Source: a virus
Virus record (IMG/VR): IMGVR_UViG_3300027969_000005
Location: 1 to 59,387 of that record
Reading direction: 5' to 3' (one strand)
DNA length: 59,387 bases
A model generated the notes under the pieces. The model had not been told where the DNA came from and searched no databases. It was given only the letters and a program-made list of their open reading frames with translations. The stretch's first letter is position 1. Every line of letters starts with the position of its first letter. Below are positions 1 through 59,387 of this stretch, one piece after another. The translations under genes and the position numbers were made by a program.

Positions 1-127
1 CGTCATCTTCGATGACAGGAAGATCAAAGAAATCCGTCACAGGTGTGCGCTCGCCAGTAGTGCCGTTTTCCCGCAAGATGATCTGCTCAAGCGGCTTGAC
101 CAGAATGAATGCCAACAGACCGATATC
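1..127. repeat. Terminal direct repeat, left copy
   Basis: These 127 bases are identical to the last 127 bases of the window (59,261-59,387). The repeat lies inside one virion gene whose reading frame continues across the join, so the molecule is best read as circular or circularly permuted. A length of exactly 127 also matches a common assembler k-mer, so this is probably an assembly overlap, not a biological terminal repeat. Confidence 0.95.
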
Positions 128-790
128 TGGCGTGTCAAACGTCACGGACAAAACCTCGCGAACACCTGTATCGCCGGGAAGCAAAGTCAAAAACGGGTAG
201 TTGCTATTTGGCATTGCCACGTTGCCATTGTTTCCCGTCGCAAGTTGACCCGTGATAGACGCCGACCCGCAAGTCTGTGGAGGGCTTGTTCTGAAGAGGC
301 CGTCTTGATTGGTGTAGGTGAACCGAAAGGTCGGGCTTCCGGTGCCGAGTAGGCCTGCCATTTGAACGGCTATGACTTGCACACCTTTCCCGTCAACGTA
401 TCGCGGCAGGCCCAAGCCTTGATATAGAAACTGCTCGTCCGTCGTGCCTGTGTCGATAAACGGATAGTAATATAGAAAATCCATCAGGATCATGGGGCCA
501 GCACTAAATGCCGCCGCCGAAGGAGAGATCGCAATGGTTTTGAGGTAGGTTTTATATCCTAACTGACCAACAGGCTGATTGTGCGGAATGCCGCCATTGG
601 CGGCTTGGCTAAGTTGCTCGCCATAGAGAGGTGATGACGCATAGTAGAACGGCAGCGGGTTGCCGGGGCTTGATGTCACATCAAACCAGCAGCTATTGGC
701 AGTCGAGTTAAAACTCTTACGGAAGCCGCCGATAAAGGTCTGCCCGCGCTCTTCAGCGTCCACCAAATCTTTGTAGGACCTGATCGCCAC
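1..790 (-). CDS. Virion structural protein (5' part; gene continues across the seam)
   Basis: The gene starts with GTG at 790, one base after the TAA of the 56-aa gene upstream (791-793). It reads without a stop to position 1 and continues in frame from 59,260 down to its stop at 59,175, giving about 291 residues. It begins VAIRSYKDLVDAEERG and ends NFIGTIQTVWG. It lies among virion genes and resembles the neighbouring 373-aa protein in organisation (short N-terminal helix, a GNP-containing segment, C-terminal PVIEDDAYLSML versus [11 protein letters not shown]). The exact role is unknown; a minor head or neck component is likely. No ATG exists near the operon junction, so GTG is the best start. 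Confidence 0.75.
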   Translation of the reverse strand, partial: MAIRSYKDLVDAEERGQTFIGGFRKSFNSTANSCWFDVTSSPGNPLPFYYASSPLYGEQLSQAANGGIPHNQPVGQLGYKTYLKTIAISPSAAAFSAGPMILMDFLYYYPFIDTGTTDEQFLYQGLGLPRYVDGKGVQVIAVQMAGLLGTGSPTFRFTYTNQDGLFRTSPPQTCGSASITGQLATGNNGNVAMPNSNYPFLTLLPGDTGVREVLSVTFDTPDIGLLAFILVKPLEQIILRENGTTGERTPVTDFFDLPVIEDD

Positions 791-961
791 TTACTTGACC
801 TCTGACGTGCCGCGCAAGATCGCTGACAGGTTTGCGAGAACCGCAGCCGCCGTGTGGGCGCAAGGCTTGTAGACGATGCCATCGACCAGAAACACGGGTC
901 CATTGCATTGGACGCAAGAATACAGAGGCTCTTCGCCCTTGGCTAGGTTTGGCTGGCTCAT
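791..961 (-). CDS. Small CxxC protein, 56 aa
   Basis: A short ORF starts at ATG 961 and stops with TAA at 791. It sits between the 143-aa gene (stop at 964) and the GTG of the next virion gene. The protein contains C16-x2-C19 and C34-x-H36, a possible zinc knuckle, followed by an amphipathic helix. Coding is supported by tight packing, same-strand continuity and the spaced Cys/His pattern. Function unknown. Confidence 0.65.
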   Translation of the reverse strand: MSQPNLAKGEEPLYSCVQCNGPVFLVDGIVYKPCAHTAAAVLANLSAILRGTSEVK

Positions 962-963
962 GC

Positions 964-1395
964 TTAGGTCTCCGTCACGGTGAGCGCCGAAGCGTTAAAC
1001 TGTGGCTGGATACCCGATGCCACGGCCAGCGAACTGTTCAACGGACCCGAATAAAGCACGTTACCCACACCCGTCGCCGCCGTGCCGATGGCAACATAGG
1101 TCAAGGTCGCGCCTGTAGCACCGCACTGGGGGAACTGCACCAGACCCGCATTGACCGCCGTGTTCGTTGCAACCGTCCAGCCTGCCGAAGTCCGCAAGAC
1201 CGCGACGCGAGCGTAGTTGGTGTATCCGGTCTCGTTGGTCTGCTGACTGTTGCCCGTGCCGGGATCAGCCGTGTGAAGGCTGATATACAGGTTGGTGTAC
1301 GGCGCTGACGCAGCGTTATCCGCAATGCCTGCCCAAGCGGTGGCATTGAAAAGCAGCTTTAGCAAACTGTTACAGGTGGCGACTGACTTTGCCAT
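964..1395 (-). CDS. Tail-fibre-type virion protein, 143 aa
   Basis: The start at 1395 has a good ribosome site (AAGGAG, 5 bases upstream). The sequence contains NLYISLHTADPG near residue 36, then a TGYTNYARVAV segment and an alternating beta-rich C-terminus. This arrangement is familiar from small phage proteins usually annotated as tail fibre or minor virion proteins. It lies in the structural gene run, with no signal peptide and no catalytic motif. The family resemblance is from memory; the precise place in the particle is not shown. Confidence 0.6.
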   Translation of the reverse strand: MAKSVATCNSLLKLLFNATAWAGIADNAASAPYTNLYISLHTADPGTGNSQQTNETGYTNYARVAVLRTSAGWTVATNTAVNAGLVQFPQCGATGATLTYVAIGTAATGVGNVLYSGPLNSSLAVASGIQPQFNASALTVTET

Positions 1396-1427
1396 GATGG
1401 CTCCTTATGCCGAAAATATAAGCCATC

Positions 1428-1766
1428 TTACACGCCCGTAAGCGTTTGGAACAGTCCATAGGTTAGGGCCGCCCTAGCAGCCCACGCGGAGGCGTAGGAG
1501 GCATATCCCGGATTGTTGGACAGGTTGGCATACCGCATCGTTCCCGCCGCTGTGGAGTACTTCTGAAGCAACCACACGCCGCTGGAAGTGGCCTTGCCAA
1601 GGTAGAGCGGATCGGTGCCGTCCAGATCGTTTAGGGGGTATGGGTCTAGGGGCGCAGTTCCACCGCCGCCGCCTCCGCCGCCCGTCGTAGGCAGGGGATT
1701 GAGCGGGGTAATGGGGTTGCCATACTGGTCCTCAAGTAGCGTGCGAAAATCGACGACGCCAGACAT
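1428..1766 (-). CDS. Virion-cluster protein with poly-Gly linker, 112 aa
   Basis: Not recognised. The N-terminal 25 residues end in a run of eight glycines (about residues 29-36), followed by a Pro/Asp-rich segment and an Ala/Tyr-rich C-terminal half containing YLGKATSSGVWLLQKY. The glycine linker suggests two units joined flexibly. It lies 4 bases from the coiled-coil gene upstream (ATG 1766, upstream stop 1770), so it is probably cotranscribed with the head and neck genes. Confidence 0.6.
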   Translation of the reverse strand: MSGVVDFRTLLEDQYGNPITPLNPLPTTGGGGGGGGTAPLDPYPLNDLDGTDPLYLGKATSSGVWLLQKYSTAAGTMRYANLSNNPGYASYASAWAARAALTYGLFQTLTGV

Positions 1767-1769
1767 GAC

Positions 1770-2336
1770 TTAGAGGCTTTCGATGAACTGCTTATGGCGA
1801 TCCACGATATCTTGCTTTTCTGCGGCCAGATCAGCAGCAGCCTTGGCCAGCGTGTCGGCTTGGGCGCTCACCGCTTCTGCCGCAGTAGCGGCCTCAGCGA
1901 TCTTCTCATCGGCCTCTGCGTGGGCTGCCTTGGCATCATCAAGTGCCGCAGCCAAAGATGCCTTCAGCTTCTTGGCCTCCGCATTGACCTTCTTAGCCTC
2001 ATCTCGAAGTGCAGAAGCCTCAAAGACAGCCTTGTCTTTTGTTGCCGCCGCCGAGGCCAAGGCATCACTAACAATGCCTTCGGCCTCCAGCTTGGCGGCG
2101 GCCAATACAGATTCTGCCTCAGCCCGATCGGCAATAGCCTGATCGCGCAGGGTCGCAATCTCTCTGGCCGGGCCAACAAGCTCGACAATCTTAAGGTTCT
2201 CGGCAATTGCCGCTTGGACCTCAACAAGCTTCTCTGCCAGCTTTACGGCCTGTCCCGATGGGTCGGACATTAGGGCCAAAAAGTTAGCCAGATCGCCTTG
2301 GCCTGCGCCTGATCCGTCAATGCTTGTGGAGATCAT
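1770..2336 (-). CDS. Ala-rich coiled-coil virion-cluster protein, 188 aa
   Basis: From about residue 30 to the C-terminus the protein is almost entirely Ala, Glu, Lys and Asp with heptad-like spacing, which predicts one long alpha-helical coiled coil. The first 25 residues are Gly/Ser-rich and acidic. Its start overlaps the stop of the 111-aa gene by one base (TAATG-type junction at 2336). A fibrous spacer, trimeric rod or secondary scaffold would fit, but there is no specific family signal. Confidence 0.65.
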   Translation of the reverse strand: MISTSIDGSGAGQGDLANFLALMSDPSGQAVKLAEKLVEVQAAIAENLKIVELVGPAREIATLRDQAIADRAEAESVLAAAKLEAEGIVSDALASAAATKDKAVFEASALRDEAKKVNAEAKKLKASLAAALDDAKAAHAEADEKIAEAATAAEAVSAQADTLAKAAADLAAEKQDIVDRHKQFIESL

Positions 2337-2671
2337 TAGTAGCCCCCGCCAGTCTGCAGCACCGTAAGAACAACAGACCCGGAGCCAGAAGCTTGGGTCA
2401 TGCGAACAGCCGTCACCGGGTAAGCAATGTTGCTGTCCTTGGTGGTCGTCTGGGCCGTAAGGCTAGGATGGTTGGTCCAGTTTCCCGTCGCGGGGGTCCA
2501 GCCAGCATCTTGGATCTTGTCGAAGGTGTACTGAACCGTATAGTTGACCGTCCCGGTTACTTGGCAGTTCAAGGACACCTGAAAATTCATGGCGAAATAG
2601 TCGAGCGCGACGATGTTGGTCGTCTTCGCAACGGTGCTCGCATCTGTCGTAGTTCGCGTAATTGGCAGCAT
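2336..2671 (-). CDS. Small beta-rich virion protein, 111 aa
   Basis: Alternating Thr/Val strands (for example FQVSLNCQVTGTVNYTVQY at residues 29-47) and a Thr/Ser-rich composition suggest a compact beta-sandwich of the decoration or tail type. It has no signal peptide and no catalytic motif. It is translationally coupled to the coiled-coil gene downstream. I do not recognise a family; assignment to the virion rests on position and composition. Confidence 0.6.
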   Translation of the reverse strand: MLPITRTTTDASTVAKTTNIVALDYFAMNFQVSLNCQVTGTVNYTVQYTFDKIQDAGWTPATGNWTNHPSLTAQTTTKDSNIAYPVTAVRMTQASGSGSVVLTVLQTGGGY

Positions 2672-2709
2672 TGCCGATACCCCTTTGGTTTAAACCAACC
2701 ATAGCACCA

Positions 2710-2979
2710 TTAGCATTTTACGTCCCAACGCTTAAGTGCCAAATTTATACGGCTGTTGGGGTCATGCGCCGTCTTGGAAGATGTCAGCTTTTCCTTCATC
2801 CCGCACATTCGACTTCTAAAGTTCTCCCTGCGCTGGGCGCCCTCAGGGCTGTGAGACGCCTCAGAGGCCGTCACAGGCTTTTTGATGTCGTGCCCTTCAG
2901 CACGCAAGGAAGCCCGCCCACGGTCGTTCAGGCCGCCCTGCGATGACTTTCCTTCGTTACGGGTCCATGCACCAGACAT
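2710..2979 (-). CDS. Small basic phage protein, DUF6321-like, 89 aa
   Basis: The sequence begins MSGAWTRNEGKSSQGGLND and contains RRENFRSRMCGMKEKLT and a C-terminal ALKRWDVKC. This order (W-x-R-x-EG, GGLN-x-RGRAS, SFxxRMxGM, LxKW-C) matches small basic proteins common in phage structural clusters that I associate with DUF6321. The role is unknown; DNA or capsid interaction is possible given the charge. A terminator hairpin lies upstream at 2991-3019. Confidence 0.6.
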   Translation of the reverse strand: MSGAWTRNEGKSSQGGLNDRGRASLRAEGHDIKKPVTASEASHSPEGAQRRENFRSRMCGMKEKLTSSKTAHDPNSRINLALKRWDVKC

Positions 2980-2990
2980 GATCGGTCCTT

Positions 2991-3019
2991 ATAGTAAAAC
3001 GGGGGCGCAAGGCCCCCGC
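2991..3019 (-). terminator. Rho-independent terminator (minus strand)
   Basis: On the minus strand, CGGGGGC (3018-3012) pairs with GCCCCCG (3006-3000) around a 5-base loop, followed by TTTTACT. It sits between the 95-aa gene (stop 3042) and the 89-aa gene (start 2979). It should end or attenuate transcripts carrying the capsid genes. Confidence 0.75.
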
Positions 3020-3041
3020 TTCCCGGCCAAGTAAGCCGTAT

Positions 3042-3329
3042 TTAGTTGTAGTCCACTTGGACCTTGTGGCCCTTCGGAGTGGTGCCCTTCGCCGCAGAGG
3101 TGAAGGGATTCTGATCCGAAGATGCGCGACCGCCGCTCTTGCGGGCCTTGCGGCCTGCGTGAGGGGCGTCAGCAGCGCCATGGACCTTGCCCATAGCCTT
3201 GCCACCACGCTTGCGCTCCATGGCCTCGCCGGTCACCTTGTTGGTGCCAGTGTAGCTCATGGGCTTGGTGTTCATATCTTCAGCGGCGCTGTTGACGCCG
3301 CCCGTAGCGCGAGATTTACGTCCCTTCAT
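3042..3329 (-). CDS. Basic Gly-Gly motif protein, 95 aa
   Basis: A small Lys/Arg-rich protein with two copies of a basic Gly-Gly motif, RKRGGKAMGKV and ARKSGGRAS, separated by HAGRKARKSGG. The same peptide pattern recurs in the 520-aa protein at 8469-10031 (RGGKVMDKV with NAGRMARKSGG), so the two are related over this segment. Likely a virion or DNA-associated protein; no enzyme motif is visible. It precedes the terminator at 2991-3019. Confidence 0.65.
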   Translation of the reverse strand: MKGRKSRATGGVNSAAEDMNTKPMSYTGTNKVTGEAMERKRGGKAMGKVHGAADAPHAGRKARKSGGRASSDQNPFTSAAKGTTPKGHKVQVDYN

Positions 3330-3340
3330 TGGGATGCTCC

Positions 3341-4576
3341 TTAGGCTTGAGTGACGCCAAACAGGCCCACAGTGGACCCGACGTTGTAGACTGCAGGGGA
3401 CTGCTTGAGAACAATACGGTTAGCACCGCTAGAGGCAGCAGTTTGAAGCGCATATGTGCCCCGAACATCGCCGGTCGTGGTGGTTGCAACCGTAGTGACC
3501 GCAGCCGTGTAACCGGTAGCTGCCGTAACCAAGACGGGGTTCAGCGAGGCTGAATAGTCAAGGATCACATCGCCCCAATTGTCCGACCGGATTGGCAGGC
3601 CAATGATGTTGGTCGTGCCGACGCTGAAGGTGATCGTGTCAGACACGGTAGGCGTGACTGAAGCGATGTACTTAAATGCCTTCTTGCCATTGACAGCCGT
3701 GCTCTGAGCAGAGGCAGTCGTCAGGGCGATAACTTCAGTCATTGGGTAGCCGTAGATGTCATACCCAGCAACAGTGAAATTGATGTTTGCGGTCGGAGTA
3801 CCAGATGTTGGTGTAATGCTAACGGCGCGACCAAGGATGGCCATTGGGTTCCAAAGCTGGACAGTGCCCGCCTGACCAAATGGAACGCGATGAGCCAGCA
3901 GGGCGTTGATCGTGCTGGAGCCCAAGGCCGCCGTAATGGTGATTGGAGAGCCGCTGGTGCCAGCCGCCACAGGTGCGCCGCTGACGGTGTAGGTGCCGGT
4001 GAAGCCGGTGCCTGCACCCGCTGCAGCCGTGGATGGGCCATAGCCAGTGATGATCGTACCGGCGGCGATGCCGGTGCCGGAAATCACCATGCCAACAGTC
4101 AATTGGCCAACCGAAGATGACGTCGTGACCGTGAGGATATTGCCTGCAACGCTGCTGACGCCACTTGAGATGTAGCCAGACACCGAAGTGTAGGCATCAA
4201 TCCCAACAAGGCCAGTGACCGTCGCGCCAGTGTCGGCACGAGCGATCGACTGAGCAACAGCCACGCCCGTGGTCGATGAGCTAGACGAAACTAGTGTCAT
4301 CGCCGTACCGGCTGTAGTTGCGGCAGCAGCCGCGATGGCTGCGGCTGCTAAGGTATAGGGCACCGCGTTCAAAGACGTGATGGCCTGCGTCCCTAGGAAG
4401 CCACAGGTCGCGGCACCAAAGTCCTGCCCCGGCGTGTAGGTGTATGGTAGGCGCGGATCAAGAAGAGCCGCACCCCCAAAAAACAGCGACGGACCAAGCT
4501 CCGGATTATATTCGGAAGCTGGGTACGGGCTTTGCCCGTAAGAAACTACGGGACCAGAAAAAGCCGAAATGGACAT
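3341..4576 (-). CDS. Virion protein with inserted Ig-like/beta domain, 411 aa
   Basis: A Thr/Ser/Ala/Gly-rich protein directly downstream of the major capsid protein. Residues about 150-225 form a module (LTVTTSSSVGQLTVGMVIS, SGTGIAAGTIITGYG, TGTYTVS) that is also present in the proteins at 52589-54889 and 58050-59171. The flanking parts (NPMAILGRAVSI, YDIYGYPMTEVIAL, LPIRSDNWGDVIL) look like a conserved beta-rich virion body. A capsid fibre or decoration protein is the most likely role, inferred from position. Confidence 0.7.
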   Translation of the reverse strand: MSISAFSGPVVSYGQSPYPASEYNPELGPSLFFGGAALLDPRLPYTYTPGQDFGAATCGFLGTQAITSLNAVPYTLAAAAIAAAAATTAGTAMTLVSSSSSTTGVAVAQSIARADTGATVTGLVGIDAYTSVSGYISSGVSSVAGNILTVTTSSSVGQLTVGMVISGTGIAAGTIITGYGPSTAAAGAGTGFTGTYTVSGAPVAAGTSGSPITITAALGSSTINALLAHRVPFGQAGTVQLWNPMAILGRAVSITPTSGTPTANINFTVAGYDIYGYPMTEVIALTTASAQSTAVNGKKAFKYIASVTPTVSDTITFSVGTTNIIGLPIRSDNWGDVILDYSASLNPVLVTAATGYTAAVTTVATTTTGDVRGTYALQTAASSGANRIVLKQSPAVYNVGSTVGLFGVTQA

Positions 4577-4588
4577 GGTGCCCTCTCC

Positions 4589-5503
4589 TTACGAGGTTGG
4601 GAACGATCCGTAGATCGAACGCCAGTTATAGTAACCGAAGGAGTAGCGTTCGTAACCTTTCACCAATAGGTTGTCAGTCACGAAGTCAACTTGCATGTCG
4701 GTTTCGAAGCTAATGCGCTCCATGTAGGACAGACCATCGATGTTGGTCAGCAAGAACCAAGCGAACGACGAGGTCAAGAAGTCGTTGACCATGTAACCTT
4801 CTGGAAGGCCACCGGCTGCAGACATGATCGCGTTGACGTCGTTATCGGCAGTGCCGGGACGCAGTTCGGTCTTGGTCAGGCGGATTGCAACAGGCTCCAA
4901 CTGAGGCGGAATGATCAGCTTGCGGCCACGGCCAAAAACCTTAAGACCGGCTTGGTCCTTGAAGTTTGTCCGGATCGCGATCATTGCGTTCAGCAGGGTG
5001 GATTCGTTCAAGTCCACATCAGTGGTGGGCTTGTTAGCCACGGTGCCGCCGTCGATTGGGTGAGCTGTCGAGCACAGTGCAACGCCGTCACCGCCAACAG
5101 AGGCGTTGTAGGTTGTGGCGGTGTTCAAGACGTTCGCGCCGTAGATTTCCTTGGTCTGGCCGAAAGATTCGATCAGGCCGAGGTTCGACGGATGGAATTG
5201 CGTCTTGTACAGGTTGTCATCGATGGCCTTGCGAGTGATCGCATAGCCAAGGGCGATTTCCGAGTGCTCTTGGTTGTAGACAAAACGCTCACCGGCACTG
5301 TTGTCAAAGGAGGTCTGGCCACCTTCGGTCTTCAACTGAGCCAGACCGAGGTAGCGCATTTCAGCGGTACGCTCGAGAGCAAGCTTAGAATCGTGCTTCG
5401 TGAAGATCTTGTCGTACTGAGATGGGATCATCTCATACTTGCCTTCAATCCCCCGGAGACCGGGGAGCAGAAGGTCTTTAATTGCTGAAAGATTGACAGC
5501 CAT
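4589..5503 (-). CDS. Major capsid protein, Mu gpT-like
   Basis: A 304-residue protein that should form the HK97-fold head shell. The family signs are a central STAHPIDGGTVANKP segment (about residues 147-161), an ERFVYNQEHSEIALGYAITR region early on, and a C-terminal LLVKGYERYSFGYYNWRSIYG. Together these match Mu-like gpT major head subunits found in many podovirus-like phages. It sits between the decoration-type gene (5517-6107) and the 411-aa virion gene. Length is normal for the family and no protease is fused. Confidence 0.88.
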   Translation of the reverse strand: MAVNLSAIKDLLLPGLRGIEGKYEMIPSQYDKIFTKHDSKLALERTAEMRYLGLAQLKTEGGQTSFDNSAGERFVYNQEHSEIALGYAITRKAIDDNLYKTQFHPSNLGLIESFGQTKEIYGANVLNTATTYNASVGGDGVALCSTAHPIDGGTVANKPTTDVDLNESTLLNAMIAIRTNFKDQAGLKVFGRGRKLIIPPQLEPVAIRLTKTELRPGTADNDVNAIMSAAGGLPEGYMVNDFLTSSFAWFLLTNIDGLSYMERISFETDMQVDFVTDNLLVKGYERYSFGYYNWRSIYGSFPTS

Positions 5504-5516
5504 TGTCCTCTATCCC

Positions 5517-6107
5517 TTACGCGATGCCGGTCGGGCCAGCACCGTTGGTGCGGGTCGAGGCGTTGTTGAAGCCGACAATGACTTGGTTGTAGGCGGCGGT
5601 GATGTCTGTGCCGTTCTGGCCGGGAGGGCTAGAAACAAGGCCGACGACGCGGAATGGCAACGTGACCGTAGTCGCTGGGCTTTCGACAAACATGCCGGAA
5701 ATGCCAGTGGCGGTGTTGCCGGTGCCGACGTTCAACTGGATATACTCACCAATGTTGGCAAAGCCGATATTGGTAGCGCCAGCCTGAACGACGAATTGCG
5801 CGTTTGGATCATCGATCACATAGGCCTCAACGTCGCCAGTGGCATCCGAACCGGGCCAGTAGTTTGACCAGACGGTGCGCTTTTGCGAGGTAGAGGTGTA
5901 CTTGCAGCCGACAAAGATGCCTTCGACGCGGACGGTCGAGGCGGTCGCCTGAGCGATGTAGCCGGTGGTCAGCGGGATAACCGCGTCACCGCTGAAGATT
6001 GCTGTGCTGTTGCCGGAGGCAATGTAACGGACGTTCTGTTCAAAGGTGGGAACTGAGCCCGTACCCTTGACTTGTCGAAAACCGAAAGGCGAATTTGTAT
6101 TCGGCAT
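5517..6107 (-). CDS. Head decoration-type protein, 196 aa
   Basis: The start chosen is ATG 6107, which has AGGAG at 6120-6116; an in-frame ATG at 6137 lacks a site. The protein begins MPNTNSPFGFRQVKGTGSVP and continues with a YIASGNSTAIFSGDAVI segment. This opening is typical of small proteins encoded immediately upstream of gpT-like capsid genes. The body is beta-rich. A capsid-surface or stabilising role is inferred from family and position. Confidence 0.75.
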   Translation of the reverse strand: MPNTNSPFGFRQVKGTGSVPTFEQNVRYIASGNSTAIFSGDAVIPLTTGYIAQATASTVRVEGIFVGCKYTSTSQKRTVWSNYWPGSDATGDVEAYVIDDPNAQFVVQAGATNIGFANIGEYIQLNVGTGNTATGISGMFVESPATTVTLPFRVVGLVSSPPGQNGTDITAAYNQVIVGFNNASTRTNGAGPTGIA

Positions 6108-6235
6108 GACGGGTTCTCCTCTTGGGAAAGCCATCATCGCGCCACCGAGGGCGATTCAGAGCCGGGGATATGCAAAATCTCCACACCGGGGGAGAATGAC
6201 CTTAGAAATAAGCCGCTTTCTGAAAAAGCGCAAAC

Positions 6236-6262
6236 AAAAAAAGGGCGACCCGAAAGCCGCCC
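6236..6262 (-). terminator. Strong rho-independent terminator (minus strand)
   Basis: On the minus strand GGGCGGC (6262-6256) pairs with GTCGCCC (6249-6243) around a 6-base loop, followed by seven T residues (6242-6236). It follows the 210-aa gene (stop at 6270). The stretch 6108-6235 before the decoration gene must hold a promoter if capsid genes are to be expressed independently; I see no clear consensus there. Confidence 0.85.
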
Positions 6263-6269
6263 CTTAATC

Positions 6270-6902
6270 TTAGTCCTTAGGGATTGGAATTGCCTCGTAA
6301 GATTTGCTGACCTTGGCGAGGGAATTGCCCTTATTGTCTCGGCCAAAGTGCCCATCCGGAGCCGCATTAAGCTGCGCCTCTTTGTGGCGAACCTGATTGC
6401 GAGCGCGAAGCTTTTCGATCTCACGGGCCTCTTCAGTAAGCTCCATGGGACGTTCCATCAGGACCATGCCCTTGCGCTCGATCGTAGAGAACCGACCGCC
6501 GTCAGGCATGTAGGACGGGTGACGATCTGCGGGGACCGGCTCCCAGCCCTTGCGGGCCAAAGCCACCTGATAGGCCGGGTCCTCTTGGCCAAGGATGGTC
6601 TTGCGCTTCCACTCATACGACCAGCCAGCCGGGACGTCAGACTGGTTGATGTGGAAATCATCCGTACCCTCATCCATGTTGCCGCCGTTGTGATTGCGGA
6701 TTTCCGCAGCCCGGCGAGCAGCGCGGGTGCGGGGATCTTCTTCACGGGGCGCGGCGCGAAGGTCTTGGCGAAGCGACTGGCGCTCGACATACTCTTCGGG
6801 CTCCTGCTCCGTGACCATGGCTTCCTGCTCGATCTCTTGAGCAGCATCTTTCAAGGGGTTGTTCATGCGTGCGCGGGTGCGCTTTGGGGGCGACTGTTCC
6901 AT
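6270..6902 (-). CDS. Conserved phage protein (GWSYEWKR motif), 210 aa
   Basis: A hydrophilic, charged protein. Residues about 85-135 contain DDFHINQSDVPAGWSYEWKR and KGWEPVPADRHPSYMPDGG, a pairing seen in a family of small head-cluster proteins of tailed phages. The N-terminal third is acidic and helical, and the C-terminus ends SYEAIPIPKD. It is coupled to the scaffold gene (6902 shared junction). The role is unknown; an assembly factor or internal head protein would fit. Confidence 0.65.
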   Translation of the reverse strand: MEQSPPKRTRARMNNPLKDAAQEIEQEAMVTEQEPEEYVERQSLRQDLRAAPREEDPRTRAARRAAEIRNHNGGNMDEGTDDFHINQSDVPAGWSYEWKRKTILGQEDPAYQVALARKGWEPVPADRHPSYMPDGGRFSTIERKGMVLMERPMELTEEAREIEKLRARNQVRHKEAQLNAAPDGHFGRDNKGNSLAKVSKSYEAIPIPKD

Positions 6903-7801
6903 TAGTGGAGCTTCCCTTCCTTCTGGAGAGCCAATTTGTTGCGGGCATATTCCTGATCGGTCATGCCCATCATTTTTGCCATTTCGCGTTCATCAGAATT
7001 GAGACGAACGACATTGGGTCGGCTGCCCGTGCCCGTGCCGCTGCGCGAGACTGGCGCAGCAGGCGGTGCGGTTCGACGCTGAGTAACCTGAGCTGCAGAT
7101 GACGTAGGGTCATTGTCGAGGTTCACCTGTGTGGATGGCTTAATCCGCAGGGTGTTTTCAATCTCGGCAAAATACTCATCCGAATCGACCGGGATATCGT
7201 CGGCCACGGCCAGATTGTGCGCGGCCAGCATCTTTTGGAACAGGCGCTGGTCGGTGGCATATTCTGGGTGAGCACGCACCCAAGCCGCAGATCGAGGCGA
7301 AAGCTGCGCGGCCATAGCCTCGACAGGATCGGCCACATAGGGCTGCGGCGCGGCCTGCTTGGGCTGGGCTTCAAGCGACTGCTTGCCCTGCTCAAGCTGC
7401 AAGAGCTTCGCAGCATTGGTGGACATTTCCGACTGAAGGTCAGCGGCCCGATCGTAATCGCCAAGGCTCATGGCCTCGCGATAATTGGCCTTCAGGATTT
7501 CGTTATTCTGCGTGACCGTCGCGATCGCGTTGGTCACCAGATGGTAACTGTTTTCCTGAACCTCAGTTTGGGCAGTGAAGGCGGCCTGATTGGCCTCGTT
7601 CGCCCGGCGCTCAGCCTGAAGGCGGGCATCACGCTCACGCTCATACCGCTCCTTCATTTCCCTCAGGGCATCCTGAGGCTCAATGACCGGGCCAGATGGG
7701 GCGGCGTCCTCGACCTTTACGACCTCAACATCGCCCTCAGTCCCCTTAGGGGCCTCATCAATTTCAATATCGACATCAATTTGATCGTCTTTGACAGACA
7801 T
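6902..7801 (-). CDS. Capsid scaffolding protein (probable)
   Basis: A 299-residue, mostly helical, highly charged protein. The N-terminal 45 residues are very acidic. Residues 45-155 form a Gln/Glu/Ala-rich coiled coil, the middle is Ala/Pro-rich, and the C-terminus is a short basic helix (NKLALQKEGKLH). This layout, with length and position between portal and major capsid genes, is that of scaffolding proteins, whose basic C-terminal helix usually contacts the coat. No protease domain is visible. Assigned by organisation rather than by detailed similarity. Confidence 0.7.
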   Translation of the reverse strand: MSVKDDQIDVDIEIDEAPKGTEGDVEVVKVEDAAPSGPVIEPQDALREMKERYERERDARLQAERRANEANQAAFTAQTEVQENSYHLVTNAIATVTQNNEILKANYREAMSLGDYDRAADLQSEMSTNAAKLLQLEQGKQSLEAQPKQAAPQPYVADPVEAMAAQLSPRSAAWVRAHPEYATDQRLFQKMLAAHNLAVADDIPVDSDEYFAEIENTLRIKPSTQVNLDNDPTSSAAQVTQRRTAPPAAPVSRSGTGTGSRPNVVRLNSDEREMAKMMGMTDQEYARNKLALQKEGKLH

Positions 7802-7810
7802 CTTCTGCTC

Positions 7811-8203
7811 CTACCAGACCATGTCAGGGTGCGGAATGCGCCCACGGACATTGGTGTCATCCAAAATGCGGCACAGGACATTGTTAATCGTGATGCTCCA
7901 GCCATCCGATGGGCGGAAGACCAGCCAGTCATTCACGTCAATATCCATGTCCTTGAACCACTGATCGCTACTGTCAACGAATGCGGTCGGACCCTTTTTA
8001 ACCACAAGGCCGACCTTGCCTTGGATCTTGTCCTCATCAACCGTCTGAGAGGTCAAATAGATGCCGCTCTTGGTCTTTTGGGGGCGCACATAGACGGCCA
8101 CCACGACTTGATTGTTGAAGATTTCCAGATCAGAGATGTCCCCAAGCTCGGCCAGAAGAACGTCTTTAGGGTCGGTTTCGTGCGTCATAACCATATGAGG
8201 CAT
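7811..8203 (-). CDS. GroES-like co-chaperonin
   Basis: 130 residues; start at 8203 with AAGGAG 8 bases upstream. Residues 31-120 follow the Cpn10 fold order: NNQVVVAVYVRPQKTKSGIY, a mobile-loop equivalent (SGIYLTSQT, 46-53, compared with GGIVLT in GroES), GKVGLVVKKGPTAF for the KGEVVAVGxG strand, DVNDWLVFRPSDG for the VGDxVLF strand, and NVLCRILDDTNVRG for the C-terminal EYLILxExDILA strand. It is longer than GroES (about 97 aa) at both ends. By analogy with T4 gp31, it may replace host GroES on GroEL to fold the coat protein, which is encoded close by. The family call is firm, the role inferred. Confidence 0.82.
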   Translation of the reverse strand: MPHMVMTHETDPKDVLLAELGDISDLEIFNNQVVVAVYVRPQKTKSGIYLTSQTVDEDKIQGKVGLVVKKGPTAFVDSSDQWFKDMDIDVNDWLVFRPSDGWSITINNVLCRILDDTNVRGRIPHPDMVW

Positions 8204-8214
8204 ATGTTTTCTCC

Positions 8215-8412
8215 TTATCGATTTGAGATTTTAGTCTGCACTTCATCACAGTAATCGATCACAGAGCGCATGCCCTGCAATCTCCCTACATGCTGCTTGT
8301 ACTCGGCATAATCAACCGGTGTGCCGGTCGAAAGCACATCCTTGATGCGTTCAATTTCTTCCTCAAGGATTTTCTTAAGCTCGACCTCAAATAAAATATT
8401 GATATTCATCAT
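8215..8412 (-). CDS. Small helical protein, 65 aa
   Basis: An all-helical, charged small protein (LKKILEEEIERIKDVL; YAEYKQHVGRLQGMRSVIDY). The YKxxxGRLQGMxxVIDYCD pattern resembles short phage proteins found between head genes. It starts ATG-ATG (8412 or 8409), and a stable hairpin lies just upstream. Function unknown. Confidence 0.6.
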   Translation of the reverse strand: MMNINILFEVELKKILEEEIERIKDVLSTGTPVDYAEYKQHVGRLQGMRSVIDYCDEVQTKISNR

Positions 8413-8432
8413 GTTTTTGGGCGTCCTAATAA

Positions 8433-8461
8433 ATAGGCGTCCCGATGATCAGGACGCCTAT
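8433..8461 (-). terminator. Perfect 10-bp inverted repeat, possible attenuating terminator
   Basis: ATAGGCGTCC (8433-8442) and GGACGCCTAT (8452-8461) are perfect inverse complements around a 9-base loop. On the minus strand the stem is followed by TTATTAGG, a weak U-tract, so it may only attenuate or protect the message between the Gly-Gly protein and the 65-aa gene. The half-site GGACGCC also occurs again at 8420-8426. Confidence 0.5.
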
Positions 8462-8468
8462 CTGTATC

Positions 8469-10031
8469 TTACTGTTCCCCGTAAAGGTCAATTTTCTTTA
8501 ATCGACCTAGGCCGCCGCCCGCGCCAGTGGTGCCCTTGGCCATTGCGTGGGCCACGCGGCCACCGCTTTTGCGCGGCATGGGCATGCCCGGAGGCGGACC
8601 CATTGGCGGACCACCGGGGGGCGGACCCATGGGCGGCATCATGCCGGGAGGTGGGCCGCCGGGGGGCGGGCCGCCCATAGGCATACCCGGAGGTGGGCCA
8701 GCGGGCGCGACAGGAACCGGAACGCCGCGTGGCGGCATTGGCGGTGCGCCAGCGCCGGGCTGGGCCTGCTGGCCACCGGGGTGGCCGCCAATGATGATGT
8801 TAATGTTTGTTTTGCCCTTGCCTGTGCGACCGCCATGCTTGCGGGCCATACGGCCACCGGTCGGGCGCGTACCTTGGAAGACGCCGTCAGAGACGCTGCC
8901 GCCGTCTTTCTTTGCGCCAAGGAGCATAGCGGCGGGGGACAGGTACTTTGCGGCTTTGGGGTTTGCCGCAAGCGCCGCAGCGGGCGAAAGCATCTGAAGG
9001 ATGCCGCCGTCTGCCTTGTGTGCGCGACCGCCATCCTTGCGGGCCGTGTACCCCCCAGAGCACTTAGCGCAAGAGCAAGACCCGCCATGCTTCAGGCCCT
9101 TCATGGACTTCTGTCGGTCATGCTTTTCGTCCATCTCGGACTTTTCCCAGTCCGCATGAGACATCTTGTATTTAGCAGCTAGCTTCTTGTCTTGGCGCAT
9201 GTCCTCTTTCGATCCTTCGAAAGAGGCCTCTCCGCCCTTTTTGTAAGGGACGGGACGACTTGCAGCAGCGCCAGCACGACCGGCGGCAGCCGTAGCTGCA
9301 GCATTTTGAGCAGCGGCAGCCTTTGCCATGCGGATTTCTTCAGGCGATGGGCCTGATGCCACAGTCTTAACTGGGACTTTAGGCGGTACAGCCTTGTCGA
9401 GTTGAGCGGCAGTGCGTCCAAAGTCGCGACCCTCATTGTTCATGCTGCGGAGACGTGCGGCATTAAGCTCACCACCATCGGCACGCTTCTGACGACCACC
9501 AGCCTTATAGGCTTGGCGACCGTTGCCAGTAGGCTCACCGCCACCGCCGCCGCCCGAAGAGGAGCCAGAAGGAAGACCCGCCGCCTTGGCCGCCATAGAC
9601 GTAGCGCCATTAAACGCCATTCGTGAGGTTGGGACAAACGACTTGTCCGATGGCCCGGCAAGCCCGCCCTCAGACTTTTTAGGGGCACCGCCGCGCTTAA
9701 AGCCTCCGACATGCTTAACGCCGTCGCGCTTTTCGTTGGCTTCCTTTTGATTTCGGTTCATCAGGTCAATGGCGTAGGTGCTTCCACCAGACTTGCGAGC
9801 CATGCGGCCCGCGTTGGGGCTTGGGGCGCAGCCATCGACCTTGTCCATGACCTTGCCACCGCGCTTGAACTGGCGGCGGGAGATGGGGCGCATGCCTGTG
9901 GCCTTGTCAGCATCCAAAGGATCAGGCGTCACATACCCCGATGCATCAACCTTTTGGTTTGGATCGGTTCGAGTGATGCGTGCGATCTTGGCATGCATCG
10001 CCTTTCGGGCTGCTTTGGCGGCTTCAGACAT
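8469..10031 (-). CDS. Long repetitive Gly-Gly motif virion-cluster protein, 520 aa
   Basis: Start chosen at ATG 10031 (MSEAAKAARKAMHAKI), which has GGAGAA upstream; an in-frame GTG at 10043 is part of the same site. Residues 1-320 carry about ten short basic Gly-Gly motifs (FKRGGKV, ARKSGGS, FKRGGAP, YKKGGEA, LKHGGSC, ARKDGGR, ARKHGGR, PRKSGGR). There is one CSCAKC cluster near residue 320. Residues about 425-490 are a Pro/Gly/Met tract, and the end is basic. The composition suggests a disordered, nucleic-acid- or capsid-binding protein. No enzyme domain is visible. Confidence 0.65.
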   Translation of the reverse strand: MSEAAKAARKAMHAKIARITRTDPNQKVDASGYVTPDPLDADKATGMRPISRRQFKRGGKVMDKVDGCAPSPNAGRMARKSGGSTYAIDLMNRNQKEANEKRDGVKHVGGFKRGGAPKKSEGGLAGPSDKSFVPTSRMAFNGATSMAAKAAGLPSGSSSGGGGGGEPTGNGRQAYKAGGRQKRADGGELNAARLRSMNNEGRDFGRTAAQLDKAVPPKVPVKTVASGPSPEEIRMAKAAAAQNAAATAAAGRAGAAASRPVPYKKGGEASFEGSKEDMRQDKKLAAKYKMSHADWEKSEMDEKHDRQKSMKGLKHGGSCSCAKCSGGYTARKDGGRAHKADGGILQMLSPAAALAANPKAAKYLSPAAMLLGAKKDGGSVSDGVFQGTRPTGGRMARKHGGRTGKGKTNINIIIGGHPGGQQAQPGAGAPPMPPRGVPVPVAPAGPPPGMPMGGPPPGGPPPGMMPPMGPPPGGPPMGPPPGMPMPRKSGGRVAHAMAKGTTGAGGGLGRLKKIDLYGEQ

Positions 10032-10110
10032 GATGTTCTCCACAAAACCGGCGTCCCGGCATTAGTTGGCCACAAGATAGCACACCCTGTAAAAGCGGCG
10101 AGATGATTTT

Positions 10111-13100
10111 TTAGCGGCGCTTTTGGGCCCTCATGGCGACGCCAATGGCCTTGTTGACTGTGCCGCCCTTGTTCAGGCCGTAGTCTTTCTGCCGCTCAAG
10201 CCCCTGCTGAATGCTCTCAAGCATGCGATCATTGATCGGCTGGGTTTGCTTTTGTTCCTCAAAGAGCTTCCTAGCGGTTGATCGGCCCAAACTATCCGGC
10301 GAATAGGGGTGAATAATTTGACCGCTTTTTGTCGGGTTAGACAGCATCTGATCAATCACGTCAGGCATGGCATAGTGGCGCTGAACCAAGGGAACATCGC
10401 CCCAATATTCCCCCGGCGTGTCGGTGGAATATGTTGAGTGTTCAAAGGATTTAGGGTGAGTATCGGTGGCGTCAGGATTAAATTTTACAATTCGATGCCC
10501 AAGCATGTTTCCGGAAGCGCCCTTAACATCTGGATCGGAAATTGCAGCACGGGTTACGCCCACAGAGGGAAAGCCCTTTTTGGCCCACAAGGCAGTGTCC
10601 ATATATTTCACAATGTCACTGCGATGGCCGCCGGGAAGATCGCGGGCAAACTCACTTGCGGCCTTGGCGTTTTTGATTCCCGGCCAAGTCTCAAGATATT
10701 TGATAGCAGAAGCACGTTTGGCGACAGACTTATCGTCCGTGCCCTTTATGTGCTCACCGCGCATGATGCTCTCATCAAAAGCTTTTGCATCGGCTTTTGA
10801 GATATCTAGCGTCGGAATTTGAGCCATTAGGGCATCAAACATATTGTGCGATGAATCCACCGCCCTTGGACCCATTGGCCCAAAAGCACCGAAAACAGGA
10901 CCAGTTTTGGCCGCAGCCCGAATGACCTTTTGCAAAGCGGTCGCATGAGATGGGTTGTTTGCCCAGACCTGACCCTTGTTGGGCTCGCGCATGTAGGATG
11001 TGCCAGCATGCAGATCGACCGGCCAAGCAAGCTCCTTGCCGTTGATGTGCGTCAGGCGGCCAAGGGCAGATCGGTCACCGCCTAAATTCAAAAGCGTTCC
11101 GCCCTCTTTGTGCAGGGCCTCCCAGCTTTTATGCTGAATGTCCTTAGGGGTAACGCCGGGGATGTTCGCAACCGTTGCGGAAACGTCAGAAACGCCCATG
11201 GGCTGCTTGACGTTATAGAAGCTGCCGGTTCCAGTCTCGCCGCCCATTGGCGTCTTTAGGCTGCGGGCAATCATCAAAGCCGAATTGACGCTCTTAGGAT
11301 CGGCACTGAAGGGACTTGAGACCCTTGCCAAAGCCGCCCTGACCCTATCCATATCTGGCGATCCGCCCTTGCTAAAGCCAACCTCGCCACCCTTGGCATA
11401 TGCCTTAAACCCGCGCTTAAGGATGCTCTCGCGCATGCGAGGCGTGATGGTCAGGCCGGGCAGTGGTACGGAACCGTTTAACGAGGCAGGCACCCAATCA
11501 GCACGGCTCTCCGCCCCAACCTCATGATACCCCAAATGTGCTTCGGGATCGTGCTCACGAGCAAGCTTTATCAATCGGTTTGGCAAGAGCTTGTCGTAAT
11601 AGCCCTCCATGCCCTCTCCGCCAGTTTTTAAGTCGAGGTTAGATAGCTTTTTCCAATCACGATATGGCCCGTGAACCCGATCTCCGTGCCCGGCATGAAT
11701 CTTGTCCGCAATTTCTTTTCCAAAAATATCGCTTATTTCAGAATGAGTTTTTCCAGCGTGAGCCGACAACTCTTCACCGTTTGAATCATGAGCAACGACG
11801 GTGTGTGTGCCGTCCTCTTCAGGCTCATATTCAATATGGTCAATATGATGACTTAAGTCATATCTATTTGCCTGCTCTTTTCCGGGCGTCCAAACGAACT
11901 TATCGTAACCACCTTTAGCGGCCTCAATAAGTGCCCGCTTCAGCCCTAGATCGGTCCAGTTTTCGGTTTTATTAATATATGGGGCATCCGGCCCTATTCC
12001 GGCCACTCCTTTTTTTCGTGCATCCTGACCCCAATCGCTTTGCAACTCTTCAAGATGTAACACCTTTTGACCTTCAGGCGTAGATCGATCAGACATACGA
12101 AGATGTGCGACAACATTGGGTTCGTGCCAATGAGAAGATTGATAATTCCCCCCGAGAGCATCATTCTCAGGAAGATGCATTAGCACTTCTCGATAATTTC
12201 GTCTTGGCCCAGCCATTTGGTATTTGTGGTACATCGAGGCCCCGTGAGAGTTGCTAGGAAGCTCCTCTCTATCATCCGTAAAAAAGTCTTCCGGCAAATC
12301 CCAATCAGGACCATCCAGAATGCCAGTTTGGTTGGCCGGATTGGAGGCAACCTTATATTTGCCGTGTGGATGGTATGTCTTTTCAAGCAATTGCGGAATG
12401 CGATTGTGAAAATGATGAACCAAATCCTCTTTGGTTACGCTAGGTTGATTAGCAAACGCTTCATTTGCTCCCGACCATTTAAATTCATCGGCCTTTACGC
12501 CGGGCGATGTGGAAATGGCACGAAGCATGTCCTGAGGACGCCCCTTGGCCTGCTTTAGACTGTCGGCAGCCTTTGCCGCTTGGCTGTATAAGCCCGCATC
12601 GTTCAGATCATTGCCATCATCAACCTCGCCGCCCGCAGCCCGATGCACAGCCTGCCGATCGCGAATAACTTGCTCGGGGTGCTCAATGCCAATTGCCCCG
12701 CCCTCAGGCACCTGATGGCGCATAGCCTCGATCTGCTCAGCGGCGGTCGCATGCGTACCTGCAGCCGATACGACTTCGTGCCCTTCGTGGTCACGAGCGA
12801 CAACAGCCACGGGATGCTCGCCTTGCATGATACGCTTGGCGATGTCCTGCTTGGAATAGGGACCAAGGCCCAAAACCTCATTTAGGCGGTGTTGACGTGA
12901 GGCTTCGTGGATTTGCTCTTCGGTCACCAGCGCCGGGTTGAAGTGGAACGTGCCATCAGGCGTAATAGTCTCGCCAGCGCCGTCAGGAGCTTCAGGAGCG
13001 GGGTTTCCGCCCTTGGGGTACATGACAGCCTTCCGGCGGCCCTCCAGCAGTAGCTGGCGCTGGTGCTCAAGCGTCTTGTCGCTCTCGGGCAGGGTCTTAC

Positions 13101-13290
13101 CTTCGTCGTTGGTGTCGATCTCGCCGCCCTCGGAATACCCACCATTGGCGTATCCCCCGCTAGCCCGCTCGACCGGCGCACCATGTCCAAAGGTCGGAAT
13201 GTCTACCGACGCAAAACCCGGATCGACTTTAGATGCGATCCGCTTTGCAAGCATGATGGCCTGAACGGCTGAACTGGGGGCAAGTTTCAT
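10111..13290 (-). CDS. Polyvalent-type protein with LPD-like domains, about 1059 aa
   Basis: Start ATG 13290 overlaps the TGA of the portal gene. Residues about 1-240 contain Gly-Gly motifs (ERASGGYANGGY, HRAAGGEV) and a short region containing HATAAEQIEAMRH. Residues about 340-630 match the large polyvalent-protein-associated domain: NYREVLMHLP, SSHWHEPNVVAHLRM, EELQSDWGQ, a GYDKFVWTPGKEQANRYDLS segment and YYDKLLPNRL. The last 350 residues hold a second such region (DLPGGHRSDIVKYMD, GFPSVGVTRAAI, WGDVPLVQRHYAMPD). Such proteins are thought to be carried in the virion and injected. Activity is unknown. Confidence 0.75.
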   Translation of the reverse strand: MKLAPSSAVQAIMLAKRIASKVDPGFASVDIPTFGHGAPVERASGGYANGGYSEGGEIDTNDEGKTLPESDKTLEHQRQLLLEGRRKAVMYPKGGNPAPEAPDGAGETITPDGTFHFNPALVTEEQIHEASRQHRLNEVLGLGPYSKQDIAKRIMQGEHPVAVVARDHEGHEVVSAAGTHATAAEQIEAMRHQVPEGGAIGIEHPEQVIRDRQAVHRAAGGEVDDGNDLNDAGLYSQAAKAADSLKQAKGRPQDMLRAISTSPGVKADEFKWSGANEAFANQPSVTKEDLVHHFHNRIPQLLEKTYHPHGKYKVASNPANQTGILDGPDWDLPEDFFTDDREELPSNSHGASMYHKYQMAGPRRNYREVLMHLPENDALGGNYQSSHWHEPNVVAHLRMSDRSTPEGQKVLHLEELQSDWGQDARKKGVAGIGPDAPYINKTENWTDLGLKRALIEAAKGGYDKFVWTPGKEQANRYDLSHHIDHIEYEPEEDGTHTVVAHDSNGEELSAHAGKTHSEISDIFGKEIADKIHAGHGDRVHGPYRDWKKLSNLDLKTGGEGMEGYYDKLLPNRLIKLAREHDPEAHLGYHEVGAESRADWVPASLNGSVPLPGLTITPRMRESILKRGFKAYAKGGEVGFSKGGSPDMDRVRAALARVSSPFSADPKSVNSALMIARSLKTPMGGETGTGSFYNVKQPMGVSDVSATVANIPGVTPKDIQHKSWEALHKEGGTLLNLGGDRSALGRLTHINGKELAWPVDLHAGTSYMREPNKGQVWANNPSHATALQKVIRAAAKTGPVFGAFGPMGPRAVDSSHNMFDALMAQIPTLDISKADAKAFDESIMRGEHIKGTDDKSVAKRASAIKYLETWPGIKNAKAASEFARDLPGGHRSDIVKYMDTALWAKKGFPSVGVTRAAISDPDVKGASGNMLGHRIVKFNPDATDTHPKSFEHSTYSTDTPGEYWGDVPLVQRHYAMPDVIDQMLSNPTKSGQIIHPYSPDSLGRSTARKLFEEQKQTQPINDRMLESIQQGLERQKDYGLNKGGTVNKAIGVAMRAQKRR

Positions 13291-15620
13291 CACTCAGATC
13301 CTTCAGTGCCCAGTTCGCGTTCAATCGGGCCAAGCTGGCTCTCGGCAGCAGCCGCGCCTTCTGGATGCAGCATAATATCCCGCGCCAATTGAAGCAATTG
13401 AATGCGCTCACGGCTGTGGCGGTCGAAGTCACGGTTCTTGTCCTCAGCATCGCGCTCAGCATGCTTGACGGTAAGCTCCTCGCGGCGCGTCTGGGCATCC
13501 ATCATCTTGGCCTCTACGGCCATCAGATCGGCCTGCGTGTCCTGCTGCTGCATGCCCCCGCCAGCCAGACCCTCTTGGCGAGGCGCGAACGCACCGCTTT
13601 GGATCTTGGCATCGACCTCTTTCATTTTGGCCTGTGCGCTCGTGGTCTGAGCGTCGGCGGCCTGCTTCTTGACCTGAATTTCGGCCATGACCTTTTGCAG
13701 TTCTGGCGGCGGTGCGGCTTGAGCCGTCTTGGGCGCAAGGAACTGCTGCGGGTTGTTCCAGCCGATAGCCTGCAGGGCCGCAGTGTCGATCGCCAGAGGA
13801 TCGTACATTGACGGATTGGCGGCCTGAAGCTGCTTCAGAGCCATGATCTTCATCACACGCTGGCCGTGCGAGGCAGTGTTAGGGTCTGCCTGCGGCACCA
13901 GTTCGCAATTGTTGATGGCCTGCAGGAACATCTGCTCGTCCCATTGCGTGGCGGACGCATTCTTGCGCTGCCAGAAGCTCTCAGGATGCTCCTTAAAGCA
14001 CTCGACGAGCAACTGAAACTCCGCCGCCTGCGAGGCGTGGATGCGCTTGTGGACGGCGTTCATGACCTTAGTGGCCTGCTCGATCATCGCCAGCGTCGTT
14101 CCGACAGGCGCTTCAGCCTTGCCCTCACCGACCTGTTGCTCAGATGTGCCGCCGATTCGCATGCCGGTGTTGGCCATGTCGCCAACAAGCTGCATCAGCG
14201 CCTGCGAAGGTGGCTGATAGGGCAAAGGCATGATGGCCTGACTGATGGGTAGACCACCAGTCTTGACGAGAGCACCACCGCCGGGCGGCACGCGGAAGAT
14301 ATTGGTGTTCTGCCGCGCCCCAGTGTCAGCCATGAGGAAGCCGGGGAAGTTCGAATACATTCCGGCGTCCAGAAGCTCGCGCCATGCGGCTGTGATGGCA
14401 TTGGTCGTGTTCCCAAGGATGTGAAGCAGGCCGATGTCATAGAAGCCCATGCCCGGCACAAAGGTGTACTTCACAAACGTCGTGCGGGCATCTGGAAGGT
14501 CTTGCGTTTCCTCGTCATAGTTCCGAACGATCGACAAAATCTCACGAGACGTCAGATCGATCGTCACCCGGTAGGGGATTTCAAGCCCGCTGATCTTGCC
14601 CTTGTGCTTGTGCTCAAAGCCCGCAATATCAAGCTCGCAATAGCACTCGTAGATTTCCCGATCACGGTCCTCAGGGCTTCCGGCGTTGGCATCTAGGCCC
14701 TGCTGGTTTTTTTCTTCGCGCTGCAGGCTGTCCAGCTTAGGCGCATTGGGCATGCCCAGATCAATATCGCGATAGACGCCCAAGATCTGCAGGCGCTTAA
14801 CCGTCGAGGGGCGCATATAGACGCGGTGCGTCACGCGCTTGGCGTTAGACAGGTCTGTGGCGCTGTTATTGACGATCAAATCGTCGGCATCGACTGATTC
14901 GCTGACCGGACGATTGCGAAGAGGGCAGAAATACACCTTTTTGAACGACGTGCCGCCAAACCCCAGCATCAAGAGCATGCGGTCGGTGTCTGGGTAATAT
15001 TCCTTGGCCGTTGCAGTCAGATAGTGGTTTAGGTCGCGCTCAAGGGCGTTGGCAAGCTGGTCTTCGCGCAGTTCGGCGTTGTTATCGTCGTTGCGGATCT
15101 TTACCGGACCATCTGTGGGCAGCATTTCAGACCGTGCATTGGCCTGAAAGCGCAAGACGGCCTCCAAAAGCAGCGGGTGGCGCACTTGGCTCATGCCCTC
15201 GACGGGCGCACCCTCTGCAGAACCGCCAGACTTGCCAATCTCGATCTTTAGGCCAAGAAGCTTTACGCCCTGACTGCGCTCTTGGATCCACTCCTCGCGG
15301 CTTTTTAGGTCAGACTCAATGCCGCGAAGCAGTTCTGACGAAATGCGGCCCAACTCACCGTCTTCGATGTCCTCAACAAGGTTATCGAACCACTCCAGCG
15401 GCCCACGGTTAGCCGCCTCCCCCAAAGGCGACCCGTCAAGCGACACAGTGACCGATCCGTCGCCATGTTCGATCTTGATGATATTGCCCTTTTGGTCAAC
15501 GTCCGGCACATCTTCGGCCTCGTCGCCCATTTCGATGACGACATGGTCCATATCGGGCTCAGCAGCGGCCCCAAGGCCACCAAGGCGGATGTTCGGCGTC
15601 AAACCGGGTGTCATGGCCAT
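13290..15620 (-). CDS. Portal protein
   Basis: 776 residues, downstream of the terminase. A central segment (MSQVRHPLLLEAVLRFQANA, GFGGTSFKKVYFCPLRNRP, VTHRVYMRPS) and a C-terminal Gln/Ala-rich helical barrel (about 640-760) match P22-size portal proteins of podovirus-like phages. The portal forms the dodecameric channel at one head vertex through which terminase packages DNA. It overlaps the 76-aa gene by 10 bases and the polyvalent gene at TGATG. The acidic N-terminus (about residues 20-50) is a local extension. Confidence 0.82.
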   Translation of the reverse strand: MAMTPGLTPNIRLGGLGAAAEPDMDHVVIEMGDEAEDVPDVDQKGNIIKIEHGDGSVTVSLDGSPLGEAANRGPLEWFDNLVEDIEDGELGRISSELLRGIESDLKSREEWIQERSQGVKLLGLKIEIGKSGGSAEGAPVEGMSQVRHPLLLEAVLRFQANARSEMLPTDGPVKIRNDDNNAELREDQLANALERDLNHYLTATAKEYYPDTDRMLLMLGFGGTSFKKVYFCPLRNRPVSESVDADDLIVNNSATDLSNAKRVTHRVYMRPSTVKRLQILGVYRDIDLGMPNAPKLDSLQREEKNQQGLDANAGSPEDRDREIYECYCELDIAGFEHKHKGKISGLEIPYRVTIDLTSREILSIVRNYDEETQDLPDARTTFVKYTFVPGMGFYDIGLLHILGNTTNAITAAWRELLDAGMYSNFPGFLMADTGARQNTNIFRVPPGGGALVKTGGLPISQAIMPLPYQPPSQALMQLVGDMANTGMRIGGTSEQQVGEGKAEAPVGTTLAMIEQATKVMNAVHKRIHASQAAEFQLLVECFKEHPESFWQRKNASATQWDEQMFLQAINNCELVPQADPNTASHGQRVMKIMALKQLQAANPSMYDPLAIDTAALQAIGWNNPQQFLAPKTAQAAPPPELQKVMAEIQVKKQAADAQTTSAQAKMKEVDAKIQSGAFAPRQEGLAGGGMQQQDTQADLMAVEAKMMDAQTRREELTVKHAERDAEDKNRDFDRHSRERIQLLQLARDIMLHPEGAAAAESQLGPIERELGTEGSE

Positions 15621-15841
15621 GTCTTAGTGCCCTCTATCTCAACGTCTCGCAGGCATTCCATCTCTTCTTCGAACAGACCAATGCCTTCCATAGCGGCCAC
15701 ATTATCAGTTTTTGCGCGGATGTTGTAGGTGCGGGTTCGATCAAACGGCGCGAGGCCCGTAACGACCACTTCCCAAAGGGGTTTTGGTCCAAATTCGATC
15801 TTCTCGACCGATGCGGTCGCCAAAATACGATCGGTAATCAT
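15611..15841 (-). CDS. Small conserved protein between terminase and portal, 76 aa
   Basis: A mixed alpha/beta protein with LWEVVVTGLAPFDRTRTYNI and NVAAMEGIGLFEEEM segments. It starts 12 bases after the terminase stop with an AGGA site, and its end overlaps the portal start. Similar tiny genes occur at this place in related phages. Function unknown; it may help portal or packaging assembly. Confidence 0.65.
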   Translation of the reverse strand: MITDRILATASVEKIEFGPKPLWEVVVTGLAPFDRTRTYNIRAKTDNVAAMEGIGLFEEEMECLRDVEIEGTKTWP

Positions 15842-15852
15842 CGCTATCGTTC

Positions 15853-18489
15853 CTATGCGGGGTAAAGCGGCTGCAATTGGCCGCCGGGATAGGTCTTCAT
15901 GGACTCGATCTCTTCAATTCGCTCAGCGCCACGGGTCAAAAGCCCAATATCACGCATGTGGCGCAAGGCCTGAGACACCGTATCGACCATATCGTCGTGC
16001 TTTCCCTTAGGGAATTGTCCGACTTGGGTGATTAAGGCTTCTGCCCACGACCGATCTGGCGCATAGATCATGCCCTCGGCAAACAGATGCTGGATCGAAT
16101 AGAGGCGAGACAGCTTATCTTGGCTCTTTGGGTCGTGAAGCTGCACGCCAAACCGCTCGTGGTTATACAGACGCCGGATTTCCTGCGCCACAGAGTGTCC
16201 GGCGGCCTTGTTCTCGATTAAAAGCACGTCAACCTTGAGCGACCGGCATGTCTTGGCGACCTTTTCGACCAGTTCGTGGATCTCCAAACGTGCCTCCCAA
16301 GCATGCATCAGCATGACCTTGGGCGCGGCGTCCATATAGGACCGGTCGATATACATTGGCCGACCATCAGCATCCAAAATGCGCGAGGCCTGCGCCGTCG
16401 TTTCAGACGTGAAGACGCCCCAGATGCTCAGGGCGCTAGGGTCATTCATTGTCTTGGTCGTATAGGCGGTGTCCAAAGACGCCACGATGTAATCCATCGG
16501 CGGGAAGGACGCATCCTCCCACAATTGCCACCAGTCTCGCTTGATGACACCGCCCCCGGCGGGCTCAGGACGCTGCTGTAGCTGACCGGCGGCGGAGAAC
16601 GGACCCAAGGCACGCTCAAGGCGCGACACCTCTGCATCGCCAAACCGCTCGGGCCAGAGCAGTTCGCCCGGTTCGCTTCGTGGATCCTTCCAGCCGATAC
16701 CAGATACAAATGACCGCTCAGGTTCATAACGCATGGGAAGCATCAGGTGCGTCCAGTCATCGCGCTCCTTCTCAAGGATGTGGCCGGTCAGGTCGTCTTC
16801 GGCCAGACGCTGCTGGATGATCACGAACGCGCCCGTCTTGGGATCGTTGAGACGGGTGCTCATGGTGCCGTCCCACCACTCCTTGGTGGTCTCGATCGTG
16901 GCCTCAGAGAAGGCCTCAGACGCAGCGTTGGGGTCATCGACGATTATGCAATTGTGGACGAGAACTCCATCAGCAAAGAAGTTGCTAAATTCCTCAACTT
17001 GTATGTCATAGACCCACTCCTCTCTTGTGCCCAAAGATGCAACAGAGGAGACACCGTCAAAGTTCCAACGTGATGTTTGGCATGACAAGGCTGGCAAAGA
17101 GTAATCAGGTTTTCCGGCTCGTTGTTTTGAGGGTTGTGATCCACATGATGGACATGAAGAATTGATCTTGCATGAGATCCCCGTGGAAGCTTCATCTCCG
17201 CCTCCCCGCAAGCTGTGCATTCGTGATCGTCCCGCTCCAAAACAACCCGCCTCATTAATTTGTAAAGATTCGAGTATGGGGAATTGTTCTTGAAGTTTGA
17301 GTTCAATCTCCCCCGCATTCTGTCCGAATGATCCGCATCCGCACAAGCTGGAGAACAATATATTGTCCATATCTTGCCGCTCGGCATAAGTTTCATTCCG
17401 AAAATCGTTCCACAGCGGGGGCAAGATCGTTTCTTTTGATTTTTCCACCGCCATATTGCCTTGCAAGCATCCGAACAACATTTCGAGTGTCGGGTCTTTC
17501 TTGGCTTTTCGCAAACGACGCATTGAGCCGTATTTTTTGTCGCATGATGTGCTGAGCAACATATTTTCGAGCAATAGGCATCCCGACTGTTTTGCTTGAG
17601 CGCCTTCCTTGCTTCGTATAGTTGTTTTTCCGTCCGCTTCCCGCAATTGTCGCAAATCAAATGAAGAACTATTGTCCTTCCCGTTTTCGACAATAAGCCC
17701 GTCTCCTCTCCCCATTTCAGAAGCAAAGATATATCCCCACCCCGGTGAGAAGATTGGATGGTCTCCAGTACAGATAAATCGATTTCCCGAAAATGAATCC
17801 AATTGATAGAGGTCATTTGACTTCCTACGGTGTGTGGCTAAAATTTTAGAACTTACCACCTTACCCCGTGAATGATCAAACGCCAATATAATGTCACCGA
17901 TTTTTAGAGATTCGATTGGAACATGGCCCGCAGGCGTTGAAACCATCGTTCCCGCCACAAAACAGCTTCCGCCCTCACCGGTCACCGCCGCGCCAACGGA
18001 CGTGATCAGGCGCTCACCGCCCTTGTCGTTGGAGAAACGGCTTTTGGTGTTTTGGTCGCTGTTGAGCGTAAACCGATCACCCCACATGGACTGATACCAC
18101 GGGCTCTCGATCAGGCGTCGGCACTTGACACTGTCTCGCAAGGTCAACTGCTGGGCATAGGACGCATGCAGGAACTGCACGCCCGGCCCAGAAGTGGGGC
18201 CGCGATAGCTTTGCGCCCATGTCCATGCTGGAAAAGCCACCGAAGTAATCGATGACTTTCCAAAACGCGGAGGCACATTAATTATTAGACGTCTAATTTC
18301 CCCATCAACAACGGCTTGCAGATGTTCCGCAATTGCCTCGATGGGCCATCCGTCAGTCCATGGTGAGCTATCGATGTAGCGCCACGCATGGGTCAAAAAC
18401 AGATAGAGGCTGTCTTCGTATTCCGCCCGATCCAAGTCGAGCAATTGTCTTTTGGCATCGACCGTCAGACCACCAAGATCAACCTTCAT
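15853..18489 (-). CDS. terL: Terminase large subunit interrupted by an intein
   Basis: Start ATG 18489 is preceded by GAGG; more distal starts lack a site. In this 878-aa precursor the ATPase Walker A motif is PPRFGKSS (73-80). Walker B, IIVDDP, begins immediately after C514. Nuclease acids are D673 (VASLDTAY), E759 (LLIEN) and D832/D833 (HDDMVD). An intein of 338 residues occupies C176-N513, leaving an extein of 540 residues, a normal terminase size. The protein cuts concatemers and pumps DNA into the head through the portal. It can work only after splicing restores the chain at GEGGS/CIIVDDP. It overlaps terS by 11 bases. Confidence 0.9.
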   Translation of the reverse strand: MKVDLGGLTVDAKRQLLDLDRAEYEDSLYLFLTHAWRYIDSSPWTDGWPIEAIAEHLQAVVDGEIRRLIINVPPRFGKSSITSVAFPAWTWAQSYRGPTSGPGVQFLHASYAQQLTLRDSVKCRRLIESPWYQSMWGDRFTLNSDQNTKSRFSNDKGGERLITSVGAAVTGEGGSCFVAGTMVSTPAGHVPIESLKIGDIILAFDHSRGKVVSSKILATHRRKSNDLYQLDSFSGNRFICTGDHPIFSPGWGYIFASEMGRGDGLIVENGKDNSSSFDLRQLREADGKTTIRSKEGAQAKQSGCLLLENMLLSTSCDKKYGSMRRLRKAKKDPTLEMLFGCLQGNMAVEKSKETILPPLWNDFRNETYAERQDMDNILFSSLCGCGSFGQNAGEIELKLQEQFPILESLQINEAGCFGAGRSRMHSLRGGGDEASTGISCKINSSCPSCGSQPSKQRAGKPDYSLPALSCQTSRWNFDGVSSVASLGTREEWVYDIQVEEFSNFFADGVLVHNCIIVDDPNAASEAFSEATIETTKEWWDGTMSTRLNDPKTGAFVIIQQRLAEDDLTGHILEKERDDWTHLMLPMRYEPERSFVSGIGWKDPRSEPGELLWPERFGDAEVSRLERALGPFSAAGQLQQRPEPAGGGVIKRDWWQLWEDASFPPMDYIVASLDTAYTTKTMNDPSALSIWGVFTSETTAQASRILDADGRPMYIDRSYMDAAPKVMLMHAWEARLEIHELVEKVAKTCRSLKVDVLLIENKAAGHSVAQEIRRLYNHERFGVQLHDPKSQDKLSRLYSIQHLFAEGMIYAPDRSWAEALITQVGQFPKGKHDDMVDTVSQALRHMRDIGLLTRGAERIEEIESMKTYPGGQLQPLYPA
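16944..17816 (-). CDS. HNH homing endonuclease nested out of frame in the intein
   Basis: 290 residues on the same strand as terL but in a different frame, starting inside the intein and ending 7 bases beyond it. The ATG at 17816 has AGGAAG 4 bases upstream; a TTG at 17693 after GGAGAGGAG is an alternative start. Three zinc-ribbon-like repeats follow: C55-x2-C58/C82-x3-C86, C99-x2-C102/C114-x3-C118, C132-x2-C135/C154-x3-C158. Then comes the HNH domain: CTAC (200-203), HVHHVDHNPQNNEPENL (221-237) and LCQPCHAKHH (240-249). It would cut intein-less terL copies to spread the element. Motifs are clear; expression is inferred. Confidence 0.8.
   Translation of the reverse strand: MTSINWIHFREIDLSVLETIQSSHRGGDISLLLKWGEETGLLSKTGRTIVLHLICDNCGKRTEKQLYEARKALKQNSRDAYCSKICCSAHHATKNTAQCVVCEKPRKTRHSKCCSDACKAIWRWKNQKKRSCPRCGTIFGMKLMPSGKIWTIYCSPACADADHSDRMRGRLNSNFKNNSPYSNLYKLMRRVVLERDDHECTACGEAEMKLPRGSHARSILHVHHVDHNPQNNEPENLITLCQPCHAKHHVGTLTVSPLLHLWAQERSGSMTYKLRNLATSLLMEFSSTIA
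16951..17964 (-). mobile_element. Class 1 intein in the terminase ATPase domain
   Basis: Block A begins at C176 (CFVAGTMVSTPAGHVPIESL). Block B is FICTGDHPI with T241 and H244. Block F/G is VYDIQVEEFSNFFADGVLVHN, ending in H512-N513 followed by C514. All residues for protein splicing are present, so the intein is probably active. Between blocks B and F (about residues 274-490 of the precursor) there is no LAGLIDADG or HNH motif in the terminase frame. Instead that DNA encodes an HNH protein in another frame. Confidence 0.88.
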
Positions 18490-18970
18490 TTGCCTCAAAT
18501 TCCTCTTCATCGGAGGTGTCTTTGTCGTATTGACCCTGCTTGTCGATCGCCTTTTCAAGGATCTCACGCAGTGAATCGCGCTGATCTTGGGTCAAATCGC
18601 GGCTATCGACCGTCTGCGTGCTGGTCTCGCTTTGGATCGGATTGCCGTCTGGGCCGGTAAGCTCAGTGCGGTTTGTCTCACGCCAGCCAAGCTGCGTCTT
18701 TGCCCAGAACATGGCTGCAGGGGCGCAGCTTTTGTGGTTGATGTCCGTGGCAATCTGGAAAAGGGTCGAGACGACCTTAAAGTTCTTCTCGCCCTTCGCC
18801 TTCTTAAGCTCAGCGGGATAGTATTTGACCAGCGTATCGACATGCAAACCCATCATGTCGGCCACCTGAAGGTTGGTCATACCCATGCCAGCAGCCTCGG
18901 CCACTCGCTCGCGGCTTTCGTCTGTGGCAACATGGGCTGGTCGTCCGCGTCGGCGTGGTGCGTCGGTCAT
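18479..18970 (-). CDS. terS: Terminase small subunit
   Basis: 163 residues. Residues about 15-55 form a helix-turn-helix (AAGMGMTNLQVADMMGLHVD), followed by a helical oligomerisation region with APAAMFWAKTQLGWRE (84-99), a hallmark of this phage protein family. The tail is acidic and Glu-rich. It should recognise the packaging site and recruit TerL, whose gene overlaps its last 11 bases. An AGGA site precedes the start. Confidence 0.85.
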   Translation of the reverse strand: MTDAPRRRGRPAHVATDESRERVAEAAGMGMTNLQVADMMGLHVDTLVKYYPAELKKAKGEKNFKVVSTLFQIATDINHKSCAPAAMFWAKTQLGWRETNRTELTGPDGNPIQSETSTQTVDSRDLTQDQRDSLREILEKAIDKQGQYDKDTSDEEEFEANEG

Positions 18971-19032
18971 GGGTGCATCCTATTCATTTGGTCTAATATA
19001 TCTGTGCGCCGGTCGAAAAACTAGCCCCCCAT

Positions 19033-19389
19033 TTAAGTTGGATTGCAAGGCCATGATTCCATCTGGGCCTTAACGACCAGCAATGGCGCTGAATCGTTTC
19101 TGGTTGCCGGGTGACGGGTGATGTAGCTGATCACAACGTCCTTGACCTGACCGACTGTAACACCTGCGGGGGCACAATAGGGTTTGGCCTTATTGGATAG
19201 GGCCCAGAGCGTAAGTGTCGCATCTGCGCCACGGATGTAGCCAAAACAAACGCCGCGCCCCCATTCGTCGGAGCTTGTGCAAAAGCCCAAAAGCTCATTG
19301 CCGTCGTCCGGAACCACGTCTCTGGCCTGCGTGGCCGCAGGCACAAGCACGATCGCGATAGGTAGGATTAGCTTCAATAGGTTGTTCAT
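19033..19389 (-). CDS. Secreted Rap1a/Tai-like protein, 118 aa
   Basis: Start ATG 19389 gives a signal peptide (MNNLLKLILPIAIVLVPAAT, cleavage after ATQA). The mature part has GNELLGFCTSSD, GVCFGYIRGADATLTLW, KPYCAPAGVTVGQVKDVV and MESWPC, the Cys spacing and GYIxG core of the Rap1a/Tai family. Known members are periplasmic immunity proteins that neutralise type VI amidases. The start overlaps the stop of a 49-aa membrane protein (ATGA). In a phage it might guard the cell wall, modulate lysis or block rivals; none of this is shown by the sequence. Confidence 0.75.
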   Translation of the reverse strand: MNNLLKLILPIAIVLVPAATQARDVVPDDGNELLGFCTSSDEWGRGVCFGYIRGADATLTLWALSNKAKPYCAPAGVTVGQVKDVVISYITRHPATRNDSAPLLVVKAQMESWPCNPT

Positions 19390-19535
19390 GATCCAATTCC
19401 GTTCAAAACAATTTTCGCGTGAGCCAAAAGCCAAACGCAGGAATACCAAGAAAAGCAGGCCGCCGGTGCAAGCACCAAGACGGCAATGAATGCGGCGACG
19501 ATGGATGTCGCCCATGAAACGGACTTATCGCTCAT
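19386..19535 (-). CDS. 49-aa single-span membrane protein
   Basis: ATG 19535 with a GAGGAGGGGGAG ribosome site and stop TGA at 19388-19386, overlapping the Rap1a-like start. The sequence is MSDKSVSWATSIVAAFIAVL followed by a continuing hydrophobic stretch to about residue 40, giving one or two membrane spans. Coupling to a secreted protein suggests envelope function, possibly a small holin-like or regulatory membrane protein. A separate holin is found at 35289-35447. Confidence 0.6.
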   Translation of the reverse strand: MSDKSVSWATSIVAAFIAVLVLAPAACFSWYSCVWLLAHAKIVLNGIGS

Positions 19536-19711
19536 CACTCCCCCTCCTCGGGCTGTAGGGCAAGTCTAGCGACGGCTGCCCCGGCGATTACCAACCGGCC
19601 AACAATAGTGCTGAGGTCAGCAGCACAGGGCTTACGCTTTGGCAGAGACACAGGCTGTATCTCTTGAGCTTTTGCGTAGCCATGAAAGTCAAAAATGCTG
19701 AGTTCGCTCAT
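19535..19711 (-). CDS. Small hypothetical protein, 58 aa
   Basis: ATG 19711 to TGA 19535, between two tightly packed genes and coupled to the 49-aa gene by TGATG. It starts MSELSIFDFHGYAKAQEIQP and ends ARLALQPEEGE. Its C-terminal ALQP-x2-GE and the following start signal are near duplicates of the end of the upstream gene (ALQPKDGE). Function unknown. Confidence 0.55.
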   Translation of the reverse strand: MSELSIFDFHGYAKAQEIQPVSLPKRKPCAADLSTIVGRLVIAGAAVARLALQPEEGE

Positions 19712-20040
19712 CACTCCCCATCCTTGGGCTGTAGGGCGGCGCGGGCAAGTTCGATGCTTTCCAGTTCATCTTCCACCTGCTCATCTGACAAATTCGAGCC
19801 GTTGCCAGCCTCGCTTTCGCACCAAGCAAGCAACCTATTGATCGCATGTTCCAGCCGCTCGATCTGCGCCGCCTCCCGCTGCGACCGTGCCAGCAGGATT
19901 TCATATTCGATTTTTATCTCGCGATAGACCTCGGCCTCGTGTTTATAGGCCTCGATTTCCGCCGCCTGAGACGCGATGGTGGCGTCACGCTCGGCAATAC
20001 GAACAGCGTGAACCTCGGCCATTTCCATAATCGTGCTCAT
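19711..20040 (-). CDS. Coiled-coil protein, 109 aa
   Basis: Start at ATG 20040 (MSTIMEMAEVHAVRIAER) has GGAGG 7 bases upstream and overlaps the preceding stop (ATGA). Residues 8-75 are heptad-rich Glu/Ala/Ile helix, then an acidic segment (SDEQVEDELESIELARAAL). It resembles the small helical accessory proteins common in early phage operons. No enzymatic motif. Confidence 0.65.
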   Translation of the reverse strand: MSTIMEMAEVHAVRIAERDATIASQAAEIEAYKHEAEVYREIKIEYEILLARSQREAAQIERLEHAINRLLAWCESEAGNGSNLSDEQVEDELESIELARAALQPKDGE

Positions 20041-20522
20041 GCCGCGCCCTCCGGCTGAGTGATGATGGCGTAGTGGGTGACTTTTTGCCAAAATCGGTTG
20101 TCTGCACGGCTTAAACCATAAGGCGGCATGTACGGATTTTTGGGATCATAATTATGGGTCATAACCCAAGCGTTTAAATCGATTGGACAGATACTTGACC
20201 CATCATGCTTAACCCAAACCATCCCCGGCTTGGCCTCGGCTGCTGCGAGGGCGCGGCCTCGTTTGATGCTAGCAAGGACCAGTGCGTGATTATCAAAGTT
20301 TTCGCTTGGGGCAATCAAATCCCAAGCCTCCGCAATATCAGGATCAACCGCCACAGGCTTCGGCTCCGGCTCTGGCGAAAATGGCCTTTCGCCTTTTGAG
20401 CAAGCTTTTAAATCGGCAACAAATTTTTCTAACGCTACCAAGCGATCCTCCATAATCTCTCGGTCGGTTTTGATCCAAGCCTTGCCCTCAGACAAAAGTA
20501 TAGTTCCTGTTTGTTCGTTCAT
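20037..20522 (-). CDS. Hypothetical protein, 161 aa
   Basis: The N-terminal helical part (about 1-50) is followed by a Pro/Glu linker (FSPEPEPKPVAVDP). The C-terminal half holds PGMVWVKHDGSSICPIDLNA and a Tyr-rich end (WVMTHNYDPKNPYMPPYGLS). I do not recognise the family. Starts and stops overlap both neighbours, so it belongs to the small-gene operon from 23,189 to 19,033. Confidence 0.6.
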   Translation of the reverse strand: MNEQTGTILLSEGKAWIKTDREIMEDRLVALEKFVADLKACSKGERPFSPEPEPKPVAVDPDIAEAWDLIAPSENFDNHALVLASIKRGRALAAAEAKPGMVWVKHDGSSICPIDLNAWVMTHNYDPKNPYMPPYGLSRADNRFWQKVTHYAIITQPEGAA

Positions 20523-20689
20523 CAGATCGTTCCCTCCTCAACCATGGCCATCACGGCCTCGCTGACGCCATTGCTGGCCTTCTGGTAAAGCTGCCATGCC
20601 CGATTGTTGCGCGAGCGTGTCCAGAGCCTAAAGGCCTGCTGCTGCTTTACCTGAGCGGTCTTGAAGCGTATTTGTGCCTGTGTCGCCAC
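20522..20689 (-). CDS. Small basic helical protein, 55 aa
   Basis: GTG start at 20689, one base after the previous stop, with GGAGGCG upstream; stop TGA overlaps the next ATG (20522). The protein is VATQAQIRFKTAQVKQQQAF followed by RLWTRSRNNRAWQLYQK and a short acidic tail. It is helical and basic, possibly nucleic-acid binding. Found only by reading the gap between longer ORFs. Confidence 0.6.
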   Translation of the reverse strand: MATQAQIRFKTAQVKQQQAFRLWTRSRNNRAWQLYQKASNGVSEAVMAMVEEGTI

Positions 20690-20690
20690 G

Positions 20691-20981
20691 TCACGCCTCC
20701 GCCTTTTTTTCGATAGCCCTAACTATATCCACAGCCGTTTTGCGGATCAGATCTTCAACCTGAAAGACAATCTCATCAATCATGGCCATATCGCCCGCAC
20801 AAGATGCGGCAATCGTCGTGCCCATGTTAAAGATTAGGGACGACATAATGGCCTCCAGAGCGGCGTCAAAACCCTCTTCACCAGCAGCCGTCACCCCCCA
20901 CAATGCGCTTTTCAATGATGAACTCAGGATCGTGTGGAAGTCTTGAGGCGACATAGGTTCGCTTGCGTTAATCAGTTTCAT
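20691..20981 (-). CDS. Hypothetical helical protein, 96 aa
   Basis: Helical protein with MSPQDFHTILSSSLKSALWG and a C-terminal DLIRKTAVDIVRAIEKKAEA helix; the centre is mildly hydrophobic (SSLIFNMGTTIAASCAGDMA). Start overlaps the stop of the coiled-coil gene upstream (ATGA). No known family recognised. Confidence 0.6.
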   Translation of the reverse strand: MKLINASEPMSPQDFHTILSSSLKSALWGVTAAGEEGFDAALEAIMSSLIFNMGTTIAASCAGDMAMIDEIVFQVEDLIRKTAVDIVRAIEKKAEA

Positions 20982-21598
20982 TGGTCGCCATCCTGCATGT
21001 GCGATGAGAGGAACAATCTGCGAAGCCAGCGCGGGACCCTTGCGACGTCGCGCTTGTAGGCAATAATCTGCGAGCGGTAATACTCACCATCGGCTTGGTA
21101 CATGATCCTTGCGGCAGCGTTTTGCGCTTCCTTGCTATTCAAGGCCCGATCGTATTGTTGGGCCGCGACTTGAGCGAGACCCTCAAGCTCTTGGATCTTG
21201 CCCTTAAGCTCCTCAACATAGGCGTCGCGATCATCTGCCGTGGCCACATGGACAGCGATGTCCTTTTGGTATTGGTCAATGCCAACGGTGAGGCGCTCAA
21301 TGGTGTTGGCGCGTTCGCTAATCACCGTCTCCAATCGGCTGATTTCGCTTTCGTGGATCTTGATCTGCTGCTCAAGGCCGTCGATCAAATTCAGATGCTG
21401 CCCGGCAACAATCCTCACCGCATCCAGTTCGGCACGGATGGTGTTGTACCGATCAGTGACAGCAGCGCACGATTGCCCTAGAGCCACGCATTCGGTCTCT
21501 AGGCGCTCAGCCTTTGCCTTCCAATTGACGCGGATACCTGAGGGCGTTTCGTCCTGCGGCATTGGGGAGGGCATTACGCCCTCCTTTCGCTTAGCCAT
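20978..21598 (-). CDS. Long coiled-coil protein, 206 aa
   Basis: Residues about 25-165 form an almost unbroken coiled coil (ERLETECVALGQSC to EGLAQVAAQQYDRALN), and the basic C-terminus ends RVPRWLRRLFLSSHM. The terminal Trp/Arg/Leu helix could bind membrane or nucleic acid. The upstream gene is the GapR relative, 2 bases away. Function unknown. Confidence 0.65.
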   Translation of the reverse strand: MAKRKEGVMPSPMPQDETPSGIRVNWKAKAERLETECVALGQSCAAVTDRYNTIRAELDAVRIVAGQHLNLIDGLEQQIKIHESEISRLETVISERANTIERLTVGIDQYQKDIAVHVATADDRDAYVEELKGKIQELEGLAQVAAQQYDRALNSKEAQNAAARIMYQADGEYYRSQIIAYKRDVARVPRWLRRLFLSSHMQDGDQ

Positions 21599-21600
21599 GA

Positions 21601-21864
21601 TTATAGCCCTCCGATCGCGGACAGGTACAGGTCGATCAACGCCTCAAGCTCAAGGCGCTTAGCGCGATCCATCTTCCGCATGGCTACGATCTTGCGGATA
21701 GCCTTGACGTCGTAGCCATCGTACTTGGCTTCGGCATAGACCTCCTTAAGGTCACCAGCGATATCGTCAGCATCTTGATTGAGGCGCTCGATGCGCTCAA
21801 CAATTGTGCGGAGGCGGGTTTGTGCTTCGCCATTAAGCACGTCGGCGGAAACTTTGTCGGTCAT
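21601..21864 (-). CDS. gapR: GapR-like (DUF2312) DNA-binding protein
   Basis: 87 residues covering the whole GapR domain: NGEAQTRLRTIVERIERLNQ (11-30), DIAGDLKEVYAEAKYDGYDV (34-53) and KAIRKIVAMRKMD (54-66). Cellular GapR is a small alphaproteobacterial protein that binds overtwisted, A/T-rich DNA ahead of forks and polymerases and stimulates type II topoisomerases. A phage copy could aid replication of phage DNA or displace the host protein. The domain is full-length with all charged positions present. Confidence 0.88.
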   Translation of the reverse strand: MTDKVSADVLNGEAQTRLRTIVERIERLNQDADDIAGDLKEVYAEAKYDGYDVKAIRKIVAMRKMDRAKRLELEALIDLYLSAIGGL

Positions 21865-21868
21865 GTGT

Positions 21869-22102
21869 CTATTCTCCCTTCAGGAATGCGAGGAAGGTGC
21901 TGGCAATCTTGACGGTGCCATCAGTGCTTAAATTATTCTTAGCGCATATCGCCTGATAGCTCAGCGCACGGTCCAGCGCCTTAAGGCGAAGGTCGGTGTC
22001 TTCCTCGCCGCGAGCATTAGCGGCAACCATTTCAAGCAAATCGTAAAATTTAATTCCGTCTAAGCCCTTACCATCTGCTTCATCGTCGATGTGGTCGGTC
22101 AT
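21869..22102 (-). CDS. Hypothetical protein, 77 aa
   Basis: Start chosen at ATG 22102 (MTDHIDDEADGKGLDGIKFY), preceded by AGGGA; a longer reading to 22168 lacks support. Acidic N-terminus followed by a helical core (DLLEMVAANARGEEDTDLRL). No family recognised. Probably the operon partner of gapR, 4 bases upstream of it. Confidence 0.55.
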   Translation of the reverse strand: MTDHIDDEADGKGLDGIKFYDLLEMVAANARGEEDTDLRLKALDRALSYQAICAKNNLSTDGTVKIASTFLAFLKGE

Positions 22103-22205
22103 GTTGTCGTCCCTATAAAATTGAGCCATTGCGGCGTGAGTCATCGTCTGACACACGCACATTTGCATGGTTCGATATTATTTCCAATAGGGAAGTGGAT
22201 TTATT

Positions 22206-23189
22206 TTAATTGCCGTCGATGACGGCTTGACCCCGGAAGTAGGCCACGTTTTTGATCACGCAGCAAAGCTCTGGCGGAAGCAGTTCGCCATTACGGAACG
22301 TCAGTACAGCAAAGCCGGACGTGTGCGGCGAGGGGTTATTCTCGGCATAGTCAAACTGCGGGGCTTGAGGGTCTGCAAGGCAGCCGGTGTCCACACCCCA
22401 ACGATGTCCGTTATAGTCCCCCCATGGCGTCACCAGAAGCCTGTGGAGGTGGCCGGTCACAATCGAGCGACCCGACTTGAGAGTGTTATTGTACGCGGCA
22501 TGCTGACCGTTGGCATACCGATGCTTAATCATCGTATTGTCGCTGACGTTGAGCGACCAAGCCATGTTCCAAGCCGGGAACCGCTCATCCAGACGAAGGA
22601 TCGTGCCCTCAAACCCCGGCGCGACCGTGCAAAGGGTGCGATCTAATCGCGCATCGTGGTTGCCAATGTTCCAAAACAGTTCGGCCTTTTTGCCCGGCGC
22701 TGCCATCACAATCTCGTGCAGGCGCTCATCGCAGACCTCAAGCTCCTCCTTAACCGAGGGCAGCTTGCTCCAGCCCAAAGGCGGATGTCTGCTGACACTT
22801 GCCCCATCGAACGCATCGCCATTGTTGACGATGACGGCAGGCTTAAGATCCTTGATGACCTCGAGGAGGGCCATGTTGGCAATGGTCATGTCTTGGTTTG
22901 GCCACCAGTGGCAGTCCGAAAACACCACTATAGTGCCCTTGTCTAGGTCGAAGTCGTTCTGGCGCTTGTAGGCCCGGCCTATGTCCGTCTGCCAACCGTA
23001 CCCAGAACCGCCGTGCGCTGCGGAGGTGGTCCTAAGGAATATGCCCTTATTGGATAGGGCGGCGCGTCTTAGGTAAACCGCCCTGACGTTGATGCCCAAA
23101 AACTCCGATACCCTTTGAGGGCTGCCCCCTGCTCGCTCCCATGCATCGACAAATGTAGCATCCGTTGTGGCGTGGGAATTTGCGGGCAT
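22206..23189 (-). CDS. HTH-metallophosphoesterase fusion
   Basis: 327 residues. The first 45 form a helix-turn-helix (FVDAWERAGGSPQRVSEFLG then VRAVYLRRAAL). The rest is a calcineurin-like phosphoesterase with all metal motifs: DCH (92-94), GD (124-125), GNHD (176-179), H223 and GHLH (246-249). It probably cleaves a phosphodiester in nucleic acid or a nucleotide, steered by the HTH; the substrate is not evident. It is the first gene of the minus operon, with a promoter at 23238-23265. Confidence 0.85.
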   Translation of the reverse strand: MPANSHATTDATFVDAWERAGGSPQRVSEFLGINVRAVYLRRAALSNKGIFLRTTSAAHGGSGYGWQTDIGRAYKRQNDFDLDKGTIVVFSDCHWWPNQDMTIANMALLEVIKDLKPAVIVNNGDAFDGASVSRHPPLGWSKLPSVKEELEVCDERLHEIVMAAPGKKAELFWNIGNHDARLDRTLCTVAPGFEGTILRLDERFPAWNMAWSLNVSDNTMIKHRYANGQHAAYNNTLKSGRSIVTGHLHRLLVTPWGDYNGHRWGVDTGCLADPQAPQFDYAENNPSPHTSGFAVLTFRNGELLPPELCCVIKNVAYFRGQAVIDGN

Positions 23190-23237
23190 GGTCTACCTTA
23201 CGTTACTACGGTTGGCTATCCTCGCGATGGTGGCGGC

Positions 23238-23265
23238 AGTATAGGCGATTTTTGTTTTTTGTCAT
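23238..23265 (-). promoter_or_regulatory. Promoter for the phosphoesterase/gapR operon
   Basis: On the minus strand ATGACA (23265-23260) and TATACT (23243-23238) are 16 bases apart; the spacer is A-rich. Transcription would start near 23231, about 40 bases before the ATG at 23189. Confidence 0.6.
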
Positions 23266-23552
23266 ACCCCCCATGTTTTTTTTAGCGGAAGGGGGTGGGG
23301 GTGTTGGGCCGGTGGGCGTTTTTGGCATTTTTGGGCGTATGACGTTGGTGTGCACGCATACCCACCATAGTGTCTTCGCTATGCTACAGGGGGGTGTCGG
23401 GGGGCGCTTTTCATTTCTTTTCCGCGCCCGAAACGACCGCGTGCAGCGCAGCATTGCTATGTCGTTGTTTTTATTCAGCTTTCTGTCGCGCTGTCGCTTG
23501 CGCCTTCGCACTTGCAGCATGATCACTTGCCACCTCGAACCCGTCAAGACGC

Positions 23553-23581
23553 TTGACCCGCAGGGCGATACAGCCTATCGT
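23553..23581 (+). promoter_or_regulatory. Promoter for plus-strand small genes
   Basis: TTGACC (23553-23558) and TATCGT (23576-23581) with a 17-base spacer that includes GGGCGAT. Start would fall near 23588, before the GAGG site and ATG at 23616. The spacer partly resembles those of the other TTGACA promoters. Confidence 0.6.
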
Positions 23582-23615
23582 GATGGAAGTAATCACATCC
23601 AATGAGGACGATCCG

Positions 23616-23990
23616 ATGACTGACTATCCCAACTACGACGGCCTGAAGGCCGGAGGTTTTCCCCGCGTTGGCCCGCCCGCTGACTGGCCGCACTTCGGTG
23701 TGACCCACCGCACCGCCGACCAGCAGGCCCTGATCGCGCAGGCGCAGCGGAACTCAGGCTTCAGCGCTCATCAGGTGTACAACAGCACGCCAGAGGGACT
23801 GCAGCGCCTGCGTGCCCGCATCGGCCCGCTGCACGTCGTCAACACCCACATGCCGCTCGCAGCGGGCGAGGTGGCAGAGCTACGGCCCAAGCTGACCCTG
23901 ACCCGCGTGCTGGGCGCTCTGGTCGATCTGGGCGCGACCGTGGGCTTCCTCGCCTTCGTGGCGTTCCTGCTGTCGAGGGCAGGCGCATGA
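23616..23990 (+). CDS. Membrane-anchored hypothetical protein, 124 aa
   Basis: Start ATG 23616 has GAGG 8 bases upstream; an in-frame ATG at 23553 overlaps the promoter. The N-terminal 90 residues are soluble (MTDYPNYDGLKAGGFPRVGP), and residues about 100-120 (LGATVGFLAFVAFLLSRAGA) form a single membrane span at the C-terminus. This suggests a tail-anchored inner-membrane protein. Its stop overlaps the next gene (ATGATG). Function unknown. Confidence 0.65.
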   Translation: MTDYPNYDGLKAGGFPRVGPPADWPHFGVTHRTADQQALIAQAQRNSGFSAHQVYNSTPEGLQRLRARIGPLHVVNTHMPLAAGEVAELRPKLTLTRVLGALVDLGATVGFLAFVAFLLSRAGA

Positions 23991-24208
23991 TGACCGGCGA
24001 CGACTATCGCGCCCTGCTCGCACGCAACCACCTGAGGCAGGCCGACGCTGCATGGATCTGTGGCGTCGGGGAGCGTCAGGCGAGGGCGTGGGCGGCCTTG
24101 GGCGATCAGCCCATACCGCAGGCAGCGGCGCTGCTGCTGGCCGCGTACGACCAGCAGAAGATCGACGCCCGCTGGCTCGTGACGACGATCGGCACCGCAC
24201 CGAAATAA
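23987..24208 (+). CDS. Small helix-turn-helix protein, 73 aa
   Basis: YRALLARNHLRQADAAWICG (residues 7-26) followed by VGERQARAWAALGDQPIPQA (27-46) form a Cro-like HTH of the type that reads an operator. The size and early position suit a repressor. It could act on the palindromic promoter spacers, for example the one just downstream at 24220-24232; that is inference. ATG-ATG start overlaps the previous stop. Confidence 0.7.
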   Translation: MMTGDDYRALLARNHLRQADAAWICGVGERQARAWAALGDQPIPQAAALLLAAYDQQKIDARWLVTTIGTAPK

Positions 24209-24213
24209 TATTG

Positions 24214-24242
24214 TTGACAGGGTGATTTACCCTATGGCATAG
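24214..24242 (+). promoter_or_regulatory. TTGACA promoter with palindromic spacer (P1)
   Basis: TTGACA at 24214-24219 followed by GGGTGATTTACCC (24220-24232), whose arms GGGT/ACCC are inverse complements. The -10 box is weak (GCATAG, 24237-24242, or CATAGG). It lies 70 bases before ATG 24293. The spacer palindrome is shared with P2 and P3. Confidence 0.6.
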
Positions 24243-24292
24243 GTTGGGGGCGGGGCGATGTGCCTCGTCGCCAATCCTATGGAGCTACCCCA

Positions 24293-24520
24293 ATGACCGC
24301 CATCCGCACCGACGCCGCCTTCGTTACCGCCCTCGCCAACAAGAAGGGCTATCTGCCTTTCGGTCCTTTTTGTACGCTCGACGGATCCGACACCGCCGCT
24401 TGGCTGCGCGAGCGCGGCTTCGACGTCGTCCGCAACTATGACGCCAAGACCCACGGCGTCGCCATCACCGCCTGCGGCATCACCGTATCGACCAACGGCT
24501 ACGTTTCGCGCCTAGCCTAA
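24293..24520 (+). CDS. Hypothetical protein, 75 aa
   Basis: Start ATG 24293 has GGAG 8 bases upstream; an earlier ATG at 24260 lacks one. Sequence MTAIRTDAAFVTALANKKGY then PFGPFCTLDGSDTAAWLRER, a compact alpha/beta protein. No family recognised. First gene after promoter P1. Confidence 0.6.
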   Translation: MTAIRTDAAFVTALANKKGYLPFGPFCTLDGSDTAAWLRERGFDVVRNYDAKTHGVAITACGITVSTNGYVSRLA

Positions 24521-24546
24521 CCCCACCAGCCTCAAGGACCACGACC

Positions 24547-24810
24547 ATGACCGAGACTATCCACACCGCCTACTCCATCCATAGCCGCAACGGCTGGACC
24601 GTCTATCGCGCCGTGGCCATCGTGCAGCGCGACGGCGACGCCTTCCGCCACACGCGCCGTGTCGGCATAGGCGACAGCGCTCAAGAGGCGCAAGACGACG
24701 CCGTGGCCCACGTCATGACCACATACCGCGACGAGGGTCTGGATGCGCCTCACGCCATCATCCACCACGGCAAGCGCAAGGCCCTGTTGATCGACACCAA
24801 CCAGTTTTAG
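24547..24810 (+). CDS. Hypothetical protein, 87 aa
   Basis: AAGGA precedes the ATG. Opening beta-hairpin (IHTAYSIHSRNGWTVYRAVA), then a helix (SAQEAQDDAVAHVMTTYRDE) and a His-rich C-terminal strand. It looks like a small double-stranded-RNA- or DNA-binding-type alpha/beta fold, but no family is recognised. Followed by a terminator. Confidence 0.55.
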   Translation: MTETIHTAYSIHSRNGWTVYRAVAIVQRDGDAFRHTRRVGIGDSAQEAQDDAVAHVMTTYRDEGLDAPHAIIHHGKRKALLIDTNQF

Positions 24811-24834
24811 CCCCACCGCCCACGATACCCCGTA

Positions 24835-24866
24835 AGCCCGCCAGTTTGACCGCTGGCGGGCTTTCT
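24835..24866 (+). terminator. Rho-independent terminator (plus strand)
   Basis: AGCCCGCCAG (24835-24844) pairs perfectly with CTGGCGGGCT (24853-24862), then TTCT. It ends the plus-strand small-gene unit just before the converging minus gene stop at 24873. Confidence 0.75.
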
Positions 24867-24872
24867 GCGTCA

Positions 24873-25481
24873 TCAGAAGGGTATGTCATCATCCAGCCCT
24901 GCGCGGCTGTCAGCGAGTTTCAGAAGCGGATCGTCGATCGACGCACGCACTGCGACCACCGTAGCGCCCGGAAACGACCGCTTCACAGACTGGATGAAAT
25001 GCCCGCCCTCGACCATCCGGGCGACCTCCTCCAGCGTCCACAGTTCGACGTCACGACCTCCAGCGTCGTAGGTTGCCGCCTCCGAGGCGCTACGGGCGAG
25101 CGCCAGCACCCTTCCGTTGGCCAAGGCTATCTCCCAGACCCCAGACGCCAAACGTGGCTGTGCGGCCTCCGTAGCGACCCGGTCAGCAGCCTGCCACGCC
25201 TTGACCATCCGCTGCGACTGCACACGCACCTCCTCCAGATCGCCATGATGGATCGCATGGTTCACCAAATACCGCTGCCGGTCGAACCGCTCCCGCAGCC
25301 CGACATCGACCAGCATCCGCAGGCGACCCGCACCCCACCTTCGCTCCATCTCGATCGCCACTGCGTCCATCTCATCCAGTGCCGCCTGCCCCGCGATGTA
25401 GGTGCCGGGCGACCGCTGCCAGCTTGGTGCCGCCGGTCTTTCCACCGCCTTGGGTGCTGGTTTCTCATACTGCCTCGCCAT
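24873..25481 (-). CDS. Protein with SSB-type acidic C-terminal tail, 202 aa
   Basis: A mostly helical protein (residues about 35-110), then a small beta region (GVWEIALANGRVLALARSAS). The last residues are LDDDIPF, the same tip that bacterial SSB uses to recruit repair and replication enzymes. I see no OB-fold, so it may be an adaptor or an SSB-tail mimic. It lies beside the iterons and the primase-helicase, which fits a role in loading the replisome. The tail is seen in the sequence; the role is inferred. Confidence 0.65.
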   Translation of the reverse strand: MARQYEKPAPKAVERPAAPSWQRSPGTYIAGQAALDEMDAVAIEMERRWGAGRLRMLVDVGLRERFDRQRYLVNHAIHHGDLEEVRVQSQRMVKAWQAADRVATEAAQPRLASGVWEIALANGRVLALARSASEAATYDAGGRDVELWTLEEVARMVEGGHFIQSVKRSFPGATVVAVRASIDDPLLKLADSRAGLDDDIPF

Positions 25482-25514
25482 AGGGATTTCCTTATTTAAA
25501 GATTGGCTTTATTG

Positions 25515-25520
25515 ATTATA
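25515..25520 (-). promoter_or_regulatory. Possible -10 box for the SSB-tail gene
   Basis: A perfect TATAAT on the minus strand (25520-25515), about 34 bases before ATG 25481, in an A/T-rich 50-base gap. No good -35 hexamer is visible (TATGAT at 17 bases), so the site is tentative. Confidence 0.35.
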
Positions 25521-25530
25521 CCTATACAAC

Positions 25531-25839
25531 CTAAACGATCATACCAACTTGCTCAATGACCCACTCCAGCATGCCGGGGTGATAATCCTCCAGCAGCCTT
25601 GCCGATCGGTTGCGGGCGGCCACCCCATCCTTCACGCCGATCTGCCACATGCGCTTGGGCACCTTCTTGGCATCAAGGTAAAGCTGCGTCGAGATCCAGC
25701 CATGCTTGGACCAGTCCACGACATGCACTAGCAGCCACTTGCCCTTCTCGGCGATGATCACATCATTCGCCCTGCGCGACATCCTCACGCCCCCGACCAC
25801 ATAGGCCAGTTCGTCTGGGCCGATCCTTCTTCTGGCCAT
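25531..25839 (-). CDS. Hypothetical protein, 102 aa
   Basis: Basic alpha/beta protein with GAGAGGAG upstream of the ATG. Features: VGGVRMSRRANDVIIAEKGK, WLLVHVVDWSKHGWISTQLY and a helical end (LEDYHPGMLEWVIEQVGMIV). No known family recognised. Located between the iterons and the SSB-tail gene. Confidence 0.6.
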   Translation of the reverse strand: MARRRIGPDELAYVVGGVRMSRRANDVIIAEKGKWLLVHVVDWSKHGWISTQLYLDAKKVPKRMWQIGVKDGVAARNRSARLLEDYHPGMLEWVIEQVGMIV

Positions 25840-25910
25840 TGTTCAATCTCCTCTCAGATCATACGCCCAGCAGGGCATTGGGCTAATTCTGTCATATGGG
25901 TCGAAGACCC

Positions 25911-25985
25911 ATAGGGGGGCGAAGCGGAGTGTCGCGAGACCGCGCCAAGCGGGCGAAGCGTACCTCCGCGCAGACCCCCCCCTAT
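25911..25985. repeat. G-tract inverted repeat beside the iterons
   Basis: ATAGGGGGG (25911-25919) and CCCCCCTAT (25977-25985) form 9-bp arms around 57 bases. Inner CGGAG (25925-25929) and CTCCG (25964-25968) can extend the structure. A third, direct copy AT followed by seven G lies at 25999-26008. The strand asymmetry and position suggest a structural part of the replication origin, such as a primase-entry hairpin. Confidence 0.6.
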
Positions 25986-26011
25986 TTCACTAATGTTCAT
26001 AGGGGGGGCCG

Positions 26012-26185
26012 ACTTCCGCAAATGAACTTCCGCAAACCTCCGCAAACCTCCGCATTGATTTCATTGAGCTTTTAGACCGACTTCCGCAGACTTCCGCAGA
26101 CTTCCGCAAATGCCCATTTGTTGATTTCATTGAGCTTTTAGACCGACTTCCGCAAACCTCCGCAAACCTCCGCAAGACTTCCGCA
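26012..26185. repeat. Iteron array, probable replication origin
   Basis: Eleven copies of YTCCGCA on the plus strand fall in four clusters. Units within clusters are 10 bases apart (ACTTCCGCAG or ACCTCCGCAA), one helical turn. Two clusters are preceded by the same block (TTGATTTCATTGAGC followed by TTTTAGACCGA), an A/T-rich element, at about 26054-26080 and 26120-26146. The array ends 4 bases from the stop of the primase-helicase. Phased iterons plus an A/T block are the layout of plasmid-type origins. A frame through it (repeated RRFAEVCGSRSK) is best explained by the DNA repeat. Confidence 0.75.
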
Positions 26186-26189
26186 ACCA

Positions 26190-28340
26190 TCATTCGGCCT
26201 CCTGAATGGGCTGCCAGCCGTTGTCCGCACGACCGATGACCCGCAGTCCGCGAGCCTTGGTATTCTTGTTGTGTGTGTCGAGCGCGATGACGTTGTTCAC
26301 CAGCCAAGCCTCGATCATGGTGGCCGCCATCTCTGGCGTGATGCCCCAGCCAATGATGTGCTGAACCGCATGGCGACCCTCGTGGCGGGTCTGTGGGGCG
26401 TTGGACCACGGCTTGTCTGAGTTCCAAGCTGAGGACATCGCGTCGAGGATTTTCTGGCAGATTTCTTTCGATGGCCATGCGTCGGCCTGCGGCGGTTCCT
26501 CACGGGTGATGTGGGCATAGAGCGACTGCGTACCCCGGACATCGCCCGTGTCCGTCAGCGCGAGCCTGAAGGGCACCTTCCAGCCATCTGCTGCTGCCTT
26601 GATCTTTTTGGCGGTGAGGTAACCGATTTCCTCGCCCTCCTCTCTGGTGACGGACAGGATGCTGTCGGCTGCGCCATCGAGGACGGATGATCCGCGCATG
26701 GTGCCGGTGGACTTGGCGACGTGGTGAACACCCAGCACCGCGCAGCCGAAGGTCTCGCGCACCTCGTCGCAGGCCTTGATGAACAGGGTGATCTCCTTGG
26801 CCGCATTCTCGTCCGCGCCGGGCAGGACGCGAGAGACCGTGTCCACCACGATCATGGCCGGTGGATCGCCTGCGCGGTTGGCCGTGGCCTCGATCGTGCG
26901 GAGCAGGCGGTTGATGTCGTCGCGCTGCATGAAATTGATTGACTGATGGACGAGGTAGAACGGCACGTCGTTGACGTTCTGGCCGGTGCCCTGCTCCCAC
27001 GCCATGATCCTGTGTTTCATGTCCGTGGTGCCCTCAGGGCTGATATAGATCACCGGCCCATGGCGCTTGATGTCGCGTTCGAACCACTGGTCCTGCTTGG
27101 ATGCGATGCTGAGGGCCATGCCGATGGCTATGAACGATTTACCTGAGCCCGGTGCGCCGGGGATGAAATTGAGGCTCTTCTCGATCAGCAGGCCAGAGAT
27201 CAGCCAGACCGGATCGGGCAGGCGCTTGATCTGGCCGATGTCCAGAGCCTCATAGGTGTCGGCTATCGGTGCAAACTCATCCGTGATCTCGCCGGTCTCA
27301 GGATCGTAAGCGGGTGCCGCGTCCGGTCGATAGGGCGCGGCGTCCTGCTTTGGGCTGGGTTGACTAGCTGCCTCCGCCACCTTCGTGTTCCACATGCCGA
27401 TAGCTATGGCCCACTTTTGCTGGAACAGGCTGATGCCCCTGCCCTCACGCTCAAGCAGGATATGGTTGGCTGTGCCGGGCTCTCGGATGCGCGATTTGAC
27501 GTTGCGCTCGTAAAGCTGCCAAGCGTCTCGCATGTGCTCTGGTTCGGTGGGGGCGATGGGGAAGCCCGCCGTCTCCCTGTAGAGGTCAAGGACGCGACCC
27601 CAGATCAACCGGGTCATATAGTCCTCACGACCATCGATGATGGCTCCAAAGGCGTCCGTGGCGGCCTCAGGCGTCGGTGTGGAGGTGACAGGCCCCTGTG
27701 GCTGCGTGTCAGCGCCGCTGGCGGCTGTCCTGCCATGCTGGGCTAGTAGGGCGTCCACAGCATTGCAAAGCCACATGGGGGCTTCCTCGGCATCCATGTC
27801 CCATGGTGCCAGACCGTCGAGCCACTGGTAGACGCCCAGCACGCCCTGAGACGGCGGCAGCATGGCAAAGCCTCCGAAGCCCCTGATGTCCACGCCGATA
27901 GGCGTCTTGCCTGTCGGAGGTGTCCACCAGTCTGGGGCTGCGAACACAAGTTGCAGGCCGCCGGACTGCGTGCGCTGCGTCCATGTCTCGATGGCCATGC
28001 CATTGTTGTGCAGAGCCAGCAGGCCCTGCCACCACTGGTTTGCTGCGTCCGTTTTTGACGTATCGAGGTCCAGCACCCAGTAGCGTTTGCCGTGCGCCTT
28101 CACGCCGGTGATCATGCCCATATTGATCCGCAGGCGATACTGGCCAGATGTGGCGTCGTACCACTGCGTGAACAGTTGATCGTCGATCAGATCGTTCTCG
28201 TGAATCCGCCATGGCACCGCTGGCCGCTTCCACTGATCCGATTCGCCCGGCGCGAGAGCCGGGACGACCTGAAAGCCTTTTGATCGGTACATATCCGCCC
28301 ACTGCTGGGGCGACGAAAATTCGGGATCGAAATCGGTCAT
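26190..28340 (-). CDS. Primase-polymerase / RepA-type helicase
   Basis: 716 residues with two domains. The N-terminal 200 match bifunctional primase/polymerase (PrimPol): catalytic pair D91/D93 (VLDLDTS), SGGLQLVF (126-133) and GVDIRGFGGFAMLPPSQ (149-165). The usual His of SGGxH is Gln130. Residues about 375-600 are an AAA/RecA-type helicase like RSF1010 RepA: Walker A GAPGSGKS (395-402), Walker B MIVVDTVS (496-503), GVHHVAKS (537-544) and GSSVLDGAAD (550-559). It should open and prime phage DNA at the adjacent iterons. No phage polymerase is present, so the host enzyme is presumably used. Confidence 0.85.
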   Translation of the reverse strand: MTDFDPEFSSPQQWADMYRSKGFQVVPALAPGESDQWKRPAVPWRIHENDLIDDQLFTQWYDATSGQYRLRINMGMITGVKAHGKRYWVLDLDTSKTDAANQWWQGLLALHNNGMAIETWTQRTQSGGLQLVFAAPDWWTPPTGKTPIGVDIRGFGGFAMLPPSQGVLGVYQWLDGLAPWDMDAEEAPMWLCNAVDALLAQHGRTAASGADTQPQGPVTSTPTPEAATDAFGAIIDGREDYMTRLIWGRVLDLYRETAGFPIAPTEPEHMRDAWQLYERNVKSRIREPGTANHILLEREGRGISLFQQKWAIAIGMWNTKVAEAASQPSPKQDAAPYRPDAAPAYDPETGEITDEFAPIADTYEALDIGQIKRLPDPVWLISGLLIEKSLNFIPGAPGSGKSFIAIGMALSIASKQDQWFERDIKRHGPVIYISPEGTTDMKHRIMAWEQGTGQNVNDVPFYLVHQSINFMQRDDINRLLRTIEATANRAGDPPAMIVVDTVSRVLPGADENAAKEITLFIKACDEVRETFGCAVLGVHHVAKSTGTMRGSSVLDGAADSILSVTREEGEEIGYLTAKKIKAAADGWKVPFRLALTDTGDVRGTQSLYAHITREEPPQADAWPSKEICQKILDAMSSAWNSDKPWSNAPQTRHEGRHAVQHIIGWGITPEMAATMIEAWLVNNVIALDTHNKNTKARGLRVIGRADNGWQPIQEAE

Positions 28341-28381
28341 GCGGCATCCATTGTGTTATTGTCCGCTGACGACCGCCACAT

Positions 28382-28400
28382 ATTGTGCTTGGCGCACAAT
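28382..28400. promoter_or_regulatory. 7-bp inverted repeat, possible operator
   Basis: ATTGTGC (28382-28388) and GCACAAT (28394-28400) are perfect inverse complements around TTGGC. The site lies 40-60 bases upstream of the primase-helicase ATG, where a repressor or activator of replication could bind. No U-tract follows, so a terminator is unlikely. Confidence 0.45.
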
Positions 28401-28440
28401 CAGGTTAGATTGTCTTCGGTCCTTTGAGTTGTCTGACTTT

Positions 28441-28478
28441 GGCCGGTGTTTCTGAGCGGAGGCACCGGCCTAATTTTT
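28441..28478 (+). terminator. Plus-oriented terminator-like hairpin
   Basis: GGCCGGTG (28441-28448) pairs with CACCGGCC (28463-28470), followed by TAATTTTT. The U-tract lies on the plus strand although all neighbouring genes run on the minus strand. It may end an antisense or small RNA from the 28341-28440 gap, or stop plus-strand read-through. Confidence 0.55.
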
Positions 28479-28480
28479 GA

Positions 28481-28843
28481 CTATGGATCAACCCCCAGCG
28501 CACGGTCAATCAATTCTCTGCCCCTCGGTGCGAGCAGATATCCAACCATTGTTGTGGTGATGATATCCGCCCCCAGCTTTTTCCGCATCCGGCTGACATA
28601 GACCTTTACGTCGTGGTTGGTCTGGGGGTCTTCGGTCCTCTGGTGAACACGGTTCGCATGCAGGAAGTCTGAGCGTCTGGGGCGACCATTGGCATGGTAC
28701 AGGTGCATGAGGATACCAGCCTCATTGGGCGTGATGCCATAGGCCATGCACAGCTTGGCGTGCGCCTCTGTGTGGGCGTAGCCGATCTGCAGTTCCAGAT
28801 CAGCGATCTTGGCCTTCAGCTCTTCGCATTGGGGACAGGTCAT
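28481..28843 (-). CDS. Winged-helix regulator, CtrA/OmpR-type DNA-binding domain
   Basis: 120 residues. A short N-terminal coiled coil with C3-x2-C6 (MTCPQCEELKAKIADLELQI) replaces the receiver domain. Residues about 35-115 form a winged helix: ITPNEAGILMHLYHANGRPR, HDVKVYVSRMRKKLGADIIT and the wing TTMVGYLLAPRG. The VKVYVSRMRKKLG helix is that of CtrA/OmpR recognition helices. Lacking a phosphorylation domain, it may act constitutively on phage or CtrA-type host promoters. Its stop precedes the RuvC-like gene start overlap region (28840). Confidence 0.72.
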   Translation of the reverse strand: MTCPQCEELKAKIADLELQIGYAHTEAHAKLCMAYGITPNEAGILMHLYHANGRPRRSDFLHANRVHQRTEDPQTNHDVKVYVSRMRKKLGADIITTTMVGYLLAPRGRELIDRALGVDP

Positions 28844-29316
28844 TTCAGGCCTGCCCCATAAATCGCGATCAGGGATGCGTCTGATCGACCGTCGTCTTTG
28901 ATGCGCTTAAACAGATCAGCCTGATCGGGCCAGATTTCCATAGCCCTCTGGCGCGATCCGTCTTTGCCGCCACGAACCTTGATAGCCATCTGCCAGACCT
29001 TCGGGGTGACGATGGTCGTGGGGATCCCACAGGCGGCCAGAGCGCCGATCACCACGCCTGTGCTGTAACCGAAGCTGAACACGCTGGTGACGCCTTGGCC
29101 GGGCATAGCACCCACGCGCTCAACGCAAGCGGAGGCGATCTGCTGCTCCTGCGACGACAGAATGTGCGCGACCATCGCCGGGCTGATTTCGCGTTTCTTT
29201 TTGCCAGACCGCATGACCTCAAGGGTTGGCATGTCGTGGACCTCGATCTGGTGCGAGGCGGTGTCGTAAAAGGCGATGGCCCCGGACAGGCCGGGATCGA
29301 TACCGATGACTATCAT
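28840..29316 (-). CDS. RuvC-like Holliday junction resolvase
   Basis: Start ATG 29316 (MIVIGIDPGLSGAIAFYD) with AGGAAAC upstream; a longer reading to 29490 has no support. 158 residues with the RuvC acids: D7 (GIDPGLSGA), E66 (CVERVG), and D142/D146 (KDDGRSDASLIAIYG). It would cut branched DNA before packaging or during recombination. It overlaps the regulator gene downstream by ATGA. Confidence 0.85.
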   Translation of the reverse strand: MIVIGIDPGLSGAIAFYDTASHQIEVHDMPTLEVMRSGKKKREISPAMVAHILSSQEQQIASACVERVGAMPGQGVTSVFSFGYSTGVVIGALAACGIPTTIVTPKVWQMAIKVRGGKDGSRQRAMEIWPDQADLFKRIKDDGRSDASLIAIYGAGLK

Positions 29317-29327
29317 TTGGTTGTTTC

Positions 29328-29456
29328 CTAAATTTCTGTTTTGAACCAGACAAAATGAGGGATCTGCGCCGCCTGCCGATACGCCGCGATGACGTAGGCT
29401 GGCGGCGCGGCGGCAGGGCGCAGGACGGTAAGCTGCGCCGGGGTGAGGGAGATCAT
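29328..29456 (-). CDS. Small hypothetical protein, 42 aa
   Basis: ATG 29456 overlaps the stop of the 107-aa gene (GAATGA) and the gene ends with TAG at 29328, 11 bases before the RuvC start. Sequence starts MISLTPAQLTVLRPAAAPPA and ends HFVWFKTEI. Supported only by coupling; weak otherwise. Confidence 0.4.
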   Translation of the reverse strand: MISLTPAQLTVLRPAAAPPAYVIAAYRQAAQIPHFVWFKTEI

Positions 29457-29776
29457 TCTCCAGACTTGCGCTTGAGGGCCGCGTCGGCAAGGGCGCCCAT
29501 CGCAGGGTTTGCGGTGTGGTCGGCGATCAGTTCCTCGCCATCGGGGTCATTACCCCAGACGAGAAGCATCCAACCGACCTTGTTGCCGGTGGCGTCGAAA
29601 AACAGCATCTGGTCTTCGTCGGTCTCACCGATGTCGTCCCAGATCTCATAGAAGGTGGTGGATCGTGGCGACCACTCCTCGCCGTCATGGACGGCGATCG
29701 AGTAGCCTTCAGCCAGCGCGGCCTTGACCAGACGGCGGGCGACGCGCTGCTCACCCCTGTTAAGTTCTGCGTACAT
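29453..29776 (-). CDS. Hypothetical protein, 107 aa
   Basis: Begins MYAELNRGEQRVARRLVKAA, then HDGEEWSPRSTTFYEIWDDI and a strand-rich centre (EDQMLFFDATGNKVGWMLLV) with an acidic loop (GNDPDGEELIADHT). Resembles small alpha/beta phage proteins of unknown function. It lies between the membrane protein and RuvC in one minus operon. Confidence 0.6.
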   Translation of the reverse strand: MYAELNRGEQRVARRLVKAALAEGYSIAVHDGEEWSPRSTTFYEIWDDIGETDEDQMLFFDATGNKVGWMLLVWGNDPDGEELIADHTANPAMGALADAALKRKSGE

Positions 29777-29787
29777 TTCGGTAGCTC

Positions 29788-30156
29788 CTATGAAAACAAA
29801 AGCATCAGGCCGTAGAGCAAGCCACCACCTAGCGCCAAGGCGCAGAAGCCGATGCCCATGCCCATGAGCCCAAACATGAACCTGTCGAATAGGCTGTCGC
29901 CCCCGTAGCCCCCGCCCTTTATCGCGCCAATCAAAAACCCGCCGATCAGGAAGATCATGATAACCGCAACGGCGGCCTTGCTGGTGGGCTCAGGGTTTAA
30001 ACGATGCACGCAGTCTGCGTAGGCGATCTGGGCCTGTGTGTTGGCCGTCTGGGCGTTGAAGCCTTGGATGAGCACCCGACAGGACATGTCGTGCGCGCGC
30101 TCGGTTGCGGCGATTGCCGCGCTGTTCGCGGCGATGATAGCTACTGTAGCTGGCAT
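29788..30156 (-). CDS. Two-span membrane protein, 122 aa
   Basis: GGAGAAAA site before ATG 30156. After a soluble N-terminal half (about 1-60), two hydrophobic segments follow: AAVAVIMIFLIGGFLIGAI (about 61-79) and GLMGMGIGFCALALGGGLLY (about 95-114), joined by a Gly-rich loop. No signal peptide. An inner-membrane location is likely. Transcribed from promoter P2. Confidence 0.65.
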   Translation of the reverse strand: MPATVAIIAANSAAIAATERAHDMSCRVLIQGFNAQTANTQAQIAYADCVHRLNPEPTSKAAVAVIMIFLIGGFLIGAIKGGGYGGDSLFDRFMFGLMGMGIGFCALALGGGLLYGLMLLFS

Positions 30157-30181
30157 TATATTTTCTCCATAAAATAAAATA

Positions 30182-30203
30182 GGGACGGGGATGTCCCCGC
30201 CCC
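30182..30203 (-). terminator. G/C hairpin with U-tract at the 5' end of the P2 transcript
   Basis: On the minus strand GGGGCGGGG (30203-30195) pairs with CCCCGTCCC (30190-30182, one G-U), followed by TATTTTATTTT. It can terminate read-through from gcrA, but it also lies just downstream of promoter P2. P2 transcripts would therefore begin with it, which could attenuate or stabilise them. Confidence 0.65.
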
Positions 30204-30207
30204 TCGA

Positions 30208-30236
30208 TACCTATATCGGGCAAATCGCCCTGTCAA
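30208..30236 (-). promoter_or_regulatory. TTGACA promoter with palindromic spacer (P2)
   Basis: Minus-strand TTGACA (30236-30231), spacer starting GGGCGATTTGCCC (30230-30218) with arms GGGC/GCCC, and TAGGTA (30213-30208) at 17 bases. The start would be near 30201, at the base of the hairpin. Same architecture as P1 and P3. Confidence 0.65.
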
Positions 30237-30244
30237 CCGCCTAT

Positions 30245-30814
30245 TTACCGATGACCAACCGCATGTCGAAATTTCCGCTTCGGCGGCGGGCTGGCAATGG
30301 TGCCCATCTTGCGGTGGAACCGGCAATAGGATGACCCGTCGTCCTTAGTCTCGCCGCACATCTTCATGCTGTCGCCCTCGCCGGGCTGTAGCGTCTCCAC
30401 AGGCCACCGGCACCCGCCAGAGCGCAAGAGTGCCAAGGGTGCCGACCAAGCCCCTGTGGGCGGCTCTGGCGGCGTTTCTGTGGCTTTTTGAGGGACTATG
30501 GCCATGCGGGGCTTCTCAGGCTCTGGGGGTTTGGGTGGGGCCGCAAGCTTAAAAGGGACACGCTTCCACGGGTTGGCGAAATTGTGCCGAACGCCACGGT
30601 TATTGATCCTTTTAAACGTGATCGTGGATTCTGGCAATTCAGGCGCGACGCCCTTGGTCCTGAGGCGGCTCAATTTGCCTATCACCGCGTTTCGGGTCAC
30701 GCCGTAGCCAAGTTCCTTCGCGATCTGGGAGGCTGTTTTGCCCGCAACGTACATATCGACAAGGCGCGTGATGGCATCCTCTGTCCAGTCAAAGCAGTCT
30801 TCTCTTTTGGTCAT
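30245..30814 (-). CDS. gcrA: GcrA-like cell-cycle regulator
   Basis: 189 residues from ATG 30814, overlapping the previous stop (ATGA). N-terminal HTH (TEDAITRLVDMYVAGKTASQ, IAKELGYGVTRNAVIGKLSR) is the DNA-binding part of GcrA. A Pro-rich linker is followed by the sigma-interacting-type end GGCRWPVETLQPGEG and MCGETKDDGSSYCRFHRK. In Caulobacter GcrA binds sigma-70 and activates methylated promoters. The phage copy could redirect host RNA polymerase. Full-length; no missing motif. Confidence 0.88.
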   Translation of the reverse strand: MTKREDCFDWTEDAITRLVDMYVAGKTASQIAKELGYGVTRNAVIGKLSRLRTKGVAPELPESTITFKRINNRGVRHNFANPWKRVPFKLAAPPKPPEPEKPRMAIVPQKATETPPEPPTGAWSAPLALLRSGGCRWPVETLQPGEGDSMKMCGETKDDGSSYCRFHRKMGTIASPPPKRKFRHAVGHR

Positions 30815-31164
30815 TGAGTGGACCCTTCCATATGAAAGAATTGTATAGGAAATTGCGATAGTGCTGCGGCCCGACACCGATCGATCAGGGTGTCCTCCGG
30901 TTCACAGCAGGCATCGCAAATGAAGCCGATCAGGTGGGTCCGATCGGTGTAGCCATCCTTGATCGAGTAGGTGATCGAGATGGCGGCGGCATCGAGGGCG
31001 ACGTCGGGCAGGACGTCGGAGCAGACGGCGCAAATACCGCCGGGCCGCGATCTGGCCAGATTGTCGCCAATCTCTCGCATGAGGGCGGTGATGACCGGAT
31101 CGTCACCACCGAAGGACATATAGAGGGCGGCCTGCTCTGGCCGCACCACAAGGCAGTTGATCAT
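30811..31164 (-). CDS. Cys-pair protein, 117 aa
   Basis: Two Cys clusters, C45-AV-C48 and C82-DAC-C86 region, around SITYSIKDGYTDRTHLIGFI, suggest a zinc-binding beta fold. N-terminal helical (ALYMSFGGDDPVITALMREI). Coupled to gcrA downstream and the 74-aa gene upstream by ATGA overlaps. Function unknown. Confidence 0.6.
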   Translation of the reverse strand: MINCLVVRPEQAALYMSFGGDDPVITALMREIGDNLARSRPGGICAVCSDVLPDVALDAAAISITYSIKDGYTDRTHLIGFICDACCEPEDTLIDRCRAAALSQFPIQFFHMEGSTQ

Positions 31165-31385
31165 TTGGCGTCATCCTCAGAAAGCGTTGGATGTCCCCAG
31201 CCTACCTGAAGGTGGCCGTGGTCTGGCCTGTAGTGCATGCAGCCCTCGCTCCGATCAGCCACGGATATCGGCAGGCCTGCAGCCATCGCCCGGCTTTCGG
31301 CATTGAGGGTCAGGCGCATGTCGCAGAACGTATTGAGGCACTTCAGCGGCGGCTTGCAGAAGGTCATGTCGCGATAGACGATCAT
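31161..31385 (-). CDS. Hypothetical protein, 74 aa
   Basis: Small Cys-containing protein (MIVYRDMTFCKPPLKCLNTF, CDMRLTLNAESRAMAAGLPI). CMHYRPDH near the end could bind metal with the other Cys/His. Overlaps both neighbours. No family recognised. Confidence 0.55.
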   Translation of the reverse strand: MIVYRDMTFCKPPLKCLNTFCDMRLTLNAESRAMAAGLPISVADRSEGCMHYRPDHGHLQVGWGHPTLSEDDAK

Positions 31386-31753
31386 GCGGCACCCCCTTTG
31401 CGGGCGAGGGTCCAGATTCTAAGGTCTAGGGGGTAAACCGCAGCCGCCAAGTCTTTCGCCCCCGAAACGCGGGCCATCAAGCAGCCCTCGGCGGCCTCAG
31501 AGATTGCCGCGATTTCCCATTCGTACTTGTCAATTTCGGACAAAAACACGTCCCCCACCTCCTGAACCGGCGCGGGCGGGTCGCAAAATTCGAGGATGGT
31601 GTCGTTGTGGATGGTTATGAGGGGCCAATCGCCGTCTTCGTCCCTGTCGCTTTCAATTTGAATTTGTACGCAGTCGGAAAAAATACTTCCAATCTTGGCC
31701 CGCAACGTTACCCACTTTTCGATATCCGCGTATTCTAGTTCCTTGGCTTTCAT
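31382..31753 (-). CDS. Hypothetical protein, 123 aa
   Basis: Start ATG 31753 has AAGGAGA upstream and overlaps the stop of the preceding gene. Alpha/beta protein (MKAKELEYADIEKWVTLRAK, then acidic ESDRDEDGDWPLITIHND). C-terminal half helical. Function unknown; part of the early minus operon. Confidence 0.6.
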   Translation of the reverse strand: MKAKELEYADIEKWVTLRAKIGSIFSDCVQIQIESDRDEDGDWPLITIHNDTILEFCDPPAPVQEVGDVFLSEIDKYEWEIAAISEAAEGCLMARVSGAKDLAAAVYPLDLRIWTLARKGGAA

Positions 31754-32049
31754 GATCGGTCTCCTTTGGCTTTGGCGATGGCGGCGAGCAACAGCGCAAC
31801 AGCTTTTTCCTGCTTGTCTGGGCAGTATTGCAGGATGTGCGCCGCCCCTTGACATGCCTCCAGCAGATCGGGCGCAGCGGCGATCAGGCGGGCGTTGGCC
31901 CTGTCTTCAGCATCGGACCGACCAAGGTACGATTGGCCTATGATCTCAGAATCACAGGTACAGATGTAAACGTCGATAAAATCTTCATTTTGGTTTTCGA
32001 CCCATGTGCCGACAGCATTCCAAGGGCCGGGGGTGTGTTTGGTGGTCAT
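31750..32049 (-). CDS. Small phage protein with TPGPW/AAPDLL motif, 99 aa
   Basis: Starts MTTKHTPGPWNAVGTWVENQ and contains ANARLIAAAPDLLEAC (about 50-65), a combination found in many small proteins of tailed phages in the early region. Start at 32049 (ATG 32055 in frame is possible). Function unknown despite being common. Confidence 0.75.
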   Translation of the reverse strand: MTTKHTPGPWNAVGTWVENQNEDFIDVYICTCDSEIIGQSYLGRSDAEDRANARLIAAAPDLLEACQGAAHILQYCPDKQEKAVALLLAAIAKAKGDRS

Positions 32050-32267
32050 AACCAAACCTTTCTCTCGATGATGCGGCCACGCGGGCCGAGGTGGACGAAT
32101 GTCTTTAGGCCATCGCGATCAACATAGACGGTCGCGGCCTTGTCGAAGGTCTTGACCTGTACAACGTCACGCTGGGGCACCACGCTCACGACCAGCTTTC
32201 GCATGGTCGATCGCTGGCTGATGTTGAGCTTGCCGATCTCGGCGGCGATGTGTTCTCGGTCCATCAT
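32046..32267 (-). CDS. Hypothetical protein, 73 aa
   Basis: ATG 32267 (or 32264) overlaps the TAA of the previous gene (TAATG), with GGAG just upstream. Sequence MMDREHIAAEIGKLNISQRS then a beta-rich part (KTFDKAATVYVDRDGLKTFV). Basic, possibly nucleic-acid binding. No family recognised. Confidence 0.55.
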   Translation of the reverse strand: MMDREHIAAEIGKLNISQRSTMRKLVVSVVPQRDVVQVKTFDKAATVYVDRDGLKTFVHLGPRGRIIERKVWL

Positions 32268-32503
32268 TACTCTCCGAAGACCAGAGGTTTGCACGACTTC
32301 AGGACGACCCAGTTTCGGTTGACAAGGAACGCATAGCACCAGCCGCGACCCTCAACCCACTTGTAGGCATTGGTGACCACGTTGCCCCAGTGAACGTCCA
32401 AGGCAACGTGTATCAGGTCACCGGAAATGCGAGCGACATGCGAGGGGCGGGGAAGGCTGATGACTTTGGTGCCGACAGCGGGCACTTCGTAGGCGATGGT
32501 CAT
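32267..32503 (-). CDS. Hypothetical beta-rich protein, 78 aa
   Basis: TGGAG precedes ATG 32503. Small SH3- or OB-like strand pattern (GTKVISLPRPSHVARISGDL, HVALDVHWGNVVTNAYKWVE). First gene after promoter P3. Unknown function. Confidence 0.55.
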   Translation of the reverse strand: MTIAYEVPAVGTKVISLPRPSHVARISGDLIHVALDVHWGNVVTNAYKWVEGRGWCYAFLVNRNWVVLKSCKPLVFGE

Positions 32504-32539
32504 TGGGTAGCTCCAGATAGGATTGAATAGGGTAGGGGT

Positions 32540-32568
32540 AGAGTAGGGGGTAATTTACCCCCTGTCAA
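32540..32568 (-). promoter_or_regulatory. TTGACA promoter, spacer fully palindromic (P3)
   Basis: Minus-strand TTGACA (32568-32563) overlaps the TGA stop of the 92-aa gene. The whole 17-base spacer (32562-32546) is the inverted repeat GGGGGTAAATTACCCCC (8-bp arms). The -10 is TACTCT (32545-32540). It would drive the 78-aa gene and the early operon below. The clearest example of the shared promoter/operator. Confidence 0.7.
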
Positions 32569-32843
32569 CCGGGATTGTAGGCGTTCAGTTCGAACACCAT
32601 GCGCTCCCACGTCTCATCGACGGGGCCGCCTGCGTCAGCGACTGCGGCGGTATAGTCCTCGAAAGCGATGCGGTCGTCGGCCTCGCGCCGGGCGATCTCG
32701 GCGCGGACAGCGTCGGCCTCCGCATGCTTGCCTGCCGCGAGGAACAGGAACCCGCCGCGAGCGTCGGTGTCGAACTCGGCGTTGAGGCGGTTAAGGGCTG
32801 CAGCGAGGTGCAGATCGGAGAAGATAGAATAGTCGATAGCCAT
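32565..32843 (-). CDS. Hypothetical helical protein, 92 aa
   Basis: Start ATG 32843 has AGGAGG upstream; a longer reading to 32888 overlaps the promoter. Helical, charged (YSIFSDLHLAAALNRLNAEF; AEADAVRAEIARREADDRIA). Its last codons contain the -35 box of P3. Function unknown. Confidence 0.6.
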   Translation of the reverse strand: MAIDYSIFSDLHLAAALNRLNAEFDTDARGGFLFLAAGKHAEADAVRAEIARREADDRIAFEDYTAAVADAGGPVDETWERMVFELNAYNPG

Positions 32844-32873
32844 GTCGGCCTCCTGATGTGATAAGGTGTCCTC

Positions 32874-32902
32874 ATCCTGAACCGGCACTAACCGCCTGTC
32901 AA
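32874..32902 (-). promoter_or_regulatory. TTGACA promoter, divergent minus (P5)
   Basis: Minus-strand TTGACA (32902-32897) and CAGGAT (32879-32874), 17 bases apart, 31 bases before ATG 32843. The spacer contains GGC and GCC arms, a weaker palindrome than P3. Back to back with P4. Confidence 0.55.
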
Positions 32903-32916
32903 CCGAATAAATCGTG

Positions 32917-32945
32917 TTGACAGCGGATTTAATGCCCCCTACTGA
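32917..32945 (+). promoter_or_regulatory. TTGACA promoter, divergent plus (P4)
   Basis: TTGACA (32917-32922) and TACTGA (32940-32945), 17 bases apart; CCCCCTACT around the -10 matches P3. Start near 32951, 40 bases before ATG 32991. Drives the RecB-like nuclease and SSB-like genes. Confidence 0.65.
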
Positions 32946-32990
32946 TGGGCCTCGATCTTATCTCATCCCTCATCCAATCGGAGCCGACCA

Positions 32991-33746
32991 ATGAACCCCT
33001 TTGAAACCTACGGCATCAGCCACCTTTCGCCTTCTTCCTGCAACACGTTCATCGCCAGCCCGGCCATGTTCGTCCTTCAGAAGTGCCTCAAGCGTTCGAC
33101 GTCTGTCGGACCAGCCGCCCATCGCGGCACCAGCGTCGAGAGCGGCATTGCTTACGGCCTTGTCAATCCTTCGGCCAGCCTTGCTGACTGCGTGGCCATC
33201 ACGCAGGCCGAGTTCTCCAAGCTGACGTCTTTGATGCCTGAGGACGCCAAGACCGACAAGGAGGCCGCTGGCCTCGCTGGTATGGTCGAGCAGGGCCTGA
33301 ACGAGCTTCGCCCCTACGGCGTGCCTACGGGCCTGCAGGGCGCGATCTCTTACGACGTCGAGGGCCTCGCTGTGCCCCTGATCGGCTACTATGACTTCCT
33401 CTGGGAGGACAAGGGCATCTTGGTTGATCTGAAGACGACGCACGCCCTACCCTCCAAGATCAGCATCAACCACGCCCGTCAGGTGTCGCTCTATCGCGCC
33501 GCCCTCGGTGACAACCTGTCGGCACGCATCACCTATGCGACGTCGAAGAAGGTTGCCACATACGAGCTTGAAAATCCCCGCGAACACTTGGAGGTTCTGG
33601 CTAAGGTTGGCCGGGCCATCCAGCGGTTCCTGTCGATCTCATCGGATCCGATGGAACTGGCCAGCTTGGTTGTTCCGGACGTGGACAGCTTCTACTTTAA
33701 TGACCCGATCACACGTCAAGCGGCGTTTGACATCTGGGGCATCTAG
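32991..33746 (+). CDS. RecB/Cas4-like PD-(D/E)XK nuclease
   Basis: 251 residues with CGGAG before the ATG. Motifs in order: SYDVEGLAVPLIGYYDFLWE with D135, VDLKTT with D146-L-K148, and QVSLYRA with Q164 to Y168 (QxxxY). H44 and E50 (HRGTSVE) precede them. This is the RecB-family nuclease pattern. It likely resects DNA ends for phage recombination, working with the SSB-like protein downstream. Confidence 0.85.
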   Translation: MNPFETYGISHLSPSSCNTFIASPAMFVLQKCLKRSTSVGPAAHRGTSVESGIAYGLVNPSASLADCVAITQAEFSKLTSLMPEDAKTDKEAAGLAGMVEQGLNELRPYGVPTGLQGAISYDVEGLAVPLIGYYDFLWEDKGILVDLKTTHALPSKISINHARQVSLYRAALGDNLSARITYATSKKVATYELENPREHLEVLAKVGRAIQRFLSISSDPMELASLVVPDVDSFYFNDPITRQAAFDIWGI

Positions 33747-33808
33747 AAATCCCCATCATGGGGTAAGGCAAGCGGCCAGCCATATGGTCGCAACAAGGAA
33801 ACTGCAAA

Positions 33809-34480
33809 ATGGCTATCTATGACAACGTCGGCTCCGATTCCTCTGGCGGCGGCGATATCATCCCCATCGTCAAGTACGATGCCCGCGCCGGTCGGATGTT
33901 CCGCATCGATCGTGAAGACGGCACCAACACGCCTGTCGATATCACCCGCGACTTTAAGGCTGTCTTTGATTTCGAGAACATCGAGATCGGTTACATCCTG
34001 TTTGCTGCAGGGTCCGCCCCAAGCTTCGCCATGGCGCGGTTTGGCAGCCCCATGCCCGCAGCGCCTTCGCCTCTGTACAAGCGCGGCACGCGGGTCATGA
34101 TCAAGCTGGCAAGCTCTCTGGGCGGTGACGTCCGTGAGATCGCCGGTAACAGCCGGGCCTTCCTTGACGGCATCAATGCCATCCACACGGCCTATGAGGC
34201 TGGCATGGCGGCGAACCCCGGCAAGCTGCCTGTCGTGGCTCTGAAGGACACGATCCCCGTCACCAGCGGTCAGGGCGAGAAGAAGTCCACAAACTACACG
34301 CCGGTCTTCGAGATCGTCTCGTGGGCTCCTCGGCCTGCCGACCTTACCTACACGCCACGGGCAACCGCAGCGCCCGCCACGGCGGCTCCTGAGGCCTCCA
34401 GAGGCTCTCCGCCAAGCACGGGGTCTACCCGTGCGGAGCCGCCTAAGGCATCGCCTGTTGCCGACGACGACTTCGGCTAG
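33809..34480 (+). CDS. Probable ssDNA-binding protein with acidic tail, 223 aa
   Basis: Core (about 20-165) begins FRIDREDGTNTPVDITRDFK, AVFDFENIEIGYILFAAGSA and ends TNYTPVFEIVSWAPRP, a beta-rich conserved phage domain encoded next to RecB-like nucleases. A Pro/Ala linker leads to the acidic tip VADDDFG. The organisation (basic core, flexible linker, acidic aromatic tip) is that of SSB and T7 gp2.5. Family identity is uncertain; role inferred from neighbours and tail. Confidence 0.62.
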   Translation: MAIYDNVGSDSSGGGDIIPIVKYDARAGRMFRIDREDGTNTPVDITRDFKAVFDFENIEIGYILFAAGSAPSFAMARFGSPMPAAPSPLYKRGTRVMIKLASSLGGDVREIAGNSRAFLDGINAIHTAYEAGMAANPGKLPVVALKDTIPVTSGQGEKKSTNYTPVFEIVSWAPRPADLTYTPRATAAPATAAPEASRGSPPSTGSTRAEPPKASPVADDDFG

Positions 34481-34488
34481 TAAAGGTG

Positions 34489-34517
34489 GGGCGGCTCTAG
34501 GGCCGCCCTATTCTTTT
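34489..34517 (+). terminator. Terminator-like hairpin (plus strand)
   Basis: GGGCGGC (34489-34495) pairs with GCCGCCC (34502-34508) around a 6-base loop, followed by TATTCTTTT. It follows the SSB-like gene by 8 bases and precedes the 81-aa gene, so it should reduce expression of that gene. Confidence 0.7.
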
Positions 34518-34528
34518 GGAGACTATCA

Positions 34529-34774
34529 ATGCGATTCCAGATCACCATGAACATGCCGTCGCGCAACGGTAACCCCGTCCACCAGATTGTTGGCGAGCAT
34601 CCGGCCATGAGCCTTGCTGAGTTCGTCGAGGCGCTCAGCGGCATCGATTTTGTTGTGGTCGAGGAGCTTTACCGGGACGTGGATGCCAACAAGCACGTTG
34701 GTGACTATTACAGCGTCGGATCGATCGCCCTGAACCCTCTGTTCATCGGGAAGGTGAAGGCCTTAAAGGGCTGA
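34529..34774 (+). CDS. Hypothetical protein, 81 aa
   Basis: TGGAG precedes ATG 34529. Sequence EFVEALSGIDFVVVEELYRD and ALNPLFIGKVKALKG resemble small phage proteins of the recombination region. Its last 32 bases overlap the 3' end of the Rz1 gene running the other way. Function unknown. Confidence 0.6.
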   Translation: MRFQITMNMPSRNGNPVHQIVGEHPAMSLAEFVEALSGIDFVVVEELYRDVDANKHVGDYYSVGSIALNPLFIGKVKALKG

Positions 34775-35045
34775 GCCAAGACCGCTTAGGCGCTGGCTTT
34801 GCCATGCCCTTCCATGCCTCGATCGCCAGACGGTGGCGCGTGCTGCAGTCGGCGTAGCTGCTGACCACACCGACCTCCCATATCAAGCGTTCTGGATCAA
34901 TGGCTGGCTGGGGCGGCGTTGCCAGCGGCTCGCACGGCGACGCTAGGTTCGCCGGTGGTGGTAACATTTGCGTCTGCCACATGGTTGGCGAGCAGGCTGT
35001 ACATAGGGATAGACAGAGCGCAGCGGGGATCCACAGCAGGAGCAT
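34743..35045 (-). CDS. Rz1: Rz1-like o-spanin lipoprotein, nested in Rz
   Basis: 100 residues from ATG 35045 with AAGGAG upstream, in a different frame inside the 3' half of the Rz gene and extending past it. Signal with lipobox LCTAC (MLLLWIPAALCLSLCTAC), then a Pro-rich mature part (LPPPANLASPCEPLATPPQP). This is the Rz1 plan: an outer-membrane lipoprotein that pairs with Rz across the periplasm to fuse membranes in lysis. The longer upstream frame is a shadow. Confidence 0.85.
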   Translation of the reverse strand: MLLLWIPAALCLSLCTACSPTMWQTQMLPPPANLASPCEPLATPPQPAIDPERLIWEVGVVSSYADCSTRHRLAIEAWKGMAKPAPKRSWLSPLRPSPSR

Positions 35046-35292
35046 TGAGGTAATACTCCTTGATGGTATTTGTGCGCTGGAGATTGACGCTGGCGACACG
35101 CTTTTTTTCCTCTTCATATTGGGCTGACAGAAGGTCGATCTCGCCCTGCATCTTGATGCGCTGATCCTCTGCGGCCTTGTAGGCCTTGGATGCTGAGGCC
35201 TTGGCTGATTGATCGCGGTTTGAATAGCCGGTGGCGCACCCCAGCACAAAGACGGCGACGATCGCCCCAATGACATATGGCAGCGGAATCAT
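34897..35292 (-). CDS. Rz: Rz-like i-spanin
   Basis: 131 residues from ATG 35292, overlapping the holin stop (ATGA). N-terminal membrane span (IPLPYVIGAIVAVFVLGCAT) and a periplasmic coiled coil (KAYKAAEDQRIKMQGEIDLL), as in i-spanins. Works with the nested Rz1. No strong ribosome site, consistent with coupling to the holin. Confidence 0.85.
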   Translation of the reverse strand: MIPLPYVIGAIVAVFVLGCATGYSNRDQSAKASASKAYKAAEDQRIKMQGEIDLLSAQYEEEKKRVASVNLQRTNTIKEYYLNAPAVDPRCALSIPMYSLLANHVADANVTTTGEPSVAVRAAGNAAPASH

Positions 35293-35447
35293 GAAATGCT
35301 GCCATCTGGCACTAGGGCCGCAATCACGCCCACCACCACAGAGACGTAGGACCAAGGCGCAGGCAGGGCAGATGCTGCCGTTACGCCGCCGCCAATCAGA
35401 AGCCATGTTGAACGCTCGCTTAGGCGAGCTTTGATGAAGGCAATCAT
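35289..35447 (-). CDS. Holin, two-span, 52 aa
   Basis: ATG 35447 to TGA 35289, overlapping the endolysin stop (AAATGA) and the Rz start. Sequence MIAFIKARLSERSTWLLIGG, then APWSYVSVVVGVIAALVPDG: two hydrophobic spans with a short loop and a C-terminal PDG seen in small phage holins. It should permeabilise the inner membrane to release the M15 peptidase. Too short for common ORF cut-offs. Confidence 0.8.
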   Translation of the reverse strand: MIAFIKARLSERSTWLLIGGGVTAASALPAPWSYVSVVVGVIAALVPDGSIS

Positions 35448-35908
35448 TTTGCGATCCCCGGTGTGTAGGCCATTCGTCCATTGACGACCGTGGCCGTTAG
35501 TTCCTGTTTGCGGTTAGGCTCGTGGGCCTTGAAGCTGACGTGGACCCATCCCGAACTTGGGATACCCGGCTTATAGCACTCAAGGATCAATTGGTCATAT
35601 TCGAGGTGCTTTTCAATCCAACGCGCCAAATCTGCGTTGGACATGCCGGGTACTTCGATGTCGGCGGCCTCACCGTCCATGTGCTGGCTGTTGGGTGCGC
35701 CGCCCATCGATCGATTAAGGGCCACGCAGCGGTATCCAGAAGTGACCATGACGGGTCCGAAGCGTTCGCGGATAGGCTCAAGCACATGGACGCACAAGGC
35801 CCTCAGCGCCTCTCTGTGGGCCGCTGAGGGCATGTTGTCGATGCCAGCGCGGTCTCCCGCTTGGCTTTTGATCATTTCCTCAAGGCTGAAGTGAGGGCTG
35901 AGGTTCAT
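35444..35908 (-). CDS. Endolysin, peptidase M15 (D-Ala-D-Ala type)
   Basis: 154 residues with the M15A layout: FSLEEMIKSQAG at the start, MVTSGYRCVALNR (54-66), and zinc ligands H76, D83 (SQHMDGEAADIEV) and H123 (GWVHVSFK). No signal peptide, so it needs the holin next door. It would cut peptide bonds of peptidoglycan. Overlaps neighbours on both sides. Confidence 0.9.
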   Translation of the reverse strand: MNLSPHFSLEEMIKSQAGDRAGIDNMPSAAHREALRALCVHVLEPIRERFGPVMVTSGYRCVALNRSMGGAPNSQHMDGEAADIEVPGMSNADLARWIEKHLEYDQLILECYKPGIPSSGWVHVSFKAHEPNRKQELTATVVNGRMAYTPGIAK

Positions 35909-36183
35909 TTGGCACCTTTTGGTGGATCGTACTGGCCGGGGCGCTTGCCCTCATCCCGCTCGATGGCCTTTTCACAGTGATCTTTGTCGATCCATCCTAG
36001 CATTTTACACAGCACACAGCCAACAAAACGACCGCGCCTTGCGTCCTTACCAAGGCGTGACGACAGGGTTTCGTCCTCGTCGCCGCCTGTGAGGGTGTTG
36101 AGCAGTTGGTCAATGGCTACGAAGACCCGAGCGGCGTAACCGATCAGGCCCTTGCGCTTGGTCAGGAAGGGGTCTTGGTTCAT
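35905..36183 (-). CDS. Conserved phage protein upstream of the endolysin, 92 aa
   Basis: Contains QLLNTLTGGDEDETLSSRLG and a Cys-rich part (GRFVGCVLCKMLGWIDKDHC) ending AIERDEGKRPGQ. Small proteins with this GGDxDETxSSRxG pattern are frequent beside phage lysis genes, of unknown role. Overlaps both the fibre-associated gene and the endolysin by ATGA. Confidence 0.7.
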   Translation of the reverse strand: MNQDPFLTKRKGLIGYAARVFVAIDQLLNTLTGGDEDETLSSRLGKDARRGRFVGCVLCKMLGWIDKDHCEKAIERDEGKRPGQYDPPKGAK

Positions 36184-36671
36184 ACGATGGCCTCGTCAGG
36201 GAGTGCCTCTTCGCCGTTCGGCACGGGCGGCTCGTTGGCAAGGATTTGGGCTGCGCGACCGGGGGCGATCAGACCGGCGGCCTCAAGCAAGGGGACGCCC
36301 GTCAGGATGTCGGGGTCTTGCAAGTTCACCGTCGTGGCCGCGTCCAGCATGTACTGATAGTCGGCAATAATGGGGTTGACCACGCCAGCGGCGCGGATGT
36401 CGATGCGCTCCTGCTGATAGAACAAGCGCAGGAAGTCCACCTTGTTTAGGATCACGGCTGGGGGCGGAGCGGGCGTAGGCTCAGGCGGCGCAGGAGGGCG
36501 CTCAGACAGGATCACCCAGCCGTCAGACTGAAGCTGCGCGACCTGCGTGCCCGTCAGAGCGGGAGGCGCGATAGGCGTCGAGTTGGGCGGGATCGGCCCG
36601 TAGGGGTCGAACGTCGCCGGGTTGGTGTAGATGGCTTGGCTGTCGTAGGCGTAATAGGTCAGATCAACCAT
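36180..36671 (-). CDS. Fibre-associated virion protein, 163 aa
   Basis: N-terminal Pro-rich half (DPYGPIPPNSTPIAPPALTG), then a helical half beginning ILNKVDFLRLFYQQERIDIR and ending in an acidic Pro stretch. The KVDFLRLFxxxERIxIR block is typical of small proteins after phage fibre genes, possibly fibre-assembly or tip proteins. It follows the last beta-propeller gene by 1 base. Confidence 0.62.
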   Translation of the reverse strand: MVDLTYYAYDSQAIYTNPATFDPYGPIPPNSTPIAPPALTGTQVAQLQSDGWVILSERPPAPPEPTPAPPPAVILNKVDFLRLFYQQERIDIRAAGVVNPIIADYQYMLDAATTVNLQDPDILTGVPLLEAAGLIAPGRAAQILANEPPVPNGEEALPDEAIV

Positions 36672-36672
36672 G

Positions 36673-37776
36673 TTAGGATGCCTTTATGTAAGCGGTGGTG
36701 CCGGTGAAGGTTTGGACGACCGGGAGGGTGAAGGTGGTTTGGGCTACGGAGTAGGCTATGGTGGCGGAAGAGGCTGAACCATTGGCTACGGCAACAAAAT
36801 TCTGCACTCCTAGTAAACCGCCATAAGCAACAGAAGACCAACTTAAAGCCGCTGACATTGTTCTCGCAGTCCATGTTATCCCATCGGAAGATGAGGCTGC
36901 GGCAGTGCTTTGGGAGACTGCTACAAAAGCTCCGTTACCAAAAGTTACCGAACGCCAATTTCCTGATGAGGGTAAAGTTCGCTGGGTCCACGTGATCCCA
37001 TCTGTTGATGTGGCGGCGATGTTAGTCTCTGCTATTGCCGAAAAAACACCGTTTCCATAAGCCACGGCAAACCAATTCGCACTCGCAGGCAAAGTTCGCT
37101 GGGTCCACGTAATGCCATCGGGGGAAGTTGCAGCAATATTAGCGGGGCCTTGCGCTACCGCAACAAATGTTCCATTGCCATATGTAACGGAAGACCAATT
37201 TGCACTTGGCAAAGTTCGTTGGGTCCATCCCGCGCCGTTGGTTGATGATGCCGCGACGGTAGACGGACCCGTTGCTATCGCTACAAAAACGCCACTGCCA
37301 TATGCTGCGGATTGCCAAACGGGTGCCGTTGGCAAGGTATATTGGTACCAAGTAGCACCGTCATATGATATCGCAGCGACGTTGGTACCGCCAACCGCCA
37401 CAAACGTACCATTTCCAAAAGTTACGGCCCTCCAGTCCACGCTTGCTGGTAAGGTCCGCGCTGTCCACGTTATGCCGTCAGGAGAAGACGCGGCAATAGT
37501 AGAATTTGCAGCAACTGCTGCAAAAACACCGTTTCCATATGTTGCAGAACTCCACTGTGCAGACGCGGACATTGACCTAGCCGTCGCCGTAAACGCCGTC
37601 ACAGGCGTCGTCACCAGCGCAGCCAAAACGGGATACGAGGACGCCAAATATGAAGCAGTCGCGCTATTCAACGGCAAATACCCCGGAGCCGACAGCGCAT
37701 AGAGCGAGTAGGTGTAGTCCCCGACGTTCAGGCCGGTGGTGCCGAAGTTGACCGTGTTTGCGATGTTGCTAGCCAT
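36673..37776 (-). CDS. Seven-unit beta-propeller fibre protein 4, 367 aa
   Basis: Opens NTVNFGTTGLNVGDYTYSLY and GYLPLNSATASYLASSYPVL, shared with its three paralogues. Then come seven units of about 40-45 residues with the pattern ARTLPxSxxWxSVxFGNGxF followed by SxDGITWT (for example ARTLPASVDWRAVTFGNGTF, QRTLPASANWFAVAYGNGVF). Ends FTLPVVQTFTGTTAYIKAS. A seven-bladed propeller is expected. Likely a receptor-binding or sugar-binding fibre tip. Last of the four in transcription order; coupled by TAATG. Confidence 0.78.
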   Translation of the reverse strand: MASNIANTVNFGTTGLNVGDYTYSLYALSAPGYLPLNSATASYLASSYPVLAALVTTPVTAFTATARSMSASAQWSSATYGNGVFAAVAANSTIAASSPDGITWTARTLPASVDWRAVTFGNGTFVAVGGTNVAAISYDGATWYQYTLPTAPVWQSAAYGSGVFVAIATGPSTVAASSTNGAGWTQRTLPSANWSSVTYGNGTFVAVAQGPANIAATSPDGITWTQRTLPASANWFAVAYGNGVFSAIAETNIAATSTDGITWTQRTLPSSGNWRSVTFGNGAFVAVSQSTAAASSSDGITWTARTMSAALSWSSVAYGGLLGVQNFVAVANGSASSATIAYSVAQTTFTLPVVQTFTGTTAYIKAS

Positions 37777-38891
37777 TAGGTCGCCTTAACATATGCAGTG
37801 GTGCCAGCCTTGGGCGCTACTACGGGGAGGGTGAAGGACGTGGCGTTTACGGCGTAGTCTATTGTGGCTGCGGCAGAAGATGAGTTTGACACCGTTACAA
37901 ACTTGCCCGCACCAAAGGCTAGGCCGTACCATGTGGTGGAAGAGGGTAGGGTTTGAGATGCCCAAGTGATCCCATCGGGTGAAGTGGCGGCGGCAGTGGA
38001 CTGAGACACCATGACGAAAGTATTGTTGCCGTAGGCGCTTTTGGTCCACGTGGCCGAGGCTGGCAAGGTTCGGGCGGTCCAGTTAAACCCATCGGTAGAG
38101 GTTGCGGCGACCGTGCCGGTTCCACCTGAGTTGGCTAAAAAGATGCCGTTGCCGTAAGATAGGCCCGACCAGTTTTGTGCGGATGGCAATGTGCCCGCTA
38201 CCCATGTGATACCGTCAGCCGAAACGCTTGCGGCGGTTGACGCGCTTGAAGCTACCGCAACAAAAACGCCATTACCGTAAGCAACTCTAAACCAACTTGC
38301 CGAGGCCGATAGGGTTCGAGATGTCCAAGTGATCCCATCTGGGGAGGTGGCGGCAAGGGTAGACGAGGCGGCTACAGCGACAAACAGGCCATTGCCAAAT
38401 GTTACACTTGCCCAATTCCCAGACGGCATAGTGCGCTGCGTCCATGTAATCCCATCGGGAGACGTTGCCGCAACAGTGGATGGGCCGCTTGTTACCGCCA
38501 CAAAAATGCCATTTCCAAAAGTAACAGACCGCCAGTCTTGCGCGGATGGAAGGGTTCTCGCCGTCCATGTAATCCCGTCAGGCGAAGTGGCGGCTGCGGT
38601 GGACGTGGTAAATAGCCCGCCCGTCGTCACAAAGACACCGTTGCCAAAGGCCACATCGCCCCAAGACGCGCTGGAAGGCAAAGTCCTAGCCGTCGCCGTA
38701 TAGCTCACAGGCGTAATCACAGGCACGATCAGCGCCCCAAGCGCAGGGTAAGACGACACGAGGTAGGACGCCGTGTAGCTATTCAGAGGCAAGTACCCCG
38801 GCGAGGGCATGGCATACTGAGAGTACATCCAGTCGCCCACGGACTGTGTGGTGGCCCCGAAGTTGACAAGCGATGATGCGTTAGTGGGCAT
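37776..38891 (-). CDS. Seven-unit beta-propeller fibre protein 3, 371 aa
   Basis: Same plan: NFGATTQSVGDWMYSQYAMP, then PGYLPLNSYTASYLVSSYPA, seven propeller units (for example ARTLPSAQDWRSVTFGNGIF, QRTMPSGNWASVTFGNGLF, SRTLSASASWFRVAYGNGVF), and C-terminal FTLPVVAPKAGTTAYVKAT. Unit surfaces differ between paralogues while the W/FGNG core is fixed, as expected for binding proteins under diversification. Start overlaps the upstream stop region. Confidence 0.78.
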   Translation of the reverse strand: MPTNASSLVNFGATTQSVGDWMYSQYAMPSPGYLPLNSYTASYLVSSYPALGALIVPVITPVSYTATARTLPSSASWGDVAFGNGVFVTTGGLFTTSTAAATSPDGITWTARTLPSAQDWRSVTFGNGIFVAVTSGPSTVAATSPDGITWTQRTMPSGNWASVTFGNGLFVAVAASSTLAATSPDGITWTSRTLSASASWFRVAYGNGVFVAVASSASTAASVSADGITWVAGTLPSAQNWSGLSYGNGIFLANSGGTGTVAATSTDGFNWTARTLPASATWTKSAYGNNTFVMVSQSTAAATSPDGITWASQTLPSSTTWYGLAFGAGKFVTVSNSSSAAATIDYAVNATSFTLPVVAPKAGTTAYVKAT

Positions 38892-38893
38892 GT

Positions 38894-40006
38894 CTAGGTC
38901 GCCTTAACGTATGCGGTGGTGCCGGTGATGGGGGAGATTACGGGGAGGGTGAAGGTGGTTTGGGTGACAGAGTAGGCTATGGATGCTGCGGCTGTTGTTG
39001 GGCCTTGAGCCACAATAACAAAGTTTTGCGTTCCGGGTACGCCTCCGTAGCACCCCCCAACGTAATCTGCTGCAGGCAAGGTTTGGGCCGTCCAAGTTGT
39101 GCCATTGGTAGATGTGGACGCAACAGCCGTAGTTCCGGAAATTGCAACAAAGCTGCCATTTCCAAACATAACTTTTCGCCAAGTAGCAGAAGCAGAAAGC
39201 GTCCTTGATGTCCAAGTAATGCCATCGGATGACGTTACCGCAGCATTTGATCCGTAGGCCACCGCGACAAACGTACCATTCCCAAAAGCCACACTAGCCC
39301 AGTTTGCCGCCGATGAAAGCGTTCTGGCGGTCCATGTAAAGCCATCGGGAGATGTGGCTGCGGTGGTTGATAGCGATCCGCCCATAACGGCAACAAAGGT
39401 ATTATTTCCGAAAGCAACGCCAATCCAACTTCCTGAAGATGGAAGAGTTCTGGATGTCCAAGTGATACCATCTGGGGATGTTGCCCCCAAGGCAGACCCT
39501 TGCATTACGCCAACAAATATACCGCCTCCAAAACCAACATAGTATAAAGAAACGGGTGATGTTCTAGATGTCCAATTAATACCATCGGGTGATGTTATTA
39601 CACTTGTGCCGCCACTTAAAGCAACAAATATGCCATTACCAAAAACAACATCTGTCCATCCCGTTCCGACAAATGCGCTGGTTACCCAGTTTATTCCATC
39701 TGAACTAGTTGCTATGCGGCCATTACTAGCGCCACCCGTGCTAACAGCAACAAATTTTCCGTTTCCGTAGGCTACTGCGTTCCAGTCGGCTGATCCGGGC
39801 AAAGTCCTAGCCGTAGCCGTAAACGCCGTCACAGGCGTAGTCATCAAGGCGAACAGCGCAGGGTAAGACGAAGCCAGATACGAAGTCGCCGCATTATCCG
39901 CAGGCAAAAAGCTAGGAGCCGACCGGGGTCCAATCGCGTAGATGAACTCCCCCACGGCTGGGCCTGTGGTGCCGAAGTTGACGAGGCTTGCTGCTGAGAC
40001 TGCCAT
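38894..40006 (-). CDS. Seven-unit beta-propeller fibre protein 2, 370 aa
   Basis: The most divergent copy: NFGTTGPAVGEFIYAIGPRS, APSFLPADNAATSYLASSYP, then seven units including two degenerate ones (TSAFVGTGWTDVVFGNGIF, SRTSPVSLYYVGFGGGIF). Ends FTLPVISPITGTTAYVKAT. The middle of the gene is A/T-richer in synonymous positions than the N-terminal end, suggesting different histories for the blades. Confidence 0.76.
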   Translation of the reverse strand: MAVSAASLVNFGTTGPAVGEFIYAIGPRSAPSFLPADNAATSYLASSYPALFALMTTPVTAFTATARTLPGSADWNAVAYGNGKFVAVSTGGASNGRIATSSDGINWVTSAFVGTGWTDVVFGNGIFVALSGGTSVITSPDGINWTSRTSPVSLYYVGFGGGIFVGVMQGSALGATSPDGITWTSRTLPSSGSWIGVAFGNNTFVAVMGGSLSTTAATSPDGFTWTARTLSSAANWASVAFGNGTFVAVAYGSNAAVTSSDGITWTSRTLSASATWRKVMFGNGSFVAISGTTAVASTSTNGTTWTAQTLPAADYVGGCYGGVPGTQNFVIVAQGPTTAAASIAYSVTQTTFTLPVISPITGTTAYVKAT

Positions 40007-40008
40007 GA

Positions 40009-41118
40009 TCAGGTCGCCTTAACGTAGGCCGTGGTGCCGAAGCGAGCAGGCACGACGGGGAGCACGAAGGTGGTGGCGGTTACGGCGTAGTCAATAGTGG
40101 CCGCTATGGTGCCGGTGGTAATGGATGTAGCCACAAATTTACCCGCCCCAAAAGCCAAACCAATCCAATTAGATGAGGATGGCAATGTTCGTGCAGTCCA
40201 TGTGACGCCATCGGAAGAGGTCGCAGACGCAGAAGAGCCGTAAGCAATAGCTACAAAACTATTGTTTCCGTATCGTACTTGTCTCCACGTTGCGGTGCTT
40301 GGAAGGGTTCTTGACGTCCAATCTAACCCATTTGTAGACGTGGCGGATATTGTTCCAGAGGTAAATGAAAGAGCTGAAAACACACCATTTCCAAAAGCGA
40401 TGGTCGCCCACGAGGACGAAACCGGCATAGTTCCTAAAACCCAATTTACGCCATCAGAAGAAACAGCCGTGTTTGTTGCCGGGGAGGCAACCGCTACAAA
40501 AACGCCGTTGCCATAAGTTATGTCAGCCCAATTTAAAGAGGAAGGTAGCGTTCGCGCAGTCCACGTAACTCCATCAGTAGACGTAGCAGCGGCGTTGGTC
40601 GCGGTTCCCCCTATGGTTACAAAAATACCATTCCCGAAGGTTACTGCGGTCCAAGTTGATGAAGAAGGAAGCGTTCTAGCGGTCCAAGTTACACCATCGG
40701 GAGAAGTTGCTGCTGAAGTTGATCCGTTAGCGACAGCTACAAAAACACCATTTCCAAAAGTCACAGAATACCAAGATGCGGCGGATGGAAGCGTTCGTGC
40801 CGTCCAAGTGATGCCATCTGGAGACGTGGCGGCAGAAGTGGTGTTTGCCCCCAAAGTTACAAAAACGCCATTTCCATATGCAATAGCTTGCCACTGGGCA
40901 GTGGCTGGCAATGTCCTAGCCGTAGCCGAATAAGCCACAGGCGCAATCACCGGACTAACAATCGCAGCCAAGGCCGGATAGGACGACACAAGATAGGACG
41001 TGGTGTAGCTGTCCAGAGGCAGATAGCCCGGTGCCGTCCGCGCATAGGCGGAGTACAGCCAGTCCCCAACCGCTAGGCCCGTGGTGCCGAAATTGAGAAG
41101 CGTCGAGGCGTCAACCAA
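40009..41118 (-). CDS. Seven-unit beta-propeller fibre protein 1, 369 aa
   Basis: First of the four copies. NFGTTGLAVGDWLYSAYART, then PGYLPLDSYTTSYLVSSYPA, then seven regular units (ARTLPATAQWQAIAYGNGVF, ARTLPSAASWYSVTFGNGVF and others) and FVLPVVPARFGTTAYVKAT. The N-terminal part probably docks to the tail and the propeller binds the host surface. Overlaps the preceding fibre gene by a few bases. Confidence 0.78.
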   Translation of the reverse strand: MVDASTLLNFGTTGLAVGDWLYSAYARTAPGYLPLDSYTTSYLVSSYPALAAIVSPVIAPVAYSATARTLPATAQWQAIAYGNGVFVTLGANTTSAATSPDGITWTARTLPSAASWYSVTFGNGVFVAVANGSTSAATSPDGVTWTARTLPSSSTWTAVTFGNGIFVTIGGTATNAAATSTDGVTWTARTLPSSLNWADITYGNGVFVAVASPATNTAVSSDGVNWVLGTMPVSSSWATIAFGNGVFSALSFTSGTISATSTNGLDWTSRTLPSTATWRQVRYGNNSFVAIAYGSSASATSSDGVTWTARTLPSSSNWIGLAFGAGKFVATSITTGTIAATIDYAVTATTFVLPVVPARFGTTAYVKAT

Positions 41119-42145
41119 TTCGCATTATCCATGTTGTGCCGATATACTCGAACGTCACGCAGACCCCCTTAGTGGAGATCGTCACGTCCTGAGACAGCGT
41201 GTTGATGGTATTGCCGTTTCGAAGCACGGTTAGGTTATTGGTCGCGAATCCATTGACCGTGTCGGTCGTGCCCGCGTCAAAGATCGTGATCGGCTTATCG
41301 CCTGCGGTGGGTGATGCCGGAAGGGCGATCGAGAAAGCCCCGACCGTGATTGTGTTACAGGCTAGATAATCCCCGGCGACAGCCGTGTAGTTGGCTGTCT
41401 TGAGGACTGACACGCCAACGCCGATCGCATTACGGGCACCGGCCTGCGTGATGCTGTTTGTGCCGCCATTGGCAAAGCCAAGAGTGCCTGTGAGCACGAT
41501 AGCGCCTGATGTGGCCGTGTTGGGCAGAAGGCCCGTCGTGCCGCCGCTAAATGTCGTGACGCCGCTGGCAGCCGCTGAGTTCCACGACAGGATGCCAGAG
41601 CCATTTGTCGATAGGAATTGACCAGCCGTGCCGTCAGCCGCAGGCAGCGTGAATGTCACTGCTCCGCTGACCGCCGGTGCCTGAAGGCCCACATAGCCCG
41701 ACGTCGAGCCTGCGAAGCGCACAGCGGACGCTAGGAAGGTTCCTGATGTGGTGACAGCCGGGCTCATGTTTGTGCCGTCACAGTTCAGGAAGGCGCGGTA
41801 GCCCTGCGGGATCGTGCCGCTTGTGCCACCGCCGCCCGATGAGATCGTGATCGAGAACGCGCCACTGGTGTTGTTATAGATTGTCCAGTTGCCGCCGATG
41901 CCCGCCGGAAACTGGTAGTTCACGTTGGCGCTCAGCGTGCCTGAGATGATGATACTGGGGGACTGATATTGAACGTCTGTTAGAACGACCGTACCGGACG
42001 CCGCCACGGCATTGATCAGCGTCGTGCCGCCAAACGCCCGATCGATGATGTCCCAGTCGTTATTGACAGGGATCGACCATGTATTGACGTAATCGCCGTT
42101 GGCGGGCTTCTCGATCTTCTTGTTGGTCGTATAGGTTGACGTCAT
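41111..42145 (-). CDS. Tail fibre protein, 344 aa
   Basis: N-terminal TTNKKIEKPANGDYVNTWSI, DWDIIDRAFGGTTLINA is a common phage fibre opening. The centre has a beta-helix-like GTIPQGYRAFLNCDGTNMSP and a PAADGTAGQFLSTNGSGILS repeat, with GTLGFANGGTNSITQAGARN near the end, a classic fibre linker. It should form a trimeric fibre at the tail. Upstream of the four propeller genes. Confidence 0.82.
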   Translation of the reverse strand: MTSTYTTNKKIEKPANGDYVNTWSIPVNNDWDIIDRAFGGTTLINAVAASGTVVLTDVQYQSPSIIISGTLSANVNYQFPAGIGGNWTIYNNTSGAFSITISSGGGGTSGTIPQGYRAFLNCDGTNMSPAVTTSGTFLASAVRFAGSTSGYVGLQAPAVSGAVTFTLPAADGTAGQFLSTNGSGILSWNSAAASGVTTFSGGTTGLLPNTATSGAIVLTGTLGFANGGTNSITQAGARNAIGVGVSVLKTANYTAVAGDYLACNTITVGAFSIALPASPTAGDKPITIFDAGTTDTVNGFATNNLTVLRNGNTINTLSQDVTISTKGVCVTFEYIGTTWIMRIG

Positions 42146-42155
42146 CGGTTAGCCC

Positions 42156-44585
42156 TTAAATTGCCCGCTGGGCGATATCCAGCGCCTTAACTACAGCCGT
42201 GTCCGGTGCATTCAAAAGCGGTTCCGTCGTCTTGTCAGACACCGTCTTAGCATCTTTTGCCATTTTGATCAGGCGGTTTACCAAAAATTCATGGCGGTTT
42301 TTATCAACCCGTCCGCCCGATGCGCGACCGGGGCGGCCCGCAACATATTGTTCGACGCTTGTGCCGTTGTCATCACGACGACCGGCTCTTGCTGCAAGAG
42401 GGCCGCCCGCAAACCATGCCGACTGAACGTCCTGAACATTGCCGTAGCGTTTGTAAAGCTGCGCCGCCTTGAACCGAGCAATCGCCTCTTGAATCTCTGG
42501 GCTAGCAATAAACTCATCAACAGACACTTCACGCCCCAAAGCCGCCTTTGACCATTCCGGAAGGTTCCCCGGCATAACCTGATACTTGCCCATTGCCCTT
42601 TGCCCCGCATATGGGCCTTTTTCAACCACGGTGCCGCGCTGCTTGTATGGGTCAGTTTCGCCATACTGGTCTGTTCCGCTTGTTTCCCTAGCGTGCAGGC
42701 CCTCCATGATCTGGTCAAGCTCAGGGACGTCCTGAGGCTCTTTGTTGACAATCCCTTGTTTCTCTACCTCCTGCGCCTTCATTGGCGCGGAGGGCCCCTC
42801 CTGAGGCGTCAGGGGGCTAACCGCATCTGCAGCATGGGATGCGTAAGACAAGGGCTTGGTTACGGCCTGCTGTGTCGCGAGATCGACGCCGCGACCGATA
42901 CGACCGGCGGCATAGTTCACGGACCCCATGGCTCGTGGCGAAGATGCGGCCAGATGCACCACGGCGCCGGGAACACTGGCCATCGCAATTCCGGGCGATG
43001 CATACATCAGGGCCTGACGCAGACCGCCGGGCAGAACTGAGCTTAGCTCGTAACCGGCGATCATAAATGGCAGATTGGGGTTGTGCTGCGCCATGCTGCT
43101 CAAAAGGTCTTGGCTTGCCTCGCCCTTACCGAACTTGGACTTCATGACCTTTTGCAAGACTTTTTGATCGGACAGATTTCGTCCAACGCCAAACTGGTCC
43201 TTCATCGCCTTAATTTCGTCAGAGGCAGATCCGTACTGCTTCATGATGTCGGCATATTCGGGGTGCTTGGCACCGATCTCTTTTAGCGTCTTGTTGTACA
43301 TATCCGTGGCCACACGGTAGGCATGAGGATCATTTTTGTACCCAGACCGAATGTCGCCAATCATCTGCTTGAGAGCATCAAAGCCTTCAAGGGTATGAGC
43401 GGTGCTGCCGATAGGCTGGGATGCAAATTGATTGGCCGCATTAGCAATTTCTTGAAGCGCCCTTTCTGCTCCGGGATGCTTCGTTACTGCAAATCCGGTG
43501 TTGGGGTCACGGAACTGGATGCTTTTAAAATTATCGGATAGGGCAGTATTGATCCCGTGCCAATTTAAGGGCGGCAGGACACCGTTGGTGGCAGCTTTCA
43601 TGCTGTTCACATATTCGGTCGATTTCTTTTTGTTAGCCGCTTCTAGGGCATCATCCAAAGCATCAACAAGCTCAGGCGCATTGCGCTTGGTCATTTGTGC
43701 CTTAAATGCCGCACGCTGCTCGGGGGTGGCCTTGGCAGTGGCGGCCTCGGCGGCCTTGGCCAGAGAGGTTGCGCTGGCACCAGTCGTAAGCGACTGAACA
43801 CTTGGGGCAGCCTTGCCGACAGCCTGAAATGGCACCTTAGCTGCCTTTAGTGCAAGCTGTACCGGATCGGAAAATTCTGCAATTTTGCCCAAGGTAGATG
43901 CTGTTTTGGCAAGGCCAGCACCCTTGGCCGCAAGGCCTGCGCCACCTAAAAAGGAGGAGGCATCCATCATAATGCTGGCAGGGTCCGTGGCGAGGGCCTT
44001 TTTGAAGCCAGCCGCACTGCCATAGGTCTGCTTATAGTGCCCCAGAAGGGCATTGAGCATCGATTCGTCTTTGGCCTTTGTGGCCACATCCTGCTTCTGG
44101 CCGAACGCGCCGATGCCCTTGGAAACAGCGCCCGTACCCAATTGCTTTAGGGCACCAAGCGTTTCGCCCGGATTAGTGACCGCAGACCAAACGCCACTAA
44201 GGGCCTCGCCCGTGCTAGGGAGAAGGTTTTTGGCAAAGCCCTGAGCAGTTTGGCCTAAAGTCAGTTCCTTTTCCGCAGGCTTAGGCTTGGCCACGGCGGC
44301 CATGTATCGAGTAGGTGCTTTTGGGGCCATGGGCGATCTTGGCGCAAGCGGGATTATGGGGTGCGGAGGGTTTGCCCTGCCCGGCTTGGCTGTCTGTGCA
44401 CTGCTTGCTGTGTCGGGCGTGGACCCTGACAAAAAGGCCGCAACGGCACGCTTTGCATCATCACTAGGAGCATCGCCCTGAGACATTGTTTCAGGGGCCT
44501 GTGATGCAGTATCAGACTTAAACCGCTGTACTGCCGCTAATGCCTCAGGGCTTGGCGAGCCTTCTGATTGATCATCAAAAGCCAT
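42156..44585 (-). CDS. Internal virion protein with lytic transglycosylase domain, 809 aa
   Basis: A long helical, Ala/Lys-rich N-terminal part (1-600) is followed by an SLT-type transglycosylase at about 629-750: catalytic E634 (HARETSG), GKYQVMPGNLPEW (667-679) and AWFAGGPLA. A Gly-Gly motif follows (GRASGGRVDKNRHEF), then a helical tail. Probably ejected to open peptidoglycan at DNA entry. Start overlaps the stop of the 1823-aa gene. Confidence 0.78.
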   Translation of the reverse strand: MAFDDQSEGSPSPEALAAVQRFKSDTASQAPETMSQGDAPSDDAKRAVAAFLSGSTPDTASSAQTAKPGRANPPHPIIPLAPRSPMAPKAPTRYMAAVAKPKPAEKELTLGQTAQGFAKNLLPSTGEALSGVWSAVTNPGETLGALKQLGTGAVSKGIGAFGQKQDVATKAKDESMLNALLGHYKQTYGSAAGFKKALATDPASIMMDASSFLGGAGLAAKGAGLAKTASTLGKIAEFSDPVQLALKAAKVPFQAVGKAAPSVQSLTTGASATSLAKAAEAATAKATPEQRAAFKAQMTKRNAPELVDALDDALEAANKKKSTEYVNSMKAATNGVLPPLNWHGINTALSDNFKSIQFRDPNTGFAVTKHPGAERALQEIANAANQFASQPIGSTAHTLEGFDALKQMIGDIRSGYKNDPHAYRVATDMYNKTLKEIGAKHPEYADIMKQYGSASDEIKAMKDQFGVGRNLSDQKVLQKVMKSKFGKGEASQDLLSSMAQHNPNLPFMIAGYELSSVLPGGLRQALMYASPGIAMASVPGAVVHLAASSPRAMGSVNYAAGRIGRGVDLATQQAVTKPLSYASHAADAVSPLTPQEGPSAPMKAQEVEKQGIVNKEPQDVPELDQIMEGLHARETSGTDQYGETDPYKQRGTVVEKGPYAGQRAMGKYQVMPGNLPEWSKAALGREVSVDEFIASPEIQEAIARFKAAQLYKRYGNVQDVQSAWFAGGPLAARAGRRDDNGTSVEQYVAGRPGRASGGRVDKNRHEFLVNRLIKMAKDAKTVSDKTTEPLLNAPDTAVVKALDIAQRAI

Positions 44586-47500
44586 TATTCGCCCCCTGTG
44601 AAGTATCTATGGAAGCCTTTTCCATATTTTCCATCAAGCGCCTGAATTGCAAGATCTCTGTCGGCCCTAGATCCACTAATCAAAATCTTTTTCAGATCAG
44701 GGAAGCCGGGCTGCAAAAGCGTCTGAGTAATTGCTGTTCTGTCCCTGTCGTAATCGCGTGTTGGGTGATCAGCATCAAACGCCTGAAGCGCCTCTTGAGT
44801 AATTATCCCGCGAGGCATGCCGTTTGAATTTTGATTTTCAGCATCAAAGGCTTGAACATATTTTGCCTTATCAATTTGACGCAGACTTTCCACATACATA
44901 TCGGCAATCAGGCTCATAGAGGCCTGTCTGGTCAGAGCTTCAGTGGGGACTGCAGAAAGAACGCGCTCAAATGCGCCAAGCGATTCTTGGCCCGCACCTT
45001 GAGCGGCAAGCATGGCGCGAGCCGTAGCCATTTTCTGAGCGACTTCAGCCTCAGCCAATGCGTCCGGGTTAAATTTGATGCTTGATGCCATTTGTGGATC
45101 AAACGGCATTGTATCAACAAAAGAGTTCCAAGCACTGGCCACAGTTCTCTTAAGCGGGGCAAGATATCCCGGCTTTAAAAAGCCATCATCATTGAAGGCA
45201 ATAGAATCGGCCCATTTGCTAACGCCGAGCAAAGATCCCTTTGCAGCCTGACTGGCCGCCAAGGTTTGATCATACTCCTTGTTGGATCGCTCCTGTGTTT
45301 CGGGGGATGCTAAAAACCAGCGATTACTAGCCTCATGCGCCTTATTGACCCCCTCTTTGCCTAAAATTGGAGATACTGGAATCGTGCTGGGGGCACCAAG
45401 CTTTTGCTGCCCCAACATGGCTCCAGCGGGAACGAGGCGATAATGTGTCTTTCCGTCTGGGCCGATATAATTCCCATTTGGATCTTCCTGCGCGATGAGA
45501 CCCTTTTTAACAAGGTCGGTCATATCCTGTTGGGTTAGAACGCCCTCGCGAAGCGTCTGAGCCTGCTGGAAGCCGGTTCGAGCTTTGATCTCGCCAATGT
45601 CGGCCTGCTGCTTGCGGATGTCCATGTAGGACTTAGCGCCCGCACCAACGCCGCTAGCTAAGGCTACGCCCAAGCTACGGGTGGGCGCAGTTCCCATGGC
45701 AGCGAGGCCAGCCAGCAATGGCACGACGTTCTCGGAGTGGCTGAGATAGTCTTTTGCGCCGGATAGGAATGGATGCCTACCGGCAAATGCCGCCTCATCA
45801 GCGCCGGGGACATAAGCAGCCGTGGGCAACACGCCGCCAAGGCCCTGCGGGATAACGTCGCGCTCGCCGGTCCTTTGATTGACTGCCATAGGCTTAGGTG
45901 CGGCTTGAGCCATACTGCCGACACCCATAGGGGTAGGCATAGCTGTGGCCATGGGGGCCACAGGCACTCCACCAAGGCGACCTTCCTGCTGCGCCAAGGA
46001 TGGGGTGGCAGGAGGGGGTGCACCAGCGCCAGCGGCGCCTAGGCCGCGCTGGCGTGGCGCAGGAGCAGCGATTGGGCGCTGAGCGGGCTCTGGCGCAGCT
46101 TGCGGGCCGTAGCCCGGCAGCAAGCCGCCGGGGGCCGTGGCCGCCCTGATCTTGTCCTGCAAATCGTAGGCTTGCTTATTGGTTTCGTACTTCTTGCCCA
46201 GATAGGGGAAGTCGATGATGTTTTTGGACGCAGCAAAGCCAATGGGGTCTGCGCGGTGAAGCGCCGTCCCGATCGGGTTTTCAAGCTGTGCGATTCGCGC
46301 CTTTTGTTCGTCGGACAACTCCTCGACCTCGCCGTCCGTCGCATAACCCTTGCGACCGACCGCGCCGCCGGTATTCATGGCCATAAGGAATGGAGCAATC
46401 GTGGCAATGCTTGCACCAATCCCAGCGATTTTTCCAGCCGTGTCGAGCCCGCTATCGGGCTTAGCGGGCATATCACCCGGCTTAAGAACCTCAAACTTCT
46501 TCTTTTCATCCGGAATGTCTAGGCCATTTCCGTTTTCGCTTGTGTCATAAGGCGTGCCGCCTGTGGCAAATGTAAGGTTGGCCGAGGGCTTGAACTCATA
46601 ATCAAAGGGCTTAGCCGTTTGAGCAGCATCCTTCATAAGCTGGTCGCCCTTGCGAGCGGCCATAAAGTCTTGAGCGCCCTTGCCAGCCGTTGCTGCGCTA
46701 GACGCTATGCTGGCAATTTTTGCCGCCTTATCAAGGCCGCTCTCCTGCTTAGGTGGCGGAGACCCTGCCTTGAGCATTGCTGGTGCAGGTGCGCTGCTGG
46801 CAGGCACAATACCCCCCATAGCGCCGGGGCCGCCTGCGGATGGACCCGCAGCAGGGCCTGACAGGCCGCCATACATACCCTGAGAACGCTGCATCATCTG
46901 CTGCGCTAGCGCGGGATCAAAGCCAACCTCACCACCGGCGGCGTGGGGGCGATAACCTTCAAGCTTTGCATATTTTTCAATTTCTTGATTTTTTTGATAG
47001 GCGTCATAGGCCTTCTTGATCTTGGCCCGCGCCTCGCCGCTACCCTTGTAAATTTGCTCGCCCTTCGTCGCCAGATCGGCAATCTGCGATGCCTTATCAA
47101 GGCCGCTCTCCTGCTTAGGCATGTCCGCAGGCTGAAGCATTTCAGGGATGGGTAGGTTGGCCGAGGGCACAATCCCGCCAAGGCCCGGTGTCGATGCGCC
47201 AAGCATGCCCGGCTGTCCGGGCTGCGCCAGCGTGCCATACATGGCATTATAGTTTTGCAGAATCTGCTGCATCAGGGCCGGATCATACCCGCCCATGGGC
47301 ATACCGCCGTCAGCAAAGCCCTCGCCGTAGCTACCGGGGTTCACACCGCCGCCCATGCTGGCAACGCCGCCCGCATAGAAGTGGCCGCGTTTGGCCGCAT
47401 CCTCAGTGGCCTTGCCGTAATCAACCGTCTTGTAGCCACCGGCCAGACCCACGGCGTTGGGGTGCTTATCCTCGACCTCCTGAGCCATAAGGCCGATCTG

Positions 47501-50056
47501 CTGACGCTTGTCGCCGCCCTTATAGTTGTAGCTATAGATCGGCTGGCCATCGAAGGTCTTACCGACCTCTTTGACGTTCTCCTTAAGGCGTTCGTCAGAG
47601 AAGAAGCCGCCGGGCTGTGTCGTCGTGGTCGTGTTGCCAGATAGGGCGCCTGTTCCCTCAGCAATATTTGCCAAGAACTGCGCCGTTTGGAACGGATAGG
47701 ATTGCTGCTGCAGGAACTGGTTGTACAGCGCCTGCAGGCCAGCCTGCTGGGTCTGCTGCTGCATCTGACCAGCGGCAAGCTGCGCTTGCGCACCCTGCAG
47801 CGCCGCGCCCTGTGCGCCAGCACCAAGGCCCGCCATCTGCTGGGACGTGTTTGCACCCATGCCATATTGCTGCTGGGCCAGAGCCGCACGCTGCTGGGCA
47901 GTGTTTGCGCCCTGAGCATATTGCTGCTGAGCCAAGGCCGCACGCTGCTGAGACACTGTCGATCCCATGCCAAACTGCTGCTGGGCCAAAGCCGCCTGCT
48001 GCTGAGCGGTCGTTGCACCCTGTCCAAACTGCATATTGCCGATGTTGGCTTGGTTCATGGCGGTGCCAGAGCCCATGGCATAACCCTGCTGAGCCAAAGC
48101 GGCCTGCTGCTGAGCCGTCGTGGCACCCATGCCGAACGTCTGCTGAGCATTAGCGGCCTGCTGCTGAGCCGTCGTAGCGCCCATGCCGAACGTCTGTTGG
48201 GCCAGCGCAGCTTGCTGCTGAGCCGTCGTGGCACCCATGCCAAATTGCTGTTGCGCCAAAGCGGCCTGTTGCTGGGCCGTTTGCGCCGACATGGCAAATT
48301 TCTGCTGCGCCATGGCCGCCTGTTGTTGGGCCGTTTGAGCGCCTTGAGCAAACATCTGCTGACCGGCCCCAAGCTGGCCCTGTGCCAAGCCCATGCCTTG
48401 CGCGTATTGCTGCTGGCCGACGCCCTGAAGGCCCTGTCCAGTCGTTTGATTTTGGTTAAGGATTTGTTGACCTAGGGTCGAGAGATTTTGGCCCGCGCCA
48501 GCCTGCTGGCCGTAAATCTGCTGACCGATCTGGGCAAGATTTTGACCCGCACCGGCCTGTTGTGCGTAAAGCTGCTGAGCCATGGCGGCCTGCTGCTGGG
48601 CAGCCGTTAGCCCCTGACCAAAGCCCTGCTGGCCGATGCCAAGTGTCGTCTGTGCCCCTTGCTGAATCGCTGCACGGTTGGCCTGCTCAGCCGCCAGATT
48701 GACGCCCTGCTGCTGCTGGGCAGCGCCAAGGGCTTGGCCATAGCCTTGGTTCAAAATGCCAGAATAGATTTGAGCGTTAGCAAGCTGCTGCTGCTGAGCC
48801 AAGCTGGCCGCAGCGATGCCTGCACGATCACCCCCGAAGGCCCCTTGCTTGATCGCATTGCCGGTTTGCCCAGACATCGCTTGCTGGTTTTGCTGGTCGA
48901 GCATGCCCTGCGTGCCCTGAAGCACGGACGAGATGTAGGGGCTCATAAACTGGCCGATCTGTTGGCCGCCAATTTGCCCCGGACTAACGCCCTGCATTCC
49001 TGCCTGATTAAGCGCCTGTGCCTGTTGCTGGAATGGTTGAGCGCCCGCCAAGGACTGATTGATCTGAGACAGTGCCTGATAGTTTACCGGAGCAGCCGCC
49101 CCAAGACCCTGAGCATATTGCTGGATGGCCGCTTGGTTCAGGGGGTCGGCCTGATTTAGGCTTTGCTGATACTGAATATCGGCACGCTGGTTGTAAGGGT
49201 CTGCCGCAGATAGGCCGGTCCTGTAAAGCGATGCCGCATCTTGATTATAGCCCTGAGCCCCAGAATAGGCACTCGACATATTGTTGACAGCATTTTGCTG
49301 CAAAGGCTGCACGCTAGAATAGGCCTGAGATAGCGTATTTCCGGCCTGATCGGTGCCCTGATAACCAGCCCCAAGGCCGCCAAACAGTGTGCCATAGGCC
49401 CCGGCGGTATTTTGCATCCCAATATCTTGAGCATTAAGAATGCTATTGCCAGCCGTGTTGGTCATGGCATTACCGGCCCGCTGAGCATTGAGGATGCTAT
49501 TGCCGGAAGCATCCGTCATGGCATTACCGGCCTGCTGAGCATTGTAGATGCTGTTACCGGCGGTATTATTGCCCGCATATCCAAGCATCGCGGCATTGCC
49601 GAGGCCACCCAAGGCTCCACGATTGATGTTTTGAGCATCATACATAGAGTTGTTGATGGTGCCGTATGACGCCCCAACACCAGCCTGACCTTGATTATAT
49701 CCCGTATTTAGCGGATCATATGCCTGCTGGGTTCCATACTGGCCAGCCTGCTGAGCATAATTCAAATCGTTATAGGCTTGGCCCGTATTGTATTGGCCGA
49801 CATTCTGCGCGTTCGTAAGGTAGCCAGTAGCGGCCTGATAATAGGGCTGGGCCTGATTGGCGGCGACATTTGTGTTATAAATGCCGGTCATCTGTGTTGA
49901 CGTGAGGGGGGCGACAAAGTCGTTCACATTTGTCGAGTATTCCTTAAACGGCGTACTCGCGGCGTCCTCAGCACGCGCATTGACCGCGTTGTAGCGGGCC
50001 AAGACTTCTGGGGGAATCGATACGCCCTGCGTGGTTGTCGAACTCTTGCCGCCCAT
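44585..50056 (-). CDS. Giant Gln-rich ejection-type virion protein with internal S74 chaperone, 1823 aa
   Basis: Begins MGGKSSTTTQGVSIPPEVLA and a repetitive Tyr/Asn/Gln region, then a Gln-rich segment with nine 18-residue repeats (about 575-740). Around residue 820 is an S74/endosialidase-type chaperone motif (SDERLKENVKEVG, YNYKGGDKRQQIGLMAQEVE, AVGLAGGYKTVDYGKATEDA). About 950 residues follow, with three copies of a KQESGLDKA(A/S)KIA module and several Gly-Gly motifs, then a helical tail. Similar openings occur in phage internal or injection proteins. Function inferred from neighbours. Confidence 0.75.
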   Translation of the reverse strand: MGGKSSTTTQGVSIPPEVLARYNAVNARAEDAASTPFKEYSTNVNDFVAPLTSTQMTGIYNTNVAANQAQPYYQAATGYLTNAQNVGQYNTGQAYNDLNYAQQAGQYGTQQAYDPLNTGYNQGQAGVGASYGTINNSMYDAQNINRGALGGLGNAAMLGYAGNNTAGNSIYNAQQAGNAMTDASGNSILNAQRAGNAMTNTAGNSILNAQDIGMQNTAGAYGTLFGGLGAGYQGTDQAGNTLSQAYSSVQPLQQNAVNNMSSAYSGAQGYNQDAASLYRTGLSAADPYNQRADIQYQQSLNQADPLNQAAIQQYAQGLGAAAPVNYQALSQINQSLAGAQPFQQQAQALNQAGMQGVSPGQIGGQQIGQFMSPYISSVLQGTQGMLDQQNQQAMSGQTGNAIKQGAFGGDRAGIAAASLAQQQQLANAQIYSGILNQGYGQALGAAQQQQGVNLAAEQANRAAIQQGAQTTLGIGQQGFGQGLTAAQQQAAMAQQLYAQQAGAGQNLAQIGQQIYGQQAGAGQNLSTLGQQILNQNQTTGQGLQGVGQQQYAQGMGLAQGQLGAGQQMFAQGAQTAQQQAAMAQQKFAMSAQTAQQQAALAQQQFGMGATTAQQQAALAQQTFGMGATTAQQQAANAQQTFGMGATTAQQQAALAQQGYAMGSGTAMNQANIGNMQFGQGATTAQQQAALAQQQFGMGSTVSQQRAALAQQQYAQGANTAQQRAALAQQQYGMGANTSQQMAGLGAGAQGAALQGAQAQLAAGQMQQQTQQAGLQALYNQFLQQQSYPFQTAQFLANIAEGTGALSGNTTTTTQPGGFFSDERLKENVKEVGKTFDGQPIYSYNYKGGDKRQQIGLMAQEVEDKHPNAVGLAGGYKTVDYGKATEDAAKRGHFYAGGVASMGGGVNPGSYGEGFADGGMPMGGYDPALMQQILQNYNAMYGTLAQPGQPGMLGASTPGLGGIVPSANLPIPEMLQPADMPKQESGLDKASQIADLATKGEQIYKGSGEARAKIKKAYDAYQKNQEIEKYAKLEGYRPHAAGGEVGFDPALAQQMMQRSQGMYGGLSGPAAGPSAGGPGAMGGIVPASSAPAPAMLKAGSPPPKQESGLDKAAKIASIASSAATAGKGAQDFMAARKGDQLMKDAAQTAKPFDYEFKPSANLTFATGGTPYDTSENGNGLDIPDEKKKFEVLKPGDMPAKPDSGLDTAGKIAGIGASIATIAPFLMAMNTGGAVGRKGYATDGEVEELSDEQKARIAQLENPIGTALHRADPIGFAASKNIIDFPYLGKKYETNKQAYDLQDKIRAATAPGGLLPGYGPQAAPEPAQRPIAAPAPRQRGLGAAGAGAPPPATPSLAQQEGRLGGVPVAPMATAMPTPMGVGSMAQAAPKPMAVNQRTGERDVIPQGLGGVLPTAAYVPGADEAAFAGRHPFLSGAKDYLSHSENVVPLLAGLAAMGTAPTRSLGVALASGVGAGAKSYMDIRKQQADIGEIKARTGFQQAQTLREGVLTQQDMTDLVKKGLIAQEDPNGNYIGPDGKTHYRLVPAGAMLGQQKLGAPSTIPVSPILGKEGVNKAHEASNRWFLASPETQERSNKEYDQTLAASQAAKGSLLGVSKWADSIAFNDDGFLKPGYLAPLKRTVASAWNSFVDTMPFDPQMASSIKFNPDALAEAEVAQKMATARAMLAAQGAGQESLGAFERVLSAVPTEALTRQASMSLIADMYVESLRQIDKAKYVQAFDAENQNSNGMPRGIITQEALQAFDADHPTRDYDRDRTAITQTLLQPGFPDLKKILISGSRADRDLAIQALDGKYGKGFHRYFTGGE
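47850..48335 (-). repeat. 54-base tandem repeats (nine units)
   Basis: Within the 1823-aa gene, nine imperfect 54-base units encode 18-residue repeats of the form ATTAQQQAALAQQQFGMG. Most units differ by 2-5 residues; one (SGTAMNQANIGNMQFGQG) is divergent. They predict a long helical Gln zipper and are likely to expand and contract by recombination. Confidence 0.8.
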
Positions 50057-50060
50057 AGAT

Positions 50061-50558
50061 TTACCCCGTCACTTCCGCATTTTGCCCAGTCGTTGCCCCG
50101 TAGAGCCAAAAGGCTCCAGCCGGTTTGCCGAATTGACGTTCGTACATTCGGACCTTGGCCTCAGTACGGCTGTTAGATAGTACCCCAATTACTAGGGGTA
50201 TGCCTAGAGTGTCCGACACCTCTTTGCTGAACTCGCAAAGCCGCTTGGCCCGGCCACCCTTTGCCGCTCGATATTCAGGGTGGATAAAGATGGCCTTTTC
50301 CTCAATGACCAAATCATCCGAATACCACATGGTGCCGATCCTAAGCAGAATGGCCCCCTCGATAATGCCGCCGGGTTTGCCAATGCATCCCATTAGGCCG
50401 TTGTCCTGATGGACGGCTGGCCAGATTTGCTCCAACAAACGTCGGACGCTTGGCTGCAGAAAGCCATTTTCATCCGAGGCGGCGATCGCCAATGCCATAA
50501 GTTCATCAAGGTCGTGCGGCGTTCCAATTCTGATCTTTAGCTCTTCAGATTCGCTCAT
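50061..50558 (-). CDS. GNAT-like acetyltransferase protein, 165 aa
   Basis: RIGTPHDLDELMALAIAASD opening, EEKAIFIHPEYRAAKGGRAK (the acetyl-CoA loop region with R/G) and IPLVIGVLSN, in the order of the GNAT fold. Such genes occur in phage virion clusters between ejection and tail genes. Whether it acetylates a substrate is unknown; the loop R-x-x-x-G-x-A is imperfect. Confidence 0.7.
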   Translation of the reverse strand: MSESEELKIRIGTPHDLDELMALAIAASDENGFLQPSVRRLLEQIWPAVHQDNGLMGCIGKPGGIIEGAILLRIGTMWYSDDLVIEEKAIFIHPEYRAAKGGRAKRLCEFSKEVSDTLGIPLVIGVLSNSRTEAKVRMYERQFGKPAGAFWLYGATTGQNAEVTG

Positions 50559-50568
50559 AATTAATCCT

Positions 50569-51405
50569 CTAATCGCGTTTGGGTCCGGGCAAATTCTTAA
50601 GGGTCTCTACGGTCTTTGCCCGCATACGTTTGACAAAATCATCTAAAACACGGTGGCCCGCTTCAAGATCGCCGCCGCCCGCCACCATAACCTCTTTTGG
50701 CGACAGAACATACTCCCCACCAGCCGCAACGATCGGCACGGAGCCTGTGTGCTCTCCGCCACCAGCCTTACCCGGCAGGGGTTCGTTGTAAGGCCCTCCA
50801 GAGGCTCCGTAGGGCTGATCGCTGTCACTCTGGCCATATGGGGCCGACGTGCCGCTGTAGGGCGCTGTGTCGCCGCTGTAGGGCGATCCGCCGAACATCC
50901 GGCGCATGTGCTTAAACCCGGCCATGGTGTTGCCTTCGCCCATGGCGCTGATGATGTCGGCGGGGATCACATAAGACCCGGACGGGACATGCATCGGTAG
51001 GTGATCCGTGCGGCCTGCTACAGGGCTATGGATCGGGCCTGTGTGAAGATGATCGCCTGCGGGCTCAGGAGCGCCCCACGCATGACCTGAGAGGCCGCCG
51101 GGCGATACTGTGGTCGTGGTGGTTTCTCCCCCACCAGCCTTGGCCGTGCGAGCGGACTGCTTAAAGGCCTCTGCGGTTGGCGCACCCTTGGTGCCGGGCC
51201 TACGCATGTGCTCCTTAGAGCCGTGGGCAATCCGCTCTTGCTTAGCATGGATGTTGGCATAGAGGCCGCCGCCACCAGCCTTACCCACCGACCGCGCAAC
51301 ATTAAGGGCCGCAGCAATGCTCTGATTGCGCGGATGGCCAGCAGCGATCATTTCGCTGATGTTATGGCTGATCGTCTTTTGGGACTTGCCCTTGGATAGA
51401 GGCAT
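50569..51405 (-). CDS. Virion-cluster protein with Gly-Gly motifs, 278 aa
   Basis: Opening MPLSKGKSQKTISHNISEMI, AAGHPRNQSIAAALNVARS is a conserved phage unit. Later segments: PSGSYVIPADIISAMGEGNT, VPIVAAGGEYVLSPKEVMVA and GHRVLDDFVKRMRAKTVETL. Linkers contain KAGGGLY, KAGGGET, KAGGGEH. A recurring virion protein of alphaproteobacterial phages with unknown role. Confidence 0.68.
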   Translation of the reverse strand: MPLSKGKSQKTISHNISEMIAAGHPRNQSIAAALNVARSVGKAGGGGLYANIHAKQERIAHGSKEHMRRPGTKGAPTAEAFKQSARTAKAGGGETTTTTVSPGGLSGHAWGAPEPAGDHLHTGPIHSPVAGRTDHLPMHVPSGSYVIPADIISAMGEGNTMAGFKHMRRMFGGSPYSGDTAPYSGTSAPYGQSDSDQPYGASGGPYNEPLPGKAGGGEHTGSVPIVAAGGEYVLSPKEVMVAGGGDLEAGHRVLDDFVKRMRAKTVETLKNLPGPKRD

Positions 51406-51414
51406 GACGGTTTC

Positions 51415-52176
51415 CTATGCAGCCGTGTTGGCAATCAGCACGCCCTCAACGGCAATGCCGACAGCGGCAGTTCCGGTCGGCGTGTTGGCTTGCCACTGGA
51501 TATCAGTTTTTTGGGCATACCCACGGGGAGATACGCGCATGCTGGAATATGTGTTGGCAAATGGGGCTTGAAGCAAAATCTGCTGCAGACCAGTTTGCGA
51601 CAATGTCAGCACCCGATAGGTGCAATAGGCGGACGAGGTATTGCCTACTTGGTTGGAGTAGGCGTTTGATCGCGTAAGATAGAAGGTGTACCCGTTTGGC
51701 ACGGTATAGACCATCATTTGGCTCTTGCCGCTGCCAACCAGCATCTCGGCATATTGAATTGTTTTGCCAGCGTTACCCAAATTAATGATGCCAATGGCAT
51801 TAACCGATCCAGCAGCCTGTATGCTATTAATCCGTAGATAGCTATTGACGGTTGTCACGCCCGTCGTGCCGTTTGTCAGGATCAGCGTCTCTGAGATTTG
51901 ATTGTAAGATGCATCAAGACCATTGATCAGCACCGATACGTTGGTGTCAGACGCCGACGATGACCAAAGCAGCATAGTCGTGGCCGAGACAGGGTAGGTA
52001 TATGCCGTGGTGTTTTCCCATACGGGGATAAAGGTCGTGCCCACAGATGGCTGATAGCCATAGATGTTGACCACTGATGCGCCGGGCACAAGGCCGCGAG
52101 CCACTTGCATATACCATGGGGCCGAAAGGGTGCTTTCCGTCGAGCCAGCAACAAGGGGAAACTGGGTAATGCTCAT
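51415..52176 (-). CDS. Beta-rich virion protein, 253 aa
   Basis: Start ATG 52176 overlaps the previous stop (ACATGA). Strand-rich sequence with GASVVNIYGYQPSVGTTFIP and VPNGYTFYLTRSNAYSNQVG, and a C-terminal NTPTGTAAVGIAVEGVLIAN. Looks like a tail or decoration jelly-roll. The upstream part of the longer frame (to 52272) is a shadow of the 138-aa gene. Confidence 0.65.
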   Translation of the reverse strand: MSITQFPLVAGSTESTLSAPWYMQVARGLVPGASVVNIYGYQPSVGTTFIPVWENTTAYTYPVSATTMLLWSSSASDTNVSVLINGLDASYNQISETLILTNGTTGVTTVNSYLRINSIQAAGSVNAIGIINLGNAGKTIQYAEMLVGSGKSQMMVYTVPNGYTFYLTRSNAYSNQVGNTSSAYCTYRVLTLSQTGLQQILLQAPFANTYSSMRVSPRGYAQKTDIQWQANTPTGTAAVGIAVEGVLIANTAA

Positions 52177-52589
52177 GTGGATGCGCCCCCTGCAATCATG
52201 ATCGTTACCGCCGTAGTCGAGGCCGACACCTGTATCGTGCCATTGGCAGATAGGATAAGCACAGCCTCCCAAAGCACAGTCGTGTTGGGCGGAACCGATA
52301 CGTTATAAAACACTGCATTGGCCGCGCTGGCCGTTCCCCCGTAGGGAACCAGATAGACCGAAACGGTGGCCGTGGATGACGACGTGTTGCAGATATTAAT
52401 GGTGTTGATGTGGGTCGGGCTAAAGGCCTGCGCCGTATAGACCGTCGATACAGACGTTGTGGCCGCGCCAGACGCCAAGAGTGTCGTCGGAAGGTTCTTG
52501 TACAGGCTCAGAAGGTTGGTTGCCGTGTTGCCGATGGCCACGACGTTATTCTTGATCGCTGTTAGGATGTCATCGATTGAGGCGGCCAT
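52173..52589 (-). CDS. Small beta-rich virion protein, 138 aa
   Basis: N-terminal helix (SIDDILTAIKNNVVAIGNTA) and a beta domain (INTINICNTSSSTATVSVYL, VPPNTTVLWEAVLILSANGT) like small tail or head-surface proteins. Coupled to both neighbours. Role in the particle unknown. Confidence 0.65.
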   Translation of the reverse strand: MAASIDDILTAIKNNVVAIGNTATNLLSLYKNLPTTLLASGAATTSVSTVYTAQAFSPTHINTINICNTSSSTATVSVYLVPYGGTASAANAVFYNVSVPPNTTVLWEAVLILSANGTIQVSASTTAVTIMIAGGAST

Positions 52590-54889
52590 TAGTACTTCCC
52601 ATCCGGCTGGAACCGATAGCGCATATTACCGATGCGCCAAAAGCTGCCAATATCGTTGCTGCTCATTTCAATCGACACAAGACGGCCACGGAACCGGGGC
52701 GACACAAACGTCGTTCCCTGCGTTAGCGCAAATGGGCCATAGGCCGTAGGTGTCTCGCCGGGATAGTCAGCGACATAGAAGGTCAGGTTGACTGTCGCAT
52801 TTTGAGCACCGTTGTAATAACCCCACTTCATGTCTGGCCAGACCTGATCGATGAAGGTCTTTACGTCACCATCGCTAAGCGTGAAGTAGCCAGTTCTGAA
52901 GTTGGACGCCATAGGCAGATTGTCGGCATCTGTCGATGTCTCATGCTGATAGATATAGCCCAGATTGGGGTCGGCACCGATCGGTGGGCCAAGCACAGAC
53001 TGATCAATCCAAGCCGTTCTGGCCAGTGTCCCAAAGTCCCAAACCTGAAGGTTCACGTTAAATTTGGCATAGGCGCTGACTTCGCCGCCACTGGTCGTGG
53101 TGGGATAATACCAAGTGATTTCGCCAAAGCGGGAGTTGACCGCGCAACGGATTTTTGAGGTTTGGGTTGTATCAATGTCTTGGAAGATGACGTCCCAGAT
53201 CGGGCAGGGCACGGGCATCACGCCGCCCCCCGAAAGAGAATAGAACGACGAAGGCCCCATCCAATAGACGGACCCGTTGATGGTTCCGGCAGCCTTACGG
53301 CCAATAAGGCCGCAGCCGGTGCCAATTTCGTTGAAGGAATAGACGTAAGGCTGGCCGGTATATTGCATTGCCCAGACGCCAATGTCTGTCCAGATCAGGC
53401 CCTGCTGTGGCCCTTGCAGGGCACCAACAATTCGCGACCCCTTAGGTATGCGATATGAGCCAGCTTGGTTTGTCACATTGCCGATCCAAGTGTTGTAATT
53501 GTTGACGTCACACCAGCGGATCAAAAGCGGGTCTTGAATGCCCGTGAAGGTCGATCCAAACGCGATGATCTGGCGCTGAGGCATGGCCACGAATATGCCA
53601 TCGTTCATTGTCGGCGCATTGGGGATAACTGTCGCAATGGCCGCGCCGGTAGAAGGGTCCCACTGGTAAATAGGCTGGAAGGCAGCGTTATTGACCGTTG
53701 ATCCGGTGCATGTTGCCGTTTGTGAAATGCTTACGGTATAGGTTCCTGCGCCGCCCGTGGTGCCGGTAACCTGTGCCAAAATTACCGTGCCCCCCGTAGC
53801 CGTGCCGCCAGTTAGGATTTGGCCCGCTCGAATGGTTCCGGTGACGCCGGATGCCGTAAGGGTCGTGGTGCTGATGGACCCGGTAAATGTCGCAGTCTGA
53901 ACGACATCGCCATAAACGGGGCACGACAGCAGAATCTGGCCCCAGTTGTCGAGCGTCCAGTCGGTTGCCGGAATTGCAGTTCCCAGTGATGGGTCACTTG
54001 CCCCGGTGCCATATCCGCCATAGCCGTAGGCATTAATGCCATACCCACTGCCGACCTGAATCGCGCCAATCCCGAAGCTATATTGATATCTGGCCAGTCC
54101 GCCATTGATGGTCGCCGTAGTGGTTGCCGTGGCAATTACGTCGCCATTGATTGTAAATGTATTGGCACTTGGCACCGTTTGGATAACGTAATTGCCGCGA
54201 AGGGTGATCCCACCCACGATTGTGGTGACCAAAATTGGAAAGGTATCACCGACCGAAAAACCGTGGTTAGGCAGCGTTACCGTAACCGCATTAAAGGCAG
54301 CGGTTGTTGCGAAGCTTGCCAGCACCGGACTGACAGATGTGCTGCTGGCGAGCTTTGGGTTGCCATAAATGTCAACCGAAGCAATCTGAAAGATCGTGGC
54401 GCTGTAGAGGATATTCGTCGTTGGGTAGACGCCAAAAAGGATCAGTCCGCCGATGCTGATGTGCGTTTCGATAAAAATAGAATTGTACTGGGTGATTAGC
54501 GTGGTCACATTGTCCGTGATGCTCACGACGTTAGTTCCGGCAGTCGTGGCCAGAACAGGTGTGACGTTATCCACAGACGACTGCGGCGTGATTATCTTTT
54601 GAACACCATCCGTAATGACGCCCAATTGCGCCGAAAATCCGGAGTTTTGTGTTCCGTAGGCCAAATGATTGATGAAATTCTGGTCGGCCCAAGCCCACAA
54701 GGCCCGAACGATAATCGTGATCTGGTTGGAGTAATATTTTGTCCAGCCGCCAAGCTTTTGGATAAGGCCCAAGCCATTGCGATCGTAGATGAAGCGAACA
54801 AGCTGAGAGGTAGAGATGCCAGCCTCGTTAAGGGCTGGCGTCTCATTCTCATCTAGGCCCGGCTTAAGCTTAACGGATTGATGAGGCAT
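52589..54889 (-). CDS. Tail nozzle / stabilisation protein with inserted domain, 766 aa
   Basis: N-terminal VKLKPGLDENETPALNEAGI and DRNGLGLIQKLGGWTKYYSN; core has QGPQQGLIWTDIGVWAMQYT, NEIGTGCGLIGRKAAGTING and SVYWMGPSSFYSLSGGG, typical of podovirus tail-hub/nozzle and packaged-DNA stabilisation proteins. Residues about 335-400 carry the mobile beta module (TLTASGVTGTIRAGQILTGG, GTYTVSISQT) seen in two other virion proteins. It likely closes the tail below the adaptors. Confidence 0.75.
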   Translation of the reverse strand: MPHQSVKLKPGLDENETPALNEAGISTSQLVRFIYDRNGLGLIQKLGGWTKYYSNQITIIVRALWAWADQNFINHLAYGTQNSGFSAQLGVITDGVQKIITPQSSVDNVTPVLATTAGTNVVSITDNVTTLITQYNSIFIETHISIGGLILFGVYPTTNILYSATIFQIASVDIYGNPKLASSTSVSPVLASFATTAAFNAVTVTLPNHGFSVGDTFPILVTTIVGGITLRGNYVIQTVPSANTFTINGDVIATATTTATINGGLARYQYSFGIGAIQVGSGYGINAYGYGGYGTGASDPSLGTAIPATDWTLDNWGQILLSCPVYGDVVQTATFTGSISTTTLTASGVTGTIRAGQILTGGTATGGTVILAQVTGTTGGAGTYTVSISQTATCTGSTVNNAAFQPIYQWDPSTGAAIATVIPNAPTMNDGIFVAMPQRQIIAFGSTFTGIQDPLLIRWCDVNNYNTWIGNVTNQAGSYRIPKGSRIVGALQGPQQGLIWTDIGVWAMQYTGQPYVYSFNEIGTGCGLIGRKAAGTINGSVYWMGPSSFYSLSGGGVMPVPCPIWDVIFQDIDTTQTSKIRCAVNSRFGEITWYYPTTTSGGEVSAYAKFNVNLQVWDFGTLARTAWIDQSVLGPPIGADPNLGYIYQHETSTDADNLPMASNFRTGYFTLSDGDVKTFIDQVWPDMKWGYYNGAQNATVNLTFYVADYPGETPTAYGPFALTQGTTFVSPRFRGRLVSIEMSSNDIGSFWRIGNMRYRFQPDGKY

Positions 54890-54895
54890 GCGCCG

Positions 54896-55666
54896 TTACC
54901 TCGTCGATGTCGCTGCATCAGGAATAGACATAGACGACCAAGCAGAGACGCCAAATTTCTTGCGCTGCTCGACCACATTGGTGTCTTTCATGATGGTCAT
55001 GTATTGAGCCTCGTAGCTCTGCGCCATCGCCGGGTCATCACTCATGCGGCCAAAGTTGCGCTGGTAGGCGCTGATATAGATCATACTGGCCATGATCAGC
55101 ATGTCCGGAAGGTTTGTGCTAATATAGGTCGTGCCGGTGCTGGCGAGGGCCGTAGTGGCGTTTTGATAAAGTGTTGGCAGATTGACTGTGCCCGTAACAG
55201 TAACGCTGTAGGCCGTGTCTGGGGCTGGCCCCATCATAATGATGTTTGACGTGTTTCCGCCGGTTGCATAATCGCCGCCGTACATGGCAAAATATTTTGG
55301 CATGCCGGTGTTCAGGGAGCCATTGTAGACGTTCTGCAAAAACTCTTTGGTCGTGGGCAGAAGCGGATATACCGATCCGCTAGCGTTTACGGCAAGCGTT
55401 TGCAGGGTCTCAAAATCGTTAGAAGAGATTGAAAACATATTGGTGTTGGGCGTCAGGGTATAGTCCTTGCTGGTCACCGCAGGCAGCAAGTCGATATCAC
55501 GCATGATCCGCTGCTCAGCATAGTTGAGCATCTGGGGGATGATGGCATTAAATGCAGCGTCCACGCCCTGAACCACACCAGACACAGTCGTCGTATTGAC
55601 GACAGCCATGGTGGCAATCTGCGTGACGTAGCCGTTATATGTTAGAGGCGTCAAACCGGAGGCCAT
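54896..55666 (-). CDS. Head-tail adaptor protein, 256 aa
   Basis: Helical N-terminus with IIPQMLNYAEQRIMRDIDLL (about 42-61), then strand-rich DYTLTPNTNMFSISSNDFET and a helical C-terminus (MASMIYISAYQRNFGRMSDD). This resembles the SU10-type adaptor family that stacks under the portal. Encoded next to the nozzle. Confidence 0.75.
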   Translation of the reverse strand: MASGLTPLTYNGYVTQIATMAVVNTTTVSGVVQGVDAAFNAIIPQMLNYAEQRIMRDIDLLPAVTSKDYTLTPNTNMFSISSNDFETLQTLAVNASGSVYPLLPTTKEFLQNVYNGSLNTGMPKYFAMYGGDYATGGNTSNIIMMGPAPDTAYSVTVTGTVNLPTLYQNATTALASTGTTYISTNLPDMLIMASMIYISAYQRNFGRMSDDPAMAQSYEAQYMTIMKDTNVVEQRKKFGVSAWSSMSIPDAATSTR

Positions 55667-55737
55667 CGGGGTTCTCCTATTTCCTTGAGGACGCCTTTCG
55701 CAAAGCTACCAAAAAACGTGCTTAAATTCTAGGGCCG

Positions 55738-55971
55738 CTATCTGTCGGCCTTCCCATCTAGCTTATCATAGATTTTGTCGAGCAAGTCATGAACCCGTGT
55801 GATGTCCTGACGATAGTCGTCCTTCTGGACGTAATGTGATGGCAGATCGCGCTCAAGCTTGGATATGTCCTCACGCAGGGCCTTAACTGCCGCCCAAAGC
55901 TCTCTGAGAGCCCACCCAAGAATACCGGATACGGCCACAACGCCATATTGCATGAACTGGTCAAACGTCAT
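55738..55971 (-). CDS. Membrane-anchored coiled-coil protein, 77 aa
   Basis: One N-terminal span (MQYGVVAVSGILGWALRELW) followed by a coiled coil (ALREDISKLERDLPSHYVQK) and ending KIYDKLDGKADR. Phage proteins with this LPxxYVxKDDYR...KLDGKADR pattern are widespread and of unclear function, sometimes discussed as holin-like. Lies in the neck gene cluster. Confidence 0.65.
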   Translation of the reverse strand: MTFDQFMQYGVVAVSGILGWALRELWAAVKALREDISKLERDLPSHYVQKDDYRQDITRVHDLLDKIYDKLDGKADR

Positions 55972-55973
55972 GA

Positions 55974-56615
55974 TCAGATCCCCACGGGAATTGTGGTGTA
56001 ACCATATGGCAGGCCCACCAAGGCTGTTTTGATGATGGTTGTGGGCGTCAGAAGCGCACCGGCGGCGACGGCAGCGCCGGTGAGATAGGTAAACGCCATG
56101 GCTGAGGTCACGACAACGCTATAGAAGCCCGCAGCGGCAGAATTGGTCAGCCCCTCGACGGCCACCTGATCATTGGTAGACAGGCCGTGGGCCACCCGGC
56201 ACGTCACGGCTATTGTGGTGGTACCGTTGGCCGTTACGGAGAGCAAGGACAGTGGGCGGCCATAGGTGATGCCATTGGTTAGCGGCATGACGGCATTGGG
56301 GTCTAGGCCCACAGGAGCGCCATATGGCTGCCCTGTGGCTGACCCGGCCTCATCGGTGATGAAACTCTCGACACGGGCATTGATGATCGGCGTAGGGTCT
56401 GCGGGCAGCACGATGGCGCGAAGCTGCTCTTGCGGCGTATCGGTGCAGCTATCGCAAACCAGAACACGGACATTTGCTAGCTGAGCGCCGCGCCAGTCAT
56501 ACTGCCATTTCAGATCAACGTGATTGTAGCGAAAGCCGCATCGATCGCAGATCGCATGCGCTCGAGGTGAGCTTGCGCTTGTTCTGGCCCGCCCGGCTTG
56601 AGATCCATACGCCAT
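55974..56615 (-). CDS. Virion protein with zinc-ribbon N-terminus, 213 aa
   Basis: C23-DR-C26 and C54-DS-C57 (ICDRCGFRY; LVCDSCTD) frame a short ribbon, then a PQEQLRAIVLPADPTP linker. The C-terminal beta domain (VTCRVAHGLSTNDQVAVEGL) is of the kind seen in phage fibres. This combination is common next to neck genes. Precise role unknown. Confidence 0.68.
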   Translation of the reverse strand: MAYGSQAGRARTSASSPRAHAICDRCGFRYNHVDLKWQYDWRGAQLANVRVLVCDSCTDTPQEQLRAIVLPADPTPIINARVESFITDEAGSATGQPYGAPVGLDPNAVMPLTNGITYGRPLSLLSVTANGTTTIAVTCRVAHGLSTNDQVAVEGLTNSAAAGFYSVVVTSAMAFTYLTGAAVAAGALLTPTTIIKTALVGLPYGYTTIPVGI

Positions 56616-56618
56616 GAT

Positions 56619-57308
56619 CTAAGCCCTAAAATAGCCAGAGATCATTGGGACGATGTACTGTTGGGCGGTTTCAATGTTCTGAGATGCGGCAATGCCGTAG
56701 GCCTCGTCGGCCAAGGGTTTGAGTAAGGCCACTTTATCGGGAGCCCAGATCAGGGCCAGACGTTCGGCAAGGCCAAAGGCAAAAGCCTCAAGAAAATAAT
56801 AGGGAAGTTCTGCCTGCTGAGCGTTGGTGAACTCTGCGTCCTGAATCTGGCGAACCCGGTAATAGTTGAGCGAGGTCTGAGTGCCATCAGGCACCGGCCA
56901 GAGGGTGACGGTTGGCGACAGAAGGCGGTCAAACCAAAAAACGGTCGGGAAGCCAGACTGTGTCGGATTGGGATATGACGCATATTCGGTGCGACTGATC
57001 GGCATGATCAGGCGGTTTGTCGGGGTCGCTCCGCTTGTCGTGTTGATGTAGGCATCAAGCATCACGATCGTGCTTGAGGGCACTGAGTAGGTGGACTGCC
57101 CGGCCACAAGTGGAACGGTCTGTAGATCGACTGTCCACAGGTTGACGCCCATAGACGACCACCGGCCAAGCAGCATGTTAGACGCCATGCGGGCGCTTTC
57201 CATGTGCTCTTGCAGAAGGGCCGTGTTTCGAATGCCGCAGAGATTGAACGCATATAGCGTTATCTCACCGATAGACGGGTTGAAGCTATAGGTGCCGGAT
57301 GTAGTCAT
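56619..57308 (-). CDS. Head-tail connector, P22 gp4-like, 229 aa
   Basis: Helical start (LLQEHMESARMASNMLLGRW), strand SMGVNLWTVDLQTVPLVAGQ, SRTEYASYPNPTQSGFPTVF and VTLWPVPDG, then C-terminal helix (YYFLEAFAFGLAERLALIWA). This order matches P22 gp4-type tail accessory factors that lock the portal after packaging. Neighbours fit. Confidence 0.78.
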   Translation of the reverse strand: MTTSGTYSFNPSIGEITLYAFNLCGIRNTALLQEHMESARMASNMLLGRWSSMGVNLWTVDLQTVPLVAGQSTYSVPSSTIVMLDAYINTTSGATPTNRLIMPISRTEYASYPNPTQSGFPTVFWFDRLLSPTVTLWPVPDGTQTSLNYYRVRQIQDAEFTNAQQAELPYYFLEAFAFGLAERLALIWAPDKVALLKPLADEAYGIAASQNIETAQQYIVPMISGYFRA

Positions 57309-57337
57309 TTTGCATCGGTCCTCTCTGTAGCGTCACC

Positions 57338-58048
57338 TTACTTCAGGGCGAGGAATTTTGAAACCGTTAGTGCGTTAATTAGCTGCTGCCCCATCGTGCC
57401 ATCGACGTTGTATTGCGCGGCTATGGCCCGCCACACCGCAGCGGCGAGGCTTTCGGGGGACAAGACGGACTGGCCGGTGATATTGGCCGCCAGATCGCCC
57501 GTGGCGTATGGCACCAAGGACAGTGAGCCTGCGCCCGATAGTGATGCCTGAACCGATGCAAAGGCCGTGAGGGTGGCTGCGACTGCGCCAGAACCCGTTA
57601 GATTATTGCTGATCAGTTCTAGCTTGCCGACCAGCGACGGTGGCGGTGTGACGTTGCCCGCGCCTGTGAGCGAGGCGATAAGCTGGGCGATTAGGGTCAG
57701 GTTGCCGTTGGTGATATCGCCCGCGCCAGTCAGGCTGGCGTCAGATGGCAGACCGCCCGCTAGGTTTCCGCTTGATACCCCGTTGCCGTAGATTTGGTTG
57801 CTTGACCCGATCTGGCCCGCCTTCTGCGGGATGAACCAAGACAGGGTTGGGTAGCTTCCGTTTGGCAGCGCATACAACGTCAGCGCCGTGGTCGTCATAT
57901 CCTGCATCATGCGGTTACGCCGACGACCGGACTGGACGAAATTACTCTGATTACCGCCGTGGATTGTGCCGGTTTGACCCGGCAAATAAGCACCAGTGTA
58001 TTTTAGCGGTAGCTTATTGTAATTGGAGTAATTCCCAACCAGAGCCAT
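57338..58048 (-). CDS. Repetitive virion protein, 236 aa
   Basis: N-terminal YSNYNKLPLKYTGAYLPGQT and a basic stretch (SGRRRNRMMQDM), then four to five diverged repeats of about 27 residues built on SLTGAGxxT/NLTGSGAVA (about 100-200), and a C-terminal WRAIAAQYNVDGTMGQQLIN helix. The repeats suggest a beta-helical shaft. It is in the neck/tail cluster; exact role unknown. Confidence 0.65.
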   Translation of the reverse strand: MALVGNYSNYNKLPLKYTGAYLPGQTGTIHGGNQSNFVQSGRRRNRMMQDMTTTALTLYALPNGSYPTLSWFIPQKAGQIGSSNQIYGNGVSSGNLAGGLPSDASLTGAGDITNGNLTLIAQLIASLTGAGNVTPPPSLVGKLELISNNLTGSGAVAATLTAFASVQASLSGAGSLSLVPYATGDLAANITGQSVLSPESLAAAVWRAIAAQYNVDGTMGQQLINALTVSKFLALK

Positions 58049-58049
58049 T

Positions 58050-59171
58050 TTAGCCCCACGCTACGTCGATAGAGCCATAGAACGCTGAGTTGACCGGAGT
58101 TGCTGCGCCTGCGTACATCAGCCATTGCAGATTGGCACCGTCATAAATACGGGGCATTGACGGAAGCTGATTGACCAAATCGCGCTCGGATGCCACGCCA
58201 ACCGTGGTAATCGGAAGCGTAAAGATTGGCTTGGCGAGAACCACGACCAGCGAGCCAGAAGTCATTGTGGCCGAAAGGTTGATGGTTTGAATAGACTGGA
58301 TGCCTGTGTCGCCTGCCGCCAATGGCATGAACGGACCATACTTGCCCGCACCCGTTCCGGTATGGACAAGCGCCCCTACAGGTGACGCTGTGTTGGCAAT
58401 CGGTAGTGAGGGGCTGGCAGGCGTCAAACGGCCCGACACGCCCGCCGCGTTAGTGTAACCTAGCTGGATGGTTGGCGTACCAGCGCCCATGACGACCGAA
58501 GGCACGATAAACGCCTGAACCCCCGCGCCTGTGGCATAGCGGGGCAGGGTTTGAGTTCCCGTGAATGATTGTGCGCCCGTCGTGGTAACTGACGACACGG
58601 TAAACATCGCAATCATATCAACCAGCATGAGTGTCGCCGGGGCCGTAGTTGCCGCCGCTGAGAACGCCGAGACGTTCAAGATATTCTTGATTGATGGCGA
58701 GACGGCACCGCCCGTGTACAGTCCGTTGGTCGTTGCCGTGCCTGTGATAGTCTGCGATGTGACGGTCTGAGAGATGCTGACGTTGTAGGTACCACCCGCG
58801 TTGGCACCTGTACCCGTACCAAGTGAAGTGATGTAGGTACCCGCCGTAACACCCGTGCCAGATAGCAGCATACCGACAGTAAAGCGGTTTGTGCCGTGGG
58901 TGGTGTCGGTAAACACCGTGCCTGAGATTGAGCCGCCTAGCGCAGCCGTCGTGGCACCGATAGACGTCGAGTCCGACAGGGACTGAAACGCTAGGTTTGC
59001 CGTCGATCCATGCGTCGAGTTCTGAAACGGATTGCCCGCGCCTGTGCTTAGGTCGTACCACTGGCCAGCGACCTGTGCCGTGACGGGAAGGGCGTTCTTG
59101 TTCCAGTCAGTGCGGTTAAACTGCGAGGCAGTAATCGCGCTGATGATTTGATCCATCGACTGAAGAGCCAT
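58050..59171 (-). CDS. Virion protein with inserted beta module, 373 aa
   Basis: N-terminal [35 protein letters not shown]; residues about 78-150 hold the mobile beta module ([32 protein letters not shown]). The rest is beta-rich and ends [20 protein letters not shown]. It looks paralogous to the 291-aa protein that crosses the window seam (similar GQW/GNP start and RIYDGAN/VIEDDAY end). Probably part of the head or neck. Confidence 0.68.
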
Positions 59172-59174
59172 GAG

Positions 59175-59387
59175 TTATCCCCAAACCGTTTGAATTGTGC
59201 CAATGAAGTTCGACTGGTTTAACTGGTTGAAACCGGGGTTCATTAGCATCGAAAGATAGGCGTCATCTTCGATGACAGGAAGATCAAAGAAATCCGTCAC
59301 AGGTGTGCGCTCGCCAGTAGTGCCGTTTTCCCGCAAGATGATCTGCTCAAGCGGCTTGACCAGAATGAATGCCAACAGACCGATATC
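59175..59387 (-). CDS. Virion structural protein (3' part; begins at 790)
   Basis: The downstream end of the 291-aa gene that starts at 790. The unique part here is 59175-59260; 59261-59387 repeats positions 1-127. It ends NPGFNQLNQSNFIGTIQTVWG before the TAA at 59175. The ATG at 59375 is only an internal Met of the joined protein. Confidence 0.75.
   Translation of the reverse strand, partial: DIGLLAFILVKPLEQIILRENGTTGERTPVTDFFDLPVIEDDAYLSMLMNPGFNQLNQSNFIGTIQTVWG
59261..59387. repeat. Terminal direct repeat, right copy
   Basis: Identical to 1-127. See the left copy: joining the two ends gives a continuous reading frame through the virion gene. Confidence 0.95.

What the first reader, a model, noticed from the sequence alone, without database searches (positions are those of the whole stretch)
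28481..30814. GcrA and a receiver-less CtrA-type regulator in one early region
gcrA (30245-30814) and a winged-helix protein with the CtrA/OmpR recognition helix but no phosphoacceptor domain (28481-28843) lie in the same replication block; with GapR this makes three cell-cycle-type regulators in one genome. Together they could impose or mimic a replication-competent cell-cycle state. No CcrM-type methylase was found, so the phage may depend on host methylation.
Basis: partly seen in the sequence, partly recalled or inferred. Interest (0 to 1): 0.72.

Follow-up and report, generated by a model that had tools for sequence, protein, structure and literature searches.

The report
Phage GcrA, GapR, receiver-less winged-helix regulator
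A virus of (probably) an alphaproteobacterium carries copies of two host cell-cycle proteins, GcrA and GapR, plus a small DNA-binding protein that is not clearly CtrA; each has known counterparts in other phages, and the idea that they jointly reset the host cell cycle is untested.

Summary
The genes are real. GcrA (30245-30814, -) has both functional parts: the DNA-binding helix-turn-helix and the sigma-70-binding cysteine motif. GapR lies at 21601-21864. The 120-aa protein at 28481-28843 is an OmpR/PhoB-type winged helix with no receiver; it has an N-terminal helix with a CPxC motif instead. It is not specifically CtrA: the CtrA model does not match, a bacterial CtrA profile gives 8.7 bits, its recognition helix differs from CtrA's, and CtrA boxes occur at chance level. 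It distantly resembles an apparently unnamed set of phage/prophage proteins whose DNA-binding domain is clearly CtrA's, with a coiled coil instead of the receiver; Roseobacter phage RDJL Phi 1 'ctrA' is a receiver-less precedent. Linkage of the winged helix with GcrA is no higher than with GapR used as control probe (8/80 vs 6/80): no evidence for a dedicated module. Caulobacter phage RW has all three genes; the closest structural relative found (MW202675) has none. GANTC is strongly depleted, as in other alphaproteobacterial phages, and not concentrated in intergenic DNA. Most likely reading: accessory early regulators, GcrA aimed at host promoters, the winged helix a constitutive dimer with its own specificity.

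The parts
28481..28843 (-). receiver-less winged-helix protein, 120 aa; ATG overlaps the RuvC-like gene's stop by 4 bp
   Evidence: PF00486 29.2 bits over cut-off 26.2; AF2 pLDDT 82; relatives in Caulobacter phage RW group and phage Ssp-JY42
28826..28837 (-). CPxC motif (residues 3-6), shared with RW and JY42 relatives
   Evidence: alignment
28739..28834 (-). N-terminal helix (residues 4-35) in place of a receiver; presumed coiled coil
   Evidence: model; LxxxIxxLE aligned with LRERVRQLE of phage CtrA-type proteins; dimerisation is inferred
28574..28627 (-). recognition helix (residues 73-90), around VKVYVSRMRKKL
   Evidence: DSSP of model; alignment
30245..30814 (-). gcrA, 189 aa; ATG overlaps the upstream gene's stop by 4 bp
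   Evidence: PF07750 7.2e-21; PDB 5yiu/7ye1 GcrA
30662..30793 (-). GcrA DNA-binding helix-turn-helix (residues 8-51; ...TASQIAKELGYGVTRNAVIGKLSRL)
   Evidence: alignment to PDB 5yiu, 4.1e-8
30314..30412 (-). GcrA sigma-interacting region signature (residues 135-167; CRWP..CG..SSYCRFH)
   Evidence: alignment to PDB 7ye1
21601..21864 (-). gapR (DUF2312), 87 aa
   Evidence: PF10073 1.1e-28
28840..29316 (-). RuvC-like Holliday junction resolvase, upstream neighbour of the winged-helix gene
   Evidence: phrog_1770 7.4e-36
26190..28340 (-). primase/helicase, downstream neighbour of the winged-helix gene
   Evidence: PF13481 1.5e-35, PF09250 2.9e-14
32889..32990 (.). divergent intergenic region, presumed promoter region of the leftward block holding gcrA and the winged-helix gene; no GANTC, one TTAA half-site
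   Evidence: promoter not shown

Best explanation
The record is a tailed phage whose early/replication block carries separately acquired accessory regulators. Its GcrA keeps the two working parts of host GcrA and most likely acts as a sigma-70 cofactor that boosts host promoters bearing methylated GANTC during infection (shown: both domains present; inferred: activity and targets). GapR probably binds overtwisted DNA at replication forks or nucleoid DNA as host GapR does (inferred from family knowledge). The 120-aa protein is an OmpR/PhoB-type winged helix in which a helical, presumably dimerising N-terminus replaces the phospho-receiver, so it should bind DNA without a kinase signal (shown: no receiver, long helix in the model; inferred: dimer, constitutive activity). 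It lies at the divergent edge of a set of phage proteins whose core members carry CtrA's own DNA-binding domain, but its recognition helix has changed, so it most likely reads a different site, perhaps the phage's own operators. The genes need not form a dedicated module.
For: GcrA; absence of PF01555 methylase. GapR. Winged helix: PF00486, model, OmpR/PhoB DNA-binding domains among its structural matches at 2.2-2.9 A (tied with MarR-type and T4 MotA rows, so weak). Core set: short proteins with a CtrA-type DNA-binding domain and an N-terminal coil in viral contigs and prophage-like loci, the CtrA model clearly best for one of them, 6.7e-13 against 1e-4 for the next. Window protein: 29.4 bits with the DNA-binding-domain profile of that set, 8.7 bits with bacterial CtrA, 36.2 bits with the full-length profile of that set built without it. 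No module. Accessory nature.
Against: The window DNA-binding domain scores the same with the generic Pfam model (29.2 bits) as with the phage CtrA-type profile, so its place in that set rests on the N-terminal architecture and a weak link through L240 (29% identity). GcrA-GANTC action is assumed from the family. Phage promoters were not mapped.
Confidence: 0.55

Rival explanations
1. CtrA mimic: the winged helix binds host CtrA sites without needing phosphorylation, acting as a permanent CtrA or as a competitor that blocks it, while GcrA drives S-phase genes.
For: Relatives with the same layout carry a genuine CtrA-type DNA-binding domain; several lie next to GcrA; Roseobacter phage RDJL Phi 1 has a receiver-less gene annotated ctrA.
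Against: This protein's recognition helix differs; bacterial CtrA profile 8.7 bits; no CtrA model match; CtrA boxes at chance in the window and in relatives' loci (2 against 1.05 expected).
Confidence: 0.15
2. A coordinated three-gene set (GcrA, winged helix, GapR) that moves together and imposes a replication-competent state.
For: All three in the window, in Caulobacter phage RW and within 20 kb in two other viral contigs.
Against: Pairwise co-occurrence of winged helix and GcrA equals the GapR-probed background; gene order and spacing vary; the closest structural relative found lacks all three.
Confidence: 0.1
3. The winged helix is an ordinary phage transcription switch (early/late or lysogeny) with phage operators only, unrelated to the cell cycle; it may contact sigma or RNA polymerase as T4 MotA does.
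For: Divergent recognition helix; T4 MotA and sigma-appropriation rows among the top structural matches, Z 8.8-8.9, tied with many others.
Against: Tied Z values carry no weight; operator repeats were not searched for; the N-terminal layout points to the phage CtrA-type set.
Confidence: 0.15

Closest known systems
GcrA of Caulobacter and phage GcrA (phiCbK gp222 and relatives; PMC3556154)
   Same: Both domains; PF07750 above cut-off; same HTH core and cysteine signature
   Different: One extra residue in the turn (GYGVTRN), divergent linker; 72 bits against the equivalog cut-off of 280
Caulobacter phage RW gp060 / gp061+gp049 / gp056
   Same: Receiver-less winged helix with N-terminal TCPxC, GcrA parts and GapR in one genome; distantly related portal (30%)
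   Different: GcrA is in two separate genes there: DNA-binding half next to the winged helix, sigma-binding-like half about 10 kb away
Phages Ssp-JY42 and Yong-M4-211 (labelled Synechococcus)
   Same: GcrA gene immediately upstream of the winged-helix gene, overlapping by 4 bp
   Different: No GapR found; recognition helix differs again
Receiver-less CtrA-type proteins of phages (RDJL Phi 1 ctrA; L176-L255)
   Same: Winged helix without receiver; coil or CPxC N-terminus in many members
   Different: Their recognition helix is CtrA's (VDVFVCKxRKKL); the window's is not
CtrA
   Same: OmpR/PhoB-type winged helix
   Different: No receiver or phosphoacceptor; not matched by the CtrA model

Membership tests
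GcrA | PF07750 match over the curated cut-off | tested here: met
   75.6 bits against 26.9
GcrA | N-terminal HTH core TRNAVIGK..RL and C-terminal C.WP..CG..YC..H signature | tested here: met
   alignment to 7ye1
GcrA | NCBIfam equivalog cut-off (host orthologue level) | tested here: not met
   72.2 bits against 280: family member by Pfam, not a host-type orthologue
GcrA | binds sigma-70 domain 2 and methylated GANTC | not testable with these tools
   needs biochemistry
GapR | PF10073 over cut-off | tested here: met
   94.9 bits against 22.6
OmpR/PhoB-type winged helix | PF00486 over cut-off | tested here: met
   29.2 bits against 26.2
CtrA | N-terminal receiver with phosphoacceptor Asp | tested here: not met
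   about 36 residues, mostly one helix, before the winged helix; no receiver
CtrA | CtrA model match / CtrA DNA-binding domain | tested here: not met
   no NCBIfam CtrA match at E<=1; 8.7 bits with a bacterial CtrA profile
CtrA | recognition helix DVF[IV]CKxRKKL | tested here: not met
   VKVYVSRMRKKL
Phage receiver-less CtrA-type set | N-terminal coil/CPxC plus winged helix, no receiver | tested here: met
Phage receiver-less CtrA-type set | DNA-binding domain closer to this set than to generic OmpR/PhoB | tested here: inconclusive
   29.4 bits against 29.2 for Pfam's generic model

The most novel reading that the evidence does not exclude
Phages of Alphaproteobacteria widely carry a receiver-less CtrA held together by a coiled coil, often keeping a C-terminal Ala-Ala like CtrA's degradation tag: a kinase-independent CtrA mimic. 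The window holds a version whose DNA specificity has shifted, together with GcrA and GapR, so that one phage touches several nodes of the host cell-cycle circuit.
Probability: 0.25. Interest if true: 0.65.

Novelty: new member of a known kind. Interest (0 to 1): 0.36.

Why it matters
If phages carry CtrA stripped of its receiver, together with GcrA, they are natural probes of which inputs to the alphaproteobacterial cell cycle can be bypassed, and ready-made constitutive regulators. For this window alone the importance is modest: each gene type already has counterparts in phage genomes.

Tried and rejected
Single-protein scans of viral and genome contigs with the window winged helix, its GcrA and its primase gave no close relative. 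The idea of a fixed GcrA/winged-helix module was raised after and rejected by the GapR control. GANTC in phage promoters: two apparently intergenic sites (19055, 19091) lie in an ORF that the gene caller missed, leaving two (6153, 50548). CtrA boxes: none above chance. A sigma-70 promoter scan of 18800-19600 found nothing. Structure matches do not single out one winged-helix family. GANTC depletion as a GcrA signature was rejected: loci mostly without GcrA show it as strongly, and it is known for Alphaproteobacteria genomes (PMC3973325). Not tested: a tree of the DNA-binding domains (too short for good support); methylase families other than PF01555; a dimer model of the winged helix; direct comparison of each gene's base rate over complete dereplicated phage genomes.

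Full report
What is there. The 59,387-base record is a virus contig with terminase, portal, endolysin and a replication block. On the - strand the order is: small genes, 30811-31164, gcrA (30245-30814), two small genes, a RuvC-like resolvase (28840-29316), the winged-helix gene (28481-28843), primase/helicase (26190-28340). gcrA and the winged-helix gene each overlap the gene before them by 4 bp, as in an operon. gapR is at 21601-21864.

GcrA. The protein matches PF07750 at 7.2e-21 and aligns with Caulobacter GcrA in PDB entries 5yiu and 7ye1, covering the DNA-binding HTH (TASQIAKELGYGVTRNAVIGKLSRL) and the C-terminal signature (CRWP...CG...SSYCRFH) of the sigma-interacting domain. It is below the equivalog cut-off for host orthologues, so it is a divergent family member. 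Phage GcrA is not new: phiCbK-like phages carry it and the same role was proposed in 2012 (PMC3556154); it is also listed in Sinorhizobium prophages (PMC12429752).

The winged helix. PF00486 matches at 29.2 bits, just above the cut-off. Among named response regulators the best matches are TctD and PmrA; the CtrA model does not appear. AlphaFold (pLDDT 82) gives a 32-residue N-terminal helix followed by a winged helix. Structural matches include many OmpR/PhoB DNA-binding domains, but MarR-type and T4 MotA rows tie with them, so the fold alone does not decide the family. By tblastn its relatives are the Caulobacter phage RW group and two phages labelled Synechococcus; all share the N-terminal TCPxC plus helix.

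A wider set. Starting from 80 viral GcrA loci, eight had a winged-helix gene nearby. Two of these served as probes and led to 80 viral contigs and about a dozen prophage-like loci in named Alphaproteobacteria that encode short proteins with a CtrA-type DNA-binding domain (IKIVDVFVCKMRKKL...IETVWGQGYRL); many further loci in the genome scan appear to be the bacterial chromosomal CtrA itself. By an automatic sort 63 of the viral proteins have a short N-terminus, typically a coil (LRERVRQLEE) or a CPxC motif. For one of the probes, L042, the NCBIfam CtrA model is clearly best (6.7e-13; next 1e-4). About half of a non-redundant set end in Ala-Ala, 23 of 49 against 36 of 451 long ORFs in the same loci; host CtrA is known to end this way (own knowledge). 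These proteins are related to one another, so the p-value of 4e-11 overstates independence. Searches of the held papers found no description of this set, but Roseobacter phage RDJL Phi 1 has a 151-aa receiver-less gene annotated ctrA, so there is precedent in GenBank.

Does the window protein belong to that set? Its N-terminus fits (CPQCEELKAKIADLE; compare L240 CEQCEELRERVRQLE). Its DNA-binding domain gets 29.4 bits with that set's profile, 8.7 with bacterial CtrA (nine sequences) and 29.2 with the generic Pfam model. The recognition helix VKVYVSRMRKKL lacks the CtrA residues. It is at best a divergent edge member; 'CtrA-type' is not supported for this protein.

Is the combination meaningful? 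With 80 IMG/VR loci per probe and up to 10 kb on each side: GcrA loci have the winged helix in 8 and GapR in 13; winged-helix loci have GcrA in 8 and GapR in 14; GapR loci have GcrA in 9 and the winged helix in 6. The GcrA/winged-helix rate is therefore not above the GapR-probed background (Fisher p 0.78 and 1.0). Caveats: the loci were not dereplicated, two seeds recur in both sets, and each set holds only the best 80 hits. All three genes occur in two contigs of these sets, in RW and in the window. RW's portal is 30% identical to the window's, so RW may share ancestry with it rather than be independent. The closest structural relative found, MW202675.1 (portal 64% identical), has none of the three. 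They behave as accessory genes.

Methylation motif. GANTC occurs 45 times against 212 expected, or 97.5 under a stricter model. The same depletion is seen in phage loci probed by the winged helix (0.22), most of which have no GcrA, and in GcrA loci (0.30), but not in lambda, P22 or phi674 (0.78-0.88). Depletion is known for alphaproteobacterial genomes, where GANTC is over-represented in intergenic regions (PMC3973325). The window shows no such intergenic excess (4 in 5,154 bp against 41 in about 54 kb; two of the four fall in a missed ORF). This suggests a host from the CcrM-bearing Alphaproteobacteria and that phage GcrA, if it needs GANTC, acts mainly on host promoters; the second step is inference. 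No PF01555 methylase was found. CtrA boxes are at chance; Mascolo et al. (PMC9437464) found clusters of them in other alphaproteobacterial phages.

Verdict. The gene identifications stand except for 'CtrA'. The joint cell-cycle programme is not supported beyond the presence of the genes. The more interesting lead is outside the window: the receiver-less CtrA-type proteins of other phages.

Noticed in passing
window 15853-18489 (-): The terminase large subunit carries an intein-like insertion (PF14890, residues 198-513).
   Followed up: no
window, whole; L348: CCWGG is absent from the window (0 against 156 expected) and nearly absent from relative MW202675.1 (1 against 110); several GC-rich 6-mer palindromes (GCCGGC, CGGCCG, GTCGAC, CCGCGG) are also absent from the window. 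This looks like restriction avoidance.
   Followed up: partly
L348 (MW202675.1): The closest structural relative, which lacks GcrA, has one GANTC in 42 kb (196 expected), against 45 (211 expected) in the window. One pair only; unexplained.
   Followed up: partly
L003 10375-10692 and L015 10372-10935 (Caulobacter phage RW): GcrA appears as two separate genes: a DNA-binding half (gp061, beside the winged helix) and a weak match to the sigma-binding half (gp049, E 0.0014).
   Followed up: partly
L176-L255: 23 of 49 non-redundant phage receiver-less CtrA-type proteins end in Ala-Ala, against 8% of control ORFs; the window protein does not.
   Followed up: partly
L084, L233, L245, L247: Some viral CtrA-type proteins keep an N-terminal region that by eye resembles a degenerate receiver (L084 aligns with full-length response-regulator models).
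   Followed up: no
L002 (Ssp-JY42), L005 (Yong-M4-211): Phages labelled Synechococcus carry GcrA and the winged helix; the JY42 stretch is GANTC-depleted (0.29) as in alphaproteobacterial phages. The host label may deserve a check; no true cyanophage was measured as control.
   Followed up: no
L265 and its record MW980061.1: Rhizobium phage RHph_X2_30 has a CtrA-type protein with an N-terminal CPCC motif and two PF07750 matches in one frame about 6.5 kb away.
   Followed up: no
window 19033-19515 (-): ORF for a small protein with a signal-like N-terminus (MNNLLKLILPIAIVL...), upstream of the terminase small-subunit candidate, missed by the gene caller.
   Followed up: no
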